In this document: piece after piece, positions 1 to 64,000 of the stretch
How positions within the stretch are numbered: the stretch's first letter is position 1
How the letters are laid out: each line of letters starts with the position of its first letter
Origin: a virus
DNA length: 64,000 bases
Reading direction: 5' to 3' (one strand)
IMG/VR virus record: IMGVR_UViG_3300017917_002953
Coordinates: 1 to 64,000 of that record
Notes under the pieces: generated by a model
Seen by the model: only the letters and a program-made list of their open reading frames with translations
Told to the model about the DNA's origin: nothing
The model's database searches: none
Program-made: the position numbers and the translations under genes

Positions 1-3000
1 CTAGTGGTACAGATGGGACTTCAGGTACTTCAGGAATAGATGGTACTAGTGGTACGAGTGGTACAGACGGAACTTCAGGAACAAGTGGAACTGACGGAAC
101 TAGTGGTACGAGCGGTACTACAGGTACATCAGGTACATCAGGTACAAGCGGTACAGACGGAACTTCAGGAACTAGTGGTACGAGTGGAACTACAGGTACT
201 TCGGGAACATCAGGAACAAGTGGTGAAAGTGGTATTTCTGCAGGACAAACATATTATTTCAATGAAAGTCAAAATTCCGATGTTTCGGGATATAAAGTAT
301 TAGATTTATATCCGACAACGGCATCGACTCAAACAGTTACAACAAATTTAACGGGAAGTCAACAAAATGTGTTGGTTTCTGATTACATAACGCCAGAATT
401 AGGATTTTCAGTTATACCTGGTGGTGTACAAAGATTTCATTTAAATTACTTGAAACAAGCGAGTAATGATGATATTGATGCTTATGTTGAAATACAATTG
501 GCGAATTCTTCAGGAACCCCTATAGGACCGACAATAACATCAAGTGTTTCTTTAATTGGATGGGTAAGTGCTGTAATACCGGTTGAAGTAAATGTTGATA
601 TTGTGTTATCAACTACAACAATTGACCCAACAAATAGAATGATTGTTAGGTTATATCTTAACAATAATGATTCAACTGCTCATTCGGTTGTATATTATAC
701 TGAAGGTAATTCATACTACTCTTTTGTTGTGACATCTGTTGGTTCGGTGGCTGGAACTTCAGGTACAAGCGGGACATCAGGTACAAGTGGTACAACAGGT
801 ACTTCAGGTACTAGTGGTACTTCAGGAACAGATGGGACATCAGGTACTTCAGGAACTAGCGGTACAGATGGTACATCAGGTACTTCAGGAACTAGCGGTG
901 TTGATGGTACAAGTGGGACTTCAGGGACTAGTGGTACAGATGGGACATCAGGTACTAGCGGAACTGACGGTACAAGTGGAACTTCGGGAACTAGTGGTAT
1001 TGATGGTACGAGTGGGACTTCAGGGACTAGCGGTTCAAGTGGGACTACAGGTACTTCAGGTACGAGCGGTACAGATGGGACTTCAGGTACGAGTGGTACT
1101 TCAGGTACAAGCGGTACGAGTGGTACTAGTGGAACTACAGGTACCTCAGGAACAAGTGGGACTTCAGGAGTAAATGGTATTTCAAGTGGTTTGGTTTATT
1201 ATTTAGATGGACCTTCAGCAACACAAACTGTTCCAATTGCTTCACCAATTAATGATGATTTAATTTTAATACCAAATACTGGGTCTCAAACAACTATAAC
1301 AACTACTAATTTTGACCCTGCAGATGGTGATACAATGATTGTTCATTATGTTACTCCGGCAACGTCTCTAACATCAACAACAATAATACCTGGTGTTTGG
1401 GTGAGTAATTTATTTGCTCAAAGAACTGGAGGAACAGGTAATCTTGTTTATTGGATTGTTATTGATGAAATGCAATCTGATGGTACAACATTAATTGCTA
1501 ATATTGCAACCGGTTCTGCGGTTTCAGGTACTAACATTGGAAATACTCAAAATAATTACATATATTATCAATATGTACCACAATATGTTTTAGCGTCTCT
1601 TAACTCAAGAATTAGAGTAAGTATTTACGCTAGTACAACAGGTAATAATACATCTTTCAATATTGAGATGAGAGATTCTACTCTTTCTAATATTGTAACA
1701 ACATTAGCAGCAAACTTATCCGGTAGTAGCGGAACTTCAGGAACATCAGGTACTAGTGGTACTAGTGGTACTTCAGGAACAGATGGAACATCCGGTACAA
1801 GCGGGACATCAGGTACAAGTGGTACAACAGGTACTAGCGGAACTTCAGGTACTAGTGGTACTTCAGGTACGAGTGGAACTACAGGTACATCAGGTACATC
1901 AGGTACGAGTGGAACAACCGGTACTAGTGGAACTTCAGGAACGGATGGAACTTCAGGTACTAGTGGTACTACAGGTACATCAGGTACTTCAGGTATTGAT
2001 GGTACTTCAGGTACGAGTGGAACTACGGGTACATCGGGAACAAGTGGTACTACAGGTACTAGTGGAACTTCAGGAACGGATGGAACTTCAGGTACTAGTG
2101 GTACTACAGGTACATCAGGTACTTCAGGTACGAGTGGAACTACGGGTACATCGGGAACAAGTGGTACTACAGGTACTTCAGGAACTAGTGGAACAACCGG
2201 TACTAGTGGAACTTCAGGTACAAGTGGTACTTCAGGTACATCAGGTTCAAGTGGTATTTCTCCAACAGGGTTAGTTGCTTCAAATTATGTTGCTAAAGGT
2301 GTTAAAGGTGGTAGTTCACAAACTGTGACAAATGGTGCTGATGCTGTGGTGACATTTGTTGATGAATTTGACCCTCAAGGTTGGATTACATCTAATAAGT
2401 TTCAACCAACAATCGAAGGTTATTATAATATTCAAGTAGCTGTATGGTGGGATGCTGGTTCGGTAACTAATGAACAAAATAATATACAGGTTAGAAAAAA
2501 TGGTAGTATACAAGTAGCTATTCAACAAACTCAAATTGTAACAGGTGCTGGATATGGTCAAGAAATTGATATTATTGTATATTTTAACGGTACTACTGAT
2601 TACATTGAAGTTACTGCATATACAGGTAATCCAACATCTCAAAATATAAATGGTGCAAGTTCAGGTACTTGGATTACAGCATCTTTAATTGTAGGTGGTG
2701 GTTCGTCAGGTACAAGTGGTACAAGTGGTACTTCAGGAAGTACAGGTACTTCAGGAACAAGTGGTACTTCAGGTGTGAACGGAACTTCAGGTACAAGTGG
2801 TACTTCAGGTACAAGTGGTACTTCAGGAACGACTGGTACTTCAGGTACTAGTGGAACAACCGGTACTTCAGGAACAAGTGGAACAACCGGTACTTCAGGA
2901 ACTAGTGGAACAACGGGTACATCAGGTACTAGCGGCACAACAGGTACTTCAGGTACTAGCGGCACAACAGGTACTTCAGGAATTGATGGTACGTCAGGGA

Positions 3001-3878
3001 CTAGTGGTACAACAGGTACATCGGGAACGAGTGGTACTACAGGTACATCAGGAACAAGCGGTACGTCAGGAATCAATGGTACTTCAGGAACGACTGGTAC
3101 TTCAGGAACAAGTGGAACAACCGGTACTTCAGGAACTAGCGGTACGTCGGGAGTTAATGGTACTTCAGGAACTAGCGGTACGACAGGTACTTCAGGTACT
3201 ACAGGTACATCAGGAACTAGTGGTACAACAGGTACAAGCGGTACAACAGGTACAAGTGGTACATCAGGTACGTCGGGAACGAGTGGAACTTCAGGTGTTA
3301 ATGGAACATCAGGAACAACAGGTACATCAGGTACATCAGGTGTTAATGGTACTTCAGGAACATCAGGTACTTCGGGAACGAGTGGGACATCAGGAATTGC
3401 AAATATTTTAAATAATGCTAATAATAGAATAACAACAGCTACGGGTAATGCTGGTGAATTACAAGCGGAATCTAACGCAACTTTCGATGGTTCAACTTTA
3501 AGAATTACAGGTGATACTGTGATGACAGGGTCATTAACTGCGGCGTCTAAATCATTTGACATTCCTCACCCAACGAAAGATGGTTGGAGATTAAGATATG
3601 GTGTATTAGAGGGACCTGAACATGGTGTTTATTTCAGAGGTAAAACAACTGAAAAAGTTATTGAATTACCTGATTATTGGATTGGTTTAGTTCATGAAGA
3701 TAGTTTTACGGTGAATTTAACTTCAATTGGAAAACCTTGTGAAAACTATGTAGTAGAAATTAAAGATAATAAAGTGTATATTGATAGTGGTTGTGATGAT
3801 ATTCATGTGTTTTACTTAATCCAAGCGGAACGTAAAGACATTGAAAAAGTATTATTGGAATACAAACCATTAAAATAA
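1..3878 (+). CDS. Collagen-like Thr-rich tail fibre protein, 5' end outside the window
   Basis: Virion fibre/adhesin. The reading frame is open from base 3, so the GTG at 369 is not the real start and the gene begins before the window; at least 1,291 residues are seen. Blocks of Gly-X-Y triplets with X almost always Thr and Y Ser, Thr or Asp (GTS, GTT, GTD) alternate with globular modules: about 231-750 and 1,178-1,720 look like paralogous beta-rich domains, and 2,258-2,700 resembles a C1q/TNF-like jelly roll ('[11 protein letters not shown]'). The C-terminal about 100 residues carry the phage fibre signature '[17 protein letters not shown]' followed by '[11 protein letters not shown]', known from many phage fibre tips. 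Proline is almost absent from the collagen triplets. Ends at a bidirectional terminator and is convergent with the glycosyltransferase operon. Confidence 0.9.
3..3398 (+). repeat. Gly-Thr-Ser/Thr/Asp coding repeats (four blocks)
   Basis: Degenerate 9-bp-periodic coding repeats (ggt act agt, gga aca tca and variants) occupy about 3-230, 753-1,170, 1,721-2,257 and 2,701-3,398. Codons vary between copies, so the protein repeat is conserved while the DNA is diversified. This creates long open antisense frames that are shadows. Confidence 0.9.
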
Positions 3879-3880
3879 AA

Positions 3881-3905
3881 AAAAAGGGACATAAGTCCCT
3901 TTTTT
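3881..3905. terminator. Bidirectional intrinsic terminator
   Basis: Stem GGGAC (3886-3890) / GTCCC (3895-3899) with ATAA loop, extended by A/T pairs and flanked by A-tracts and T-tracts, so it works on both strands. It separates the convergent fibre gene and glycosyltransferase operon. Confidence 0.85.
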
Positions 3906-6900
3906 ATTTTAGTTTGATTAAATGTAGTATTTGTTGAATAACCATTTCAGGGGATATTGATTTGTGGCATTCAAATTGTCTTTCAGTTCCTTTATGGACG
4001 GGACACCAATCCCAATCTCCTTTATCAAAAGTAAATTCGGGTTTATTCCAACATCCATTACATACAGATTTATTTATAATTCTTGTGCAATTTGTTGTGA
4101 ATTCATGGTCAGATTCTGTGAAGTTACTAATCATTACAACATCTTTACCTAATCCCCAAGCCAACCAAGACAATCCACTTGATAAACCAATAAAGAATTC
4201 ACTATGTTTAATTACATTTATGGTGTGAGACATTGAAGTGTTTTTAATTTTGTTTGCGTTTTCAAACGGATTATCTTCTTTTGATACATTAATTACTTTA
4301 TATCCTAAACTATGAAGATAATTTATTAATACTTGCCAACCTTCTCTTGTCCAAAATTTACACCCTGCGGTTGAATTGGTTGCAATTGTTACATATTTCT
4401 TTTGGTAAGGTTTTGGATGACTTCCTGATGAGATTTTTGGAAGTATTTCCTCATAGTCTAATCCCAAAATATTTGTAATTGTTTTTTGTAATGGTATTGT
4501 GTTTGGTAAAGTAGGTTCTTTATCTTTATCGTAAAACCAACCTATAGAATACATTGCAATTAAATTGGGTACGGTGGTTCCAGGTGTTACAAATTCAATT
4601 TCAGGGTATTCATTTTCAAATAAATGGTTCCAAAAAGTCGATACAATTACTTTACAATCATGTTTCTTTTTAAACTCCATTACGTAAGGAATCCAAGCGA
4701 TACTATCACCTAATGATTTACTCTCAAATGAGATGTATACTCGTTGATTAGTTAAATCTAATGTCTTATCGTATATGGTTTCACCATCACGAGTTACAAT
4801 AGTTCTCCACTTGGTATAATAACTTCTATTTAATTTAACCCAATGATTTGGTTTTATTGTGTTTTCGTAATGACAAATTCCTTTTTCATCTAAAAATTTA
4901 ATGTTATAATTTTTATCACCACTTCCTTTGATTTCTAAAAAAGGTTGTTTAACAAAATGTTGAAATATTTGAACTTCATTATCTACCATTATTTGTTTTG
5001 TTATTGGTTTATTTGATATGTGTTGATATAGGTTATAATTTTTATCCGCGAATTCTTTTTCTCCGTAATTAGGTGATTGATAATTTTTTTCATCTTTAAT
5101 TAAATCTAAAAGTTGATTTTTCATATCAAAAATATCTCCGGAAAGTTGTTTAATATACGGGGTAAACATATCCATATATTGTGGAAGATTTCTTGATAAG
5201 ATTTTTAATCCATAAGAAATTCCTTCTCGTAATACAAGTGGGTTACATTCCCAAGTGGAATTAAACATTAATACATCGGCAGCCACCATAAAATCGGATA
5301 CGTCTGCTCTTTCTCCCCAAACTCTAACATTGGATGGTAAATCCTTCATAATTGGTTCCCAATAATCTCTAAAGTTTGGTGCTTGATTTCCAATAAAATG
5401 AAATTCTAATTCCGGATAAATACCCTCAACTAATTTGGCGATTTCAACACCTTCACCTTGGTTCTTTCCTGGAGTCCATAATCCAACATTGATAATATGA
5501 ATTTTATTTGGGTCTAACCCTAATTTTTCTTTAGTACTTTCTTTTGATAATACAATTGTTGGGGTGTATGGAAATTCAATAACTTCACCATAAGACGGCA
5601 TATCTCTAAAGGTTACTTCTTTATGAAATGGTGAACAAAATGCATATGCCTCAGGGTGAAATACTTTTTCAATATTTGGTTGAAATACCACATTATGACA
5701 TGTTTCAACAACTCTCCAAGTTCGGTCATTTTTATAAATAAAATTCATCAACTCATTTGATAATTTATTATATGAATCGAATGATTCAATCATCTCATCC
5801 AAATGAATTACATCAAAATAATTTTCTTCAATAATTTTCTTCAATTCATTTTTGTCTTCACCTAAGGTCCAAAAATGGGTTGGAGGTATTAACTCTTTAA
5901 TTCTATTTTTTTGAACAACATAATGGTCACTATGATTGGAATATTCCACCACAAACAACTCAACTTTATCATTGTAATATTTCAATAACGATTCAATTCG
6001 TTTTAATAAAAATGACGGCATACCACCGGTTGATAAATGTGGTGCTAAAAATAATACTCTCGTTTTAACATTAACATTGTCTATAATATCAAACATTTTA
6101 TCAATTTCGTTTTGTCTTTTTTCACCATGAAAAACTTTAATATAATTCTTATTCTCAGGTATTGTATAAAATTCTTTCACGACAGTATATTCACCACCTT
6201 CAAATTTAAAGAAATGGTTTAATGTTTTTGCACCGTCAACATTTATGTATGATAAAGGTAATCCTTCATGGTTAGGGTTAATTTTCCAAATTAAAACATT
6301 ATATATTGTTTCTTCGTGGAATGGGGTTATGGTGTTTAATGAAACTAATTTTGGTAAAATATTTTTTGTGTCTCTCCATGTTTTCAAAAATTCTTTGGTG
6401 TTGGAATTACCCACTAAAATATTTGTGGTTCGATAATGACTTCGTTGGTTTGGTTCTAATCCCATAAACTTCATTAACGGCCATTCTAATGTGTTTTCAT
6501 AATCAACAGTTCCATCATTCCTCCAAAAAGGGTTTCCGACCAATGAACCATCAGATTTTACCAATAAAACATATTCATGGGGGCCTAAAGTAGCTAAAGG
6601 GAATTCTGTGATTTTTGAACAATACATAAACAAATCATCAACATTTTTATTAACAATGCTGTCAGAATCGATATAAACCCATTCATTCAAATGTTGGGTT
6701 GCTTCCAACATCACATCTATTTTTGCACCTAAAGCGTAATAACTTCTAATGTGATTTCTATTTACGTATGAATTACCGTTTGCGTCTTCAATAAATCCCT
6801 CATCGTCTAATTTTGGTAAATTTAAATTAACCCTATAACATTTTGTTAGATTTTGTAATTCTTCAGACCCATTATAATCTACGGTGTATACGATAATATC

Positions 6901-6987
6901 GTATTTTGAGTATTTTTTTATACTTTTAACTAAATTTAAAGTTATATGTTCGTAGTTTTTAGTTGTGTGAGTAATAAATGCTCTCAT
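3904..6987 (-). CDS. Three-domain glycosyltransferase (GT-A + GT4 + BAHT/TibC-like heptosyltransferase)
   Basis: 1,027 residues, apparently three sugar-transferase modules. Residues 1-300 look like a GT-A (GT8-like) enzyme with metal-binding 'DSDS' near 107-110. About 310-650 is GT4-like GT-B: 'HLSTGGMPSF' near its start, 'NVGLWTPGKNQGEG', and an E-rich donor motif 'ECNPLVLREG'. About 730-1,027 resembles the bacterial autotransporter heptosyltransferase (BAHT) family: 'STAGCKFWTREGWQ', 'GLSSGLSWLAWGLGKDV', and a Cys finger C976-x2-C979-x15-C995-x11-C1007 within 'GDWDWCP' and 'RQFECHKSI', matching the iron-finger of TibC-type enzymes, which O-glycosylate Ser/Thr of repetitive surface proteins. 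Start ATG overlaps the stop of the upstream gene by 4 nt (translational coupling). Acceptors are inferred to be the neighbouring Thr-rich virion proteins. Domain families are recognised by motif only. Confidence 0.85.
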   Translation of the reverse strand: MRAFITHTTKNYEHITLNLVKSIKKYSKYDIIVYTVDYNGSEELQNLTKCYRVNLNLPKLDDEGFIEDANGNSYVNRNHIRSYYALGAKIDVMLEATQHLNEWVYIDSDSIVNKNVDDLFMYCSKITEFPLATLGPHEYVLLVKSDGSLVGNPFWRNDGTVDYENTLEWPLMKFMGLEPNQRSHYRTTNILVGNSNTKEFLKTWRDTKNILPKLVSLNTITPFHEETIYNVLIWKINPNHEGLPLSYINVDGAKTLNHFFKFEGGEYTVVKEFYTIPENKNYIKVFHGEKRQNEIDKMFDIIDNVNVKTRVLFLAPHLSTGGMPSFLLKRIESLLKYYNDKVELFVVEYSNHSDHYVVQKNRIKELIPPTHFWTLGEDKNELKKIIEENYFDVIHLDEMIESFDSYNKLSNELMNFIYKNDRTWRVVETCHNVVFQPNIEKVFHPEAYAFCSPFHKEVTFRDMPSYGEVIEFPYTPTIVLSKESTKEKLGLDPNKIHIINVGLWTPGKNQGEGVEIAKLVEGIYPELEFHFIGNQAPNFRDYWEPIMKDLPSNVRVWGERADVSDFMVAADVLMFNSTWECNPLVLREGISYGLKILSRNLPQYMDMFTPYIKQLSGDIFDMKNQLLDLIKDEKNYQSPNYGEKEFADKNYNLYQHISNKPITKQIMVDNEVQIFQHFVKQPFLEIKGSGDKNYNIKFLDEKGICHYENTIKPNHWVKLNRSYYTKWRTIVTRDGETIYDKTLDLTNQRVYISFESKSLGDSIAWIPYVMEFKKKHDCKVIVSTFWNHLFENEYPEIEFVTPGTTVPNLIAMYSIGWFYDKDKEPTLPNTIPLQKTITNILGLDYEEILPKISSGSHPKPYQKKYVTIATNSTAGCKFWTREGWQVLINYLHSLGYKVINVSKEDNPFENANKIKNTSMSHTINVIKHSEFFIGLSSGLSWLAWGLGKDVVMISNFTESDHEFTTNCTRIINKSVCNGCWNKPEFTFDKGDWDWCPVHKGTERQFECHKSISPEMVIQQILHLIKLK

Positions 6988-8570
6988 ATTTTCAATTTGT
7001 GTATTGATATTAAATTGTTAATCTTATCATAACCTTCAATAATGATTGAATCACCTATAATGTTTTTAGGTAATTCTAAGTATATTGTTTCTCTATCTGA
7101 TAATTCGTAGAAATCCATTTCATGAATTATTTCTCTATTTAAATTTTTGATGATGATTTTAATAAATTCTAATTTGTTGATTGGTTTGAATGAAATATTA
7201 TGATTATCATGTCTCATATTAACAATCGCACCACCGGAGAAAAAATTTAAATCACTCAATAATTTAACCCTCTCTTCTTTTTTATAACCGGTTACATGCA
7301 CAATAAAATCATTTGGTTCCCATACCAAATTATTAACACCTTTATTATGGAATGTTATAAAAGGTGAATTCATATACCAAAACGTATTTAAGATTTTTTC
7401 ATCAATAATTTTTATATGATTTTTAAATTGAGGTTTTAAAATGGTGGACCTAGTCTGTCTTCCCTCATAATCAAATGTGTGATAATCCATGTTTTTGGGT
7501 AAATCCTCACATTTCCAAATATCTTCCAAAATTTGTATTCCCATTTCATCATTTTTAACCAAAAACTGACTTGTAATGATATTATCGGTTTTGAATGGTG
7601 TTATGGTTGGGGTGTCAATTGCAGGTACATTATGTGAAGGAACAATAAAAGAATATTTTTCATCAATAATTGTTTCTAACTTAATAGTTGAATTCATTAT
7701 TAAACAATCCAAATCAATAAAAAATAACCAATCAAAATTATCATTCTTTAATATTTCAATTGATTTGGATATTTTAGCCCAAGATGCATGTCGGTCAAAA
7801 TTCTCAACTTTATGTGGGATTAAAGTGTATCCATGAATTTCACAATATTGTTGAATATTAGTGTCAACTGTGATTTTTTTCATTTCTTCATAGTTGTCAT
7901 CATATACGACTAATACTGCAATTTTTTTAGATGTTACTTTTTTTTTTATCCACCAAGAACCAAACCATTCTTTAGTTACTTGTGGATTATATTCGTGTTT
8001 AGAACAAAACTCATCAACGGCCGGATTAACACCAAATATTCCGTGATAGAAATTACCGCTATAAATGTGTTTATCTTTTTGATTTTCACAAAAGTTTTGG
8101 TCACCATACCAATCCATACGAATATAGTCGTGACCACATAAATAACCACCTTCTTTAATTTTTGGATACCAAAGTTCGATGTCTTGAACTACATAGTCAT
8201 ACGCGTGATTTGCGTCAATATAAACAAAATCTAAAGAATTGTCTTCAAACATATCTGCGGCAACTTCTGAGGTTGCTCTAACCATAACTGCTCTATCTTC
8301 GAATCCTTTAATGTTGTTCATTGCCTCACCATAAACTCCGTTTTCAAAATTTGTGTGATTACTTGAATCTAAATATTCTTCATTTGATAATGGTCTCCAA
8401 ACATCTACCATGTATAAAGTACCGGACCAATTATTCATTATTTCTTTTGAAAACTCACCTTTAAATGTCCCGACTTCAACACCTTTTCCTTTTGGAAATT
8501 CTTTACCAATTATATTGATTAAATCAGTTCTAGTAAAATCTTGTAAATTCATAATTTTAATTTTATTCAA
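6984..8570 (-). CDS. Class I SAM methyltransferase - GT34-like glycosyltransferase fusion
   Basis: 528 residues. N-terminal domain (about 1-200) is a Methyltransf_24/TylF-like SAM-dependent O-methyltransferase: glycine motif 'EVGTFKG' (32-38) and 'YIDANHAYDYVVQDI' (117-131). The C-terminal domain (about 213-430) resembles GT34 (GMA12/MNN10) galactosyl/mannosyltransferases, with 'FIDLDCLIMN' giving a DxD at 286-288 and a later 'TFHNKG' segment. It would add and methylate sugars together with the downstream three-domain enzyme, to which it is coupled by a 4-nt overlap. First gene of the minus-strand operon; divergent from the 8,637 gene. The exact donor and acceptor cannot be told from sequence. 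Confidence 0.8.
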   Translation of the reverse strand: MNKIKIMNLQDFTRTDLINIIGKEFPKGKGVEVGTFKGEFSKEIMNNWSGTLYMVDVWRPLSNEEYLDSSNHTNFENGVYGEAMNNIKGFEDRAVMVRATSEVAADMFEDNSLDFVYIDANHAYDYVVQDIELWYPKIKEGGYLCGHDYIRMDWYGDQNFCENQKDKHIYSGNFYHGIFGVNPAVDEFCSKHEYNPQVTKEWFGSWWIKKKVTSKKIAVLVVYDDNYEEMKKITVDTNIQQYCEIHGYTLIPHKVENFDRHASWAKISKSIEILKNDNFDWLFFIDLDCLIMNSTIKLETIIDEKYSFIVPSHNVPAIDTPTITPFKTDNIITSQFLVKNDEMGIQILEDIWKCEDLPKNMDYHTFDYEGRQTRSTILKPQFKNHIKIIDEKILNTFWYMNSPFITFHNKGVNNLVWEPNDFIVHVTGYKKEERVKLLSDLNFFSGGAIVNMRHDNHNISFKPINKLEFIKIIIKNLNREIIHEMDFYELSDRETIYLELPKNIIGDSIIIEGYDKINNLISIHKLKI

Positions 8571-8622
8571 AATAATAAACCAAAACTATTTAATAATCCA
8601 CACTTAAATGTACTTTTAGTTG

Positions 8623-8630
8623 TATTTATA
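8623..8630 (+). promoter_or_regulatory. TATTTATA upstream motif
   Basis: TATTTATA ends 6 nt before the ATG at 8,637 in the 66-nt divergent intergenic region. Read on the other strand it is TATAAATA, the T4 late-promoter word, facing the glycosyltransferase operon. AT-only, so weak as a single site; see the group finding. Confidence 0.35.
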
Positions 8631-8636
8631 CAAGAT

Positions 8637-9104
8637 ATGATTTCAATAACTTTAACAGGAATAACTGGGACTGCACCATATGTAATATCGGTTTGTGATA
8701 TTACAAAAACTTATTGTTATAATGTTTATACCGGTACACCGACTTTACCTTTAACAGTCGAAGTGCCTTCACAACTATCCACCGCGAATCAAGTATTGTT
8801 GGATGTTGTGGATTCTCAAAATTGTGATTATTTTCAAATCATATCGTGTATACCATCTTCACCAACACCGACAACGACTACAACACCAACTCCCACACCA
8901 ACACCTAGTGGATGTGCTTGTTTAACTTTTGAGAATACGGGAGTAACAAATGCGAATATTACTTATACTCGATGTGATGGAGTTATAATTACTGAAACAC
9001 TTTATGTTGGAACCATATTATATTATTGTGGGGGTAATCCGACTTTTGATGGGGATGTGTCAGTAACAATTGGACCTGCTTGTGTTAATAATACCTGTAT
9101 TTAA
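8637..9104 (+). CDS. Small modular virion surface protein with Pro/Thr linker
   Basis: 155 residues. Residues 1-75 form a beta-rich module ('TGITGTAPYVISVCD', 'YCYNVY') that is paralogous to the 12,655 protein and to the N-terminus of the 12,870 protein. A Thr/Pro linker (about 76-92) leads to a second Cys-containing module. No enzyme motif. Located with the other PT-linker proteins and likely part of the same fibre or surface layer. Ends at a bidirectional terminator. Confidence 0.8.
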   Translation: MISITLTGITGTAPYVISVCDITKTYCYNVYTGTPTLPLTVEVPSQLSTANQVLLDVVDSQNCDYFQIISCIPSSPTPTTTTTPTPTPTPSGCACLTFENTGVTNANITYTRCDGVIITETLYVGTILYYCGGNPTFDGDVSVTIGPACVNNTCI

Positions 9105-9111
9105 TAAAAAA

Positions 9112-9137
9112 AAAGGGATAGTAGCGAACTTCCCTTT
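9112..9137. terminator. Bidirectional intrinsic terminator
   Basis: Stem AAAGGGA (9112-9118) / TCCCTTT (9131-9137), 12-nt loop, A-tract on the left and T-tract on the right. Serves the 8,637 gene and the convergent 62-residue gene. Confidence 0.75.
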
Positions 9138-9164
9138 TTAAAAGTCACCTTAACAGTAACGGTC

Positions 9165-9353
9165 CTAAACGTCCTCTTCTTTGAGAGGTGGCTTCTCAGA
9201 TTTTGATTTGTATAATTTGAGTAATTTTAAGGAATCTTTATAGTGTTTTTCTAGTCTATCAAGTTCGTCTAATGGTGTAGTATTTTCACAGGCCAAATAA
9301 TATTGTTCTTCGGCCTCTTGAATAATTTTTTCTATTGTCGAAAGAAGTTTCAT
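9165..9353 (-). CDS. Small helical protein, unknown function
   Basis: 62 residues, charged and probably all alpha-helical/coiled coil ('TIEKIIQEAEEQYYLA', 'DELDRLEKHYKDSLKLLKLY'). Not recognised. It is the only gene in the 9,105-9,461 gap. A TATTTATA motif lies 4 nt upstream on its own strand and a bidirectional terminator follows, which supports it being real. Confidence 0.55.
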   Translation of the reverse strand: MKLLSTIEKIIQEAEEQYYLACENTTPLDELDRLEKHYKDSLKLLKLYKSKSEKPPLKEEDV

Positions 9354-9357
9354 ATTA

Positions 9358-9365
9358 TATAAATA
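9358..9365 (-). promoter_or_regulatory. TATTTATA upstream motif (minus strand)
   Basis: Reads TATTTATA on the minus strand, 4 nt before the ATG of the 9,165-9,353 gene. Confidence 0.3.
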
Positions 9366-9437
9366 TCCTGAAGACCTCTCTTTATTTGTTTTTTTATAAA
9401 ACTATATTTCTTTTTGAATAAAAACCTATTATCAGGT

Positions 9438-9445
9438 TATTTATA
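9438..9445 (+). promoter_or_regulatory. TATTTATA upstream motif
   Basis: Ends 16 nt before the ATG at 9,462; the same 16-nt spacing recurs at 37,621 and 43,428. Confidence 0.4.
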
Positions 9446-9461
9446 GTAAATTGAATTTTGA

Positions 9462-12400
9462 ATGGCTTGTAAGTATTATAATGTAACGATAAGTGCACTT
9501 GATTTAGCGGACGCAACCGGAAACTCTAATCCATCATTAAATGGAGTTGTTTTTGTTAGTTATACCGATTGTTTTGGTTCGCCAATTGAGACAAGTTATG
9601 CGAGTGCGGGTACATATGTTGATGATATATGTGCAGATAATACTGATTTTGTTGGTGTTTTCTATTGGAAAGATAATAGTCAATTTCTATCAATTAATAG
9701 TAGTGCTACAGAGCAAGGTGATTGTTCGGTAGGGACACCAACGCCTACACCAACACCTACTACAACACCTGTTTATATCTGTGAATATTATGACACATAT
9801 GTGTATGAATCAGACTTATTATTAGCCACTGGTAATACTGACCCTTCATTAAATAATGTTGTAGTTTATCAATATGCGGGATGTGACGGAAATCCTGCGG
9901 TTTACAAACAGGGGGTGTCAGGAAATACTTCCAACGCTTTATGTGTTTCTAGTGAAGGTGGGGGATTTATTTTCATATGGGTTTATACCGATGATGTTCA
10001 AAATTTTGCAACTAGTTACGCGACTAATACTACAAATTTATGTTTTGTCCCAACACCAACGCCAACACCAACAAATACTCAAACACCAACAAATACTCAA
10101 ACACCAACAAATACTCAAACACCGACTAATACTCCAACACAAACTCCACCCGCATGTTATTATATTGGAAAGTTTTTATATAGTTCGGTTGATTGTAATG
10201 GTGCTTGTACAAGTATTGAACAAGTTGATTTATATTCAAATACTGAGCCGATAGTACCAGGGTCAATATTATATTCAGGGACTTGTGTGACCACTGTAAA
10301 CGATGGTTATTATTCGTTGGCGTCTACTGCAGGGCCAAGTAATTTAGGATGTTATACAGTTAATGGTGGTAGTGGTGTTATTAGTTCATATTCTATCTGT
10401 GTAACACCAACACCAACACCAACACCAACAACTACACCGACACCAACTAATACTCAAACACCTACTCAAACTGCAACTAAAACTCAAACACCTACTCAAA
10501 CACCTACACCAACAAACACTCCAACAGGAGGGTATATTGTTGAGTTTCAAAGTTGTGTGAATTCACTTAATAAATTTAGATTTATTGGATTACCATCGAC
10601 ATTTTCTATCGGTGAAACTTATTTAATTGATAATAGTAGTGAGTATGAAGGTTGCGCTACTGTTGTTACATATACAGGGTCAGGGCCAATTTATAATGGT
10701 TCGGGGGTAAGTTTTACACAAATGAGTTTTGGTTGTGGAGACCCAACATGTCCGACAACAAATAATATTCCGGCCGTACTTACAAAATGTTCTGACGGGA
10801 CAATATTATATGCCAATGTTGAAGAAGGAACTGCGTTTGTTGGGGCGGCTTATTTGTATAATGGTGAATGTTATGAGTTCATCGAATTCTCAGGACCGGG
10901 AGGACCTAATTTAGGGGAACCTGATTACAAAAGTTGTTTATATTGTATTCCAACTCAGACGCCAACACCAACACCTCAACCAACACCTACAATAACACCA
11001 ACACCATCAACAACACCGATTGCGTGTTCAAACAGTGTTTATTGTTTTAGAACTACATTATCATCTTTATCAGGTTATAGTGGAAATTATACATCTGCTG
11101 GTTCATATAATTCAAAACCTTATTATTCGGGAGATTCGGTGAGTACTTCCTTTATTTATTATACCGGAAATTATTGGTGTTTAAGTGGAAGTTTAGGTGG
11201 GTCTTGTTTATTACAGGGGGCAGAACCTTGTTATTCAAATTGTCCTGATATTTCTGCTAATGATTTTTCGGTTGGACCATGTCCTTCACCGACACCATTG
11301 CCAATTGATTGTTCGACTTTTGATTTTAGTGCTTATTTTGATTGTGATTTTGAGCCGACGCCAACTCCAATCCCGGTTATTGATTGTGATGATGTTGATT
11401 TTACTATTGATAGTATTGGTGTGACTCCAACACCTTCACCAACACCTACAAGTGCATGTAATTTAACTTCGGTTTCGTTTAGTTTAAGTTCGTATACGCC
11501 ATCAACACCAAGTGTTACGGTTACACCATCAGTTACTGTAAGTAATACAGTTCCTGCCGGTGGATTGGTTACATTCAATATGATGGAAGATACATTTAAG
11601 TGTGTGTTAGTAAAAGTATTGAAACTTTGTTCTGATGGTAGTGAAATATATGTGACAGATGGATTGGTGTATAATAATTTACCTTTAACGACCGGAACAA
11701 CATTCTTGGCTTTAATCAATAATGTTCAAACATGTGTAACTTATGATAGAGATGATTTCAATTTCTCATCTAATGTAAATGTTGATTCAATTATAAATGT
11801 ATACGGTAATTGTGGTGCTTGTAATGTATTACCTACACCAACTCAAACACCAACAACGACTCAAACTCCTACACCTACAAATACATCAACACCTACACAA
11901 ACATCAAGTCAAACACCTACTCAAACTATGACACCAACACCAACAAGAACCCCTAATGGAACTCCACCTGAGACTCCAACACCAACACCAACAAATACAC
12001 CAACAAATACAAATACGCCTACAAATACAAGAACTCAAACACCAACACCAACACCAACGTCAAAATATGTTTATGTTTATGAGAGTTGTTCACCTATTAA
12101 AGGTTCTTTGTTTGATTTTACATCACTTAAAACTCAAATTGGACAATCAGTACCACATCCAAATGTTAATATTGGAGAAATTTTCGCAGACCAAAATGGT
12201 GTTTGTTGGACTTTCTTAGGTCAGTTTGATGCTAATTATTCACCGACACCTCCAAATAGTGTGATTTACACAACATCGGATACGGATTATTTCACAATAC
12301 CGACATTAACGACCTTTATAACTTGTGAAAGATGTGAAAATATTGCGACAATATATAGTTTTGGGGGTTCAAAAGATGGATTTGTAAAACCGGATGCCGC

Positions 12401-12644
12401 TTGTGTTGATGTAAATTTAAATGGTTCAACGATTTCATATTATTCTTACACTCAAAGTTTAGAGGTGGGAAGTGTAATTTATGTAAATACAGGTGATTTT
12501 TTTAATCCGGTTTATGAACCTTTGGCTGGTGGTAATTTATATTATGCGATTGGGGATTCAATTCTTAATTTTTATTCTTCATATCAAATAAATAATTTAG
12601 GGGTAATAATTTCAATTGGAAATTTAAGTTGTATTTTAATTTAA
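9462..12644 (+). CDS. Large modular virion surface protein with mucin-like Pro/Thr linkers
   Basis: 1,060 residues. Alternates Cys-containing beta-rich modules of roughly 80-120 residues with linkers of the type 'TPTPTPTNTQTPT'. The first two modules (about 3-90 and 104-195) are clear duplicates sharing 'DL..ATGN.(N/D)PSLN.VV'. Further modules have paired Cys suggestive of disulfides, consistent with an extracellular virion role. The linkers are as Thr/Pro-rich as eukaryotic mucins and are candidate O-glycosylation regions. No catalytic motif seen. TATTTATA sits 16 nt upstream. Likely co-transcribed with the next genes (10-nt gap, then stop/start overlap). Exact structural position unknown. 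Confidence 0.85.
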   Translation: MACKYYNVTISALDLADATGNSNPSLNGVVFVSYTDCFGSPIETSYASAGTYVDDICADNTDFVGVFYWKDNSQFLSINSSATEQGDCSVGTPTPTPTPTTTPVYICEYYDTYVYESDLLLATGNTDPSLNNVVVYQYAGCDGNPAVYKQGVSGNTSNALCVSSEGGGFIFIWVYTDDVQNFATSYATNTTNLCFVPTPTPTPTNTQTPTNTQTPTNTQTPTNTPTQTPPACYYIGKFLYSSVDCNGACTSIEQVDLYSNTEPIVPGSILYSGTCVTTVNDGYYSLASTAGPSNLGCYTVNGGSGVISSYSICVTPTPTPTPTTTPTPTNTQTPTQTATKTQTPTQTPTPTNTPTGGYIVEFQSCVNSLNKFRFIGLPSTFSIGETYLIDNSSEYEGCATVVTYTGSGPIYNGSGVSFTQMSFGCGDPTCPTTNNIPAVLTKCSDGTILYANVEEGTAFVGAAYLYNGECYEFIEFSGPGGPNLGEPDYKSCLYCIPTQTPTPTPQPTPTITPTPSTTPIACSNSVYCFRTTLSSLSGYSGNYTSAGSYNSKPYYSGDSVSTSFIYYTGNYWCLSGSLGGSCLLQGAEPCYSNCPDISANDFSVGPCPSPTPLPIDCSTFDFSAYFDCDFEPTPTPIPVIDCDDVDFTIDSIGVTPTPSPTPTSACNLTSVSFSLSSYTPSTPSVTVTPSVTVSNTVPAGGLVTFNMMEDTFKCVLVKVLKLCSDGSEIYVTDGLVYNNLPLTTGTTFLALINNVQTCVTYDRDDFNFSSNVNVDSIINVYGNCGACNVLPTPTQTPTTTQTPTPTNTSTPTQTSSQTPTQTMTPTPTRTPNGTPPETPTPTPTNTPTNTNTPTNTRTQTPTPTPTSKYVYVYESCSPIKGSLFDFTSLKTQIGQSVPHPNVNIGEIFADQNGVCWTFLGQFDANYSPTPPNSVIYTTSDTDYFTIPTLTTFITCERCENIATIYSFGGSKDGFVKPDAACVDVNLNGSTISYYSYTQSLEVGSVIYVNTGDFFNPVYEPLAGGNLYYAIGDSILNFYSSYQINNLGVIISIGNLSCILI
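10065..10136 (+). repeat. 18-bp tandem repeat in Pro/Thr linker
   Basis: Three perfect copies (10065-10082, 10083-10100, 10101-10118) and one degenerate copy encode TPTNTQ. Perfect copies suggest recent slippage and linker-length variation. Confidence 0.85.
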
Positions 12645-12654
12645 AGAAAAAGAA

Positions 12655-12870
12655 ATGGCAATACAAGTAACAATAGATACAATCGCAGGACTACCACCAT
12701 TCGACATTTATATATGTCAATCAAATGGTACGGGTTGTTTTTATATCTCAACTATAGAATCAACACCATATGTGTTTGATATACCCGAACCATATGATAA
12801 TGCAACAACTTATCAATTAAAAGTAATTGATGGAAATAACTGTACAATAACCGGAATAGAAAGTATATAA
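12655..12870 (+). CDS. Small single-module surface protein
   Basis: 71 residues consisting of one copy of the small beta module: 'AGLPPFDIYIC', Cys, 'YVFDIPEPYD', 'LKVIDGNNC'. It aligns with the first 70 residues of the next protein and with the start of the 8,637 protein. Its TAA overlaps the next ATG (TAATG), so the two are translationally coupled. Presumably a minor virion component or an oligomerisation partner of the larger paralogue. Confidence 0.75.
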   Translation: MAIQVTIDTIAGLPPFDIYICQSNGTGCFYISTIESTPYVFDIPEPYDNATTYQLKVIDGNNCTITGIESI

Positions 12871-14426
12871 TGAGTCAAGAAGTAACAATATTATCAGTAA
12901 CTGCAAACACACCTGTGGATGTGTATTATTGTGATTCGTTTAGTGCGAATTGTGTTTTTGTGGATTCAGTAACCGTGTTTCCTTTTACTTTTGACGTTCC
13001 ACCTCCATATGACCAAACAAATATTGTAATTAAAATAATCGATAATGAAGATTGTGTTGATGGTGAAGTAATTCCAATCAGTCCAACACCGACAAGTAGT
13101 GTTACACCGACTATGACGCCAACATCAACTCAAACGCCAACTAATACTCAAACACCAACACAAACCCAAACTCAAACTTCGACACAGACGGGTACGCCAA
13201 CTCAAACACCAACAAATACTGTAACTCCAAGTCAAACACCGGTTGCGGCAATTCATTATGTTGGGCAAAATCCTTTTACAACTTCAGGTGAAGTCTGTAA
13301 TGATATTGTTACAATTTTACCATATTATACTTATTTAAGTGAATCAAACAATGTTCCAGTAATTGGTGTTACGGTTTATCAAACAATTCTTAATGGGGTT
13401 CTTTATAACCCATTCAGCGGAGGTGAAAAATATTATAAAATGACATTTGGTGAATATTATTATGCGGTACAAATTAACGATGATGGTGAGATAATGTCTT
13501 TTAATATCTGTTCGCAGTTAATTACACCAACACCAACGCCAACTATGACATCTACTCAAACTCCTACTAATACATCAACAAATACTAATACACCAACAAA
13601 TACACCAACAAATACCTCAACACCTACCAATACTCCAACAAATACTTCAACACCTACCAATACTCCAACAAACACGACAACTCCAACACAAACAAAAACA
13701 CCGGGATTTACACCAACTAATACTCCAACAAATACCTCAACACCTACTCCAACACCAACTAGTTTACCTTTGGCAATATCTCAATATGGTTATCTTTATA
13801 ATGAAAATTTTGCTCATGTAAGTAATTTTGCACCAACAGGGTGGAGAATACCCGAATACCACAGTAGTGCCGGAACACTTAGTGATTTGTTTATATTGAT
13901 AAATTATATTAGCTCTAATGGAGGAAAATTAAAAAGTATGAGAACCGCTCCTATGGCTCAACCGAGGTGGGAAGTTCCTAATACTGGTGCGGTTGACATT
14001 TATGGATTTTCGGCTTTAGGTGCGGGATTTAGACAACAAAATGGTAATTTTTGGCCTCTTGGGTACGAATTTAGATTATTAGGTGGTGGATATGATTATA
14101 CTGGATTAATCCCTGTTTTTAGTACTCTTCGATTGAGTACTAATAGTTCGAGTGCAACAATTGCAGCAGGTACTAGTATGCAGAATTATGGTCAATCCGT
14201 TCGATTTATTAAAGAAGACCCAAACGATTGGTCTCCGGGTGATACTGTAACGGATTACGAAGGTAATGTTTATAATACTGTCCAAGTTGGGACTCAAGTT
14301 TGGACAGTTGAAAATTGGAGGTCTCTTAAATATTTTGATGGGTCAGATATACCATTAGTTCAAGATAGTTCGGCATGGATTGCATTAACAATACCGGCAG
14401 CTTGTTATAATACGCTGAATTATTAA
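12870..14426 (+). CDS. Modular virion protein with Pro/Thr linkers and C-terminal FISUMP-like domain
   Basis: 518 residues. 1-70: small beta module paralogous to the preceding protein. Then a PT linker, a second module (about 125-215), a long 'TPTNTPTNTS' linker, and from about 308 to the end a domain resembling Fib_succ_major/FISUMP of Bacteroidetes surface proteins: 'YGYLYNENF', 'GWRIPEY', 'GFSALGAGFR', then 'GNVYNTVQVGTQVW'. In the usual FISUMP the 'GNVYKTVKIGTQ' segment comes first; here it is last. Binding or adhesin role inferred from that family. Confidence 0.8.
   Translation: MSQEVTILSVTANTPVDVYYCDSFSANCVFVDSVTVFPFTFDVPPPYDQTNIVIKIIDNEDCVDGEVIPISPTPTSSVTPTMTPTSTQTPTNTQTPTQTQTQTSTQTGTPTQTPTNTVTPSQTPVAAIHYVGQNPFTTSGEVCNDIVTILPYYTYLSESNNVPVIGVTVYQTILNGVLYNPFSGGEKYYKMTFGEYYYAVQINDDGEIMSFNICSQLITPTPTPTMTSTQTPTNTSTNTNTPTNTPTNTSTPTNTPTNTSTPTNTPTNTTTPTQTKTPGFTPTNTPTNTSTPTPTPTSLPLAISQYGYLYNENFAHVSNFAPTGWRIPEYHSSAGTLSDLFILINYISSNGGKLKSMRTAPMAQPRWEVPNTGAVDIYGFSALGAGFRQQNGNFWPLGYEFRLLGGGYDYTGLIPVFSTLRLSTNSSSATIAAGTSMQNYGQSVRFIKEDPNDWSPGDTVTDYEGNVYNTVQVGTQVWTVENWRSLKYFDGSDIPLVQDSSAWIALTIPAACYNTLNY
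13591..13740 (+). repeat. 30-bp repeats in Pro/Thr linker
   Basis: Near-identical 30-bp units encoding TPTNTPTNTS-type decapeptides at 13591-13620, 13621-13650, 13651-13680 and 13711-13740. Confidence 0.8.
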
Positions 14427-14464
14427 ATAAAATAAATAAAAATATAATTATAGAATAAAGAAGA

Positions 14465-16909
14465 ATGCAAGGTATAATTTGTGGTTTAGGTTTAATTAAA
14501 CAAAATAGTGAATATAATTACACGGATTGTTGTGGTAATTTCATATCAGGTTTAAATAATACCGGTGGTGATTTGGAGGTAAATTTTAATTATACTTTAC
14601 CAAGAGGTGGTGTGGGTAAATTAAATGTACCTGTTAGTGTAACATGTGCTTCACCAACCCCAACCCCAACACAAACAGTTACACCAACAAACACTGTTAC
14701 ACCTTCTGTAACTCCAACAAGTACTCAAACTCCTACACCAAGTATTACACCATCAATTACTCCATCAAATAGTCCGGTTACAAGGTTAAAGAATAGTTGT
14801 GATGTTGTGACTTTATTTAATATGGGTATTTCGTGCAATGTTATTCAAAACCCGTCAAGTCCAACTTCATTGGATGGTATAATATCAGTTAATGTTACAG
14901 GTGGTACTGCACCATATTCATATTTTTGGGCCGGAGGGCAAAGAACTCAAACATTATTTGGAGTACCACAAGGAACTTATGAAGTAGTGGTGACAGACTA
15001 TTCATGGCCTGATGGAGGTCCTGACTTTACAGCCTCAACGATATGTTCGTTAGTTGGACCAACTCCAACAACAACACCAACAATGACACCAACACCAAGT
15101 AATACACCACCAATACAATGTGTTGATTTGTGTGTTACTATGACAAGTGAAAGAGGTGTAATTCAATTTGGACCTGCACAATTTGTATGTAATGGTTTAT
15201 TTAACGGTCAATTTAGTTGGTTTGCAGAATCTAACGGAAAACCTTTTTATATTCTATACAATTTGGATAGATATCAAATCTATAACGATAGTGAGGGTAA
15301 TGTTCCATATTTCTTTGAAAATAGTGTTGTTGCAACAGATGTATACGCGGCAATACCATTAACAGGTTGGCAATACTATGGAGGTTTTGCTTCAGGTAAT
15401 ATAACAGTATCTACAGAACCTTGTCCGGAATACCCTCCATTATCACTAAATCTATTCTCAAATAACAATAGTTGTCGAGGAATGGTTAATTGTGATGGCT
15501 CAATTACAGCAAATGTACAGGGTGGTGTTGCGCCTTACTATTATTCAATTAATGATGGTGTGACAACACAAACAAGTCCAACATTTAATAATTTATGTCC
15601 TGCTAATTATATTGTAACTGTTTATGATTCGGTAGGTAATGTACAATCAAGTAGTGTTGAAATTAGTTTTGAATCTAATCCAGTGACATATCAATTATCT
15701 GTTGTTGATTATGGAACTCCGGTGGTTGGAGGAATACCAAATGTTTCGAATAATTTAACTAAAAACTATAAAATTCAATCTAACCCACTAATACCTGTTG
15801 GTACTAGTGTGACTTTTAATTTAACATTCTCGAATACTAAGACATATGATGGACCTGGTAATGGTACAATAAACAATACCTTTATTGTATACAAAAATAA
15901 TGTACAACAAACTGTTAACTTAGTTTCTAATACACCTGTGGTAATAAACAGACCAAATTGTTCACCAAGTCAACAAACAGGAGTAACCCAAACTAATACA
16001 ATAACATTAACAATGAGTTCGGGTGATGATATTTTATTGATTGATGCATCTGATTTAACCTTAACAAACCCTCAAGGAAGTGCTCAAACAAATTGTACTA
16101 CAAAACTTACTCAATCAGTGACTTCAAATATTACACAAGTTTCAGTTTCGGGTAATGAATGTTCAACTGCTGTTGGAGGTTCAAGAACTGTTTTAGAAAA
16201 TTCAATTACTTATGTTCCAACAGTAACACCACCTGATTTACCTTGTTTTGGTTATTTATATAATTTTTATGCAATTACAGGTTCAACTACACAATCATTA
16301 ACAAGTAGTGATAGTTGGTCTGTACCAACTCAAACTGATTTCCAAACTTTAATTAATTCAGTTTCTAACAATTCAAGTGCGTTAAGATTAGTTAATACAA
16401 CTACTTATTGGAGGGCGAATAATACAAATGCGACAAATACATCGGGATTCAGTGCTAAAGGAAGTGGGTTTAGAGATACTTTGACCAACGTAGGGTTTAC
16501 TAATTTAAGAGATGATGTGAATTATCATTCTAAAACACCTTGGAGTGGTGGTCAAAATCTAAGTGTATCGTTATTTCTTTCTAGTGGTCAAATAACACCT
16601 CTTCTTAGTACGTTAAGTGCGAATATTAGAACTGCTGGTAATTCGGTAAGATTGGTTAAAAATACAACACAATTATTACCGGGTCAAACAGGTACATACG
16701 TTGGTAATGACGGAAAAACATATAATACAATATGTATAGGTACTCAAGAATGGATGTCAGAAGATTTACGAGAAACTCAATATAGAAATTCAACGGCAAT
16801 ACCGAATGTAACCTCTCAATCAACTTGGTCAGGGTTAACCACAGGAGCTTATTGTATTTACAATAATGACCCAACTAATGTTGGAGGATGTACTGAAAAT
16901 TTACCATAA
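14465..16909 (+). CDS. Modular adhesin-like virion protein: SprB-like repeats and C-terminal FISUMP-like domain
   Basis: 814 residues. A short N-terminal module and PT linker are followed by a SprB-type repeat ('GTAPYSYFWAGG', 'GTYEVVVTD'; about 125-185), another linker and module, a second SprB-like repeat ('GGVAPYYYSINDG', 'NYIVTVYDS'; about 350-400), a beta-rich region, and from about 595 a FISUMP-like domain ('GYLYNFYAI', 'GFSAKGSGFR', 'NSVRLVK', then 'GKTYNTICIGTQEWMSEDL' and 'LTTGAYCIYNND'). SprB repeats are known from Flavobacterium gliding adhesins, a strong host-group marker. As in the previous protein, the 'IGTQEWM' segment lies after the rest of the domain. Likely a receptor-binding or surface-attachment component. 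Confidence 0.82.
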   Translation: MQGIICGLGLIKQNSEYNYTDCCGNFISGLNNTGGDLEVNFNYTLPRGGVGKLNVPVSVTCASPTPTPTQTVTPTNTVTPSVTPTSTQTPTPSITPSITPSNSPVTRLKNSCDVVTLFNMGISCNVIQNPSSPTSLDGIISVNVTGGTAPYSYFWAGGQRTQTLFGVPQGTYEVVVTDYSWPDGGPDFTASTICSLVGPTPTTTPTMTPTPSNTPPIQCVDLCVTMTSERGVIQFGPAQFVCNGLFNGQFSWFAESNGKPFYILYNLDRYQIYNDSEGNVPYFFENSVVATDVYAAIPLTGWQYYGGFASGNITVSTEPCPEYPPLSLNLFSNNNSCRGMVNCDGSITANVQGGVAPYYYSINDGVTTQTSPTFNNLCPANYIVTVYDSVGNVQSSSVEISFESNPVTYQLSVVDYGTPVVGGIPNVSNNLTKNYKIQSNPLIPVGTSVTFNLTFSNTKTYDGPGNGTINNTFIVYKNNVQQTVNLVSNTPVVINRPNCSPSQQTGVTQTNTITLTMSSGDDILLIDASDLTLTNPQGSAQTNCTTKLTQSVTSNITQVSVSGNECSTAVGGSRTVLENSITYVPTVTPPDLPCFGYLYNFYAITGSTTQSLTSSDSWSVPTQTDFQTLINSVSNNSSALRLVNTTTYWRANNTNATNTSGFSAKGSGFRDTLTNVGFTNLRDDVNYHSKTPWSGGQNLSVSLFLSSGQITPLLSTLSANIRTAGNSVRLVKNTTQLLPGQTGTYVGNDGKTYNTICIGTQEWMSEDLRETQYRNSTAIPNVTSQSTWSGLTTGAYCIYNNDPTNVGGCTENLP

Positions 16910-16929
16910 TTAAAATAAAAAGAAGAAAC

Positions 16930-16937
16930 TATTTATA
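16930..16937 (+). promoter_or_regulatory. TATTTATA upstream motif
   Basis: Ends 4 nt before the ATG at 16,942. Confidence 0.3.
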
Positions 16938-16941
16938 ACAA

Positions 16942-19170
16942 ATGGCTTATATAATTAAAAATACTGCGGGACTAATTAACACAAGATTAACTGATGTGGG
17001 TAGAAGATACTTATCTCAGGGTAATTTTAATATTGCTTATTTTCAAATAGGGGATAGTGAGGTTAGTTATACTGCGGTTCCGAGTTACAACCAAACTAAT
17101 AACAACATTTTGATGCCAGCATTTAATGCTCAAAATGATACAGGTTCTCCACAATCTAACAAACAAAATATCAAATATCCTTATTATGTTGATGGTGGTA
17201 GAGGAAATACTTATGGTATTCCTTATATGGCAAGCGATTTTCAATCAGTTTATAATTCGGCAGGTGTAAAAGGGTTTTTTGTTACAGGTGGTACACAAGG
17301 TAATTGGGATGTTCAAACAAGTTCGGCATATACCATAACATCAAATTATCAAGTTGATATGCTAACATTGGTCGGTCAAAATCAAATTGATATTGAATTG
17401 GACCCATTGATTTGTTCTCCAACAACAGGGACACCTTCAGTTAATGATTTTGTTACTATTATTTATGATGGTAATGGTGGATGTAGTGATGTTGGTACAT
17501 ATTCTATTTTAACTTATAAGATACAAGATTTAAGCCCGTCAACCGGTACAACAGGTACAACGACTTGGACTTTAACTTTAGACCGAAATGTCCCTGATTA
17601 TACAGGGAAAGTATTAGGTGCTGAAAAAGGTAGAGTTTTAATCTACCCTTCAGGTATGACCGCCTTATATGATACAATAACTCCGGCACCATATTGGGAT
17701 ATTGATACTATTAATTTTGAATCTCCTTGTGATATTTCAAAAAGAGAAAATACGGTTGTATGGAATATGAACATTCCATGGACTGAAAACCCTGCTGGGT
17801 TATATCCAAATCAATATGAAGGATATAATAATTATGGTTCAGTTAGTTATATTGGTACGAAAGAATATTTGGGTTATAATGAACCATCAGGTCAAACCGA
17901 TAATAGTAAAGTTTATTATTATAATTCATACGATGAAGAGATTGTACTTAAACCTCAAGACCAAAAAGCAATCGCGATTATTCATTATACCAATCAAGAT
18001 ATTGATAATGTTTATGGTGAAAAATTTGCGACAGTTCCTTATGACCCACAAAACCCTACAGATAATACAGGATTAGCCCGTCATTTCAAACTTACGATTC
18101 CAACATTAATGTGGCATAAATCATCGGGTTCAAGTATTGGGGAAACTTTTTGGATTGACCCTCCTGGATATGATTTATGTAAACCATATTACATTAAATC
18201 ACTTAAGAATTACGACATGAATGACCCGGGTATTAGATACTTCCATTTATGGGATACTAATCCTGATGCTAATGGAAATTTAAATAGAATTGGTAAAGTT
18301 TTCCCTGACCAAGAAATCATTGTAATTGATGATGAGGAAGTGGTTGCTGCGATGTCTTATAAGGCGAATAGAAACTGGACTTTACCAGCACCTAAATTAT
18401 CGTTATTGTCACCAAATGTTTGTAGTCCAAACACATCTGCATCAACAGGTATTTTTACGACACCAACACAAAGTATGTGGATTACATATCGTTTTGATTC
18501 AACAGGATTTACGGATTCATTACATTGTAATTATTATTCATTGATTAGTGCTAGTTCAGGTGTTACACAAACAAATAGTGAGAATATTGCCGTTAAATTT
18601 GGTCCTGAATTTAAATTCTTAAATCAACCATTAAATACTTATACAAGTGCTGATTTAAGTGGGTATTCTGCAAACTCTATGAAATTATTGGTTCAAATGG
18701 TTGAAGGGACTAATAGACCAATATCTACCGCTTGGAGAGAAATTGATGTAACATCTCAAATAAGTGGAAGCTCAATTAACGGATATATTACAATGAGTGG
18801 TATTACGGGAACTACTTTCCAAATTGACCAAGAAACTTATGATAATGCGACATCATATAATTTGGCGAATTACATTACATTACCTGAAAACGGACAGACG
18901 GATTATTTGAATTTTGGTGATGAATATTATTTCTATGGAAATCTTGAAACAGATATTACGGCAACAATTTATGAAATGAAATATCTTGTGAATTTGGGAC
19001 GAAACCAATTTACAAATACCTCAAATCCGACTTGGATGTCAGGAACAACTTCATATGTTACTGAAATTGGCCTTTACAATCAAAATAAAGACCTTATGGT
19101 TATATCTAAACTACAATCACCTGAATTAAGACAAGGTATTCAACAATTTGTAGTTAAATTAGATTTTTAA
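16942..19170 (+). CDS. Virion structural protein, probable baseplate/tail component
   Basis: 742 residues. The N-terminus ('NTRLTDVGRRYLSQGNF', 'YFQIGDSEVSY') matches a pattern common at the start of tail or baseplate-associated phage proteins that attach a collar or fibre; the remainder is beta-rich without enzyme motifs. No PT linkers and few Cys, unlike its upstream neighbours. Position at the end of the surface-protein run and before replication genes fits a baseplate or fibre-attachment protein. Family assignment is by motif resemblance only. Confidence 0.65.
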   Translation: MAYIIKNTAGLINTRLTDVGRRYLSQGNFNIAYFQIGDSEVSYTAVPSYNQTNNNILMPAFNAQNDTGSPQSNKQNIKYPYYVDGGRGNTYGIPYMASDFQSVYNSAGVKGFFVTGGTQGNWDVQTSSAYTITSNYQVDMLTLVGQNQIDIELDPLICSPTTGTPSVNDFVTIIYDGNGGCSDVGTYSILTYKIQDLSPSTGTTGTTTWTLTLDRNVPDYTGKVLGAEKGRVLIYPSGMTALYDTITPAPYWDIDTINFESPCDISKRENTVVWNMNIPWTENPAGLYPNQYEGYNNYGSVSYIGTKEYLGYNEPSGQTDNSKVYYYNSYDEEIVLKPQDQKAIAIIHYTNQDIDNVYGEKFATVPYDPQNPTDNTGLARHFKLTIPTLMWHKSSGSSIGETFWIDPPGYDLCKPYYIKSLKNYDMNDPGIRYFHLWDTNPDANGNLNRIGKVFPDQEIIVIDDEEVVAAMSYKANRNWTLPAPKLSLLSPNVCSPNTSASTGIFTTPTQSMWITYRFDSTGFTDSLHCNYYSLISASSGVTQTNSENIAVKFGPEFKFLNQPLNTYTSADLSGYSANSMKLLVQMVEGTNRPISTAWREIDVTSQISGSSINGYITMSGITGTTFQIDQETYDNATSYNLANYITLPENGQTDYLNFGDEYYFYGNLETDITATIYEMKYLVNLGRNQFTNTSNPTWMSGTTSYVTEIGLYNQNKDLMVISKLQSPELRQGIQQFVVKLDF

Positions 19171-19172
19171 AT

Positions 19173-19775
19173 ATGACAAAAACTATTAAGAAAGATTCTC
19201 CAAAAGTATTAGGGTTGGATGTATCGACAAAAACTATTGGATGGGCATTATTCGATATTCAAACTAGAGAATTGTTGGAACTAACTCACATTTCACCTGT
19301 TCCAAAACCAAAAGTAGAAGACAAAATTGAAGAATTAATTTTGAAGGGTAATATCTTCAGACAGAAACTTGAAAATTATGTCGGTATGGGAATTAAGTAT
19401 GTGGTTATAGAAGAGCCACTATTAAATTCGAATAATGTTTATACCGTTGGTACATTAATGAGATTTAACACATTGGTGTGTAAAGAAGTTTATGATGTCT
19501 TAGGAGTTGTTCCGGTATTTATCTCAACTTATAATTCAAGAAAATTTGCATTTCCTGAGTTAGTTCAAGAAAATGATAAAGGTAAATTTGTTCTTTTTGG
19601 AGGTCTTCCAAAAACTATCGATAAAAAGAATATCATTTGGGACTTAGTTGCGAAAAGAGAACCTCAAATCACATGGCAATATACTAAGAACAATACCCTT
19701 AAAAAAGAAAATTTTGACCAAACCGACGCATATTGTGCGGCATTAGGTTACATGAAAATGAAAGAAATTTGGTAG
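19173..19775 (+). CDS. RuvC-like Holliday junction resolvase / RNase H-fold nuclease
   Basis: 200 residues. RNase H-fold landmarks: 'LGLDVSTKTIGWA' (first catalytic Asp at 16), 'YVVIEEPLL' (catalytic Glu near 87) and C-terminal 'NFDQTDAYCAALGY' carrying the final acidic pair. These are the RuvC-superfamily metal ligands. Predicted to cleave four-way or branched DNA during replication and before packaging, taking the role of T4 gp49. Only 2 nt after the structural gene, but functionally it opens the replication block. The promoter for the next gene begins inside its last codons. Confidence 0.75.
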   Translation: MTKTIKKDSPKVLGLDVSTKTIGWALFDIQTRELLELTHISPVPKPKVEDKIEELILKGNIFRQKLENYVGMGIKYVVIEEPLLNSNNVYTVGTLMRFNTLVCKEVYDVLGVVPVFISTYNSRKFAFPELVQENDKGKFVLFGGLPKTIDKKNIIWDLVAKREPQITWQYTKNNTLKKENFDQTDAYCAALGYMKMKEIW

Positions 19776-19799
19776 TTTAGGAAAAATGTTTTATCTTTG
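19769..19799 (+). promoter_or_regulatory. Bacteroidetes sigma-A type promoter
   Basis: TTG at 19769-19771, exactly 20 nt, then TATCTTTG at 19792-19799, matching TTG/TAnnTTTG. Start would be near 19,805, giving a short leader to the ATG at 19,820. Confidence 0.8.
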
Positions 19800-19819
19800 T
19801 GTGAAAATCATAAATCAAG

Positions 19820-20206
19820 ATGGGGAAGATATTAAGAAAAGATACTGATACCAAAAAACTTAAAAGGATAATTTTAAAACATTCAAAAGACATCTCAACC
19901 TATAATGATAGGCTTAGAGGTGTCTTTTCTATTAAAAATATTCGTATTTATGATATCGATAGTATTTTTAAAAAGGTTGAGGTTGATATTGAATTCAAAG
20001 GTGAAATATACGCTCAATTGTCCTCGATTAGAGGTGATGAGTGGATTGATTCTAAAATTTTGACGAATGACAAATTTAGTGTGTCTAAAGTTCGTCTTAA
20101 TAAGTTCTTCAAAAGAAGGTTATTAAATGATGTTAAACATCGTTTATCTTACTTTAATGAGGACATTCTTCATGATAGTCAAATAAAAAAAATAAAATGG
20201 ATATGA
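19820..20206 (+). CDS. Hypothetical basic protein
   Basis: 128 residues, Lys/Arg-rich, with predicted helix at the start ('DTKKLKRIILKHSKDI') and a mixed alpha/beta centre ('IRIYDIDSIFKKVEVDIEF'). No recognised domain. First gene after a clear sigma-A type promoter, so probably an early or middle product. Overlaps the next small gene by 10 nt. Confidence 0.7.
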   Translation: MGKILRKDTDTKKLKRIILKHSKDISTYNDRLRGVFSIKNIRIYDIDSIFKKVEVDIEFKGEIYAQLSSIRGDEWIDSKILTNDKFSVSKVRLNKFFKRRLLNDVKHRLSYFNEDILHDSQIKKIKWI

Positions 20207-20355
20207 CATATTTTATAATTTGGATTGTTATTGCCTCTTTAGGGGTTTTAATATTTCCGATAGGTAATCGAATTGAAAAACTTGATGACAATCATCGTTT
20301 AAAGAAATGGTGGAAGAAACATATTACGGACACTTACAAGGGTAATGACTTTTAA
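20197..20355 (+). CDS. Small single-pass membrane protein
   Basis: 52 residues: Met, one hydrophobic segment ('YFIIWIVIASLGVLIFPIG', about 5-23) and a basic tail ('HRLKKWWKKH'). Starts at ATG 20,197 inside the end of the previous gene (10-nt overlap). Function unknown; many phages carry such early small membrane proteins. Confidence 0.6.
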   Translation: MDMTYFIIWIVIASLGVLIFPIGNRIEKLDDNHRLKKWWKKHITDTYKGNDF

Positions 20356-20375
20356 AAATAAAAGTTTTATATTTA
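20345..20375 (+). promoter_or_regulatory. Weak sigma-A type promoter candidate
   Basis: ATG(20345-20347)-N20-TATATTTA(20368-20375): the TG and the 20-nt spacer match the series, but the -7 box ends TTTA and the first T is missing. It sits 4 nt before the primase ATG. Confidence 0.35.
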
Positions 20376-20379
20376 AGTC

Positions 20380-21294
20380 ATGACAGAAGAAGTTGAAGTA
20401 TTAGTTGAATTATTAACAGATGTTTTGGGAGAACCCCACCAACATTATGAAACTCGTGGTCAAATTTCTTTTGACTGTCCTGTTTGTGCGGATGAAAAAG
20501 GGTTGGACCATGGTGATGGGAAAGGTAATTTAGAAATTAATTACGGGAAACATGTTTATAAATGTTGGTCGTGTGGTGAAACTTTAGGGACTCACGGACC
20601 TTTAGGTAAGTTATTTGACAAATACGCAACTAAAGAACAAAAGAAAATTTATAACTTAATCAAACCTGAGGAACTTCAAAAACAAGAACAAAAAAAGAAT
20701 GCTTTAAAATTACCGGAAGGTTATACTCAATTTAAAGATTCCAATCCAAGATTTATTCCTCATGCGGAGGCTTACCGATACTTAACCTCAAGAGGTATTA
20801 CTGATGAGATTATTGAAAAATATCAAATAGGTTATACAGTGACTGGTGATTTTGCCTATAGGGTAATTGTTCCATCATTTAACAAGAATGGGGTTTTGAA
20901 TTATTTTGTTGCGAGGTCTTGGGTTCCAAAAAAGATGAAATATAAAAACCCAACAGCTGCCAAAGATGAAATAATTTTTAATGAGAGTCGAATTGATTGG
21001 TTTAAGGATGTTTATTTGGTTGAGGGTGTATTTGATAGTTTTTTCTTGGATAATTCAATTGTTATGTTGGGGAAAAAGATGAGTCCGTTATTATTTGAAA
21101 CTTTATATGAAAAAGTTTTGGGTAATATTATTATATGTGTGGATGGTGATGCTTGGGATGACGGATTAAAGTTATATCATGAATTAAATGGGGGTAGATT
21201 GTACAATAAAATTAAAATTGTAAAATTACCTACCGATAAAGATGTCTGTGACTTACGAGGACAGATTGACGAATATTATTATGAGATTAGATGA
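20380..21294 (+). CDS. DnaG-type DNA primase (zinc ribbon + TOPRIM)
   Basis: 304 residues. N-terminal zinc ribbon C33-x2-C36 ... C62-x2-C65 ('FDCPVC', 'YKCWSC') binds template DNA in CHC2-type primases. The TOPRIM fold follows: 'VYLVEGVFDSFF' supplies the Glu and 'IIICVDGDAWDDG' the Asp cluster for metal binding. Shorter than bacterial DnaG (about 600) and lacking the DnaB-interaction domain, close to the size of T4 gp61. Makes RNA primers for lagging-strand synthesis. ATGA overlap with the next small gene. Confidence 0.88.
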   Translation: MTEEVEVLVELLTDVLGEPHQHYETRGQISFDCPVCADEKGLDHGDGKGNLEINYGKHVYKCWSCGETLGTHGPLGKLFDKYATKEQKKIYNLIKPEELQKQEQKKNALKLPEGYTQFKDSNPRFIPHAEAYRYLTSRGITDEIIEKYQIGYTVTGDFAYRVIVPSFNKNGVLNYFVARSWVPKKMKYKNPTAAKDEIIFNESRIDWFKDVYLVEGVFDSFFLDNSIVMLGKKMSPLLFETLYEKVLGNIIICVDGDAWDDGLKLYHELNGGRLYNKIKIVKLPTDKDVCDLRGQIDEYYYEIR

Positions 21295-21443
21295 GTAATT
21301 TAAGAATTAATATAAGATTTTTTATGTGGCACTTTAAAGTGTCAAATGATTGGGAATTCAGTTGGAGTTATAACGAAGCTCACAAAGGATTTCCAAATGG
21401 TTGGTTTGATGTGTATCAATTCGAACCTTTTAAAAAAAGATAA
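21291..21443 (+). CDS. Small aromatic-rich protein, unknown
   Basis: 50 residues, start ATG overlapping the primase stop (ATGA). Rich in Trp, Phe and Tyr ('MWHFKVSNDWEFSWSY', 'GWFDVYQFEPF') and ending in Lys/Arg. Not recognised. Coupling to the primase suggests expression with the replication genes. Confidence 0.6.
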   Translation: MSNLRINIRFFMWHFKVSNDWEFSWSYNEAHKGFPNGWFDVYQFEPFKKR

Positions 21444-21450
21444 AAAAAAT

Positions 21451-21481
21451 TTGGTGGAATAAAAAAAGAATCGTAGTTTTG
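21451..21481 (+). promoter_or_regulatory. Bacteroidetes sigma-A type promoter
   Basis: TTG 21451-21453, 20 nt, TAGTTTTG 21474-21481. Start expected near 21,487, upstream of ATG 21,505. Confidence 0.75.
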
Positions 21482-21504
21482 TCTTGAATTTAAAATTAAA
21501 CTTT

Positions 21505-21669
21505 ATGTCAGGTACAATTTCATTTAATTTGGAAACTTATCAATCATTCAAAAAAGAGTATCAAAACGCTGTGAATGGTAATAAAACTCAATTTAAATTC
21601 CAAAATAACGATTTCTTAACAAGTTACGCCAAATATCTATTAGAATATTTGAAATGTAAATTTGAGTAA
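21505..21669 (+). CDS. Hypothetical small protein
   Basis: 54 residues from ATG 21,505 (a TTG at 21,484 in the same frame would lie at the predicted transcription start and is less likely). Mixed composition with a helical, aromatic C-terminal half ('FLTSYAKYLLEYLKCKF'). Its stop is immediately followed by the nuclease ATG, so the two are probably co-translated. Confidence 0.6.
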   Translation: MSGTISFNLETYQSFKKEYQNAVNGNKTQFKFQNNDFLTSYAKYLLEYLKCKFE

Positions 21670-22512
21670 ATGGATTTAAAAAAAATTGCGATTGAAATAC
21701 GAGAACTAATTAGTCAACGACAACAAGAATTAGGTCTTACTTTTGAAGAGGATAATCATATCTATACCATGAATGGGAGAAATGATTATCCTTCTGTATC
21801 TAAAGTATTAAAGAAATTTTATACTGAATTCCCGACTGAACAAGCGGCGTATAATAAAGCCGGTGGAGACCCACAAAAACAACAAGAGTTAATTGAGGAG
21901 TGGGCAGCTGCCGGAACCTATTCAACTAACATGGGTAGTAGAGTTCATTACGAACTTGAAAAAGAAACCATAAAAAGAAATGGTGGTTATAAAGAAGTTA
22001 GACAACCTATTTTTGAATGTGACAATACCCAATTATTTAAAAGCGACAATATGATTGTTGCCGGTAAAAACTTCCTTAACTTAATGGAGCAACGAGGTGC
22101 GATATTACTTGATACTGAGATGGTGTTGGGTGACCCGGAACTAGGTTATACCGGACAACCCGATAAGGTATGGTTGATAATGAATATCCATCAAAATGAA
22201 TTTGGGTTGGTTATTACTGATTGGAAAACTAATAAGCCGAAAAACTTCCTTGAAACAAGATATACTAAAAGAATGTTGGAACCATATGGTAAATCACCGG
22301 ACAACGCGTTGGGTCATTACCAGGTTCAATTACCTCTTTATGGTAAATTGTTAATTAAAATGTTGGAAGGTACTAAGTATGAGAATATTAAGTTATACGG
22401 ATGTATTATTACTCACCTAAAAGAAGATGCTACTTTTGATGAATATCGTGTTCCAAAAGATGTTATTACGACAACTTTAAACATGGATATGAAAAAATAT
22501 TTGGTTAAGTAA
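21670..22512 (+). CDS. PD-(D/E)XK superfamily nuclease (RecB/Cas4-like exonuclease)
   Basis: 280 residues. Core motifs: 'GSRVHYELE' helix, 'DTEMVLGDPELGYTGQPD' (first catalytic Asp) and 'LVITDWKTNK' (D-x-K), the RecB/Cas4-type arrangement. Predicted Mg-dependent DNA nuclease for recombination, end processing or host DNA breakdown. Lies among gp46/gp47 homologues and the primase, which favours a recombination role. No helicase or Fe-S cysteines seen. Confidence 0.78.
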   Translation: MDLKKIAIEIRELISQRQQELGLTFEEDNHIYTMNGRNDYPSVSKVLKKFYTEFPTEQAAYNKAGGDPQKQQELIEEWAAAGTYSTNMGSRVHYELEKETIKRNGGYKEVRQPIFECDNTQLFKSDNMIVAGKNFLNLMEQRGAILLDTEMVLGDPELGYTGQPDKVWLIMNIHQNEFGLVITDWKTNKPKNFLETRYTKRMLEPYGKSPDNALGHYQVQLPLYGKLLIKMLEGTKYENIKLYGCIITHLKEDATFDEYRVPKDVITTTLNMDMKKYLVK

Positions 22513-22531
22513 AAAACTTTATCTATCTTTG
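22501..22531 (+). promoter_or_regulatory. Bacteroidetes sigma-A type promoter
   Basis: TTG 22501-22503, 20 nt, TATCTTTG 22524-22531; the -33 box overlaps the end of the nuclease gene. Drives the WCT-motif gene at 22,554. Confidence 0.8.
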
Positions 22532-22553
22532 TCTCCAATATAAAAAAAGAGAT

Positions 22554-23441
22554 ATGTCTAAAATTGATGATTTAAGGGTAAAGTACCCTACAGTTCAACT
22601 TCAAACTTTTACAAAATTTGTTGATGCGGATAAAACTCCGACTAAAAAATATGTTGAATTTTTATTAAAAACATGGTCTCGACGAGACATGAATGGTTGT
22701 GTAAGAACTACTGCTCAATTAATTAGTTTGGTTCATAAATTTGACGAATTACTACCATATATTGAGGAAAAGGACATTTACAATAAAAATTATACTTGGG
22801 TTCCTGCATTACAAAAAGTAATAGACGATGCGGAAAGTGAAAAAGAATTTAAAAGTTTTGATAGAAAAGACCATGTTGAGGTTTTATATGAGGATGATAA
22901 GATACTTTTTCTCATTCCAAAAACACATAAAGGGTCTTTAAAGTATGGTGCAAATACTAGATGGTGTACTGCCTCAAGAAACAATGCCTCAACATTTAAT
23001 AATTATTCAAAATCAGGATTACTTGCTTATTTGATTGATAAAACGGGAAAAAATACCGCTCATTATCAAAAAGTTGCGTTTTATTTATCTTGGAATGAGA
23101 TAGGTATAACCTCAGCAATTGACATTTATAATACTAACGATAATGTTTGTGGGGACAAAATGATTATTAAAGGAGGATGGGACGATGAAGTACTTTTTAA
23201 GATGATGACAATTTTTCGACTTAAATTCATCAATTATAAGAAAATTAAAACATCAATTGATAATATCAATTCGTTTGGTGAAACTTTAAAAAGATTAAAC
23301 TTCGATTTATTAAAAGATAGTTTGGAAAAACTTGAACAATCGATAGAACCTTCGTATATTTCTAATCTAAAGGAGAACATCGATAGTTTCCTTGAAAAAC
23401 TTAACACTAAAAAATATGGAATTACAACAACCGAAAATTAA
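22554..23441 (+). CDS. WCT-motif protein (unknown function)
   Basis: 295 residues. The centre has 'YGANTRWCTAS' (W137-C138) followed by 'TFNNYSKSGLLAYLID', the core shared with the 43,428 and 56,230 proteins of this window. Upstream half is helical. Unlike those two it has no capsid-targeting-like N-terminus and is transcribed from its own sigma-A type promoter, suggesting an intracellular early role. The conserved Cys could be catalytic, but no known enzyme family is recognised. Confidence 0.75.
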   Translation: MSKIDDLRVKYPTVQLQTFTKFVDADKTPTKKYVEFLLKTWSRRDMNGCVRTTAQLISLVHKFDELLPYIEEKDIYNKNYTWVPALQKVIDDAESEKEFKSFDRKDHVEVLYEDDKILFLIPKTHKGSLKYGANTRWCTASRNNASTFNNYSKSGLLAYLIDKTGKNTAHYQKVAFYLSWNEIGITSAIDIYNTNDNVCGDKMIIKGGWDDEVLFKMMTIFRLKFINYKKIKTSIDNINSFGETLKRLNFDLLKDSLEKLEQSIEPSYISNLKENIDSFLEKLNTKKYGITTTEN

Positions 23442-23652
23442 TTTAAAAGAGTGTCCAACGATAAAATGTGAATCTTGTAATGGGATTTACTTTAGAGAGG
23501 TGATTTACCTTAAAAGAGTTCCAAAACTTATGACAGGTTCACCTGAGGATACAACCGTGCCATTCCCGATTTACAAATGTGATTCGTGTGGTCATGTCAA
23601 TAAAGGATTCAACCCATTTGAGGAAGAAGAAAAAACATTAATTAAAGAATAA
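23416..23652 (+). CDS. Zinc-ribbon protein
   Basis: 78 residues from ATG 23,416 (26-nt overlap with the upstream gene; an earlier TTG is possible). Two CxxC pairs, 'IKCESCNG' and 'YKCDSCGH', about 40 residues apart form a rubredoxin/zinc-ribbon knuckle; acidic C-terminus. Could bind nucleic acid or protein. Stop overlaps the gp47 start (TAATG). Confidence 0.7.
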   Translation: MELQQPKINLKECPTIKCESCNGIYFREVIYLKRVPKLMTGSPEDTTVPFPIYKCDSCGHVNKGFNPFEEEEKTLIKE

Positions 23653-24437
23653 TGATAAATAGATTAGTACATTTTTCTGATTTACACATCAAACTTTTTA
23701 AAGACCACGATTTATATCGGGACATACTTGAAGTTGCGTTAAAAGAATGGAAAACATTACAACCGGATAGGATTGTCTTCACTGGTGATTTGGTTCATTC
23801 AAAAAATCAAATGACACCGGAGTTGGTTGAGTTTGTTGCTTGGATATTAACCGAATGTTCCAAGATTGCGAAGACAATTGTTATTATCGGTAATCACGAT
23901 TTCCTTGAAAACAACAATGCAAGATTGGATGCCCTAACACCGATTGTGGATTCATTAAAAAATGATAATATTGTTTATTTGAAAAACCGAGGTGTTTATC
24001 CGGATGATAATGTGAATTGGTGTGTTTATTCATTGATGGAACACAACATTCCACCGGACATTGAAAAATCGGAGAACAAGAATATTGGATTGTTCCATGG
24101 ACCTATTCAAGGATTATATACTGACATTGGTTTCAAATTTGAAGATGGATTTGAGGTTAGTAAGTTTGATGGGTGTGATTTGGTATTATGTGGTGATATT
24201 CACAAAAGACAAGTATTTGACATACCTGGTGGTAAAAAGGCGTACATGGTGGGTTCAACCATCCAACAAAATTTTGGGGAAACCATAAAAAACCATGGTT
24301 ATGGTGTTTATGATATTGAGAAAGATGAGTGTGTTTTTGTTGATTTACCTAACACTAAACCATATCTAAAATTTTCAATCGATTCATTTGATTGTATTGA
24401 AAAGGGAACTGAAAAGTTATTAAACAATGGAAAATAA
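23652..24437 (+). CDS. gp47/SbcD/Mre11-type recombination nuclease
   Basis: 261 residues. Metallophosphoesterase motifs in order: 'FSDLHIK' (D10, H12), 'VFTGDLVHS', 'VIIGNHDF', 'GLFHGP', 'VLCGDIHKRQ'. The family acts with the SbcC/Rad50-like ATPase (26,986 gene) in DNA-end resection and recombination-dependent replication. Shorter than T4 gp47 (about 339), so the C-terminal capping region is reduced. Translationally coupled to the zinc-ribbon gene; overlaps the next ORF by 11 nt. Confidence 0.88.
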   Translation: MINRLVHFSDLHIKLFKDHDLYRDILEVALKEWKTLQPDRIVFTGDLVHSKNQMTPELVEFVAWILTECSKIAKTIVIIGNHDFLENNNARLDALTPIVDSLKNDNIVYLKNRGVYPDDNVNWCVYSLMEHNIPPDIEKSENKNIGLFHGPIQGLYTDIGFKFEDGFEVSKFDGCDLVLCGDIHKRQVFDIPGGKKAYMVGSTIQQNFGETIKNHGYGVYDIEKDECVFVDLPNTKPYLKFSIDSFDCIEKGTEKLLNNGK

Positions 24438-24648
24438 TATGGGACCATTAAAGAAGGTTACAGAAGATATTTTACCAAAAATTAAAAACAGGTATTATAG
24501 ATTTGGTAAAAAAGAAATTAAAGTTGGTGATACTATCGGCTCCATTATGTTAGAGGTTTCAAAAGAAGGTGAGAATGAAACGATGGAAATGAGAACTTTT
24601 GTAATTGATGAAGGTGGTATTGCTTATGTATTGAGTGATAAAAAATAG
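24427..24648 (+). CDS. Hypothetical protein between gp47 and gp46 homologues
   Basis: 73 residues, beta-rich after a short basic helix ('RYYRFGKKEIKVGDTIGSI', 'MRTFVIDEGGIAYVLS'). Not recognised. Overlaps the gp47 homologue by 11 nt, so expressed in the same operon. Confidence 0.6.
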   Translation: MENNMGPLKKVTEDILPKIKNRYYRFGKKEIKVGDTIGSIMLEVSKEGENETMEMRTFVIDEGGIAYVLSDKK

Positions 24649-24654
24649 GTTAAT

Positions 24655-24912
24655 ATGGGAAATCTTAGAGACAAATATACGGATGAGGAATGGGATGAAC
24701 TCGAAAGAGAAATTGAACATGAAAAAAAGTTGGGTCAGCCCGATGATAGGTATTTGGCGATTTTTGTTGATAGTTTAACTAAAGACCGATTGATTGAACT
24801 CAAAAATAAATTAATTGAATGTAATATCCCAAGACATCAATATTGGAGAATTGATGATTGGATAAAGTATAGAGAAAATAAAGAGCGTGAGTCAAATACA
24901 ACTAACAACTAA
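24655..24912 (+). CDS. Hypothetical charged helical protein
   Basis: 85 residues, highly charged and helical ('DEEWDELEREIEHEKKLG', 'IELKNKLIECNIP'). No known domain. Its end overlaps the GTG start of the next gene by 26 nt. Confidence 0.6.
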   Translation: MGNLRDKYTDEEWDELEREIEHEKKLGQPDDRYLAIFVDSLTKDRLIELKNKLIECNIPRHQYWRIDDWIKYRENKERESNTTNN

Positions 24913-25624
24913 TCAATTCAAATCGGTTCAAGAATTTTGTAAATTAAACAAAATTGAGAACATTGATGAGTTCATTACCAAATGTTTTACTTCAGGATTT
25001 AATATTGAAAAATATGGTTTATTAAATTCCGGGGTTAAAAATGAAAAAATAGTGGAAAAAGAAGTCATCGTTGAAAAACGAGTGGAAGTTCCGGTTGAGG
25101 TAATCAAAGAAGTTGTTAAAGTTGAATATGTTGAGGTTGAAAAACCGGTTGAAAAAATCGTTGAAGTCATAAAAGAAGTTCCGAGCCCTCCCACGGAAAT
25201 CGAAGTCATCAAATATGTTGATAGAGAGGTTATTAAGGAGGTAAAAGTGGAAGTTCCTGTCGAAAAAATAGTATATATTCACGACAAAAAAGAAGAGGAA
25301 GTTGTCACAAATTTAGACAATATTTGTGACAAACCTGAACCAATTATTATTGAGAAGATAGTTGAAGTTCCGGTTGAAGTTATTAAGGAGGTTATTGTTG
25401 AAAAAGAGGTGATTAAAGAAGTTATTGTTGAAAACGATACTGATAGTAAATTAAAACCTAAATTAGATGCTCTCCAACAGACGGTTCAAAAACTTAAGTT
25501 AGATAATATTGAAAAAGATAAACTGATAAAAGAATACGAGAAGACAATTCAAGATATTCAAAAGTTCAATGAAGGAACCAAGGCAATGTATTTGAAAGGT
25601 TCCAATTTGGATAATAAATTATAG
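24887..25624 (+). CDS. Val/Glu repeat and coiled-coil protein
   Basis: 245 residues, GTG start (no earlier in-frame ATG). 1-45 helical; about 48-180 is a repeat of 'VEVPVEVIKEV'-like units alternating beta-prone hydrophobics with Glu/Lys; about 185-245 is coiled coil. Such (EVPVEVIKE)n stretches occur in surface-anchored and phage proteins as extended spacers. Lies in the recombination operon, but function is unknown; possibly a scaffold or spacer. The repeats produce long antisense ORFs that are shadows. Confidence 0.65.
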   Translation: MSQIQLTTNQFKSVQEFCKLNKIENIDEFITKCFTSGFNIEKYGLLNSGVKNEKIVEKEVIVEKRVEVPVEVIKEVVKVEYVEVEKPVEKIVEVIKEVPSPPTEIEVIKYVDREVIKEVKVEVPVEKIVYIHDKKEEEVVTNLDNICDKPEPIIIEKIVEVPVEVIKEVIVEKEVIKEVIVENDTDSKLKPKLDALQQTVQKLKLDNIEKDKLIKEYEKTIQDIQKFNEGTKAMYLKGSNLDNKL

Positions 25625-25636
25625 AAATAATCTAAT

Positions 25637-25915
25637 ATGGAAAATTATTATGTAGATTTAAGAGTTAGTGGTGGTAAAGAAGAAATCCAAGAATTACTTG
25701 AATTATTAACGAAGATACAAATTTTAGGGTCAGTAGGTTCTAATAGAACTATTCCGGTGACGGTTGATGGTGATGGTAGCGCTCGACTACGATTTGAAAC
25801 AACCTCAACTGAAGAAGACCAAATTGAAAAAATAAAAGAATTCCGTTCCATCCAAAAATTCATAAGTGAAGTTGAAAAAGGTGAGAACATAAGCACACAT
25901 TATATAGGTGAATAA
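25637..25915 (+). CDS. Hypothetical protein
   Basis: 92 residues, alpha/beta ('YYVDLRVSGGKEEIQELLELL', 'SARLRFETTS', 'IQKFISEVEKG'). Layout suggests a small ferredoxin-like fold, not verified. Followed after 1 nt by the membrane-protein ATG. Confidence 0.6.
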   Translation: MENYYVDLRVSGGKEEIQELLELLTKIQILGSVGSNRTIPVTVDGDGSARLRFETTSTEEDQIEKIKEFRSIQKFISEVEKGENISTHYIGE

Positions 25916-25916
25916 T

Positions 25917-26255
25917 ATGGAAATTTTAGTATGGTTTATATTAAGTTATGGACTTATGAACATTATGGTTTTTGGTTCGATATTCCAAGGATTAAGGGAT
26001 TCGTTCAAAAAATGGGGAGAAAATAAATTAATGCCGTTTAATGAAGTCGGTGAATTTATTTCAGGTATTCTGTCCTGTCCAATGTGTTTTAGTACTTGGG
26101 GAGGTTTCGCACTTTCATTGTTGGTTTTTTCACCGACTTTCACATTATTTGGAACACCTATTTGGATTAGTTGGTTCTTTGATGGTATATTATCGTCAGG
26201 GGCCGTGTGGGCGATAAATGCTATTGTTGAATGGTTTGAAGAAAACCGAAATTAA
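25917..26255 (+). CDS. DUF1360-like membrane protein
   Basis: 112 residues from ATG 25,917 (a GTG 9 nt upstream is an alternative). Three hydrophobic segments (about 2-22, 50-72, 80-102) around 'SCPMCFSTWGGF', a CxxCxxxWxG-like signature of DUF1360 inner-membrane proteins, which are also found in phages. Function unknown. Confidence 0.65.
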   Translation: MEILVWFILSYGLMNIMVFGSIFQGLRDSFKKWGENKLMPFNEVGEFISGILSCPMCFSTWGGFALSLLVFSPTFTLFGTPIWISWFFDGILSSGAVWAINAIVEWFEENRN

Positions 26256-26258
26256 ATA

Positions 26259-26771
26259 ATGGAAAACAAGTTAGGTGATTTTATAATAAAGCAAATCGAA
26301 GATAAAAAAGTTCAACGATGGATTATTCCAAGTGAGGATTTATTCGTCCTTTGTGGTAATATGGGAATTATCGATGATGATGACCTTATGATAAATGTGA
26401 TGGAATATTTGGAAGAAAATGAAATTGATGTTAATTTTCATAATCAACAGGCGACCGGATATTATCGAAGATGGAATGAACTTGAAAAAATGATTACCTT
26501 ACGAAAAATGTTGAACGGTACTAAAACGGAGACTCAATTGATGATGGAAAAAGTTGATTCAATAAAAGTTCCTGAACGACCTGAGTGGTTGGGGGAATAT
26601 ATGGATGATGATGAAGAAGGTGTAACTCCGGTAAAATATGAACATCAGGAAGAGTTTGCGAGAATACGAGAAATGATAATAGAAGAATTGACTGAAAGGG
26701 TTAATAACGAACCGGAAATAACAATTGAGGAACTCCAACAAGAAATAAATAACGAAAATAATAACAATTAA
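26259..26771 (+). CDS. Hypothetical acidic protein
   Basis: 170 residues, acidic, mostly helical with an Asn/Glu-rich tail. No recognised motif ('RWIIPSEDLFVLCGNMG', 'EYMDDDEEG'). Same operon as the flanking recombination genes. Confidence 0.6.
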   Translation: MENKLGDFIIKQIEDKKVQRWIIPSEDLFVLCGNMGIIDDDDLMINVMEYLEENEIDVNFHNQQATGYYRRWNELEKMITLRKMLNGTKTETQLMMEKVDSIKVPERPEWLGEYMDDDEEGVTPVKYEHQEEFARIREMIIEELTERVNNEPEITIEELQQEINNENNNN

Positions 26772-26784
26772 ATAAATAAAAATT

Positions 26785-26979
26785 ATGCCAAAATCAAAAA
26801 CAAGAGGTTCATTAAAAGAACACAGAACAAGAGTTAAACACAGAAATAATACTCTTAAAGGACAATCAAGAGCATTCCAAAAAATCTTAAATGACCAAAT
26901 GGAAGAATTGAAAAGAAAATATGAGGAAGCTCAAGCTCAAAGTGGAATAACTGAAAATCAAGAGGTTGTAACACAATAA
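26785..26979 (+). CDS. Small basic helical protein
   Basis: 64 residues. Basic N-terminal half ('KSKTRGSLKEHRTRVKHR') and Gln-rich helix ('MEELKRKYEEAQAQSG'). Could bind nucleic acid. Directly precedes the gp46 homologue (6-nt gap). Confidence 0.6.
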   Translation: MPKSKTRGSLKEHRTRVKHRNNTLKGQSRAFQKILNDQMEELKRKYEEAQAQSGITENQEVVTQ

Positions 26980-26985
26980 TAAACC

Positions 26986-29358
26986 ATGGATTTATTCAAT
27001 CCACCACCAATTTTTAATTTAAAAGAAATGCAACACAATATAGATGTGGAAACATTAGACAATCCATATATTCAAGTTGTTTGGGAGGATACTCCTGAAA
27101 ACTTCACGCAAGAAAGAATTAAATCGGTGAAACAATATTTCACCAAGAAATATAATTCAACCAATGTAAATGTTATAACCAAGGTTAAAACCACCGAGGA
27201 TATTCAACAAACCATTGATGTGTCCGTGAATATTATGGATAAAAATTATCAAAAAGAATTGATTAAGTCCTTATTGGAAAGTAAGGGCCAAGAACAATTC
27301 TTGGACCAAGTGATGGCGATTGATGGTATGGTTGAAAATAGAATGGCGGCCAACGAAGTTGAGGTTACTCCATTCAAGAAATGGTATATCAAAAAAATCG
27401 AGTTCAGTAATTTCTTATCGTATGGTGAGAACCAAGTAATCGATTTTGACAAATGTGAAGGGATTACCGTTGTTGAGTCAGACCCACCAAATTTTGGTGG
27501 GAAGACCGTATTAACGGTGGACTTATTATTGTTCCTTTTCTTTAACACCACAACCAAAACACAAAAAGCTGAAGAGATATTCAACCGATTCACCGACAAG
27601 AATAAAGTTAGTGTTCGTGGGGATATTCTTATAGATGGTGAGGAATATATCATTGCTCGTCAAATCGAAAGAAAGAAATCCAAGGCAGGTGAATGGAATG
27701 TAAAAACCGAATTGGAGTTTTTTAGAAAACTTCCTGATGGTCAATTACAAAACTTTACCGGGGAACAGAGAAGAGAAACCGAGGCATTCATGAAGAAATC
27801 GATAGGAACCATGGATGACTTCTTGATGACCATATTAACAACCGCATCAAACTTGGAAGATTTATTGGAATCGAAACCAACCGCTCGTGGTCAGGTATTA
27901 TCAAGATTTTTGGGGTTAGAGTTCCTTAAGAAAAAAGAAGAAACCGGAAAAGAAATTTATTCGGAGTTTTCAAAAGGGATGATGTCCAATGTGTATAACA
28001 CAGAGACATTAAAACAAGATAATGAAACTTCAACAATTGAAATCCAAAGATTAAAGGATGAAATTGATGAGGCAACAAAAAATATCGATGATGTTGATAA
28101 TTCCCTTAAAAAAGGTCAAGAATATAAAGATGGGTTATTAAACTCCAAACATAGTGATTTGGACCAAGAATTAATTATCTTGGACCCAGTGAAACTACAA
28201 ACGGACATTAACACTCATATCCAAACTAGTAAAACTATTCAAAGTCAAATTGATGGGGTTAAAATAGTGGAACCAAGTGGATTCTACCATGAGGACAAAC
28301 ATGATAGGGTTAAAGAATTATTAACTAACCACAAAATTCAATTAGGTAATATAACTCATAAGGTAAGTGAAATCGATTTGATGGTTAAAAAGTTTGGAGA
28401 CGGTATAGAATGTGAACATTGTGGGATTAAGTTAATGGACGCCGCCATCACCAAAAAGAAGATAGGTGAACTTGATGGTTTAAAAGAAGAGGTTAATATT
28501 CATAATAAATTGATTACAGAGTTAGACACGGAAGAAAAAACATATGTCCAACTTAAAAAAGAATTTGATGAGTATGAGAGAAACAAACTTATCAAAGAGA
28601 AGTATGAGGTGTCCTTGGAGTCAAATGAGTTGAAATTAGAGGCGTTAAAACTGAAATTGAAACGATATGAGGAAGTTCAAGATAAAATCAAACAGAACAA
28701 CGATATTGATGCGAAATTAATCAAAGCCAATCTAAGAATTGATGAATTGATTAGTCAAAAACGAGGATATGAAAAAATCCAAAGTACCAATCAAAATCAA
28801 ATTGAAAATCTGTTGGCTCGAATTGAGAAGAATAATGGAATCATCCTTAAAATTGCTGAAGAATTTGAAAAAGAAAAAATCTATAAAATCTATACCGAAT
28901 TGTATGGGAAAAATGGAATCAGTAAAATCATAATGAAAACCATGATGCCAGTAATCAATGCCGAACTTCAAAGATTACTCCAAGATTCTTGTTTGTTTAA
29001 CTTAGAAATTCGAATCAATGATAAGAATGAGGTAGAGTTTATTATGATTGACAACTCAACCGGAATCGAACGACCAATTACATCCGGGTCAGGTTATGAG
29101 AAAACGGTCGGGGCGTTGGCGATTAGAGCCGTACTATCCAAAGTGTGTTCATTACCAAAACCACAATTATCGGTTTACGATGAGGTTTGGGGTAAAGTTG
29201 CGAATGACAATCTTGATTTGGTTGGTGAATTTTTTGATAAATTGAAAACCTATTTCGAGAAGATATTTGTAATTTCACATAATCCACTCATCTCGAATTG
29301 GGCTAATACGGTGGTCAAAATCACCAAAACAGATAATGTCTCAAAGGTCTCTCAATAA
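26986..29358 (+). CDS. gp46/SbcC/Rad50-type recombination ATPase
   Basis: 790 residues. An N-terminal extension of about 130 residues precedes the ATPase start ('IEFSNFLSYGENQVIDF'). P-loop-like 'PPNFGGKTVL' near 165-175 keeps GKT but has Pro where the first Gly is usual. Long coiled coils flank a zinc hook C476-x2-C479 ('ECEHCG'). C-terminal half has the signature-like 'TSGSGYEK' and Walker B 'LSVYDEVWG' followed by the switch 'FVISHN'. Partner of the gp47 homologue in end resection and recombination-dependent replication. Last gene before a terminator whose hairpin spans its stop codon. Confidence 0.9.
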   Translation: MDLFNPPPIFNLKEMQHNIDVETLDNPYIQVVWEDTPENFTQERIKSVKQYFTKKYNSTNVNVITKVKTTEDIQQTIDVSVNIMDKNYQKELIKSLLESKGQEQFLDQVMAIDGMVENRMAANEVEVTPFKKWYIKKIEFSNFLSYGENQVIDFDKCEGITVVESDPPNFGGKTVLTVDLLLFLFFNTTTKTQKAEEIFNRFTDKNKVSVRGDILIDGEEYIIARQIERKKSKAGEWNVKTELEFFRKLPDGQLQNFTGEQRRETEAFMKKSIGTMDDFLMTILTTASNLEDLLESKPTARGQVLSRFLGLEFLKKKEETGKEIYSEFSKGMMSNVYNTETLKQDNETSTIEIQRLKDEIDEATKNIDDVDNSLKKGQEYKDGLLNSKHSDLDQELIILDPVKLQTDINTHIQTSKTIQSQIDGVKIVEPSGFYHEDKHDRVKELLTNHKIQLGNITHKVSEIDLMVKKFGDGIECEHCGIKLMDAAITKKKIGELDGLKEEVNIHNKLITELDTEEKTYVQLKKEFDEYERNKLIKEKYEVSLESNELKLEALKLKLKRYEEVQDKIKQNNDIDAKLIKANLRIDELISQKRGYEKIQSTNQNQIENLLARIEKNNGIILKIAEEFEKEKIYKIYTELYGKNGISKIIMKTMMPVINAELQRLLQDSCLFNLEIRINDKNEVEFIMIDNSTGIERPITSGSGYEKTVGALAIRAVLSKVCSLPKPQLSVYDEVWGKVANDNLDLVGEFFDKLKTYFEKIFVISHNPLISNWANTVVKITKTDNVSKVSQ

Positions 29359-29373
29359 TGGGAGACTTTTTTT
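29347..29373 (+). terminator. Intrinsic terminator spanning the gp46-homologue stop codon
   Basis: Stem GTCTC (29347-29351) / GAGAC (29362-29366) followed by seven T. The TAA (29356-29358) lies in the loop. Confidence 0.7.
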
Positions 29374-29402
29374 GACTATCGAAAAAAGAATGTTTATGTT
29401 TA
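29372..29402 (+). promoter_or_regulatory. Sigma-A type promoter, variant -7 box
   Basis: TTG 29372-29374, 20 nt, TATGTTTA 29395-29402. Only the last base departs from TAnnTTTG. Lies directly after a terminator, as expected for a new transcription unit. Confidence 0.55.
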
Positions 29403-29419
29403 AATAAAAAAAAAATAAA

Positions 29420-29998
29420 ATGAAAAAAATTAAATTTAAGACCACAAAAAGAGAATCAAAAACATATGAACAAAATGAACATACTTGGGTAATTGAACAT
29501 CAACTTAATTTAGAGGATGTTTTAAAATTGGACGCGTTTAAAAAATTCGAACACTGTGGTACTGTAGTTAAATCTAATAATGCTGCTGGTTTTGAGATTT
29601 TATTAGAGCCTAAATTTAAAAAACAAAAGTTTGTAATATACATGATAACTACAATGGGTAAAATATTAAAAGGGGGGAAATCTAAAAATTCTTTAGATAC
29701 TAGGTCTTACGCGGCAGGGACTGAAGAAAGTTGGACTGAAAGAGGTACTCCTTCGGTGACTAATTATATTTGGTCCCAATTATTTAGACAATCTTTAGAA
29801 GACGGTGTTGAGGTAAAATTTTATGGGGTCATTTGTCCGTCGGTTATTTATAATTATGAATCATTTGATGGACAAATAACTACTGAATATGTTTCGCCTT
29901 ATGAATCTGAAGAGAAAAAACTTAACACTATCTTAAATAAACTTAATGGGAAAAAACTTATTGGAGAGGGTAAACTTTTATCACAATTTAAATCTTAA
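29420..29998 (+). CDS. Possible GIY-YIG-like nuclease next to a split methyltransferase
   Basis: 192 residues. Not recognised with certainty. From about 73 the order 'FVIYMITTMGKILKGGKSKN', then an Arg ('DTRSYAAG'), 'NYIWSQLFRQSLEDG', 'VKFYGVICP', and a late Glu ('YESEEKKLNTIL') follows the pattern of GIY-YIG endonucleases, with GGKS in place of YIGKS. Its position beside two adenine-methyltransferase half genes makes a restriction-like role plausible. It has its own promoter. Alternative: an unrelated phage protein. Confidence 0.5.
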   Translation: MKKIKFKTTKRESKTYEQNEHTWVIEHQLNLEDVLKLDAFKKFEHCGTVVKSNNAAGFEILLEPKFKKQKFVIYMITTMGKILKGGKSKNSLDTRSYAAGTEESWTERGTPSVTNYIWSQLFRQSLEDGVEVKFYGVICPSVIYNYESFDGQITTEYVSPYESEEKKLNTILNKLNGKKLIGEGKLLSQFKS

Positions 29999-30042
29999 AA
30001 AAAATATTTAAAATGTGCTCGGACTATTAAATTTAATCCGAC

Positions 30043-30050
30043 TATTTATA
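30043..30050 (+). promoter_or_regulatory. TATTTATA upstream motif
   Basis: 29 nt before ATG 30,080; the region 29,999-30,079 has no gene. Confidence 0.25.
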
Positions 30051-30079
30051 TTAGGTAATAAAATATTATAATTTAAAAT

Positions 30080-30997
30080 ATGAAATTCGATTGTTTAGTA
30101 ACTAACCCACCTTATCAAGACTCATCCCATACTGAGAAGAAAAATACATTATGGAGAAAATGGTTGTCGTTTAATGATACATTAATAAATGATAACGGAA
30201 TTTTTTCATTAGTAATTCCATCGTCATGGATGGGGTCATCACCCATGTTAAAAGAAAATTTTTTAATAAATAAAAAAATAAAAAATAATTTAACATTTAT
30301 TAATCGAGATGAATGTAGGAGACACTTTCCAAGTGTCGGTTCAACATTTTCATATTTTGTTATTGAAAAAAAACAATATATGAATAAAACTTCAATTATA
30401 TCAAAAAATATTGATGGTACTATTGGAGTTGCAAAAGATTTAGATTTGAATGATTGTATTGTTGATGTTTTTCCTAGAGATTTGAGCGATGTTGGATTAT
30501 CTATTATCAAAAAAACATTAAATGATGATGTTGAGAAATTAGGTATTATTAATAATACTTACAACCATAGTGTTCATAGAAAAAAATGGTCATTAAATCA
30601 AAGTGAGGAATTCTGTTATCCAATACAAAATACTCCATCGAAATTGTATTGGTATAATTATTCACACCCTCATCAGGGATTATTAAAGTTACTTATTCCC
30701 ACTACAACATATTTTAGGAGACAATTGGTGTCTACATACGGTGTTACACAAAGTTTTTGTTATTTGTTAATTGAAGATGGTTTAGACCCTGAAATAGTTT
30801 TAAATAATGTAAACAATAAACTTTTTGATTATTTGAATGAATGTTTTAGATATGCTAATTGGAATTCAGTAAATCTTTTAAGGAAATTACCAAAAATACC
30901 AATGGAACAACAATTAACTGACGATGATATATATGAGTTTTTTAATTTAACTGAAGAAGAAATAAACCACATAAATAAAATGATAAAATGGAGATGA
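30080..30997 (+). CDS. Adenine-specific DNA methyltransferase, catalytic (NPPY) half
   Basis: 305 residues. It begins almost directly at motif IV, 'DCLVTNPPYQ', of N6-adenine methyltransferases of the Eco57I/type I HsdM kind, followed by 'FSLVIPSSW' and a long recognition-like C-terminal region. The SAM-binding motif I normally lies N-terminal to NPPY but is absent here; it is encoded by the next gene. The two genes overlap by 10 nt. The natural reading is one methyltransferase split into two polypeptides with the order reversed. Methylation of phage DNA is the expected role. Confidence 0.75.
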   Translation: MKFDCLVTNPPYQDSSHTEKKNTLWRKWLSFNDTLINDNGIFSLVIPSSWMGSSPMLKENFLINKKIKNNLTFINRDECRRHFPSVGSTFSYFVIEKKQYMNKTSIISKNIDGTIGVAKDLDLNDCIVDVFPRDLSDVGLSIIKKTLNDDVEKLGIINNTYNHSVHRKKWSLNQSEEFCYPIQNTPSKLYWYNYSHPHQGLLKLLIPTTTYFRRQLVSTYGVTQSFCYLLIEDGLDPEIVLNNVNNKLFDYLNECFRYANWNSVNLLRKLPKIPMEQQLTDDDIYEFFNLTEEEINHINKMIKWR

Positions 30998-31437
30998 TTA
31001 AATATATTAACCATGTTAGAGATAGGGGTTATATGAGTGGTATTGAAAGGGATAATCATAGAATTAAAGTAACTGCAGAAGTTTTCACCAAAACCGAATT
31101 AGTTATTGAAATTTTAGATAAAATTGAACTAACTCACCCCGATATATTTACAGATGTGACTAAGACATTTATCGATAATTGTTGTGGTGACGGACAATTC
31201 TTATCTGAGGTTGTTATTAGAAAGATGGAAAGAAGTGGATGTACTTTAGAACAAGCATTATCAACAACTTATGGTGTAGAACTAATGGAAGATAATGTTA
31301 TTGAGTGTAGAAAAAGATTGGCGGGACCGGACCCAACTCCGGAAATTTTAGAAATAGTAACCAAAAATATAGTTCACCACGATGCATTAACATATGATTA
31401 TTCGTTTGGTGAAAACAAAGAAAATGAAACAACTTAA
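30988..31437 (+). CDS. Adenine-specific DNA methyltransferase, SAM-binding half
   Basis: 149 residues. Contains 'EVFTKTELVIEIL' (motif X-like), motif I 'FIDNCCGDGQFLSEVV', the acidic 'YGVELMEDNVIECRKRL' (motif II) and 'NIVHHDALTYDY' (motif III), then stops just where an NPPY motif would follow. Thus it is the N-terminal half of the enzyme whose NPPY half is the preceding gene. No catalytic NPPY of its own. Overlaps both neighbours. Confidence 0.75.
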   Translation: MEMIKYINHVRDRGYMSGIERDNHRIKVTAEVFTKTELVIEILDKIELTHPDIFTDVTKTFIDNCCGDGQFLSEVVIRKMERSGCTLEQALSTTYGVELMEDNVIECRKRLAGPDPTPEILEIVTKNIVHHDALTYDYSFGENKENETT

Positions 31438-31951
31438 CTATACAAAAAAAGGGGTGACACATTCACCCCGCCTCTACTGGCAAACCGATGAGAAGACCAT
31501 GGTTGCAATTTATCAGGGTGAGAGGGGTGAGAATCCGGAACTTGATTTCATTGTTAAGTATAAGGAGGATGGAAAGAGATTGAGGATGCCTTCGCACACT
31601 CATTGGATTGTTGATTTATTGGTCAAGGCGGAGCATAGTAAAGAATTGGTTTTATCTTATGTTAATAATTTGATATTAATTTATGAAAATGCGGTTCCAT
31701 TTAATAGTGTTGAAGAGAGAGACACTTATGAATTAAGACATAATAATGTGATGAATTTAAGGTATAATGACCTTAATAATCATGGGTATTATACGATTTC
31801 CACGCTTACATCGTTCATTGAGTTGTTCTCAATTTGTGAAAAACAAACTACGGGGGCGTTCATGTTCAAGGGGTTACTAACATTGGTGAAAGAATATTGT
31901 GAAGGTAAAAAAGATTTTTACCAAATTGTTGGTTATTCCAAAAGAGTTTAA
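31424..31951 (+). CDS. Hypothetical protein downstream of split methyltransferase
   Basis: 175 residues from ATG 31,424 (14-nt overlap with the previous gene; an upstream ATG at 31,394 would overlap by 44 nt). Begins 'KKGVTHSPRLYWQTDEKTM'; alpha/beta with a helical C-terminal half. No recognised domain. The next promoter starts inside its last codons. Confidence 0.65.
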   Translation: MKQLNYTKKGVTHSPRLYWQTDEKTMVAIYQGERGENPELDFIVKYKEDGKRLRMPSHTHWIVDLLVKAEHSKELVLSYVNNLILIYENAVPFNSVEERDTYELRHNNVMNLRYNDLNNHGYYTISTLTSFIELFSICEKQTTGAFMFKGLLTLVKEYCEGKKDFYQIVGYSKRV

Positions 31952-31959
31952 TACCTTTG
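31929..31959 (+). promoter_or_regulatory. Bacteroidetes sigma-A type promoter
   Basis: TTG 31929-31931, 20 nt, TACCTTTG 31952-31959, 26 nt before ATG 31,985. Drives the sigma-factor operon. Confidence 0.8.
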
Positions 31960-31984
31960 TAGAAATAATTTTAATTTAAAAACT

Positions 31985-32524
31985 ATGAATTACTATTTGT
32001 TGTCAGTCACCAACGATTTCGCGTCGGAAGGGTTATGTCGGGAGATTGCAATATCATTAAGTCCCATAGTGGACTCACCCAATTTAAAGTTTCATTACAC
32101 TCGGAACCAAATATTATTTTCATTTGGTGCGGAAACTGAAAAAAGTGAAATATATGATTATATCCATGGAGTTTTATATGGACTTGTTGAGATTTTTGTT
32201 TTAACGGAAATCGTTGACGAATATTCGGTTTATCTTCCAAAAGATATTAAAGAGCATTTATTTGATTTGGAAAATGTTGGAGACAATGTAACAATGAAGA
32301 TAGATATGCAACGAATAAAACAAAATTTGGATTTTTCATTGGAAGATGAAGATGACGATGATGATTATGAGGATTTTATTTCCAAGATGATTACTAATAA
32401 ATTAACTACACCTATACCTACACAACCTACTTTAGACCAAATATTAGACAAATTGTACTCAGAAGGAATGGAATCATTGAGTTTACAAGAGAAGAGAATA
32501 TTAGAAACCTATAGTAAAAATTAA
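31985..32524 (+). CDS. Hypothetical protein with acidic hinge and DUF6576-like tail
   Basis: 179 residues. 1-110: alpha/beta domain of unknown family. An acidic stretch ('EDEDDDDDYEDF') leads to a C-terminal helical hairpin 'LDQILDKLYSEGMESLSLQE' resembling the short tail domain (DUF6576) of Bacteroidetes rhomboid proteases. Directly precedes the sigma factor (1-nt gap) on the same promoter, so a regulatory partnership is possible but unproven. Confidence 0.6.
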   Translation: MNYYLLSVTNDFASEGLCREIAISLSPIVDSPNLKFHYTRNQILFSFGAETEKSEIYDYIHGVLYGLVEIFVLTEIVDEYSVYLPKDIKEHLFDLENVGDNVTMKIDMQRIKQNLDFSLEDEDDDDDYEDFISKMITNKLTTPIPTQPTLDQILDKLYSEGMESLSLQEKRILETYSKN

Positions 32525-32525
32525 A

Positions 32526-33323
32526 ATGAAAGAAAAGGCGGGTATACCAATCAATCAAGAAGAAATTAGCCATTATTTAAAAGACATTCGAAAATTAAAA
32601 GTGATGACACCTGAAAGGGAAAGGGAGTTGTCGGAACTAATCTTAAAGGGTGACTTATCAGAGGTTGAAAAACAAAAAATCAATAAGGAATTATTGGAAG
32701 GTAATTTAAGGTTTGTGATTACGGTTGCAAAACAATACCAAAATCAAGGATTGGATTTCCCTGACTTGGTTGCTGAAGGTAATCTTGGATTAATGAAAGC
32801 AATTGAAAGTTTTGATTGGTCCAAAAAGTTGAGATTTATATCTTATGCGGTTTGGTGGGTTAGACAATCAATATTACAATCTTTAAATGAAAACGCAAGA
32901 ACCATCCGTCTTCCGGTGAATGTGGTTCAAGAATTACAAAAGGCGAAAAAAGATTTGGAAAAGGCTGGTGTGGATATGCCGGAGAAATTTGCCAACTTAC
33001 CTTATACCATTAACTTGGATAATCCATTGAATGATGAGGGTGATACATTGGTGGATGTGTTGAATAACCCCAATGCTGAATTACCGGATGCCGGATTATC
33101 GACCGAGAAAACATTAAAGGATAAATTATATCAAATGTTGGATGTTTTGGATGATAGGGAAAAAGTTATTATTCAGGATTATTTTGGATTATCGGGGTCA
33201 ACAAGAACCTTGGAAGATATTGGGAATGACTTCACATTGACCAAAGAAAGGGTTCGACAAATTAAAGAAAAGGCGTTGAGGAAGTTGAGAAACGAGACAT
33301 CAACTCTGTTTGATTACTTATAA
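32526..33323 (+). CDS. RNA polymerase sigma-70 family factor (RpoD/SigA-like)
   Basis: 265 residues. Region 1.2-like start, region 2 with 'LEGNLRFVITVAKQYQNQGL', 'DLVAEGNLGLMKAI' and 'FISYAVWWVRQSIL' (promoter melting), a shortened region 3, and region 4 helix-turn-helix 'TLEDIGNDFTLTKERVRQIK'. It closely resembles Bacteroidetes housekeeping sigma factors (about 287 residues), pointing to host origin. It could steer host RNA polymerase to phage promoters; the recurring TATTTATA motif near structural genes is a candidate target. Own promoter is sigma-A type, terminator follows. Confidence 0.92.
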   Translation: MKEKAGIPINQEEISHYLKDIRKLKVMTPERERELSELILKGDLSEVEKQKINKELLEGNLRFVITVAKQYQNQGLDFPDLVAEGNLGLMKAIESFDWSKKLRFISYAVWWVRQSILQSLNENARTIRLPVNVVQELQKAKKDLEKAGVDMPEKFANLPYTINLDNPLNDEGDTLVDVLNNPNAELPDAGLSTEKTLKDKLYQMLDVLDDREKVIIQDYFGLSGSTRTLEDIGNDFTLTKERVRQIKEKALRKLRNETSTLFDYL

Positions 33324-33331
33324 AATGAATT

Positions 33332-33360
33332 AAAGGGTGTATTTATTTAATACACCTTTT
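33332..33360 (+). terminator. Intrinsic terminator
   Basis: Stem GGTGTATT (33336-33343) / AATACACC (33349-33356), loop of 5 nt, then TTTT. Ends the sigma-factor operon. Confidence 0.8.
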
Positions 33361-33367
33361 ATATTTA
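33337..33367 (+). promoter_or_regulatory. Weak sigma-A type promoter candidate
   Basis: GTG-N20-TATATTTA (33360-33367) before the lysis cassette. Shares the 20-nt spacing but both boxes deviate and it overlaps the terminator. Confidence 0.3.
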
Positions 33368-33392
33368 AAGATAAATCTAAAAAAAAATACAT

Positions 33393-33677
33393 ATGAAAAA
33401 TTTTATTCAAAAAAACTTTATTGTTATTGTTTTGGTTATTTCGTTATTAACATTCTTTAAGGGATGTGGAGATTCAAGGGAATTATCCAAATTAAGAAAA
33501 GAAGTTGAAACGATTAAAGATTCGACTTATACTAAAAAAGAATTACAAGTTGAATTGAAAATAATGGGATTGGAAGCTGAAAAAAGAATGATTCAAGCGA
33601 CCGACAGAAAATTATTGGATGTTCAAAGACAAACTCAAATTGAGGAAGAGATAAAAAAATTAAAATCATCTAAATAA
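33393..33677 (+). CDS. Membrane-anchored coiled-coil protein in lysis cassette
   Basis: 94 residues. N-terminal hydrophobic segment ('FIVIVLVISLLTFFKG', about 8-23) followed by Cys and 'GDSREL', then a coiled coil to the end. It could be an inner-membrane spanin-like protein or a lipoprotein (the 'FKGC' box is not canonical because of Lys at -2). First gene of the group that contains the endolysin; TAATG overlap with the next gene. Confidence 0.6.
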   Translation: MKNFIQKNFIVIVLVISLLTFFKGCGDSRELSKLRKEVETIKDSTYTKKELQVELKIMGLEAEKRMIQATDRKLLDVQRQTQIEEEIKKLKSSK

Positions 33678-34405
33678 TGAATTGGTTTCAAAGAAATTTT
33701 AAAACAATCATCTATATCTCCTTTTTGGTTCCAATATTAACCGTGGCGTTTGTATCCATTTCCCATGTTACTAAATGGTATGGATTATCAAATCCGTTGA
33801 GTTGGGCAATATATTTGTCGGTTGGAGTTGAAATTGCCGCATTATCGGCATTGGCGGCTATATCAGCGAAGATGGGTAAAAAGGTTTATTTCCCATTCGG
33901 GATTGTAACTTTAATTCAGTTCATCGGGAATATATTCTTCGCTTATCAATATATTGATGTTAATTCGACATCATTTAAGGATTGGATGGATTTGGTTGAC
34001 CCGTTTGTTAGTTATTTGGGGGTTGAATCCGGAGACCCAATTGGTCATAAAAGATTCTTATCGTTATTTGCGGGTGGAATGCTACCGATAATCTCATTAT
34101 CATTCTTACACATGTTGGTTAAGTTTGAAGAGGAAGATAAAAAAGATGTTCCCCAATTACCAACTGATATTGATATTGAAAAATTAAGTAAAGAAATTGG
34201 TAGACAAGAGGCGGAAATTGACAAAGAAAAATATACACCAACCGAAGAGGATATTGAAAAACTTCAAATCGCGTTAGAAAACTTAACCAAGGGAAAAACG
34301 GAAACTCTTGAAGGACCTACAGGTTCTAATGGTCCTGATGATTCAGGATTGACTAACGCTGAACCTGATAAAAAAGTATTGAATTATTTAAGAAGGGATG
34401 CTTAA
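33677..34405 (+). CDS. Multi-pass membrane protein, possible holin or lysis-associated protein
   Basis: 242 residues. About four hydrophobic segments (8-28, 40-62, 70-90, 132-155) and a long acidic cytoplasmic tail. Overlaps the amidase gene by 8 nt. Its position between a spanin-like gene and the endolysin makes a holin-like role reasonable, although it is longer than typical holins (60-150). Family not recognised. Confidence 0.6.
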   Translation: MNWFQRNFKTIIYISFLVPILTVAFVSISHVTKWYGLSNPLSWAIYLSVGVEIAALSALAAISAKMGKKVYFPFGIVTLIQFIGNIFFAYQYIDVNSTSFKDWMDLVDPFVSYLGVESGDPIGHKRFLSLFAGGMLPIISLSFLHMLVKFEEEDKKDVPQLPTDIDIEKLSKEIGRQEAEIDKEKYTPTEEDIEKLQIALENLTKGKTETLEGPTGSNGPDDSGLTNAEPDKKVLNYLRRDA

Positions 34406-35003
34406 CATACAGAAATTTGGGAATTTTAAACCAAGTGGAAGACAAAAAAGAAAAAAACAAATAATCCTATGTCATACATCAAGGGAGGTTCAAGAATATT
34501 TGGCCTCCCTTAAACATAGGTATAATGGTAAATACGATAAAATACCACACTACATCATTACAAGAAAAGGTGAGATTTTGCAATTACTTGAAAACTCACA
34601 ATATTCAAACTACTTCAATGATGAGACAACCAATAAGAACTCAATAATTATTTCCTTAGAAAATTTAGGTTGGTTGGAAAAGAAACCACTAACAAATTAT
34701 TATATTAACTGGAAAGGAAGTATTTATAATGAAAAGGTTTATGAAAAGAAATGGAGAGATTTCTTTTTTTGGCAACCATACACTCCAATTCAGATTGAAA
34801 TGGTTGCGGAATTGTCTAAACAACTATCAGAAGACCTTAACATAAATAAAAGATGTATTGGACACAATACTAAATTTTATGGGGTGTCCAATTATGAAGG
34901 GATTGTAAGTAAAAGTAATTACGACTCTTCATTTACGGATTTAAGTCCATCATTTAATTTTGAAGAATTTAAAAAACATTTAGAAAATGAGCAATTTGCA
35001 TAA
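34398..35003 (+). CDS. N-acetylmuramoyl-L-alanine amidase endolysin (Amidase_2-like)
   Basis: 201 residues. Amidase_2 landmarks: 'IILCHTS' (first zinc His), 'PHYIITRKGEILQLLEN', 'SIIISLENLG', and 'CIGHNTKFYG' near 152 (second zinc His). No signal peptide, so export through a holin is expected. Predicted to cleave the amide bond between MurNAc and the stem peptide at the end of infection. Flanked by membrane and spanin-like genes. Confidence 0.75.
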   Translation: MLNIQKFGNFKPSGRQKRKKQIILCHTSREVQEYLASLKHRYNGKYDKIPHYIITRKGEILQLLENSQYSNYFNDETTNKNSIIISLENLGWLEKKPLTNYYINWKGSIYNEKVYEKKWRDFFFWQPYTPIQIEMVAELSKQLSEDLNINKRCIGHNTKFYGVSNYEGIVSKSNYDSSFTDLSPSFNFEEFKKHLENEQFA

Positions 35004-35556
35004 CGAAAGATACGATGAAATAAAATCTCTGTTAAAAAAATCAAGAATGATTATGGAACAGAGTACACAAATAAATGTTGCCAAAGATTTGGAGACACGA
35101 ATTGACCAAGAAACTGATTTAGAAACTGCAGATGTGGATACAAATCAAGTTGAGACTCCAAAATCAGATAAAAAACAAAGATATAGAATTTCCGGAGGTA
35201 TTTTAGCATTACATGGTAAAGACCGAAATGATTTGGATATTACTAGTGATGAGAAATTAGCTTTCCAAGAAACTATGGATGAATTTGTTGAGGAAGTGTC
35301 GGATTTAGTTGATTTCAACACATTAAATGTTTACCCAAATAATGTTGAATGGTCAGGTAAATTAATCGATGAGGATTTAGATTTCATATTCACAATTGGT
35401 GAGGATAGTGGAATTTATATCAATGGTCAAATGATTAAAGTGGACCCGGAATTTATGGACACATTAAATAAACTTCAACAATATTACCAAAAATTTAAAT
35501 CTAAATGGGGTAAAGTTTTGGCTAATAGAAAGAAAACTTCTGAGGCGGCTGAATAA
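34987..35556 (+). CDS. Hypothetical protein in lysis cassette
   Basis: 189 residues, acidic, with a helical start ('ERYDEIKSLLKKSRMIMEQ'), a linker, and an alpha/beta C-terminal half ('VYPNNVEWSGKLIDEDLDF'). Overlaps both neighbours (17 nt upstream, 1 nt downstream). Function unknown; could be a virion component rather than a lysis protein. Confidence 0.6.
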   Translation: MSNLHNERYDEIKSLLKKSRMIMEQSTQINVAKDLETRIDQETDLETADVDTNQVETPKSDKKQRYRISGGILALHGKDRNDLDITSDEKLAFQETMDEFVEEVSDLVDFNTLNVYPNNVEWSGKLIDEDLDFIFTIGEDSGIYINGQMIKVDPEFMDTLNKLQQYYQKFKSKWGKVLANRKKTSEAAE

Positions 35557-35912
35557 TGAAAGACATTGTAGGTAATAACAAACAAAATATCTTATTAATC
35601 ATCGTTATTGTTTTAGCGGGATGGAATATTTTTACAACCAATAGAATCAAAACCGATGTTAAATCTTATAAGGAAAAAATAGAATCACTTCAAACTGAAA
35701 TTGATTCTGCTAAAGCGTTAAACGAAGGGATTGATGTTAAGATTGACTCAGTTAAAGGTAATGTTGTAAGGATTACGGAAGAAATTAATCATATCGATAA
35801 TAATATAACAATAATTAAAAAACAAACGAATGAAAAAGTTAATAGTGTTGACACTCTTACTGCTAACGAGCTTGAGCAGTTTTTCACAGACCGATACGAC
35901 AAAGCCAAATAG
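35556..35912 (+). CDS. Rz-like inner-membrane spanin candidate
   Basis: 118 residues: N-terminal transmembrane anchor ('NILLIIVIVLAGWNIF', about 10-26) and a long periplasmic coiled coil. The 3' end is overlapped for 83 nt in another frame by a gene with a signal peptide, the classical Rz/Rz1 arrangement. Predicted to help disrupt the outer membrane after peptidoglycan cleavage. Confidence 0.65.
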   Translation: MKDIVGNNKQNILLIIVIVLAGWNIFTTNRIKTDVKSYKEKIESLQTEIDSAKALNEGIDVKIDSVKGNVVRITEEINHIDNNITIIKKQTNEKVNSVDTLTANELEQFFTDRYDKAK

Positions 35913-36282
35913 TAATACTCCAATTCCTACTCAGGTAAGTGATACAACTAAGGTTAGGTTGAAAGTACCTGTAGCTAAATTAGCGATAAAAGATATAATC
36001 AAAGGTGATGGATGTGCTGAAGAGCTAAAACAAACTCAAGAGAAAGTTATTAAATTAGAAACTAGAGAAAAAGAGAAAGACGCTCATATTGTTCTTCTTG
36101 AAGAGAAAGATAAGAATAATAACTTTATGTTAGGGAAAAAAGACCAACAATTAAAAACTTCGGAAGAATTATCTACTAAATTAGAAAAAGAACTAAAAGG
36201 TCAACGAACTAAAACATTTTTATGGAAAGTTGGGACCTATGTAGGGATAATCACATCAACATATCTTTTAATAATAAAGTAA
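35830..36282 (+). CDS. Exported coiled-coil protein nested with the Rz-like gene (outer spanin candidate)
   Basis: 150 residues. Signal peptide 'KKLIVLTLLLLTSLSSFS' with cleavage likely after SFS/Q, a Pro/Thr-rich segment, a coiled coil (about 62-125), and a C-terminal hydrophobic segment ('VGTYVGIITSTYLLII'). It begins inside the Rz-like gene. Unlike Rz1 it has no lipobox Cys but has a C-terminal membrane anchor, which recalls unimolecular spanins in topology. Not identified by family. Confidence 0.6.
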   Translation: MKKLIVLTLLLLTSLSSFSQTDTTKPNSNTPIPTQVSDTTKVRLKVPVAKLAIKDIIKGDGCAEELKQTQEKVIKLETREKEKDAHIVLLEEKDKNNNFMLGKKDQQLKTSEELSTKLEKELKGQRTKTFLWKVGTYVGIITSTYLLIIK

Positions 36283-36527
36283 TGGCATTAACCGCAACCG
36301 ATAAAAAAGAAATTGAGACTATGATTCGTAAGGAGATAAAATCCTTCATGGAGAATAATACTATTAGACAATTTGAAGATAAATTAGTCGCTCGAATCAG
36401 TAAAGAAATGAAAAGAGGTAAACTTGAAGGTGATGTTAAAGACATCACATTAAGAATGTTCCGTGAATTCTACCAATTTATGTGGATGAATAGAAGTTAT
36501 TGGGAACCAAGATTAAGAAACGCATAA
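36282..36527 (+). CDS. Hypothetical small helical protein
   Basis: 81 residues from ATG 36,282, overlapping the previous stop (TAATG). Helical, basic: 'KKEIETMIRKEIKSFMENN', 'LRMFREFYQFMWMNRSYW'. This kind of short protein often accompanies phage structural genes. Function unknown; one nt before the next gene. Confidence 0.65.
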   Translation: MALTATDKKEIETMIRKEIKSFMENNTIRQFEDKLVARISKEMKRGKLEGDVKDITLRMFREFYQFMWMNRSYWEPRLRNA

Positions 36528-36528
36528 T

Positions 36529-37593
36529 ATGGAAACATCAGGACAATTATTTAAAAACAAATTAGATAAAGCATTTCAAGCTTCAAATATAAAAATGAAT
36601 CAAACAACCATGGGTGATGCAATGAAATACAAACAATCCTTTAAAGAGGAAAAAATTGAAGGAGGTATTGCTGACGGTAAAACCTTAATGGATGTGGTGA
36701 AAAAACATTCTAAAGGGGATTCTGTTGACCCTTCTACAAAAAAGAAAATTAAAGATATTTTTAGAAAAATAAAAATTCAACTTAATAAAGGTATTAAAGT
36801 TGAAATGGAACATACTAAAAGTAGAATTAAAGCAAAAGAAATTGCGATGGACCATTTGTGGGAAGACCCAAAATATTATGATAAGTTGAAAAAAATTGAG
36901 TCGAAAGAAGGTAAAGAAAAAAAATATTTAGACATTGAAGACATGATTCCTGAATTAAGAAAACAACTTAATAAGAATACTATGTTTGATAAAGACAAAA
37001 AGAAAGAAGAATCTCCAAGTAAGAAAGAAACTAAAGAAGAAACTGAAGTTTCTGAAAAATGGAGTGAAAAATATAAAAAATCAATTGATTGTTCAAATCC
37101 AAAAGGTTTTAGTCAAAAAGCTCATTGTCAAGGTCGTAAAAAGAAAGAAACTAAAGAAGCTACAGGTTCAGGTTCCGCAGGTGCTTATTCAGGACCGGTA
37201 TTTGGTGGTAATGATGAGTTTTGGGAGAGAAGTAGAAGTGAGAACCCTAAATTAGAAGAACAAGTTGAAAAAGTTGAAGCAACTGAGGCAACAGGTTCCG
37301 GTTCAGTAGGTGGTTATGAAACACCGGCTATGTGGGCTAAATCAACTAAAAAGAAAGATTGGGGTCCAAGTAGAAAAACTCAAATACCTGGTGGTGGTTT
37401 TGTTAAAGTTAAGAAGAAATGTACTAAATTTCCTTATTGTAATCAAGGTGATATTAGTAATCTTAAAATAAGTAAAAATGAATCGGTAAAAAATGCTATT
37501 AAAAGTGTTTCAAGTAAATTAGGTATTAGTGAAAGTACTATCATAACTATTTTGGAACATGAATACGAAAAATCGAGTAAAAGAACTAAATAA
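36529..37593 (+). CDS. DUF5661-like, Lys-rich probable virion/prohead protein
   Basis: 354 residues. About 45-130 matches DUF5661: 'GGIADGKTLMDVVKKHS', 'GIKVEMEHT', 'KEIAMDHLWEDPKYYDKL'. A Cys motif 'SIDCSNPKGFSQKAHCQGRK' (about 182-202), seen in virion-associated proteins of marine myoviruses, follows, then 'ATGSGSAGAY' spacers, a second Cys pair ('CTKFPYCNQG') and a C-terminal helical domain. Very Lys/Glu-rich. Probably a packaged or scaffold-associated protein; function not known. Confidence 0.7.
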   Translation: METSGQLFKNKLDKAFQASNIKMNQTTMGDAMKYKQSFKEEKIEGGIADGKTLMDVVKKHSKGDSVDPSTKKKIKDIFRKIKIQLNKGIKVEMEHTKSRIKAKEIAMDHLWEDPKYYDKLKKIESKEGKEKKYLDIEDMIPELRKQLNKNTMFDKDKKKEESPSKKETKEETEVSEKWSEKYKKSIDCSNPKGFSQKAHCQGRKKKETKEATGSGSAGAYSGPVFGGNDEFWERSRSENPKLEEQVEKVEATEATGSGSVGGYETPAMWAKSTKKKDWGPSRKTQIPGGGFVKVKKKCTKFPYCNQGDISNLKISKNESVKNAIKSVSSKLGISESTIITILEHEYEKSSKRTK

Positions 37594-37596
37594 AGA

Positions 37597-37604
37597 TATT
37601 TATA
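37597..37604 (+). promoter_or_regulatory. TATTTATA upstream motif
   Basis: Ends 16 nt before ATG 37,621, in a 27-nt intergenic spacer, within gaTATTTATAATTAAAA, nearly the same context as at 43,404. Confidence 0.45.
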
Positions 37605-37620
37605 ATTAAAATTAAAAAGA

Positions 37621-38954
37621 TGGATAAATTTGAAAAACATATCGACAAACTTGTTTCTAAAGTTTTAAACGAAGAAATTGAAAGTAAAGTAAAACAAATC
37701 ACTGAGACCATGAGTGGTGAGTGGACTGAAATTACTGTCGACGAAGAATTAAAAGGTGGTCAAAAGAAACTTGATGTTGCTAAGCCAAAAGGTAAATTAA
37801 CTAAAGCTGATTTTGATAAACTTAGAAAAGAAAAAGAAATCAAAGCGGGTAAAAAACATTCAGGAAGATTCGGGATGGAAGAGGCTGAGACTGAAGAGGG
37901 TAATGCTTTTTCAGGGGCTTTAGCTAAAGCTAAGGAAAAAGGTGATGATAGTTTTGAAGTTGATGGTAAAAAATATTCTGTTAAAGAAAGTGAAGAGAAG
38001 TGGATTCAAGACACTAAAATGAAAAAAGGTGCTCTTCATAAAAAATTAGGGGTTCCAGAAGGTGATAAAATTCCTGTTTCAAAATTAAAATCACTTAAAA
38101 AAGAATTAATGAAAAAAGGTGAAGGTGATAAAAAATTATCTGCAGCTGATTCTAAGTTATTAAAACAAGTTAATTTAGCTTTAACACTTAAATCCGTGAA
38201 AGAAAGTAAAAACTCTTTAAGATTGACTGAAAACGAGTTAATCGACATGATAGAACAAATAGTTCTTGAACAAGAAGTTAAAGATGCTGCTGAAAAAAGT
38301 AATATTACTAAAAAAAGTCCTCAAGGTTTAAAAGATACTGATAAGGTGTTAAACAAAAACAGAGAAATTAATGACGACCATACAAAAGAAGTTGTTAAGA
38401 AAATGAAAGAATATATGAAGGATATGTTTATGGGTGGTAATGGATACGAAGACCAACCTGAAGATTTCCCTCAAAGTAATTATGACATGGAAAAAGACCA
38501 CAAAGAAAAGAAATATAATCCATCAGACGCAGTAGAAGAGTATATTGACGCATTTGCTTACCCTGGTATGACTAACTTAGTTTATGATGAAATCAAACCT
38601 GATGAAGAGATGATTGAAAAACAAATTAAGGGTGATTCTAAGAATGGTAATGCGGTTAAAGGCAAAGATGGTAAAGCATTAGGTAATGTTTCTAAAAGAA
38701 GTGAAAAAACCGGAGAGAAATTCAAGAAAAATTTTGAGGAGAACTTATATGGTGCTGAGCAAATGAATGGGTCATATAAAAGAGTTCCACAACCTGTAGA
38801 CGTTGCTGGTGATAAAAAACAATCGGGTTCTTTGGCAAAATCACAAAAAATTCTTAACACATTAGAATCTAAAGAAAATAAGAAAGAAAAACTTGTTTCA
38901 GAAGAAATGATTAAGATGAAAGATTTAATTTCTTACAATAGAAAAACACAATAA
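37621..38954 (+). CDS. Lys/Glu-rich putative virion-internal protein
   Basis: 444 residues, highly charged. N-terminus 'HIDKLVSKVLNEEIE' and an internal 'LRLTENELIDMIEQIVLEQE' (about 200-220) both look like short amphipathic helices ending in [VIL]-x-E, the cleavage pattern of T4 gp21-type prohead protease. The internal copy resembles the N-terminus of the 62,903 protein. No enzyme motif. A TATTTATA motif lies 16 nt upstream and a strong terminator follows. Likely an internal or prohead-core protein. Confidence 0.65.
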
Positions 38955-38981
38955 AATTCACATTTCGAATGATTATACTAT

Positions 38982-39016
38982 ATTCTCCATAGATGAACTC
39001 TATGGAGAATTTTTTT
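38982..39016 (+). terminator. Strong intrinsic terminator
   Basis: 12-bp perfect stem (38982-38993 with 38999-39010), loop TGAAC, then a run of T. Ends the 37,621 gene; the next ORF's first ATG codons lie within this hairpin. Confidence 0.9.
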
Positions 39017-39460
39017 AATTATATGACTCAAACAGTACCAAAAGAAGATTTAATTATTTGGTTCAATATTCATAATATGTATTATGAACGGATTGAATTA
39101 TATGGGGATATATTCAAATCTTTAAATTTTATAATAATGGACACCTATTTAGGTAATGAAAATAACGAGACAAGAATTATTATCTCTCAAGAAGATAATG
39201 ATAATCATTTCAATTGGTGTTGGGAAAAACTGATTGAAAGTTTTAGAAAAGAAAATATAATAATTGACAGTGAAGGGGACCATAAAGAATATTTTAAATC
39301 ATTCTATAATGACACTTTTTATGGTGAAAATAAAACTCAAATGAGATTGTCAATACCTAATTTTTTGAACGATATTTTTAATGTGGATAAAGAATTTGTT
39401 AAACCTGATTTGGATATTTTAACAGAGTATTATAAGATTTTACAAAAATATATTAATTAA
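38993..39460 (+). CDS. Hypothetical protein; start codon inside a terminator
   Basis: 155 residues at the longest; ATGs at 38,993 (hairpin loop), 39,002 (right arm) and 39,023 (after the T-run) are in frame. If transcription starts after the hairpin, 39,023 is the usable start. Acidic, aromatic, helical ('EDLIIWFNIHNMYYERIELYG'). Not recognised. Confidence 0.6.
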   Translation: MNSMENFFNYMTQTVPKEDLIIWFNIHNMYYERIELYGDIFKSLNFIIMDTYLGNENNETRIIISQEDNDNHFNWCWEKLIESFRKENIIIDSEGDHKEYFKSFYNDTFYGENKTQMRLSIPNFLNDIFNVDKEFVKPDLDILTEYYKILQKYIN

Positions 39461-39539
39461 AAAAATTCGGTTGGTATTTACACCAGGGTAAAAAAAGTTA
39501 TTTTTCCCATATACGAATAAACCAAATAATAATTTAAAG

Positions 39540-39725
39540 ATGGAAACATTAGAAAAAATTAAAACTTTAACTGAGCAATTATCTGTTGATGCTACTAAGT
39601 TCTATAACGGGAACAAAAGTGCTGGTACAAGAACAAGAAAAACTGCTCAAGAGTTAAAAGCGTTACTACAAGAGTTTAGAGTTGAGATTCTTGAACATAG
39701 TAAAAAAGGAACTGAGAATGCATAA
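39540..39725 (+). CDS. Histone H1-like (Hc1-type) DNA-binding protein
   Basis: 61 residues. Pattern 'FYNGNKSAGTRTRKTAQELK' followed by 'LLQEFRVEILEHSKK' matches Bacteroidetes histone H1-like (Hc1 family) proteins, which are about 58-60 residues and bind DNA nonspecifically. Seen: Lys/Arg-rich helices and the conserved 'NK-AGTR-RK' core. A phage copy could compact phage DNA or remodel the host nucleoid. Overlaps the next ORF (8 nt). Confidence 0.75.
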   Translation: METLEKIKTLTEQLSVDATKFYNGNKSAGTRTRKTAQELKALLQEFRVEILEHSKKGTENA

Positions 39726-39903
39726 TATTGAAACAATATATCTTTTTATATTTGTGTTCACAATATTAGTGGTGTTGAAGAACATCACAAAATTTATAAG
39801 TGCCCTGTTATCTAAAGAACCAAAACCGTTGGTTTATAGTAACAGGGAACTTATTTTCCTTGGATTATCATTAAGTTATTTAATTACATACATATTACAA
39901 TGA
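39718..39903 (+). CDS. Small two-pass membrane protein
   Basis: 61 residues from ATG 39,718. Hydrophobic segments about 5-25 and 42-60 joined by a basic/polar loop ('LSKEPKPLVYSNREL'). Overlaps neighbours on both sides (8 and 4 nt), so co-translated with the histone-like protein. Function unknown. Confidence 0.6.
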   Translation: MHNIETIYLFIFVFTILVVLKNITKFISALLSKEPKPLVYSNRELIFLGLSLSYLITYILQ

Positions 39904-40355
39904 GTTTTTATAAAGAATTAGAGCCGTTTGTGCAATACATACATTCCGTTAGAAAATTGGAAAATTATTTAAGTTTTGACATGGCGTTTCCTGTCAAGTG
40001 GTCATTACCAAAAAGTATTATTGATGAAGGTCAAGTGATTGGTTTCAATTTGGAAGACCAAAACTTAAAAGGATTGACATTTGTTACACAGATTAACGAA
40101 AATGATGTTTCAACTATTCTTACCAAAATTGCCAAAATAATAAAACTAAATAAAGAGAGAGAATTAAAAGAACAATTATTTAAACAAACTATCGATAGGT
40201 TAAAACAAACATTCGAGAAAACGGATTTAGATAAACTTCAACATCTTTATTTTGATTTTGAAACTGATATGACACCAAATTTAGAATTAGATGAGCAAAA
40301 CGGAGAGGAGTCAGCAACTATTGAATTGGCTGACGAGCGAGAAGAAGAAAGATAA
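39900..40355 (+). CDS. Hypothetical protein
   Basis: 151 residues. Alpha/beta first half ('YLSFDMAFPVKWSLPKSI', 'NLKGLTFVTQI'), then a long helix and an acidic tail. The pattern resembles proteins modelling an effect on a partner rather than an enzyme; not recognised. ATGA overlap with the previous gene. Confidence 0.6.
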   Translation: MSFYKELEPFVQYIHSVRKLENYLSFDMAFPVKWSLPKSIIDEGQVIGFNLEDQNLKGLTFVTQINENDVSTILTKIAKIIKLNKERELKEQLFKQTIDRLKQTFEKTDLDKLQHLYFDFETDMTPNLELDEQNGEESATIELADEREEER

Positions 40356-40485
40356 TATCGAACTTGAACGAAACAAAAAAAGAATTATTTGGGAAATTAA
40401 ACAAATGAATAAAAAAGATTTATTTCCTGAACCAAAAAAACTTACACTATGGGAGAAGATAAAGATATTGATTTTGGGACATTAG
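40291..40485 (+). CDS. Small basic helical protein overlapping its neighbours
   Basis: 64 residues, ATG 40,291. Helical, with 'ERSQQLLNWLTSEKKKD' and C-terminal 'PKKLTLWEKIKILILGH'. Overlaps the previous gene by 65 nt and the next by 37 nt in different frames, so one of the overlaps may be a start-choice error; composition looks protein-like. Confidence 0.5.
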   Translation: MSKTERSQQLLNWLTSEKKKDNIELERNKKRIIWEIKQMNKKDLFPEPKKLTLWEKIKILILGH

Positions 40486-40679
40486 AAAAATTGGCATTGA
40501 TTGCGGAATCTTGTCAAACCATTTTCAGCGGTAAAGGTACAATTATATTTGAATTACCTAAAGGAGAATATACTAGTGTTATAAATCATTTTAGGGAAAT
40601 TGATAGGCATCATAAACAATTTACCATTGACATATCTGGAACTGAATTTCATTTTATTTTGAAGGAGGTAGAGTCGTAA
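40449..40679 (+). CDS. Hypothetical protein
   Basis: 76 residues, alpha/beta ('TLEKLALIAESCQTIF', 'GTIIFELPKGEY', 'TEFHFIL'). No known domain. Its last 26 nt overlap the convergent minus-strand gene. Confidence 0.6.
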   Translation: MGEDKDIDFGTLEKLALIAESCQTIFSGKGTIIFELPKGEYTSVINHFREIDRHHKQFTIDISGTEFHFILKEVES

Positions 40680-41298
40680 ATTTTCGATATAATATTTTTT
40701 TATCAATTCCGTATGATTCTAAAAGATTAAATAAGTATTTTCTTTGTGCAGAGGAGTGGTCTTTAACAAAAAGACAATCTCCTCTTTTTATTTTAAAAAA
40801 ATGTGAAGATAAACAATCAATGAACCTTGATGCTTCGGATTCTGATTTTAATGTGAATAAATTTATTTTTTCATCTTCTTGAACAACAATTTTATTATTT
40901 AAACTCGAGATTAGTTTTAATCCATCACCTTTCAAATATGTTTTGATTAGTTGATTTACTGTTATTTTTTTCTTTTTCGAAACATCGTAAATCTTTTCTT
41001 CTTTTTTAAATGGGGATATTTGAAATAATGTCATATCATTAGAGTCAAGTTTTACTCTAGAGTGTCTACCAAACTCATCGGTCATATAAACAGGGACTAG
41101 TTGTTTTGAACTCATTTCAACGATTCCTAATTCATATTTACAATCAACACCATTTTCCATTTCAACATTAAAAATGATATTGTTTGATTCTTCCATTAAT
41201 TTATCGTAAAATTGTTTAGCTCGTGAAAATGTCACGAACTTATTTATTATTTTTTTCTTTTTTTTATCCTTAAATAATACTACAAGATAGTTCACCAT
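40654..41298 (-). CDS. Hypothetical protein (minus-strand insertion)
   Basis: 214 residues from the ATG at 41,298, which leaves 2 nt to the divergent dnaJ ATG; an upstream start inside dnaJ is possible. Starts 'NYLVVLFKDKKKKK', Lys-rich, alpha/beta; a repeated theme of 'VNQLIKTYLKGDGLKLI' and 'ASRFIDCLSSHFFKIK'. No recognised family. Isolated on the minus strand among plus genes, like other moron-type units in this window. Confidence 0.65.
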   Translation of the reverse strand: MVNYLVVLFKDKKKKKIINKFVTFSRAKQFYDKLMEESNNIIFNVEMENGVDCKYELGIVEMSSKQLVPVYMTDEFGRHSRVKLDSNDMTLFQISPFKKEEKIYDVSKKKKITVNQLIKTYLKGDGLKLISSLNNKIVVQEDEKINLFTLKSESEASRFIDCLSSHFFKIKRGDCLFVKDHSSAQRKYLFNLLESYGIDKKILYRKFTTLPPSK

Positions 41299-41300
41299 AT

Positions 41301-42221
41301 ATGAAAGATTACTATAAAATTTTAGAAGTTGAAGAGAAAGCGTCACAAGATGACATAAAAAAAAGTTATCGGTCTCTATCTAAGAAATATCATCCCGATG
41401 TAAATCCGGAGGGTTCGGATAAATTTAAAGAGATTGCGGAAGCTTATGACACATTGGGAAACGTTGAAAAACGAGCTCAATATGACCAAAGTAAAAATAA
41501 CCCATTTGCTGGAGGAGGTTCATTTGAAGATATATTTTCTCAGATGTTTGGTAATAGAGGTGGTTTTCAACAACAACGAAGAAAATCCGTACCTGATAAA
41601 ATTGTGAAGGTTCAAATAACACCGATAGAGTCTTATAAAGGTGTTGAAAAGAAAATCCAATACATGAAGGATAATCAATGTGGTACTTGTAGTGGAACAG
41701 GAGGAGACAGACAAGTATGTGGTTCTTGTAATGGGGTAGGGTTTCAAATTAAATCATTTGGAACAGGATTTATGACACAACAAATAAGACAAGCGTGTGG
41801 TAGTTGTGGAGGTCGAGGATATACATTGGTTCATAAATGTCATGTATGTTCAGGTCACGGAAGTAAAACAGAAATAAGTTCGGTTAATTTTAAATTACCT
41901 AAAGGGGTTGATAGTGGTCAATATTTGAAACTTGAAAACTTAGGGGATTTTAAAAATGGGGAAATTGGTGATTTAGTTATTCAAATAGAGGTTATAGACC
42001 ATGATGGTTTTGAAAAAATGAATAATGATTTAATTTATAGTTTATTCCTTAATTTGGAAGAGGTTAAACAAGATAGGTTAAAAGTCCCTCATCCGGATGG
42101 TGAGTTAATGTTAAACCAACCCAAGATATTCGATACTTCAAAACCTTTAAGGTTGAAAGGGAAAGGATATAACGGAGGAGATATGTATGTTAAGTTAAAT
42201 GTAAGATTTGAAAGACCTTAA
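41301..42221 (+). CDS. dnaJ: DnaJ-type co-chaperone
   Basis: 306 residues. J domain 1-65 with HPD at 31-33, short Gly/Phe segment, then the type I zinc-finger region with four CxxCxGxG-type repeats ('CGTCSGTG', 'CGSCNGVG', 'CGSCGGRG', 'CHVCSGHG') and C-terminal substrate-binding domains. Shorter than host DnaJ (about 370) through reduction of linker and C-terminal parts. Would stimulate host DnaK ATPase, possibly for replication or virion assembly. No DnaK or GrpE gene is seen nearby. Divergent from the 41,298 gene; convergent terminator at its end. Confidence 0.92.
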   Translation: MKDYYKILEVEEKASQDDIKKSYRSLSKKYHPDVNPEGSDKFKEIAEAYDTLGNVEKRAQYDQSKNNPFAGGGSFEDIFSQMFGNRGGFQQQRRKSVPDKIVKVQITPIESYKGVEKKIQYMKDNQCGTCSGTGGDRQVCGSCNGVGFQIKSFGTGFMTQQIRQACGSCGGRGYTLVHKCHVCSGHGSKTEISSVNFKLPKGVDSGQYLKLENLGDFKNGEIGDLVIQIEVIDHDGFEKMNNDLIYSLFLNLEEVKQDRLKVPHPDGELMLNQPKIFDTSKPLRLKGKGYNGGDMYVKLNVRFERP

Positions 42222-42240
42222 AAAATAAGGTCTTTTAATT
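42211..42240. terminator. Bidirectional intrinsic terminator
   Basis: 10-bp stem AAAGACCTTA (42211-42220) / TAAGGTCTTT (42226-42235) spanning the ends of dnaJ and the convergent small gene. Confidence 0.8.
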
Positions 42241-42406
42241 TGATAATTAGTTGGATGGTTCCATATATTGATGCGAATATGATGTAAAATCCTAACACAA
42301 TGATTCCAATTTGTTTTTTAGATACACCTCTTTGTCTACATTTTTTACATTCACCTTGTGAGTTAATTTGATTTTCTTCGATAATTTGTCCTTCTACTAC
42401 TTCCAT
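42218..42406 (-). CDS. Small single-pass membrane protein with CxxC
   Basis: 62 residues: acidic N-terminus, 'GECKKCRQRG' (possible metal-binding CxxC), then a transmembrane segment ('IGIIVLGFYIIFASIYGTI', about 33-51). Overlaps the dnaJ stop by 4 nt on the opposite strand. Function unknown. Confidence 0.6.
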   Translation of the reverse strand: MEVVEGQIIEENQINSQGECKKCRQRGVSKKQIGIIVLGFYIIFASIYGTIQLIIKLKDLIF

Positions 42407-42503
42407 AATGTTTTAATTTTAATAAAAAATAAATTAAAAAACTTTAAAGTCAAACTTGCTTTTTATGTTTTTATTTCTTATAATTATAAAAAAAAATAAA
42501 ATT

Positions 42504-43346
42504 ATGGCATTATCATACATTGGAGGTAAATCTAAGATAGGTAAATGGATTGTACCGTTTTACGATAAAAATATGAAAACTTATGTTGAACCATTTGGAG
42601 GAATGTTTTGGTGTTTTTTCAATATGGATTTAACTCAATACCCTAACTTAGAAGAAGTTGTTTATAATGACTTTAATCCATTAAACTATAATTTGTTTCA
42701 ATGTCTTCAACATCCGGAGTTACTATTGGAATCAATCAATTCAATCCCATGTCAAGAAAGAGGGGTTGAAAATACACCTGAGATTTATAAAGAACAATTT
42801 TTAAGGTTTCAAGCTGAAATATTTGATGAAAATTTCAGGGTACAACCTTATGATTATTTGACTGCGGCAAAATACGCGTATGTTTTAACGCAAGTGTTTA
42901 GTGGTTCAAGACCTGAAACAAGTTCTTTTATTGATTTAAAAGGGAAATACAAATCAAAATACTTAACATTTAGAGATAAGTTAAGTAATTCTGTTTGGGT
43001 AGAACATTTTGTAAGAATTACTAAAATTGAAAACTTAGATTTTGAGGAGTTAATTCAAAAATACGATTCACCTGACACTTATATTTATCTTGACCCTCCT
43101 TATTGGAAAACAGAAAACTATTATTCAAACCATGATTTTGACAGTGGTGACCATGAACGACTTGCGAATTGTGTTAAAGGTAGTCAATCAAAATGGTCAT
43201 TATCTTACTATGATTTTCCACAATTACATCAATGGTTTCCACAAGACCAATTTAGATGGGAGAAGAAAGAATTTGCTAAAGCAGCTGCTGCTAAGAAAGG
43301 TGAGAAACAAAATAAGGGTGAGGAATTATTAATCATGAATTATTAA
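42504..43346 (+). CDS. dam: Dam-type (D12 class) N6-adenine DNA methyltransferase
   Basis: 280 residues from ATG 42,504. D12-class motifs: 'SYIGGKSKIGKWIVPF' and 'YVEPFGGMFWCFFNM' (SAM-binding motifs X/I) and 'YIYLDPPYW' (catalytic DPPY). Order and length agree with T4 Dam and bacterial Dam (about 260-280). Predicted to methylate adenine in a short target, protecting phage DNA or regulating it. Lies alone between a small minus gene and a promoter. Confidence 0.88.
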   Translation: MALSYIGGKSKIGKWIVPFYDKNMKTYVEPFGGMFWCFFNMDLTQYPNLEEVVYNDFNPLNYNLFQCLQHPELLLESINSIPCQERGVENTPEIYKEQFLRFQAEIFDENFRVQPYDYLTAAKYAYVLTQVFSGSRPETSSFIDLKGKYKSKYLTFRDKLSNSVWVEHFVRITKIENLDFEELIQKYDSPDTYIYLDPPYWKTENYYSNHDFDSGDHERLANCVKGSQSKWSLSYYDFPQLHQWFPQDQFRWEKKEFAKAAAAKKGEKQNKGEELLIMNY

Positions 43347-43365
43347 AAAAAAGTGTAATTTATTT

Positions 43366-43394
43366 TTGAGATATCAAAATAAGAATTATATTTG
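43366..43394 (+). promoter_or_regulatory. Sigma-A type promoter, 18-nt spacer
   Basis: TTG 43366-43368, 18 nt, TATATTTG 43387-43394. A TATTTATA motif follows at 43404-43411, so the 43,428 gene may have two kinds of signal. Confidence 0.6.
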
Positions 43395-43403
43395 CATTCG
43401 ATA

Positions 43404-43411
43404 TATTTATA
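43404..43411 (+). promoter_or_regulatory. TATTTATA upstream motif
   Basis: Ends 16 nt before ATG 43,428. Confidence 0.45.
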
Positions 43412-43427
43412 ATTAAAATAGTTTAAG

Positions 43428-44753
43428 ATGAAATTTACACCATTATTAAAATCAATCATTCTAGAACAATCAAGATTTGAGGTTTTATACGACGCTTTAA
43501 CAAAACCAAGTGTAGACAAACAAGGAAAAAAACAAAAACCAAAATTGACAAAACAAGAATTGAACGCTCTTGTTATGGCGGACCCAACAACTCGATTAAA
43601 TGATGTTGATTTAGAAAATATGTCCCCTGATGATTTCAAGAAAATCAAGGCGGGTAAATATGTTCAGTGGCTTATCAAACAATATCTATCACCTAAAACA
43701 GAAAGACAACCTGGTGAAAATGGATATGATAGAGAAGTTGCTCAAGTTAAAGAAACTTTCATGGAAGACCTTTATAAAGTTACTGATGATTTGAAAAAAT
43801 TCGAAAGATTCAAAAACAAAATTAAAGGGGAAAAAGATATTAATAAATTGACTGCGGACCAATTATATGACGCGGTTAAAGATTTTGACCTTACATTGGC
43901 AACCACTACTAAAGCGGAAAGAAGGTCTGCTGATGTTCACCCTGGTTCTAAATTAGTCTATGACGGTCCTAATTGGAGAGTTGTTGAAATTGAAGATAAG
44001 GGTCCTGTTGGTAAAGAGGCGGCTTGTTTCTATGGAGGTAATAACCAAGAGACAAGATGGTGTACTTCAACACCGGGTACTGACCAATGGTTCAATAGAT
44101 ATATTAAAGACGGTCCGTTATATGTGATTTACAATCCTAACGACACGGATGTTGCACCAACTACAGGTCTACCTAAAAACAGATATCAATTCCATTTCCC
44201 ATCAAATCAATTCATGGATAAAGATGACCGTCAACAAGATTTGGTTCAGTTATTAACAGGTCCTATGAAAGAATTAAAAGATTTCTTCAAACCTGAATTT
44301 GCTAAAGGATTAACTGTTGGTGGTGGTGAGAAATTAGTCATTGATAGTTTCACTCATGGTGCTGTTGGTAAGTTCATTGCATTATATGGTTTAGATGACT
44401 TAATTGGTAATCTACCTGATACATTGAAAGAATTCCAAATTCAAAATAAAGATAATAAAAATGATATTACAATTAATATCCCTGAGGAAATTGGTAGATT
44501 CAAGAATTTAACTATGATTATGTTAGATAATTGTATTGCTAGTATTCCGGATTCGGTTTGTACATTACCTAAGTTACAATTTTTAGCGTTAATCAATAAC
44601 CCTAAACTTACAAAAGTACCTGAATGTATTGTAAATTTACCATCATTATTATTCCTTAACTTAAAAGGTAGTCCAAATGTACAAGTACCTGCAGCTATCA
44701 AAGAAAAAGGAACTGATATGGGTGGAGGTATGTGGGACCTTCAAGCAGATTAA
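43428..44753 (+). CDS. WCT-motif protein with leucine-rich repeats, putative virion-internal
   Basis: 441 residues. N-terminus 'MKFTPLLKSIILEQSRF' resembles a capsid-targeting sequence with an L-x-[EQ]-type protease site. Middle: 'KGPVGKEAACFYGGNN' and 'ETRWCTSTPG' (W211-C212) followed by 'WFNRYIKDGPLYVIYN', the core shared with the 22,554 and 56,230 proteins. About 325-425 contains four or five leucine-rich repeats ('LPKLQFLALINNPKLTKVP'). LRRs are uncommon in phage proteins and suggest interaction with a host protein, perhaps after injection. Enzymatic activity unknown. Confidence 0.75.
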   Translation: MKFTPLLKSIILEQSRFEVLYDALTKPSVDKQGKKQKPKLTKQELNALVMADPTTRLNDVDLENMSPDDFKKIKAGKYVQWLIKQYLSPKTERQPGENGYDREVAQVKETFMEDLYKVTDDLKKFERFKNKIKGEKDINKLTADQLYDAVKDFDLTLATTTKAERRSADVHPGSKLVYDGPNWRVVEIEDKGPVGKEAACFYGGNNQETRWCTSTPGTDQWFNRYIKDGPLYVIYNPNDTDVAPTTGLPKNRYQFHFPSNQFMDKDDRQQDLVQLLTGPMKELKDFFKPEFAKGLTVGGGEKLVIDSFTHGAVGKFIALYGLDDLIGNLPDTLKEFQIQNKDNKNDITINIPEEIGRFKNLTMIMLDNCIASIPDSVCTLPKLQFLALINNPKLTKVPECIVNLPSLLFLNLKGSPNVQVPAAIKEKGTDMGGGMWDLQAD

Positions 44754-44767
44754 AAAAAAATAAATAT

Positions 44768-45115
44768 ATGAGTGTAGATGTTGAAGTTTATTTGAGTGGG
44801 ATTGTAAAATTCTTCAAAGAAAACCCAAAAGATTTACTTAGTTTAGTTCCGAAAGAAAAGGAAGATGATTTTTACTCCTTAATACGAAAATATTCTTTTG
44901 AGAATTATGAAAAAGGTGATGATTATGTTTTAACGAGGAATCAAATTTTGGAGATATGTGTTCAGTTAAATGAATCTCATAGACAAAATGGTGAAATTAC
45001 TCCATCAAAAATGAATAAAATAGACAATCTACAACATATGTTAGATGAGGCGATTAAAAATGAAGAATATGAAGTCGCCGCTGAATTGAGAGACCAAATA
45101 AAAAATATGGTATAA
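44768..45115 (+). CDS. Small protein with UVR (UvrB/UvrC) motif
   Basis: 115 residues from ATG 44,768. The C-terminal about 35 residues ('IDNLQHMLDEAIKNEEYEVA' then 'AELRDQI') match the UVR helical hairpin known in UvrB, UvrC, ClpC and McsA as a protein-protein contact. N-terminal part is helical and unrecognised. Could link to host repair or protease adaptors; that is inference. Confidence 0.65.
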   Translation: MSVDVEVYLSGIVKFFKENPKDLLSLVPKEKEDDFYSLIRKYSFENYEKGDDYVLTRNQILEICVQLNESHRQNGEITPSKMNKIDNLQHMLDEAIKNEEYEVAAELRDQIKNMV

Positions 45116-45148
45116 AAAAAATGGGGAACAATTTGTTCCCCTTTTATT
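45115..45148 (+). terminator. Intrinsic terminator
   Basis: 8-bp stem GGGGAACA (45123-45130) / TGTTCCCC (45134-45141), 3-nt loop, then TTTTA and T-rich DNA. Carries an apparent ATG (45,121) that is not a likely start. Confidence 0.85.
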
Positions 45149-45163
45149 TTTTTCATATATTTG
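45133..45163 (+). promoter_or_regulatory. Bacteroidetes sigma-A type promoter overlapping a terminator
   Basis: TTG 45133-45135 (in the terminator right arm), 20 nt, TATATTTG 45156-45163. The start would fall at about 45,169, i.e. at the ATG of the next gene. Confidence 0.75.
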
Positions 45164-45168
45164 CTCTC

Positions 45169-46824
45169 ATGAAAGAAGTAATATTAAAATATAGTTTCAA
45201 GACGGATAAAACTATGATTTTCCAAAATAGTAGTCCGATTGATTATGTCTCTAATTTCCAAGAGGATGATACTATAACCGATATTTTTGGTAGTGATTAC
45301 AAGATAAGTTCAATGCCTCCAACACCAAAAAAACCATTATACCTTTACGAACATACTTTTATGAATGATGAAGAAAAATATCTTCAACATTATGGAAATC
45401 CTATGGCGACAGTTTCTCAAGAGACGGTTACAATTGTGATTGAGGGAGAAGGGGATAAACTTGCTTTAAAATTATTTAGTAGTTATAGACAAAGACGAAG
45501 AGGTGTAAAATTCTTTAAAGTTAGTAAAAATGTTAACTATATTACCGTGAACAGAAAAACCGGTGATGTTTACATTGGTTATTTGTATAATTACCAAAAT
45601 AAAAGAAAATTTACTAAACAATTACGGAGAAATTACTTTCCTGAAATGTTATTGAATAACTTTAAGTCGAGAATGAAAAATCATTTGAATGAATTAAAGG
45701 TTAATGACTCGGTGATGATTGTTGACTCAATTATTGGAACCTTTATTGACAAGATTGATGGTAATTTAAATTTTGATTTATCTCAAGATGAGAGATTATT
45801 TTTATTTTATTTAAGAAAAAGAGGTATTAAGTATCCAAATAACTTTAATGTGTTTAGAGGTGAATTAATCGGTCCATCAATTAGAAAAAAATTAAAAAAG
45901 AATGGGGGTAAATTGGTGGATGCTTTTATGACTGAGAATAACTTACGAGGTAAAGTATTGAAAAAAGTTTTACATGAATGTAATAGAATTAATTTAGATG
46001 TTTACAGATATGCAATTCATCTTTTTGGTGAGGATAAATTAAATCAAGATATTGAGGGATTAAAAAAAATATTGAGTAGTTCCGGACATGTTAATAACCC
46101 TCAATACGGTGAAAGATTAAAAGAACTTATGACACCTTCCGAATTAGAAAGGTATTATAAAATGTTTAAGAATGTTTATGGTAATAACGGTTATGATATG
46201 TATACTCTTTCTGACCATGTCAGATTTTATGTTCAATTAAAATCATATGGCGAAGATGTTAAATGGATGTCTGATGGTTCTGATAGAAGTTTTTATCAGA
46301 ATGAGCATCTTGATTGGACGGACACTCTTCAACATTATCGACAAGGTGTTTTTACAAGAACTTACCCAAAAATATTGGATAAATTATTATCGGATGATAT
46401 TGATGGATATACACCTGTATTGTTGAAAAATTCTTATGAATATAATGAGGAAAGTTCCCATCAATCAAATTGTGTTAAAGGGTATATTAATCGAGCGTCA
46501 TCCATTATTATTTCATTGAGAAAAAATGGTGAGAGAGCGACAATAGAATTTCGTATTGGATTGAAAGATTCCAAAATTAATATTTATAGAATTCAAACTT
46601 TAGGTAAACATAATAAACCATTATCGGATGATTGGGATGATGTATTGTTTAAATTGGATGAAATAATGTTATATTATGGTAAACATAAAGAATTTAGATT
46701 ACCTGACATACTTAAAGAGACCAAAATTGGAATGAAAATTCATTCGGGGTCTAAATGGTCTAATGGTGTCTTGATTTGGGATAATGAGAACATAAACGAT
46801 AATGGTGGAATGTTTTTTATATAA
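45169..46824 (+). CDS. PcfJ-like protein
   Basis: 551 residues from ATG 45,169 (the frame runs upstream to an ATG at 45,121, which lies in a terminator). The C-terminal part has 'SSHQSNCVKGYINRASSIII' (His 431, Cys 435) and 'SLRKNGERATIEFRI', matching the PcfJ family found on plasmids and phages. N-terminal about 400 residues are helical with basic stretches. Function of PcfJ proteins is unknown; the invariant Cys could be catalytic. The promoter implies a nearly leaderless mRNA. Confidence 0.7.
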   Translation: MKEVILKYSFKTDKTMIFQNSSPIDYVSNFQEDDTITDIFGSDYKISSMPPTPKKPLYLYEHTFMNDEEKYLQHYGNPMATVSQETVTIVIEGEGDKLALKLFSSYRQRRRGVKFFKVSKNVNYITVNRKTGDVYIGYLYNYQNKRKFTKQLRRNYFPEMLLNNFKSRMKNHLNELKVNDSVMIVDSIIGTFIDKIDGNLNFDLSQDERLFLFYLRKRGIKYPNNFNVFRGELIGPSIRKKLKKNGGKLVDAFMTENNLRGKVLKKVLHECNRINLDVYRYAIHLFGEDKLNQDIEGLKKILSSSGHVNNPQYGERLKELMTPSELERYYKMFKNVYGNNGYDMYTLSDHVRFYVQLKSYGEDVKWMSDGSDRSFYQNEHLDWTDTLQHYRQGVFTRTYPKILDKLLSDDIDGYTPVLLKNSYEYNEESSHQSNCVKGYINRASSIIISLRKNGERATIEFRIGLKDSKINIYRIQTLGKHNKPLSDDWDDVLFKLDEIMLYYGKHKEFRLPDILKETKIGMKIHSGSKWSNGVLIWDNENINDNGGMFFI

Positions 46825-46825
46825 C

Positions 46826-47164
46826 ATGAGAAAGCCAAATTACATAAGAGACATTGAAGGTAAAAATAACATCATTTATTCAGTGATGACTTTACCTGAG
46901 GGAAATAACGAATTCTTGAAATTTGTTGATAATAAATTTGAGTTGGTTAATAGTATTTCAAGTATGGGAACTGATTTGAAAATAACCTTTTCAGAAAAAT
47001 TTTACTTAACAAAACAAGAATTTTATATATATTTATTAATAACTGATGACGATGAGGTTCAGGTGAAAGTGTTTTATAATCAAAAACAATTCGATGAACT
47101 TAGATTGGTATTCGGACAAATCTTAAAACAAAAAAATTTATGGAAATTACAACAGAAGAATTAA
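46826..47164 (+). CDS. Hypothetical protein
   Basis: 112 residues from ATG 46,826, directly after the PcfJ-like gene. Beta-rich ('NNEFLKFVDNKFELVNSI', 'DDEVQVKVFYNQKQF') with a basic C-terminal helix. Not recognised. Overlaps thioredoxin by 25 nt. Confidence 0.6.
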   Translation: MRKPNYIRDIEGKNNIIYSVMTLPEGNNEFLKFVDNKFELVNSISSMGTDLKITFSEKFYLTKQEFYIYLLITDDDEVQVKVFYNQKQFDELRLVFGQILKQKNLWKLQQKN

Positions 47165-47460
47165 AACAAAAAATTGAGAATGGTGAAAAATTAGTGGTTG
47201 ATTTCTGGGCTCCATGGTGTGGACCATGCAAAATTATGAAACCAATTTTCGAAAAAGTATCAGAAGAATATCGAAATGATAATTCTGAAGTACAACTTTT
47301 CACCTTGAATGTTGAGGAAAATAAAGAATTTGCTGCCGAGTTAGGGATTAGAGCAATTCCTACGGTAAAAACATTCTCAGGTGGAGAACAAAAATTCTCA
47401 AGTCCTGGCATGTTGGCGGAGACCCGCATAAAAGAATTGGCGACAGAATTGTTAAATTAA
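47140..47460 (+). CDS. trxA: Thioredoxin
   Basis: 106 residues, full-length thioredoxin fold with the active site W26-C27-G28-P29-C30, 'VDFWAPWCGPCKIM', and cis-proline loop 'RAIPTVKTF'. Cytoplasmic dithiol reductase; in phages it can serve ribonucleotide reductase or act as a polymerase processivity factor. Paired with the glutaredoxin-like gene 1 nt downstream. Confidence 0.93.
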   Translation: MEITTEELKQKIENGEKLVVDFWAPWCGPCKIMKPIFEKVSEEYRNDNSEVQLFTLNVEENKEFAAELGIRAIPTVKTFSGGEQKFSSPGMLAETRIKELATELLN

Positions 47461-47461
47461 T

Positions 47462-47761
47462 ATGAAAAACTTAAATGTTATAGTTTATACCATGAAGGGG
47501 TGTCCTTTCTGTGTTGACTTCAAGGATTTATTAGTAAAGGAAGGGATTGAGTTCTTCGATAGAGATATTGATGAATATAAAGATGAGTATGAAGTTTATA
47601 CTCAGATAACAGAAAATGATATGATTCCGGCTTTATTGATTATTGAGGGTGATGATAAAAAATATGAATCATTCTTATATGCTCCTGAGAGAAATTATAA
47701 CGAATTAAGTGAGGCGGTTGATATCATTAACCAACATAGAAAAAAAGTTGGTATAATCTAA
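47462..47761 (+). CDS. Glutaredoxin-like protein
   Basis: 99 residues. N-terminal beta strand then C14-P-F-C17 active site ('YTMKGCPFCVDFKDLL'), 'FFDRDIDEY', and TVP-like loop 'NDMIPALLII'. Thiol-disulfide exchange with glutathione or thioredoxin reductase-type partners; probable electron donor for phage ribonucleotide reductase encoded elsewhere. Convergent with the next gene over a shared hairpin. Confidence 0.88.
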   Translation: MKNLNVIVYTMKGCPFCVDFKDLLVKEGIEFFDRDIDEYKDEYEVYTQITENDMIPALLIIEGDDKKYESFLYAPERNYNELSEAVDIINQHRKKVGII

Positions 47762-47773
47762 ATTATAACCAAC
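47747..47773. terminator. Bidirectional terminator over both stop codons
   Basis: Stem GTTGGTATAAT (47747-47757) pairs with ATTATAACCAAC (47762-47773) with one bulged A; A-tract on the left and T-rich DNA on the right. The stops of the glutaredoxin and the convergent gene are in it. Confidence 0.65.
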
Positions 47774-48513
47774 TCTTTATTTATTTTTTTTACAAAATCA
47801 AAATCTTCAAGTGGATTGAGTAGTTCAAAACTCCAATCCACTTTTTTTATTTCATTTTTTAGTGGTTGTAAGTCAAAATCAAATACATCCAAAATTGCTG
47901 AAGTTAAAGTTTTATCTTCTTCTTTTGATGATATGTTTTGAACTGAAAATATTGTTTCACCATCTTCAGTTTTATTTTTTGACATATTGAATAGTAAACT
48001 ATTAACCGGATAGTTTGGTGGGATACTATAAAAAATATGTTTTCCATAGTAATACATTGCTCTCCCTTGGTTTAAAGAATAACCATGTGGAAACTCTGAT
48101 TCAAATACCATAGAATCTTCATCTATTTCAGTTGTGATTAAATTATAATCGTAAGATGACTTTTTTTCGTTATATAAATCAATTTGAGTGTGATGGTACG
48201 AACAATTGATTGAATTATGATAAATGAATTGATAATTTTCTTTCTCGGTTAGTTTCGTATCATATTCAATTAAATCGATGGTGTGTGTTAATTTAATACC
48301 ATTTAATTCTTTTGAAAATTTTGTGATAAACTCCTCTAGTATGGTTGGTATGTCTAAAACTTCTTTTGATGTTGTTTTTCCTTTAATGATGTAAAAATTG
48401 ATACAATCAACTACTTTAATTATAGTTGATTCTTCTTGTGATATTTTAGATAAAATAAAGTCAGTAAATAGATTTACTATGAATATTCTTGATGATGGAT
48501 TTTTTAATATCAT
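47758..48513 (-). CDS. Hypothetical protein
   Basis: 251 residues, alpha/beta, acidic. 'FYIIKGKTTSKEVLDIP' faintly recalls the N-terminal strand of S-adenosylmethionine synthetases, but the ATP and methionine-site signatures are not found, so no enzyme is assigned. His- and Tyr-rich centre ('INCSYHHTQIDLY', 'GRAMYYYGKHIFYS'). Isolated on the minus strand. Confidence 0.65.
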   Translation of the reverse strand: MILKNPSSRIFIVNLFTDFILSKISQEESTIIKVVDCINFYIIKGKTTSKEVLDIPTILEEFITKFSKELNGIKLTHTIDLIEYDTKLTEKENYQFIYHNSINCSYHHTQIDLYNEKKSSYDYNLITTEIDEDSMVFESEFPHGYSLNQGRAMYYYGKHIFYSIPPNYPVNSLLFNMSKNKTEDGETIFSVQNISSKEEDKTLTSAILDVFDFDLQPLKNEIKKVDWSFELLNPLEDFDFVKKINKELVII

Positions 48514-48608
48514 GTTAATTTAGAATAAGTGTTTAATGTTTTGGGAATTATAGTAAAATTAAAAAATAAAACGAATAGTTATTTAATCAAAATAACCGAT
48601 TTACCTCG

Positions 48609-48616
48609 TATTTATA
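48609..48616 (+). promoter_or_regulatory. TATTTATA upstream motif
   Basis: 22 nt before ATG 48,639, in the 125-nt divergent gap that is otherwise featureless. Confidence 0.4.
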
Positions 48617-48638
48617 AGTTAAGAGAAAGAAAGTTTTA

Positions 48639-50909
48639 ATGGCTAAAAACATATTAATAGTACCAAGTAATTCAATTGCTCCGCAACCGGACAATGTACC
48701 TTTTTTTGATTTCGAGAACACTGGCTTAATTAAATTAAAAGTTATTGCCAATGGAACTTTAGTGTTTAGTAGTGCCACCGAAGATGAAGTACTTTATATT
48801 AATGATAAAGAAGTTAGAGTAGGAAATAATTTAGATGTTATAGATTATTTCGAAGTAAATGGTACTCAAGTTATTAATGGTACGGGTGATTGGATAGGTC
48901 CTACAACAAATATTGAAGGTGCTCAAGGTGCAACGGGAGCTAAAGGTGATACGGGAGATACAGGAGATACGGGTAATACCGGTGCTCAAGGTGCTGCTAG
49001 TGTGGTTTCAGGTGCTCCCGGACCAACAGGTCCAACCGGTGCACAAGGACCTCAAGGTAATAATGGTATTTCGGGGTCTACGGGTCATATAGGAGTTACT
49101 GGTGCCACAGGTCCTAAGGGAGTTGCCGGTGCTACGGGTCCTCAAGGTCCTCAAGGTTTACAAGGCCCCCAAGGTTCACAAGGTACGGTAGGTCCTCAAG
49201 GTTCTACAGGACCAACAGGACCGACAGGAGCGATTGGTCCAAATGGACCTTCAGGTGATATTGGTGAGGACGGAGACACGGGAGGAAATGGACTAACAGG
49301 ATTTGCCGGGCCACAAGGTGTACAAGGTTCACAAGGGGGGCAAGGTTCTCAAGGTGCGACCGGTAATACAGGGGCTCAAGGACCGCAAGGACCTCAAGGT
49401 TCTCAAGGTAATTCCGGAGCACAAGGGGTTATAGGTCCCCAAGGTGCTCAAGGAAATACAGGTGCCCAAGGTTTTACTGGACCACAAGGTGCCCCGGGTG
49501 TCCAAGGATTGACGGGACCACAAGGAGCTGCGGGATTTACAGGACCGACAGGTGCTCAAGGACCAACAGGTGCCACGGGTCCTACGGGACCAACAGGGCC
49601 TACGGGACCAACAGGTGCTGTGGGACCAACAGGGTCTCCCGGAGCAACCGGTCAACCCGGACCTGCTGGTGCGACAGGGCATTCAGGTGCTCAAGGACCT
49701 CAAGGACCTCAAGGATTTCAAGGTCCGACAGGGTTCGTAGGAGGGCAAGGAACTAGAGGACCTCAAGGCTCTCAAGGTCCCCAAGGATTCCAAGGGGCTA
49801 CCGGATTTGCTGGTCCTATTGGAGCTCAGGGTTCACAGGGGTTACAAGGGTCTCAAGGTGCAACGGGTAATCGAGGACCACAAGGGTCTCAAGGACCAAC
49901 AGGAGCTACAGGTCCTACGGGACCTACCGGTAATACAGGTTCTCAAGGACCACAAGGGTCTCAAGGTGCCACAGGTGGGACAGGTTTTCCGGGACCTAAT
50001 GGTCCACAAGGTGCTCAAGGTGCTCCCGGTAATACAGGTGCAACCGGACCTCAAGGTGCTCAAGGACCTCAGGGTGCTCAAGGGTCCGCAGGGCCTCAAG
50101 GTGCTCAAGGGGGTCAAGGGTTTCAAGGTACTCAAGGAGGTCAAGGATTTCAAGGTGAGTTTAGAACAGGTCCTCAAGGTAATCAAGGTGCTCCCGGTCC
50201 AACAGGTGCTCAAGGTGTTCTTGGACCAACAGGTGCTCAAGGAGCCTCAGGCTCATCACCTACAGGTGCTCAAGGTGCTCAAGGGTCTCAAGGAGCGTCA
50301 GGTCCTGCTCTTGCGACATGTACATCCTCAAGTTTAACTTATTGGAATGATTGTAGTGAACCTTGTGCTGGATTCAAAGGTAATACAATAACTATTTGGA
50401 TGCAAAGTTCAGGTGACCCTTATCCCACATATAGATTTAGGACACAGAGTAATTGTCAAAATAGTATTTGTGATTGGAATACATACATACCTGTAGGTGG
50501 AGCAAGAAACTTTTTTTGTATAACTTATGACCCAGATTGTGGATTTATTGTAGACCAGTTTGATTGTTTTCAATATTCTGATGTTAGATTAAAAGATGGT
50601 ATTGAAACTTTAGAAAATTCATTAGAGAATATAATGAAGATTGATGCCGTTGAATATGATTGGAATAAAAATTTAAATCCTAATATGTATGAATTTTTCT
50701 TAAAACAAGATAAACTACATACCATAGGTTTAATTGCTCAAAATGTTAGATTATATTATCCTGAAGTTGTGAATATGAATGATGAAGGGTATTACTATAT
50801 TGACTATCAAAAACTAAATTCAGTTTTAGTTGAAGGTATTAAAGATTTACAGTATGAGATTCAAGAAATTGATAAAGAATTAGATGAAATTGAATTAAAA
50901 CTTAGTTAA
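48639..50909 (+). CDS. Collagen-like tail fibre with C-terminal S74 chaperone (copy 1)
   Basis: 756 residues. 1-90: beta-rich head with '[12 protein letters not shown]', shared with the next two fibres. About 92-560: uninterrupted Gly-X-Y repeat rich in GAQ, GPQ, GPT. About 562-645: Cys-rich tip domain ('[10 protein letters not shown]', 'CQNSICDW'), unique to this copy. From about 647: peptidase S74 intramolecular chaperone ('[12 protein letters not shown]', '[10 protein letters not shown]', 'PEVVNM'), which trimerises the fibre and cleaves itself off, ending in a coiled coil. TAATG overlap with copy 2. Probable receptor-binding fibre. Confidence 0.92.
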
Positions 50910-53900
50910 TGGCAAATATCATAATATATCCCCAAGGTAATGTTGGAAATACTGACCCACATATGGTTTTCGATGATGGGTCATCAAAGTTGCAATTCAA
51001 TGTTAAAAATGGGTTTTTATCATTATCATCGTCCACAGTTAGTGATGGGGTAAATATTGGACCCCAAAATGTTAGAGTTTCAGGTGCGACAATTACAGGA
51101 CCTAGTGCTTCTTTAGTTGTGGGTGGTGTTCAAATGATAAATAGTTCAGCTGTATGGGTTGGACCTCTTGAACCGTTGATTGGGTTTCAAGGTGCTCAAG
51201 GAGCTCAAGGTTCTAAAGGAAGTACAGGTGCTCAGGGTGCTCAAGGTGCTCAAGGACCTATCGGTGCTCAAGGGTTTCAAGGATTTACAGGTCCAACAGG
51301 ATTTGTCGGACCTAATGGACCTCAAGGTGCTCAAGGTGCTCAAGGTGCTCAAGGAGTAACAGGTGCTCAAGGTGCGACAGGTTCACAAGGTGCACAAGGG
51401 TCAATTGGTTTTACAGGACCAATTGGTATATCAGGAAGTACAGGTATTGGCGGAGGTACAGGATTTGCGGGTGCGACAGGATTAACAGGCGCTCAAGGGC
51501 CAAGCGGACTTCGAGGTGCTCAAGGTGCTAAAGGTTCACAAGGTGCTCAAGGACCTCAAGGGCCTCAAGGTCCACAAGGATTTAAAGGTGGTACAGGACC
51601 AACAGGTCCACAAGGAGCTCAGGGGGCTCAAGGATTAAACGCTGGTGCGACAGGTCCAACAGGTCCAACAGGTTCACAGGGTTCTCAAGGAGCACCGAGT
51701 TCAGTCCAAGGTTCACAAGGAGCTCAAGGTGCTCAAGGTTCTCAAGGACCACAAGGGTCTCAAAGTGCCGTGTCAGGTGCACAAGGACCACAAGGTTCTC
51801 AAGGGCCACAAGGATTTGCCGGTGCTAATAGTAGTGTTCAAGGTGCTCAAGGTGCTGCGGGAAACACAGGGGCTCAAGGACCTCAAGGTTCTCAAAGTGT
51901 GGTTTCAGGGGCTCAAGGATTTACGGGTTCACAAGGAGCTCAAGGTTCTCAAGGGGCTCAAGGTACAAATGCCGGTGCCACAGGACCTCAAGGTGCTCAA
52001 GGTCCTCAAGGACCTCAGGGTGCCACGGGTTCAAATTCAGCGGTTGCTGGTGCGACCGGACCACAAGGGCCTCAAGGTACTCAAGGACCTCAAGGTGCAA
52101 CACAAGGAGGACAAGGATTTACAGGACCACAGGGTGCTCAAGGTTCACAAGGGTCTACGGGGTCAGTTCAAGGGGCTACAGGGCCACAAGGGGTTCAAGG
52201 TGCTGCAGGTCTGCAAGGGGCTCAAGGAGCAAACGCAGGTGCTACAGGACCACAAGGTTCTCAAGGAGCCCAAGGTGCTCAAGGGCCATCCAATGGTACA
52301 GGACCTCAAGGTTCTCAAGGACCTCAAGGTTCTCAAGGTGCCGGAGGTTTACAAGGTTCACCTGGACCTTCAGGTCCAAATGGACCACAAGGGTTTCAAG
52401 GGGTTCGAGGTCCACAAGGGGCTCAAGGGGTTCGAGGACCACAAGGAGCTCAAGGTAGTCCAGGGTTTTCAGGTGCTCAAGGTGCGACAGGGCCTCAAGG
52501 TTCTCAAGGGGCTGCAGGTGCTCAAGGTAGTCAAGGGGCTCAAGGTACGACTATACAAGGATTTCAGGGGTCTCAAGGTGCTGAAGGTGCTCAAGGTGCT
52601 CCTTCAGATAGGAGATTGAAAGACAACATAAGACCAATTGTTAATGTTTTATCGATAACAAAAAATATTCAGGGTGTTTTATTTGAATGGGATAATAAAC
52701 ATACAAAAATAAAAGACAATAAATCTATTGTGTTTCAAGAAGCGTTTTCGGGTGACTCAATAGGATTTATTGCTCAGGATTTAGAGAAAGTAGTTCCTGA
52801 AGTTGTCTTTACTGATGATAAAGGATGGATGAGCGTGAATTATGGTCAAATGGTTAGTTTAGGTATTGGTGGTGTACAAGAACAAAAAAGAAGACTTGAT
52901 TCAATTTATGATAGAATAAATAAATTAAAAGAACTTATATAAGTGGCTGAGAATATTATTATAACCCCAGGTAGTGGTACAATCGATTTAACTAGTTCGT
53001 TAAATGTTACAACTAATCTTGTAATTGAAACGGGTTCGTTAAAATTTAAAAGAAGTACAACCACTATATTTCAAATGGATAATACATATCCAAATTTTAG
53101 AGTTAATACTAATGACGGATTATATGTAATTAATACATTTGTTAATAATTATGGACCTTTAATTAATTCTACCGGTTGGTTAGGTAATAGACAACCTACA
53201 GGTGCTCAAGGGTCCCAAGGAGCTGTGGGGGCTCAAGGTTCTCAAGGTTCTCAAGGAGGCTCAGGTGCTCAAGGAACAAAAGGTCCTCAGGGGTCGCAAG
53301 GACCACAAGGACCGCAAGGTGCAAATGGACCACAAGGTTCTCAGGGTCCACAAGGTGCTCAAGGAGTTCAAGGTTCTCAAGGACCTGTAGGACCTCAAGG
53401 AGACCAAGGACCGCAAGGACCACAAGGACCACAAGGTGCCCAAGGTGCTCAAGGTGCCCAAGGTGCTCAAGGTGCTCAAGGTGCGCAAGGACCGCAAGGT
53501 TCTCAAGGAGGTCAAGGTCCTCAAGGTGCTCAAGGTGCTAAAGGACCTCAAGGAACTCAAGGTACAACACCAGGACCTCAAGGTCCTCAAGGTCCTCAAG
53601 GTGCTATTGGTGCTGCGGGGCCAACAGGTGCAACAGGGCCAACGGGAGGACAAGGTGCTCAAGGTTTTCCGGGACTACAAGGTGCCCAAGGAGTTTCAGG
53701 GCCAACAGGACCACAAGGAACTCAAGGTGCAATAGGTTCAACAGGTGCTACAGGTGCTACAGGTCCAACAGGTGGACAAGGGGCTCAAGGACCAACAGGA
53801 CCAACAGGACCACAAGGGCCTCAAGGTTCTCAAGGTGCAAGTGGAAGTCAAGGTTCTCAAGGACCACAAGGCTCACAAGGTTCAGCCGGACCAACGGGTA

Positions 53901-54590
53901 CTCAAGGAGCCCAAGGTCCTCAAGGTGCCACAGGTCCAACAGGTCCAACAGGTCCAACAGGTGGTCAAGGTGCTCAAGGATTTACAGGACCAACAGGACC
54001 AACAGGTCCACAGGGAGCTCAAGGACCTATCGGTGCCCAAGGATTCCAAGGTTCTACAGGTCCAACAGGGTTTGTTGGGCCAACAGGAGGACAAGGTGCT
54101 CAAGGACCTCAAGGTGCTACAGGTCCAACAGGTGGAACCGGACCGACAGGACCTCAAGGATTTCAAGGTGCTACAGGGCCTCAAGGTTCACAAGGTCCAC
54201 AAGGTTCACAAGGAGGTCAAGGTGCTCAAGGTGTTGTCGGTGCTATTGGTCCTGTAGGTGCTCAGGGTGCTCAAGGTGATAAACCATTTGGTGCTCCCGG
54301 ACCGACAGGTCCTCAAGGAGTTCAAGGTTCAACTGGTGCTCAAGGTCCTGTAGGATTTCCTTCAGTTGCGTCAGGTTCTCAAGGTGCTCCGGGAACAGTT
54401 CAAGGTTCTCAAGGTGCTCCGGGAGGAACTCAAGGTGCTCAAGGTGGTGGAGTTCAAGGTGTTCAAGGTTCACAAGGTGTAGCACCGACAGGTGCTCAAG
54501 GAACGAAAGGTCCTCAAGGGGCTCAAGGAAATAAAGGAATTGGAGCTGAAGGTGCTCAAGGTGCTCAAGGTGCTCAAGGTGCGACTCCTT
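48915..54590 (+). repeat. Gly-X-Gln/Thr collagen coding repeats in three adjacent genes
   Basis: Runs of ggt-gct-caa, gga-cct-caa and gga-cca-aca codons at about 48,915-50,310, 51,185-52,600 and 53,200-54,590. Long near-identical stretches are shared by the three genes and could recombine. Produces many antisense and shifted shadow ORFs. Confidence 0.9.
50909..52942 (+). CDS. Collagen-like tail fibre with C-terminal S74 chaperone (copy 2)
   Basis: 677 residues. Head domain 1-93 ('QMINSSAVWVGP') paralogous to copy 1, Gly-X-Y shaft to about 563, then directly the S74 domain ('SDRRLKDNIRPI', 'SIGFIAQDLEKVVPEVVF', 'VNYGQMVSLGIGG') and a short coiled coil. There is no separate tip domain between shaft and chaperone, so after self-cleavage the collagen end itself would be the fibre tip. 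Start overlaps the stop of copy 1. Confidence 0.92.
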   Translation: MANIIIYPQGNVGNTDPHMVFDDGSSKLQFNVKNGFLSLSSSTVSDGVNIGPQNVRVSGATITGPSASLVVGGVQMINSSAVWVGPLEPLIGFQGAQGAQGSKGSTGAQGAQGAQGPIGAQGFQGFTGPTGFVGPNGPQGAQGAQGAQGVTGAQGATGSQGAQGSIGFTGPIGISGSTGIGGGTGFAGATGLTGAQGPSGLRGAQGAKGSQGAQGPQGPQGPQGFKGGTGPTGPQGAQGAQGLNAGATGPTGPTGSQGSQGAPSSVQGSQGAQGAQGSQGPQGSQSAVSGAQGPQGSQGPQGFAGANSSVQGAQGAAGNTGAQGPQGSQSVVSGAQGFTGSQGAQGSQGAQGTNAGATGPQGAQGPQGPQGATGSNSAVAGATGPQGPQGTQGPQGATQGGQGFTGPQGAQGSQGSTGSVQGATGPQGVQGAAGLQGAQGANAGATGPQGSQGAQGAQGPSNGTGPQGSQGPQGSQGAGGLQGSPGPSGPNGPQGFQGVRGPQGAQGVRGPQGAQGSPGFSGAQGATGPQGSQGAAGAQGSQGAQGTTIQGFQGSQGAEGAQGAPSDRRLKDNIRPIVNVLSITKNIQGVLFEWDNKHTKIKDNKSIVFQEAFSGDSIGFIAQDLEKVVPEVVFTDDKGWMSVNYGQMVSLGIGGVQEQKRRLDSIYDRINKLKELI

Positions 54591-54919
54591 CAGATAGAAG
54601 AATGAAGAAAAATATTCGTGAAATTGAAAACCCGTTGGAAAAAGTTATGAAATTAAGGGGTGTTTCGTTTATTTGGAATCAAAATAAAAATATACCAAAC
54701 TATGGTAAAGATATTGGTTTCATTGCTCAAGAAGTTGCACATGTATTACCTGAATTAGTTTTCAAAAAAGATAGTGAAAATTCGTTTTATCAAGTTAAGT
54801 ATCATGATGTTATTGCACTTTGTTTGGAGGCGATTAAGGAACAATCTAAATTGATTGAATTAAGAGAAGAGAGATTAAGTAAGTTAGAAAATAAAGCAAA
54901 AGAAAAGGGACTAATTTAA
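52943..54919 (+). CDS. Collagen-like tail fibre with C-terminal S74 chaperone (copy 3)
   Basis: 658 residues, GTG start immediately after the stop of copy 2. Head 1-88 ('[10 protein letters not shown]'), Gly-X-Y shaft to about 547, S74 domain ('[12 protein letters not shown]', '[18 protein letters not shown]', '[14 protein letters not shown]') and a coiled-coil tail. Like copy 2 it lacks a distinct tip domain. Ends within a bidirectional terminator. Confidence 0.92.
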
Positions 54920-54930
54920 GTCCCTTTTTT
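54903..54930. terminator. Bidirectional intrinsic terminator
   Basis: Stem AAAAGGGACT (54903-54912) / AGTCCCTTTT (54919-54928), loop AATTTA, T-run after. Contains most of the copy 3 stop codon in the loop; also serves the convergent 54,932 gene. Confidence 0.85.
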
Positions 54931-54931
54931 A

Positions 54932-55912
54932 TTAGATATAATCACCAAACATTTCGTTAATTTCTCTTTTTATTTTTTCCCAACTAGGATAATCAGGTGC
55001 CCAATACCTTAAACAATCTCCATTTTCTTCAAGGATATTTATAAAATTTCCATAATACTCTAAAGTTTGAGATGAGCCTTTTCCGTTGTTTAAATAATCT
55101 TTAATTGGTGTGTAAAAATCTCGTATTGGGAGTTCAAGTACTTGTATTTGAGTATCTTTTTTATATGGATGTTGTTTGTATTCCCATTTGCGTTTTGATG
55201 TGTCAAAAATGTCATCAAGTTTATTCCAAACACCTTCATATACATCAGATTCATATGCTGAATTATATGCGTTTGAATGAATTGAATTTAATTCACTATC
55301 CAATTCACTTAAATCGTGGTCTAATAAATAACCCATCGTCTCTGAATCATTAACAACCGATACGACATTTTCCATATTAATGGTTGCGTAATCGGTATTT
55401 TGTTGAGTTGCAATATCTCCAAGTAATTCAGTGTCCGGTTCAACTTGAACACCTTCCAAATTTCTGACAATATAACTGTATAGTAGTTTTAAATTCTCTT
55501 CATCAAGTTCCTCAATAACATCTCTATAAACATCATCAGTGGTGTCCCAATATCTATCCCAATCGGATTCACCGGAAATAATTTCACCTATAGTGTCTTG
55601 GTTAATATCGTTTCTACTTTCACAAAAAAGTTTTTTTAAATCACTTGCGTCGTGTAATACCAAAACAGGTTCTTTTCCTTCTTCAAATCGAACATCTCCG
55701 ATTTGTTTTTCAACTTCCTCTAAAAATTTCTGAGTGTTTGTCTCAGATAAATAAAGAAGATAATCATTTTCCATATAATTGTATTCCAAATCAAGGTCAT
55801 CTAAACGACCTCTCTTATCCATTATTTTAAAAAATGTATCTGAATCGTTAAAATATTTTTCAACGTCTAATTCGGTGTTATTAAATAATTCTATTACTTC
55901 ATCTATATTCAT
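54932..55912 (-). CDS. Acidic hypothetical protein
   Basis: 326 residues, very acidic, helical with Asp/Glu/Tyr-rich stretches ('DDVYRDVIEELDEENLKLL', 'SAYESDVYEGVWNKLDDI'). The C-terminal part ends 'DCLRYWAPDYPSWEKIKREI'. It shares composition with the C-terminal half of the 56,230 protein, possibly a related acidic domain. Not recognised. TATTTATA lies 3 nt before its ATG. Confidence 0.65.
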   Translation of the reverse strand: MNIDEVIELFNNTELDVEKYFNDSDTFFKIMDKRGRLDDLDLEYNYMENDYLLYLSETNTQKFLEEVEKQIGDVRFEEGKEPVLVLHDASDLKKLFCESRNDINQDTIGEIISGESDWDRYWDTTDDVYRDVIEELDEENLKLLYSYIVRNLEGVQVEPDTELLGDIATQQNTDYATINMENVVSVVNDSETMGYLLDHDLSELDSELNSIHSNAYNSAYESDVYEGVWNKLDDIFDTSKRKWEYKQHPYKKDTQIQVLELPIRDFYTPIKDYLNNGKGSSQTLEYYGNFINILEENGDCLRYWAPDYPSWEKIKREINEMFGDYI

Positions 55913-55915
55913 ATG

Positions 55916-55923
55916 TATAAATA
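55916..55923 (-). promoter_or_regulatory. TATTTATA upstream motif (minus strand)
   Basis: Reads TATTTATA on the minus strand, 3 nt before the ATG at 55,912. Confidence 0.3.
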
Positions 55924-55924
55924 C

Positions 55925-55953
55925 AAAAAAAGGGACAAATATTATGTCCCTTT
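55925..55953 (-). terminator. Intrinsic terminator of the small minus-strand gene
   Basis: 9-bp stem AAAGGGACA (55929-55937) / TGTCCCTTT (55945-55953); on the minus strand it is followed by a T-run. Confidence 0.75.
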
Positions 55954-55978
55954 GTGAATTTTTTTAACTCCTGAAAAA

Positions 55979-56140
55979 TTATTTCGATGTTTTATTAACA
56001 TTATAATATTTTTCAACCGTTTTTTTGATGGCTGATTTTATACTTTCAGTTTGTTGTTGTTTCACAGCTTGAGCTTGTTGAGTTTGAACGGCTTGTTGTT
56101 CAGGTGTTTGGTTTTGCTTATTTTTGCATCCACATCCCAT
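55979..56140 (-). CDS. Small Cys/Gln-rich protein
   Basis: 53 residues: 'MGCGCKNKQNQTPEQQ', a Gln-rich middle, and a Lys-rich helix ('SIKSAIKKTVEKYYN'). The N-terminal GCGCK could bind metal or be a modification site. Bounded by a terminator downstream and two TATTTATA motifs upstream on its strand. It fills the 55,913-56,229 gap. Function unknown. Confidence 0.6.
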   Translation of the reverse strand: MGCGCKNKQNQTPEQQAVQTQQAQAVKQQQTESIKSAIKKTVEKYYNVNKTSK

Positions 56141-56167
56141 GATGATTGATTTATTAAAGTTTATTAT

Positions 56168-56199
56168 TATAAATACTAATTATAAGAGAAATATAAATA
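56168..56199 (-). promoter_or_regulatory. Two TATTTATA motifs (minus strand)
   Basis: Minus-strand TATTTATA at 56168-56175 and 56192-56199, 27 and 51 nt before the small gene; on the plus strand they read TATAAATA, upstream of the 56,230 gene. A plus-strand near-match TATTTATT is at 56207-56214, 15 nt before ATG 56,230. Confidence 0.35.
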
Positions 56200-56229
56200 A
56201 AAACGATATTTATTAAATAAAAAAAGTTT

Positions 56230-57990
56230 ATGAAATTTTCAGAATATATTCTTGAGGGTAGAGTTGATGATTTTAAGTTAAAATTTGGAAAGAAGTTTTC
56301 ACCTCAAAATTTAGAAAAAATAGTTAAAACAATTGCGCCAAAATATTTGAGTTGGGTTGGGAAATTTTTTGATGAAGTTGCGTTTGATACAAAATTTAAA
56401 GATTTGGTTGGTGCGTTAAAAAGATTTGAAACTATCTCAACAAATTTACCATTAACAGACATTAACCAATATAAATCGGTTGATGAACTAGTGAATGCCA
56501 TTAGAACTTATGATAATCGTGTAAGACGAGATGTTAAAGAAGTTAAAGGAGGTAAAGTTGTTTATGATGACGGAAGATTCTTTGTTGTGAATCCTTTGAA
56601 TTATGAGTCATCATGTTATTATGGTAAAGGAACCAAGTGGTGTACTGCAGCTGAAACGGATACTCATTTCAAGAGATACAATGAAGATGGGAAATTATTT
56701 TACATGATTGACCGAACAAAACCAAGTAATGACCCTAATTATAAAGTTGCGTTATTAAAAAAATTCGATGGGGAAATGTCATTTTTTGATGCAAAAGATG
56801 ATAGAGTTGATTTTGAAGGAATCGTTGGTAAAGATAAATTTGATGAAATCATTGGTAATGTTGATAAGTTTTTACAAGAGGTATATCCTGAACAATTAAA
56901 GATTTTTGCGGATAAAATTGCCGCCAAGAAAGAAAAAGAAAGATTAGAACAATTAAGAATTCAACAAGAGTTAAGAGCGAAGTTGGATGATGCCCAAGAC
57001 AGAAGAGAATCCGGAGAATGGGATGGTGATTTGGAAGATATAAGTGATGAGGGTGTTAGAGCTTATGCATTATTACAATGGTTGGATGAATATGATACTG
57101 ATGTTAGAGTTAAACAACCGGGAGATGATGCTAAAATATTAGAGATTGAAACTGAGATTCAGAGATTGGATTCGGAATATGATAATAGTGAAGACCCAAG
57201 ACCTGAGTTATTGGATGAAATCTCAGAATTAGAAGAAGAACTTGAAGAATTAAAAAGTAGAATTGATGTGTATAACATTGTTCCTGATGGGTCTTATTAT
57301 GATATGACCCAATTTGAAGTATTAGCTGATGGTTATAGAGATAAAAGATTCGCGGTTGGTGATGAAGAAGAGGTAAAATCAAGTGCATATGATTCGGTAG
57401 AAAACTTAATTGATGATATTGGATTTGAGGGGTTTGGTGAATCATTCTTAGAAGATTATATTGATAAAGATATAGTTAAACAATACGCCCATGATTTTTA
57501 TTATGATGATGTTTATGAATCACCGGATGCTTATTTTGAAGACAACCAAAGAGAATTATCGGATACTCAAGAGGAAGAGATTAGAATTAAAGAAAGGTCG
57601 ATAGGTAAAATACAATCACAAATAGATTCATTAGAGGAACGAATGAATGGTAATTATGATGAAGATATTTCAGAAAAAATTGATGAACTTAGGGGGATGA
57701 TTGATGAATTAGAAACTGAAATTGAAGATATAAAAGAAGACCCACAAGGAGATTTCCCGGATGAGTTAATGGAATCAAAAATTGATGAATTAGTTGATGA
57801 TGTATTATATGACCCAAAAGATTGGCTTCAAAGTTATGGTTTTGAATTAAAAAATTTTATTAACCAAGAGGATTTTATATGGGGGGTAATCGATGCTGAT
57901 GGTTATGGACACACACTTAATCGATGGGATGGTTCCGATGATGAAGTGAAGGTGGGAAACACATGGTTTCATGTAATGAGAATTGACTAA
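56230..57990 (+). CDS. WCT-motif protein with capsid-targeting-like N-terminus
   Basis: 586 residues. 'MKFSEYILEGRVDDF' closely parallels the T4 capsid-targeting peptide MKTYQEFIAE, cleaved by gp21 after Glu. Then a helical region, 'VVYDDGRFFVVNPLNYESS', 'YYGKGTKWCTAAETD' (W137-C138), 'HFKRYNEDGKLFYMIDRTKP', the core shared with the 22,554 and 43,428 proteins. About 240-586 is an acidic, mostly helical region with coiled coils. Likely packaged in the capsid and injected; biochemical activity unknown, the conserved Cys being a candidate. Confidence 0.75.
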   Translation: MKFSEYILEGRVDDFKLKFGKKFSPQNLEKIVKTIAPKYLSWVGKFFDEVAFDTKFKDLVGALKRFETISTNLPLTDINQYKSVDELVNAIRTYDNRVRRDVKEVKGGKVVYDDGRFFVVNPLNYESSCYYGKGTKWCTAAETDTHFKRYNEDGKLFYMIDRTKPSNDPNYKVALLKKFDGEMSFFDAKDDRVDFEGIVGKDKFDEIIGNVDKFLQEVYPEQLKIFADKIAAKKEKERLEQLRIQQELRAKLDDAQDRRESGEWDGDLEDISDEGVRAYALLQWLDEYDTDVRVKQPGDDAKILEIETEIQRLDSEYDNSEDPRPELLDEISELEEELEELKSRIDVYNIVPDGSYYDMTQFEVLADGYRDKRFAVGDEEEVKSSAYDSVENLIDDIGFEGFGESFLEDYIDKDIVKQYAHDFYYDDVYESPDAYFEDNQRELSDTQEEEIRIKERSIGKIQSQIDSLEERMNGNYDEDISEKIDELRGMIDELETEIEDIKEDPQGDFPDELMESKIDELVDDVLYDPKDWLQSYGFELKNFINQEDFIWGVIDADGYGHTLNRWDGSDDEVKVGNTWFHVMRID

Positions 57991-58017
57991 TTTTCTTTTA
58001 TTCATATTATTATTTTT

Positions 58018-58797
58018 ATGGGTAGAAAAAAGAAAATATCATTCAAATTGAATCCGGAATGGATGTTGAAAGAGCCATTGGATTTCGAATACAACAAGTA
58101 TACTTTGTTAGATTATATACAAAAATGCGAAAAAGGTTTTGATAAATTGGAGATTTATCCCGATTTTGTTGAAATTTCTTTGCATTTAGCCAATTTACAA
58201 TCGTTAATTAAAGAAAATACTTTATTATTGACCAACAAGAAATTTGAATCTTGTGATGATGAGATATTGGTTAAAGAATTAACACCAAAAAAACCAAGAG
58301 AATTAACTCAAGAGGAAGAACTTGAGTTAATTAAAACTTTAAAATATTCAAATACTAAATTATTTGATACTTTCAATGTGGCCAAATCAATATGGAATTT
58401 GGCTTATGATAATATTGAAATCTTTATTAAAAAAAATAGAAAAGGAATTGTTGCCGGAAGTGGTTATGTTTATTTCTATGACAAGTCAATTGAAAAGTTA
58501 TTTGTTTGGGAATATGAAATTAAAAAACCAAGAGGTGACAAAAATAATCACAAAACTTATTTAACTTTAATTTTTGAGGGAGAGTTCAAAAAATTCTCAA
58601 TCCCGGAAATTATTGACCAAAATTCAAATTGGAACGAAACTGATTACTACAAACAACTTCCAATTTTTGAGGCTCAATCTTCGCAAAACTTCCCAATGGA
58701 CGCAACATTGGTCCCAATTATCAAAAGAAAAATAATGACATATATTTTTCAAATTGTTAATACTCAGAAGATAAATAATTTTGACTTTGAGGAATAA
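58018..58797 (+). CDS. Hypothetical protein
   Basis: 259 residues, basic start ('GRKKKISFKLNPEWMLKE'), helical first half, then a beta-rich part ('IVAGSGYVYFYDKSIEKLF', 'HKTYLTLIFEGEFKKFS'). No recognised family. First gene of a new run of small metabolic genes; only 27 nt after the previous gene. Confidence 0.7.
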   Translation: MGRKKKISFKLNPEWMLKEPLDFEYNKYTLLDYIQKCEKGFDKLEIYPDFVEISLHLANLQSLIKENTLLLTNKKFESCDDEILVKELTPKKPRELTQEEELELIKTLKYSNTKLFDTFNVAKSIWNLAYDNIEIFIKKNRKGIVAGSGYVYFYDKSIEKLFVWEYEIKKPRGDKNNHKTYLTLIFEGEFKKFSIPEIIDQNSNWNETDYYKQLPIFEAQSSQNFPMDATLVPIIKRKIMTYIFQIVNTQKINNFDFEE

Positions 58798-58815
58798 TAT
58801 GTTTATTATTGATAT

Positions 58816-59031
58816 GTGGGTTTTAATAAGAGATACATATCAAAAAAACAATCATTAACCGCTCTTGAAAATAATAACCTTGTTGGTTATTATGGTCGTG
58901 CGGATATGTTAATATTTGAAGATGACATTAGTGAATTGGTTTATGATTTATATCTTTCAGGAAAAACCGAACATGAAATATTAACCCAAATAAATTTTAA
59001 CACGGAGGAAAAAAACGATGAAGTGTATTAA
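58816..59031 (+). CDS. Hypothetical small protein
   Basis: 71 residues with GTG start ('GFNKRYISKKQSLTAL'), a pattern met at the start of small phage proteins; the ATG two bases earlier is out of frame. Acidic C-terminal half. Overlaps the next gene by 14 nt. Function unknown. Confidence 0.6.
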   Translation: MGFNKRYISKKQSLTALENNNLVGYYGRADMLIFEDDISELVYDLYLSGKTEHEILTQINFNTEEKNDEVY

Positions 59032-59233
59032 AAGAACAAAAGGAGAAAGCGTAATCATTCGAGTGGATGATAAAGATGCTGAGACAAAAGTAAGTACTGG
59101 TACTTGGGCTTATTGTCCAAAAAGCGAGTGGAAAGAATTAACAAGAAGAGCAAAACCTGTTTCAAAAAAAGAAGTTGAAGAAGGTGATGAGGATAAACCA
59201 ATTACCAAGAGAGGTAAGAATAGTAATAAGTAA
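59018..59233 (+). CDS. Hypothetical small protein
   Basis: 71 residues. 'KGESVIIRVDDKDAETKVST' then 'GTWAYCPKSEWKE' and a Lys/Glu-rich tail. Looks like a small beta protein with a flexible tail; not recognised. Confidence 0.6.
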   Translation: MKCIKRTKGESVIIRVDDKDAETKVSTGTWAYCPKSEWKELTRRAKPVSKKEVEEGDEDKPITKRGKNSNK

Positions 59234-59238
59234 TTCTT

Positions 59239-59457
59239 ATGCAAAAGGAGATGGTGAATAATCCTGACCATTACGGAGGTGCTTCGAATCCATATGAGGC
59301 AATCAAGGTAATTGAGGCTTGGGATTTGGATTTTCATTTGGGTAATACTGTAAAGTATATTTCAAGAGCCGGTAAGAAAGAATCGGATAAAGAACTTCAA
59401 GACCTTAAAAAGGCGTTGTGGTATTTGCAAAGAAAAATAGATAATCTACAAAAATGA
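59239..59457 (+). CDS. DUF3310 family protein
   Basis: 72 residues. 'NNPDHYGGASNPYEAIKVIE', 'FHLGNTVKYISRAGKK' and 'DLKKALWYLQRKI' match DUF3310, a common small phage protein sometimes labelled nucleotide-kinase-like but of unknown activity. ATG 59,239 or 59,251. Stop overlaps the next ATG (ATGA). Confidence 0.85.
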   Translation: MQKEMVNNPDHYGGASNPYEAIKVIEAWDLDFHLGNTVKYISRAGKKESDKELQDLKKALWYLQRKIDNLQK

Positions 59458-59900
59458 TTTATTACTTAATCGGACAACCTCATGCTGGTAAGACCACATT
59501 GTCCAAATTATTAAAAGAACACTTGTTCCCTCAAAATGTTGTTCAGATTGACGGGGATGACCTTAGGGATATTTTTCAAAATAAAGATTATTCTGAGGAA
59601 GGAAGACGAAATAATATCAGACGGGCTCAAGATATTGCCATGTTCCTTAATGCTAAGGGTATTGAGGTTATTATGTCATTAGTTTCACCTTATAAAGATT
59701 TAAGGGATGAGTTAAAACAAAAAAGTAATGTGATTGAAATATATCTTCATACTGATGACATACGAGGACGAGAGGAATTCCATGTAGAAAATTATGAAAA
59801 ACCTACCGAAGATTTTATTGATTTAGATACTACAGGAGTTTCAGAATTAAAATCTATAGGTGAATTAATAAATAAAATTGGTGAATATGGAAAAAAATAA
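59454..59900 (+). CDS. CysC-like (APS kinase family) P-loop kinase
   Basis: 148 residues. Walker A 'GQPHAGKTTLSK' (7-18), 'IDGDDLRDIF', 'YSEEGRRNNIRRAQDIA' and 'EVIMSLVSPYKDLRDEL' follow adenylylsulfate kinase order. Shorter than CysC (about 200). It may phosphorylate APS or another nucleotide-linked hydroxyl; phage relatives are often annotated only as kinases. The downstream nucleotidyltransferase suggests a joint two-step reaction, an inference. Confidence 0.75.
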   Translation: MIYYLIGQPHAGKTTLSKLLKEHLFPQNVVQIDGDDLRDIFQNKDYSEEGRRNNIRRAQDIAMFLNAKGIEVIMSLVSPYKDLRDELKQKSNVIEIYLHTDDIRGREEFHVENYEKPTEDFIDLDTTGVSELKSIGELINKIGEYGKK

Positions 59901-60096
59901 CGAAACTCCGGAAATACAATTCTATCTCGCATATTATATGGATAATGGGGAGGTTGATGAGAATGGTAATATGGACATACAACTGAAAACAGCGGTTGTA
60001 CCGATTAAACTTAAAGAAAAATTCTTAGAAACATTTAAAGATAATCCAACTCCAAGTAAGAAAGAAATTTTTAAATTTTTGGATAGTCATGAATAA
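59887..60096 (+). CDS. Hypothetical small protein
   Basis: 69 residues from ATG 59,887, overlapping the kinase by 14 nt. Acidic beta-rich start ('PEIQFYLAYYMDNGEVDEN') and Lys-rich C-terminus. Not recognised. Confidence 0.55.
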   Translation: MEKNNETPEIQFYLAYYMDNGEVDENGNMDIQLKTAVVPIKLKEKFLETFKDNPTPSKKEIFKFLDSHE

Positions 60097-60499
60097 TTGG
60101 GAAAGAAAGACACATGTTCAAGCAGCATTTGCATCATCCTCTTCAAGTAAAAAATATTCTATGTTTGTGGGAAGGTGGCAACCATGGCACCATGGGCATA
60201 GAGCTCTAATTGACCAACAACTTAATAGAGGTAAGAATGTTTTACTTTGTGTTAGAGATGTTGAGATTGATGAGAAGAATCCATTTTCAACGGAATGGGT
60301 TGTTGAGAATTTGAATAACGAATTGAAAGATTTGATTGATGAAGGTCGACTAGTGATTCAAGTTATTCCGGATATTGAAAGTATCAATATTGGTAGAGGA
60401 GTTGGGTATGATGTTATTGAACATTTACCTCCTGATGAAATTAAAAACATATCTGCGACCAAAATTAGGGAACAGATGAAACAAGAAGGTAAGTTATGA
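60089..60499 (+). CDS. Cytidylyltransferase-like nucleotidyltransferase (HxGH)
   Basis: 136 residues. 'MFVGRWQPWHHGHRALI' contains the H-x-G-H signature of the nucleotidylyl transferase superfamily, and 'NISATKIREQ' is the ISxTxxR-like C-terminal motif. Shape is that of NadM/CoaD/ATP-sulfurylase-type adenylyltransferases. Substrate cannot be fixed; NMN, sulfate or phospho-sugar activation are possible. 8-nt overlap upstream and 4-nt overlap downstream. Confidence 0.78.
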   Translation: MNNWERKTHVQAAFASSSSSKKYSMFVGRWQPWHHGHRALIDQQLNRGKNVLLCVRDVEIDEKNPFSTEWVVENLNNELKDLIDEGRLVIQVIPDIESINIGRGVGYDVIEHLPPDEIKNISATKIREQMKQEGKL

Positions 60500-60795
60500 A
60501 ATTTAAAGTAGATATTGACCAATACGCGGAAGGTGCCGTTCTATTGGACGGATTAGAAAGTGCAATCGTTGGGATTGTGGAGGAGTTTGGAAACGGAAAT
60601 CGAATTTTATATTCCAAACAAAAGATACTCAACATTCTCCAAGAAAGAGATTTGATGACACAGGGTGAAGCCGAAGAGTTTTATGATTATAATATACTTG
60701 GATTACATGGTGGTGAACAAAATGCGGTGTTCCTTGATTTGGAAATTACACCAATAAAAAAAGAAGATGGTTGGGAATACCAATTAAAAGATTAA
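60496..60795 (+). CDS. Hypothetical conserved-type phage protein
   Basis: 99 residues. 'SAIVGIVEEFGNGNRILYSK', 'ILNILQERDLMTQGEAEEFY' and 'NILGLHGGEQNAVFLD' look like a small conserved alpha/beta domain met in many phages; no function known to me. ATGA coupling with the nucleotidyltransferase. Confidence 0.65.
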   Translation: MKFKVDIDQYAEGAVLLDGLESAIVGIVEEFGNGNRILYSKQKILNILQERDLMTQGEAEEFYDYNILGLHGGEQNAVFLDLEITPIKKEDGWEYQLKD

Positions 60796-60846
60796 AAAAA
60801 ATAATAATTTATTATGACTTCTCCTAACTATTAGATATTTATTAGT

Positions 60847-61644
60847 ATGGAGAAGTTATTATTAAATGAAACTGATGTTGTGAATCAGTATAATAGATTA
60901 AAAAACATACATAAAGTTGCGAAATATTTTAATGTATCAATATCACCAATTACTAGAATTCTAAAATCAAATGGTTTTGATTTAACCAATCGAAGATACG
61001 ATGTTAATCATAATTATTTTGATGTGATAGATACTGAAGAGAAGGCGTATTGGTTAGGTTTTTTATTTGCTGATGGTTATATTAGAGAAAGAAAATCGGG
61101 TAATTCTCTTGAAATTAAATTATCTATTAAAGATAGACATCATTTAGAAAAGTTCCGTAATTCAATAGGGTCAAATCATAATATAGTTGATGGTTTTAAT
61201 AGGGTGAAATACAAGGATGGTGTATCAAGTTCACATATGTCGACTTTGGCGATTTATTCCAAACAATTAGTTGAGTCAATTAAAAATCAAGGAATTCATT
61301 CAAGAAAAACATTTACAATTGAAAAACCTAATATTGGTAATGATTTAATTCATCATTTTATTCGAGGATATTTTGATGGTGATGGTACTGTTAGGTTTGT
61401 TGAAAAAAAATTAAATGGGACGGGTATTGCTTGTGCTTCTGAAAAGTTTAGAGAATTTATAATCAATGAATTATTTGATAATGGTATTACTATTAAACAT
61501 TATGGGGATATTCATTTACATATTCAAAATAAAGTAGAAAATAATAAATTTTATAATTACATTTACAACAACGCAACGATTTATTTAGAAAGAAAAAAAG
61601 AAATATATGAAAGATTTAGAGAATATTATAAATACAATAATTAA
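60847..61644 (+). CDS. LAGLIDADG-type homing endonuclease (free-standing)
   Basis: 265 residues. N-terminal helix-turn-helix-like segment ('NIHKVAKYFNVSISPITRIL') for DNA contact, then two LAGLIDADG motifs: 'AYWLGFLFADGYIRER' and 'HFIRGYFDGDGTVRF', with catalytic acidic residues. Predicted to cut a specific allele and copy itself. Its last 38 nt overlap the start of the DNA methyltransferase. A TATTTATT sequence is just upstream (60836-60843). Confidence 0.88.
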   Translation: MEKLLLNETDVVNQYNRLKNIHKVAKYFNVSISPITRILKSNGFDLTNRRYDVNHNYFDVIDTEEKAYWLGFLFADGYIRERKSGNSLEIKLSIKDRHHLEKFRNSIGSNHNIVDGFNRVKYKDGVSSSHMSTLAIYSKQLVESIKNQGIHSRKTFTIEKPNIGNDLIHHFIRGYFDGDGTVRFVEKKLNGTGIACASEKFREFIINELFDNGITIKHYGDIHLHIQNKVENNKFYNYIYNNATIYLERKKEIYERFREYYKYNN

Positions 61645-62470
61645 TGGTGACTGTGTTGAAGTGATGAAAACCTTACCGGAAGGATGTATTGATTTAATTT
61701 GTTGTAGTCCCCCATACAATGCCAGCATCAAATATGATGTATATGACGATGGATTATCTATGGACGAGTATTGGAAATTCACTATTGATTGGTTAAGTCA
61801 GGTATTCAGAGTGTTGAAGGATGATGGTAGGGTTGCAATAAATGTTCCAATTGAAATGAATGTTCAAGATAGAGGTGGTAGAATCTTATTCAATGCCGAA
61901 TTTTGGATGAAGATGAAAGAAGTTGGTTTTCAGTTTTTCGGAATGGTTGATTTAACTGAAGATAGTCCACACAGGGTAAGACAAACCGCTTGGGGTTCTT
62001 GGATGAGTGCTAGTTCACCATACATATATAATCCAAAAGAGTGTGTAATATTGGCTTACAAGAAGGATAAGAAGAAACTTTTAAAAGGAGAATCACAATG
62101 GATGGGAGAGACAATTCAAGTAGAACAAGAAGATGGTTTATTTAAGAACAAGACCATGTACAAGGAAGAAGATAAGAAAGAATTTATGAATTTGGTATTT
62201 GGAAGATGGGAATATTTTGCCGATACAAAATCATTAACTAAAGCCACATTCTCAATGGACATTCCAACCAAGGCAATAAAGATTCTTACTTATAAAAACG
62301 ATATTGTTTTAGACCCATTCATGGGAAGTGGAACCACAGCGGTTGCCGCGGAAACCTTGGGAAGAAGATGGTTGGGAATTGAATTATCTCCAAACTATAC
62401 CGAGATTGCGAGAAATCGAGTTAATCAATTTATTGAAGAAAGAAAACAACTAAAATTGGAAATTGAATAG
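61607..62470 (+). CDS. Beta-class DNA methyltransferase (SPPY motif; N4-cytosine or N6-adenine)
   Basis: 287 residues. Catalytic motif IV 'LICCSPPYNASI' near 32-40 precedes the SAM-binding motif I 'DPFMGSGTTAVAAETLGRRW' (about 238-257), the beta-class order. SPPY favours N4-cytosine but does not exclude adenine. ATG 61,607 lies within the homing endonuclease gene. Third distinct methyltransferase type in the window. Terminator follows. Confidence 0.85.
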   Translation: MKDLENIINTIINGDCVEVMKTLPEGCIDLICCSPPYNASIKYDVYDDGLSMDEYWKFTIDWLSQVFRVLKDDGRVAINVPIEMNVQDRGGRILFNAEFWMKMKEVGFQFFGMVDLTEDSPHRVRQTAWGSWMSASSPYIYNPKECVILAYKKDKKKLLKGESQWMGETIQVEQEDGLFKNKTMYKEEDKKEFMNLVFGRWEYFADTKSLTKATFSMDIPTKAIKILTYKNDIVLDPFMGSGTTAVAAETLGRRWLGIELSPNYTEIARNRVNQFIEERKQLKLEIE

Positions 62471-62498
62471 AAAAGGGCATTATAACCCTTTTTTTTAT
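62471..62498 (+). terminator. Intrinsic terminator
   Basis: Stem AAAAGGG (62471-62477) / CCCTTTT (62486-62492), 8-nt loop, T-run. Confidence 0.8.
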
Positions 62499-62515
62499 TT
62501 ATAATGATATTTATA
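62496..62515 (+). promoter_or_regulatory. Two TATTTATA upstream motifs
   Basis: TATTTATA at 62496-62503 and 62508-62515, 26 and 14 nt before ATG 62,530 and directly after a terminator. Confidence 0.45.
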
Positions 62516-62529
62516 GATAAAATACAAAA

Positions 62530-62901
62530 ATGAAAGAAGAATTAATCTTAAAACTAGTACAAATCCAAGTTCAATTTAAGTTTATGCATTGGCAAACAAC
62601 AGGTGATGCTAAACACAGAGCTTATGGTGATATATATGATACTTTAGGTGATTTAATTGATAATTTCGCAGAATCAATGATGGGTAAATATGGTAGAATA
62701 GAATTTGAACCGGAGTTTTCCATTATGTTCCAAGACCTAAAATCTTTAAGTTTACAAAATTTTATTGATGGTATTACCGAGTTTTTAGTTTCGATGACTG
62801 AACAACTTGATACAAAATACGACACCGATTTATTAAACTTAAGAGATGAGATGTTGGCATCAATAAACAAATTAAAATACTTACTAACCCTTAAATATTA
62901 A
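62530..62901 (+). CDS. Ferritin-like DUF5856 protein
   Basis: 123 residues, all helical. 'QVQFKFMHWQTTGDAKHRAY' and 'LGDLIDNFAESMMGKYGR' match DUF5856, distant Dps/ferritin-like phage proteins; His and Glu at the expected metal-site positions are visible but the full di-iron set was not verified. Possibly a virion or DNA-protection protein. One nt before the next gene. Confidence 0.75.
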   Translation: MKEELILKLVQIQVQFKFMHWQTTGDAKHRAYGDIYDTLGDLIDNFAESMMGKYGRIEFEPEFSIMFQDLKSLSLQNFIDGITEFLVSMTEQLDTKYDTDLLNLRDEMLASINKLKYLLTLKY

Positions 62902-62902
62902 G

Positions 62903-63250
62903 ATGAAAAAAGTAATTAAACTTACAGAATCAGATTTACAAAATATTGTAAATAGAGTACTTCAAGAACAAATGAATACTTTAGAGCCAATTGACTCTCA
63001 ATTAAAAAAAATCAAACCTGCAAAAGGTGGAAAATATTGTTTTGGTAAAAACAAATTACAAGAATTAAAGAGAGATATTGGTGACCGTAATTTAAAATTA
63101 CATTTAATAAAACCTGGTGATACATTATCTGAATTGGAAAATTCTGCAGTTGATGCAAGAAATATTATTTTAGATAATAAATTTTGTGATTTAGGAAAAG
63201 TTTTAAGAGCAGGAGATGTAATCATTTACAGTGTCCTTCCTTCAATGTAA
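62903..63250 (+). CDS. LysM-like protein with capsid-targeting-like N-terminus
   Basis: 115 residues. 'MKKVIKLTESDLQNIVNRVL' followed by QEQ resembles the internal helix of the 37,621 protein and ends in an [L]-x-E site typical of prohead-protease cleavage. About 70-112 ('LHLIKPGDTLSELE', 'ILDNKFCDLGKVLRAGDVII') follows the LysM pattern of peptidoglycan-binding domains. Could be a virion-associated wall-binding protein; weak but consistent match. Confidence 0.65.
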   Translation: MKKVIKLTESDLQNIVNRVLQEQMNTLEPIDSQLKKIKPAKGGKYCFGKNKLQELKRDIGDRNLKLHLIKPGDTLSELENSAVDARNIILDNKFCDLGKVLRAGDVIIYSVLPSM

Positions 63251-63251
63251 T

Positions 63252-64000
63252 ATGAAAAAACTAATAAAAGAATCGGGTATTAGGGATATAAAAAAATTAT
63301 CCCAACGATACCCAAAAGCCGAAATTTATTTCCATCAAGATTTGGATGGGGTGACAACCGCTATTGCTATGAAGAAATATCTTGAGAGTAATGGTATTGA
63401 TGTGGTTGGTGCTCATGTTATTCAATATGGGGATAAAGAATTCTCTGTGAAGAAGAATGATGCTCAAGGGGATACAATGCCTGTCTTGGTTGATTTTGCT
63501 CACGGAAAACCAATGTTTGTTATTCATACGGACCATCATGATAGACAAGCCGGAGCTGAAGACACAAAATCAACTTCATTCAGACAATCTCGTTCAAATG
63601 TTGAAACCATATCTCAAATAGTTTCACCAAAAGAGTTGTTTCCATCTTCGGACATTTTATTAATTTCTACTGTTGACTCTGCTGACTTTGCTAAATATGA
63701 TATAACTGCCGATGAAGTGGTTAATTATTTATTTAGATTCGATAAAGAACAATCATTACAACGAAATAAAATGTTATTGGGTCTTGTAATAAACAAACTC
63801 ATATTGGCGTTTAAAAACAAACCCGGATTTCTTGAAGGGTTGGTGATGGATTCAGAGCCATCATTAATGTCCATTCTTACAAACATTAAAGAATGGATGA
63901 AAAAAACAAATTCGGTTAAACCGGAACTATTACAAAAAAATGCTGAAGAATATAAAACATCGATGCAAGGATTTCCAAATGTCGGCGACAACATTATCTT
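63252..64000 (+). CDS. DHH-like phosphoesterase, 3' end outside the window
   Basis: At least 249 residues; the frame is open to the window end. 'FHQDLDGVTTAIAMKKYLES' (motif with D-x-D-G) and 'FVIHTDHHDRQAG' (DHH) match DHH/RecJ/NrnA-type metal-dependent phosphoesterases; 'LISTVDSADF' may supply another metal ligand. Predicted to act on short RNA/DNA oligonucleotides or cyclic dinucleotides, which could counter host nucleotide-signalling defence. Starts 2 nt after the previous gene. Confidence 0.7.
   Translation, partial: MKKLIKESGIRDIKKLSQRYPKAEIYFHQDLDGVTTAIAMKKYLESNGIDVVGAHVIQYGDKEFSVKKNDAQGDTMPVLVDFAHGKPMFVIHTDHHDRQAGAEDTKSTSFRQSRSNVETISQIVSPKELFPSSDILLISTVDSADFAKYDITADEVVNYLFRFDKEQSLQRNKMLLGLVINKLILAFKNKPGFLEGLVMDSEPSLMSILTNIKEWMKKTNSVKPELLQKNAEEYKTSMQGFPNVGDNII

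Follow-up and report, generated by a model that had tools for sequence, protein, structure and literature searches.

A gene in the 64,000-nucleotide window analysed here, taken from a virus record of 69,480 bases (IMGVR_UViG_3300017917_002953), encodes a 1027-residue phage polypeptide with three glycosyltransferase modules. The last module is a TibC-like (BAHT) domain that has lost both the thumb and the Arg286 of TibC. The polypeptide is probably a multi-module protein O-glycosyltransferase that adds sugars to threonine and serine in a collagen-like tail fibre of the same phage, which is built of proline-free (Gly-Thr-Ser)n repeats. Enzymes of this type lie next to Gly-Thr-Ser repeats in numerous phages and also in some bacteria, suggesting a protein-glycosylation system that has not been described before.

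The three-module polypeptide and its locus

The enzyme gene shares a 4-base overlap with the upstream gene of its operon (Table 1). The fibre gene is convergent with it (tail-to-tail), with 25 bases separating the two stop codons, and the hairpin between them has a computed fold of -18.5 kcal/mol. No transmembrane stretch was detected in the 1027-aa enzyme by hydropathy. The initial annotation described three glycosyltransferase modules on one phage polypeptide. The open reading frame and the motifs that it listed (DSDS, ECNPLVLREG, and C976/C979/C995/C1007) are real and lie at the positions claimed, and the three modules are borne out by fold (GT-A), PF00534 (GT4), and TIGR04414 (BAHT).

Table 1. 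Coordinates of the enzyme, its modules, and neighbouring features in the window.
Feature	Position	Strand	Basis or remark
Collagen-like tail fibre, probable acceptor	3..3878	plus	5' end missing: record ends there
Bidirectional terminator-like hairpin between fibre and enzyme genes	3880..3905	both	11-bp stem, T tails
Three-module glycosyltransferase, 1027 aa	3904..6987	minus	ORF from ATG; GT4 and TIGR04414 matches
Module 1 (residues 1-305), GT-A of glycogenin/GT8 type	6073..6987	minus	AlphaFold and Foldseek fold match
Module 2 (about residues 306-655), GT4 retaining glycosyltransferase	5023..6072	minus	PF00534; E580-x7-E588
BAHT N-terminal beta-barrel (about residues 656-748)	4744..5022	minus	Model strands about 672-733; TibC alignment
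BAHT/TibC-like catalytic domain (about residues 749-1027)	3907..4743	minus	TibC sequence alignment and Foldseek
Four-cysteine segment, putative iron finger (C976, C979, C995, C1007)	3967..4062	minus	Alignment with TibC Cys339/342/358/370
Operon's upstream gene, 528 aa	6984..8570	minus	Methyltransferase (PF13578) and GT34-like glycosyltransferase (PF05637)

Module 1 is identified by its fold. Its AlphaFold model (pLDDT 89.1, pTM 0.90) has glycogenin as the best Foldseek match (E 2.6e-8, probability 1.0, TM about 0.5), and it also matches GT6 and other GT-A enzymes by fold. The DSDS motif occupies residues 107-110; D107, D109, and the H287-G-E-K segment are invariant in 54 sequences, and H287 is probably the C-terminal metal-binding histidine. 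The module therefore has the GT-A fold, DxD motif, and C-terminal histidine of GT8-like GT-A enzymes. Searches of its sequence against Pfam, NCBIfam, PHROGs, and PDB gave no significant match, nor did a profile of 54 sequences improve on this, and the PF01501 (GT8) profile did not match the module and matched only two of the 54 relatives (best E 0.01). Because this sequence match is missing, module 1 is called a GT8-like fold and not a GT8 enzyme.

Module 2 belongs to GT4, with PF00534 matching residues 482-638 (E 1.4e-8; 34.9 bits, cut-off 26.4). Both glutamates of the E-x7-E pair (E580 and E588) are intact within ECNPLVLREG at 580-589 and are nearly or fully invariant across the family. By Foldseek, the module matches PimB' and BshA in fold.

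In the C-terminal module, TIGR04414 (hepto_Aah_TibC) covers residues 693-1021 at E 1.1e-85, with 287.9 bits against a curated cut-off of 200. A weaker match was found with TIGR02193, which represents WaaC-type LPS enzymes (E 3.9e-5). In the sequence alignment to TibC structures (E 5e-52), each of the four finger cysteines has its counterpart. The AlphaFold model of residues 306-1027 (pLDDT 89.9) has the beta-barrel and GT-B fold of TibC (Foldseek, 4rap_A: E 4.8e-33, TMt 0.84, rmsd 2.5 Å, 372 columns). On this point the initial annotation was right: a BAHT/TibC-type GT-B module with four finger cysteines is joined to two further sugar transferases in one phage polypeptide.

Relatives of the enzyme are common in metagenomic virus data. 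A protein search found at least 80 IMG/VR loci with about 45-82% identity, most with the full three-module protein, and the BAHT domain alone as query found at least 582 confirmed relatives. Only 4 of 50,697 deposited phage records matched; among them are the culturable Microcystis phage Mel-JY01 and two genomes of huge phages (636 and 735 kb). Some phages extend the chain with FkbM methyltransferase, GT32, GT25, or pyruvyltransferase modules, to as many as 1914 residues. In some phages GT4 and BAHT are not fused but encoded by two genes that overlap; together with the GT4-BAHT fusion, this points to a single pathway for the two.

Features kept and lost relative to TibC

TibC and AAH share with the phage domain a GT-B fold, a beta-barrel, the catalytic Asp, the beta-phosphate Thr and Lys, Trp305, and the four-cysteine finger. 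The catalytic and donor-binding residues D761, T873, K877, and W941 correspond to TibC Asp110, Thr226, Lys230, and Trp305. All of 113 non-identical phage domains have the Asp, Thr, and Lys, and all but one have the Trp. The finger is equally well conserved, with C976, C979, and C995 kept in 113/113 domains and C1007 in 112/113. A chance origin of the cysteine finger was ruled out by these family scores and conservation. The position of TibC P300 is occupied by S936, and AAH also has a serine there.

Arg286 contacts the adenine of ADP-heptose and is required in TibC, and the TibC dodecamer depends on the beta-hairpin thumb (PMC4358343). The phage enzyme differs from TibC and AAH in both features, as well as in being phage-encoded and fused to GT4 and GT-A modules. 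Its residue at the Arg286 position is T922; across the phage set the arginine is absent from 112 of 113 domains (Thr in 105), whereas 84 of 95 bacterial domains keep it. None of the 113 phage domains has the thumb residues F265 and V266, which fall in an alignment gap. Across the thumb segment, 105 of these domains have 24 residues, compared with 34 in TibC, and the full 34-residue segment is present in 78 of 95 bacterial domains.

A tree of BAHT domains was computed with the thumb columns left out. The thumbed enzymes near TibC cluster in a single clade (SH-aLRT 100). A second clade (SH-aLRT 99) contains 46 of 51 phage domains and a metagenome-bin contig that is possibly phage. The few remaining phage domains branch elsewhere, some alongside thumbless bacterial domains. 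TIGR04414 scores are 245-320 bits for the thumbless and phage members scanned and 663 for a classic member. The phage enzymes are mostly a separate TibC-like branch, and the enzyme studied here is a BAHT homologue that lacks two defining features of the TibC mechanism. Because the thumb and Arg286 are lost, the family match does not imply heptose, ADP, or an autotransporter acceptor.

Genes for ADP-heptose supply are almost absent from the phages, with rfaE over its cut-off in 1 of 46 phage records and a GmhA-like gene in 1 of 46; the donor is therefore probably supplied by the host. A phage-encoded ADP-heptose supply was rejected, and these counts give heptose no support. No autotransporter was recognised among the window proteins scanned, and the neighbours of the enzyme gene are a tail fibre and the methyltransferase/GT34 gene rather than a protein of strand-loop-strand repeats. 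If the enzyme were simply an ADP-heptosyltransferase of TibC type whose substrate is an autotransporter or another beta-helical surface protein of the host, this would account for a family match above the equivalog cut-off and for the retained finger and most donor-binding residues. We consider this reading very improbable, since TibC requires both the thumb that is deleted here and the Arg286 that is replaced (PMC4358343), and since no autotransporter was recognised in the scanned proteins and genes for heptose supply are almost absent from the phages.

Gly-Thr-Ser repeats beside the enzyme in phages and bacteria

The fibre encoded next to the enzyme matches Pfam Collagen PF01391 (E 5.4e-74) through its Gly-x-y repeats, and a PHROG tail fibre family (E 3.3e-68). 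The repeat comprises 186 Gly-x-y triplets and contains no proline; Thr occupies x in 168 of them, and y is Ser in 138 and Thr in 29 (167 together). The GTS6 pattern has 73 matches in the record, all on the strand of the fibre gene, and those listed are at 96-3295. A second fibre (48639-50909) is an ordinary Gly-Pro-Gln/Gly-Pro-Thr collagen. The initial annotation missed the Gly-Thr-Ser fibre next door as the likely substrate.

In a converse test, phage records were chosen only for (Gly-Thr-Ser)6, with (Gly-Pro-x)6 records as control, and the 50 longest of each were compared. The BAHT domain was present in 25/50 Gly-Thr-Ser records and 1/50 Gly-Pro-x records (Fisher p 1.8e-8); the half of the Gly-Thr-Ser records without the domain may be fragments. 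Within 14 of the 25 records carrying it, the enzyme lies no more than 12 kb from the repeats (expected 6.8, P 0.0015, with several array positions approximate). General glycosyltransferase richness of Gly-Thr-Ser phages was rejected as an explanation, as generic GT4 did not differ between the Gly-Thr-Ser records lacking the enzyme (4/25) and the Gly-Pro-x records (7/49). No dose effect was seen, repeat counts being no higher in carriers than in non-carriers at the level of the test (medians 10 and 6, p 0.24).

Viewed from the enzyme, a repeat ORF lies within 3 kb in only 53 of 113 phage loci, many of which are on contigs that end early. The loci of three split-gene phages (L070, L071, and L073) have no Gly-Thr-Ser-type repeats. 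Ser/Thr-rich Gly-x-y ORFs occur near the enzyme in three loci from separate lineages of the domain, L054, L082 (the Microcystis phage), and L083 (the 735-kb phage). The link between the enzyme and Gly-Thr-Ser is strong and not obligatory.

Bacterial BAHT loci were divided into thumbless (thumb shortened or missing) and thumbed (full thumb). A Gly-[STA]-[STAND] repeat ORF was found within 3 kb in 13/15 thumbless loci and 0/67 thumbed loci (p 2e-13), a value that overstates the number of independent events because thumb loss and pairing follow the tree and ancestry is partly shared. The bacterial partners come from Gammaproteobacteria, Methylobacter, Methylomicrobium, Polaromonas, and an Oxalobacteraceae bin. 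They look like short lipoproteins or secreted proteins and resemble phage fibres only in the repeat; in Methylobacter luteus the protein encoded next to the thumbless gene has Gly-Thr/Ala repeats. That the domain recurs next to proteins with nothing but the repeat in common would be hard to explain otherwise, and points to substrate choice.

Two claims of the initial annotation are not borne out by these comparisons. It took the iron finger as diagnostic of work on autotransporters; in the alignments the thumbless members also have the four cysteines, and 13 of 15 thumbless bacterial loci pair with Gly-Thr/Ser-Ser repeats, so the finger does not diagnose an autotransporter acceptor. Its assignment of the domain as a heptosyltransferase is not supported, given the threonine at the Arg286 position, the absence of this arginine from 112/113 phage domains, and the loss of the thumb from 113/113.

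Phage glycosyltransferases are often considered in relation to the host surface. In a study of pelagimyophages, glycosyltransferases in a host-recognition cluster are read in this way (PMC7029224). LPS synthesis commonly uses GT8, GT4, and GT9 folds, and methyl- and pyruvyl-transferase modules are found in surface glycans. The present enzyme could likewise modify a host O-chain, capsule, or S-layer, changing phage receptors and blocking superinfection. We consider this unlikely, as the enzyme has no membrane segment and its anchor domain belongs to a protein-glycosylating family and not to the WaaC type, by the TIGR04414 and TIGR02193 E values given above. A host-surface role also leaves the Gly-Thr-Ser link unexplained: the domain tracks Gly-Thr-Ser and not Gly-Pro-x fibres, and in bacteria, thumbless enzymes that stand alone have repeat proteins as their partners.

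Another virion protein is a still less probable acceptor. Thr/Pro-rich repeat proteins at 8637-9104 and 9462-12644 flank the operon on the side opposite the fibre, and Thr/Pro-rich neighbours also occur in close relatives (L003, L005-L008, and L010). However, most relatives and bacterial members have no Thr/Pro-rich protein beside the enzyme, and the recurring partner is Gly-Thr-Ser. The Gly-Thr-Ser fibre is therefore preferred as the acceptor.

Proposed glycosylation of the fibre and relation to known systems

TibC glycosylates Ser of TibA. In the proposed mechanism, the C-terminal TibC-like domain of the phage enzyme would recognise the Gly-Thr-Ser repeat and place the first sugar onto a Thr/Ser hydroxyl. 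The GT4 and GT-A modules would then lengthen the glycan with further sugars, perhaps processively, and the operon partner (methyltransferase and GT34) may cap or extend these sugars, with methyltransferases modifying the glycan. The thumbless branch of BAHT domains would serve Gly-Thr-Ser/Gly-Ser-Ser repeats and the thumbed branch autotransporter beta-helices. The finished glycan probably stiffens or shields the long proline-free fibre. An oligosaccharide chain on Ser/Thr was also envisaged in the initial annotation; that part of it stands as far as Ser/Thr of a protein being the most likely acceptor class, and an enzyme chain assembling such an oligosaccharide is plausible. Other phages add methyltransferase and pyruvyltransferase modules to the enzyme chain.

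Collagen-like proteins of bacteria often have proline at the x position, and in BclA of Bacillus spores, glycosylation is thought to aid the triple helix (PMC8968730). Like BclA and mimivirus collagen, the phage fibre has a hydroxyl-rich, collagen-like Gly-x-y repeat and is a presumed glycan carrier. Collagen-like proteins are usually proline-rich, whereas here proline makes up 0.3-0.6% of x and y positions, and the candidate enzyme here is of the TibC type. A repeat lacking proline could owe its stiffness to glycans.

Modification of phage structural proteins by phage-encoded glycosyltransferases has been proposed for mycobacteriophage Maravista (cluster F1), where the proposed target is the capsid (PMC11256854). 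The present system would share the self-structural target and differs in having a multi-module BAHT polypeptide beside a collagen-like fibre. Pelagimyophages also encode GT8-type and other glycosyltransferases near tail fibres, and collagen-repeat structural proteins; in the accessible part of that study, the enzymes are read as host O-chain modifiers and fibre glycosylation is not considered (PMC7029224). The partner of the TibC and AAH enzymes is an autotransporter, in contrast to the Gly-Thr-Ser collagen-like fibre of the phage enzyme. A literature search without most subscription journals found no phage BAHT, no glycosyltransferase for Gly-Thr-Ser phage fibres, and no description of glycosylated collagen-like phage fibres. 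What is new here is a thumbless, repeat-associated BAHT branch inside multi-enzyme phage polypeptides.

A broader proposal can be put forward only tentatively. Thumbless TibC-like enzymes may be a general phage and bacterial system that glycosylates proline-free Gly-Thr-Ser/Gly-Ser-Ser repeats, in which the glycan replaces stabilisation by proline or hydroxyproline (a new glyco-collagen or glyco-rod). The donor would then not be ADP-heptose, and the autotransporter enzymes would be a derived offshoot that gained the thumb.

If fibre glycosylation is correct, phage tail fibres would be armoured by elaborate, probably methylated, phage-made glycans, which would bear on host range and on the stability of proline-free fibres. 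It would also affect annotation of phage glycosyltransferases, for which host LPS is the default. The split between thumbed members (autotransporters) and thumbless members (Gly-Thr-Ser) corrects the name "autotransporter O-heptosyltransferase" that they share under TIGR04414. The bacterial thumbless gene and its repeat protein form a small two-gene pair, providing a direct handle on substrate choice.

Thumbless TibC-like genes in bacteria

Small lipoproteins or secreted proteins adjoin bacterial thumbless TibC-like genes (those without the TibC beta-hairpin thumb) at loci L088-L096 (including L091 and L093), L099, L101, L102, and L116, and the repeats in these partner proteins are Gly-Thr-Ser, Gly-Ser-Ser, or Gly-Thr-Ala. 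Together, the two genes would represent a two-gene glycoprotein system, apparently an undescribed one. Thumbless members lacking a recognised autotransporter partner receive the equivalog name "autotransporter O-heptosyltransferase" from TIGR04414 (NCBIfam). The BAHT domain of L098, on a contig binned with MAG bacterium Cli_8, groups within the phage clade, and the contig carries a Gly-x-y ORF with 154 triplets; it is perhaps a misbinned phage contig or a prophage.

Fused and interrupted enzyme genes in relatives

One phage relative fuses its BAHT domain to five other domains (see table). At locus L078, two ORFs replace the single enzyme gene of L028 and L069, which may reflect decay, sequencing error, or phase variation. 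In two phage records, in-frame stops lie inside the BAHT domain.

Flank of the operon and host

Thr/Pro-rich repeat proteins are encoded on the opposite flank of the operon, also in close relatives, and are possible additional glycan carriers. The Fib_succ_major and SprB-repeat proteins hint at a Bacteroidota host. The methyltransferase/GT34-like gene starts with TTG, and an ATG lies six codons further downstream.

Features of the window and of related loci
Location	Feature	Detail
L229:5387-11125	Phage polypeptide, 1914 residues	FkbM methyltransferase, GT32, second methyltransferase, pyruvyltransferase, GT4, BAHT
L078:9989-12952	Two ORFs	703 and 255 aa
G004:65706-66896	Interrupted BAHT	One TGA
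G011:60464-61588	Interrupted BAHT	Two TAA
Window 6984-8570	Methyltransferase + GT34-like protein	~90 additional residues at the C-terminus
Window 8637-9104	Thr/Pro-rich repeat protein	
Window 9462-12644	Thr/Pro-rich repeat protein	
Window 12870-16909	Fib_succ_major and SprB-repeat proteins	
Window 48639-50909	Second collagen-like fibre, proline-containing (Gly-Pro-Gln/Gly-Pro-Thr)	C-terminal endosialidase-chaperone domain
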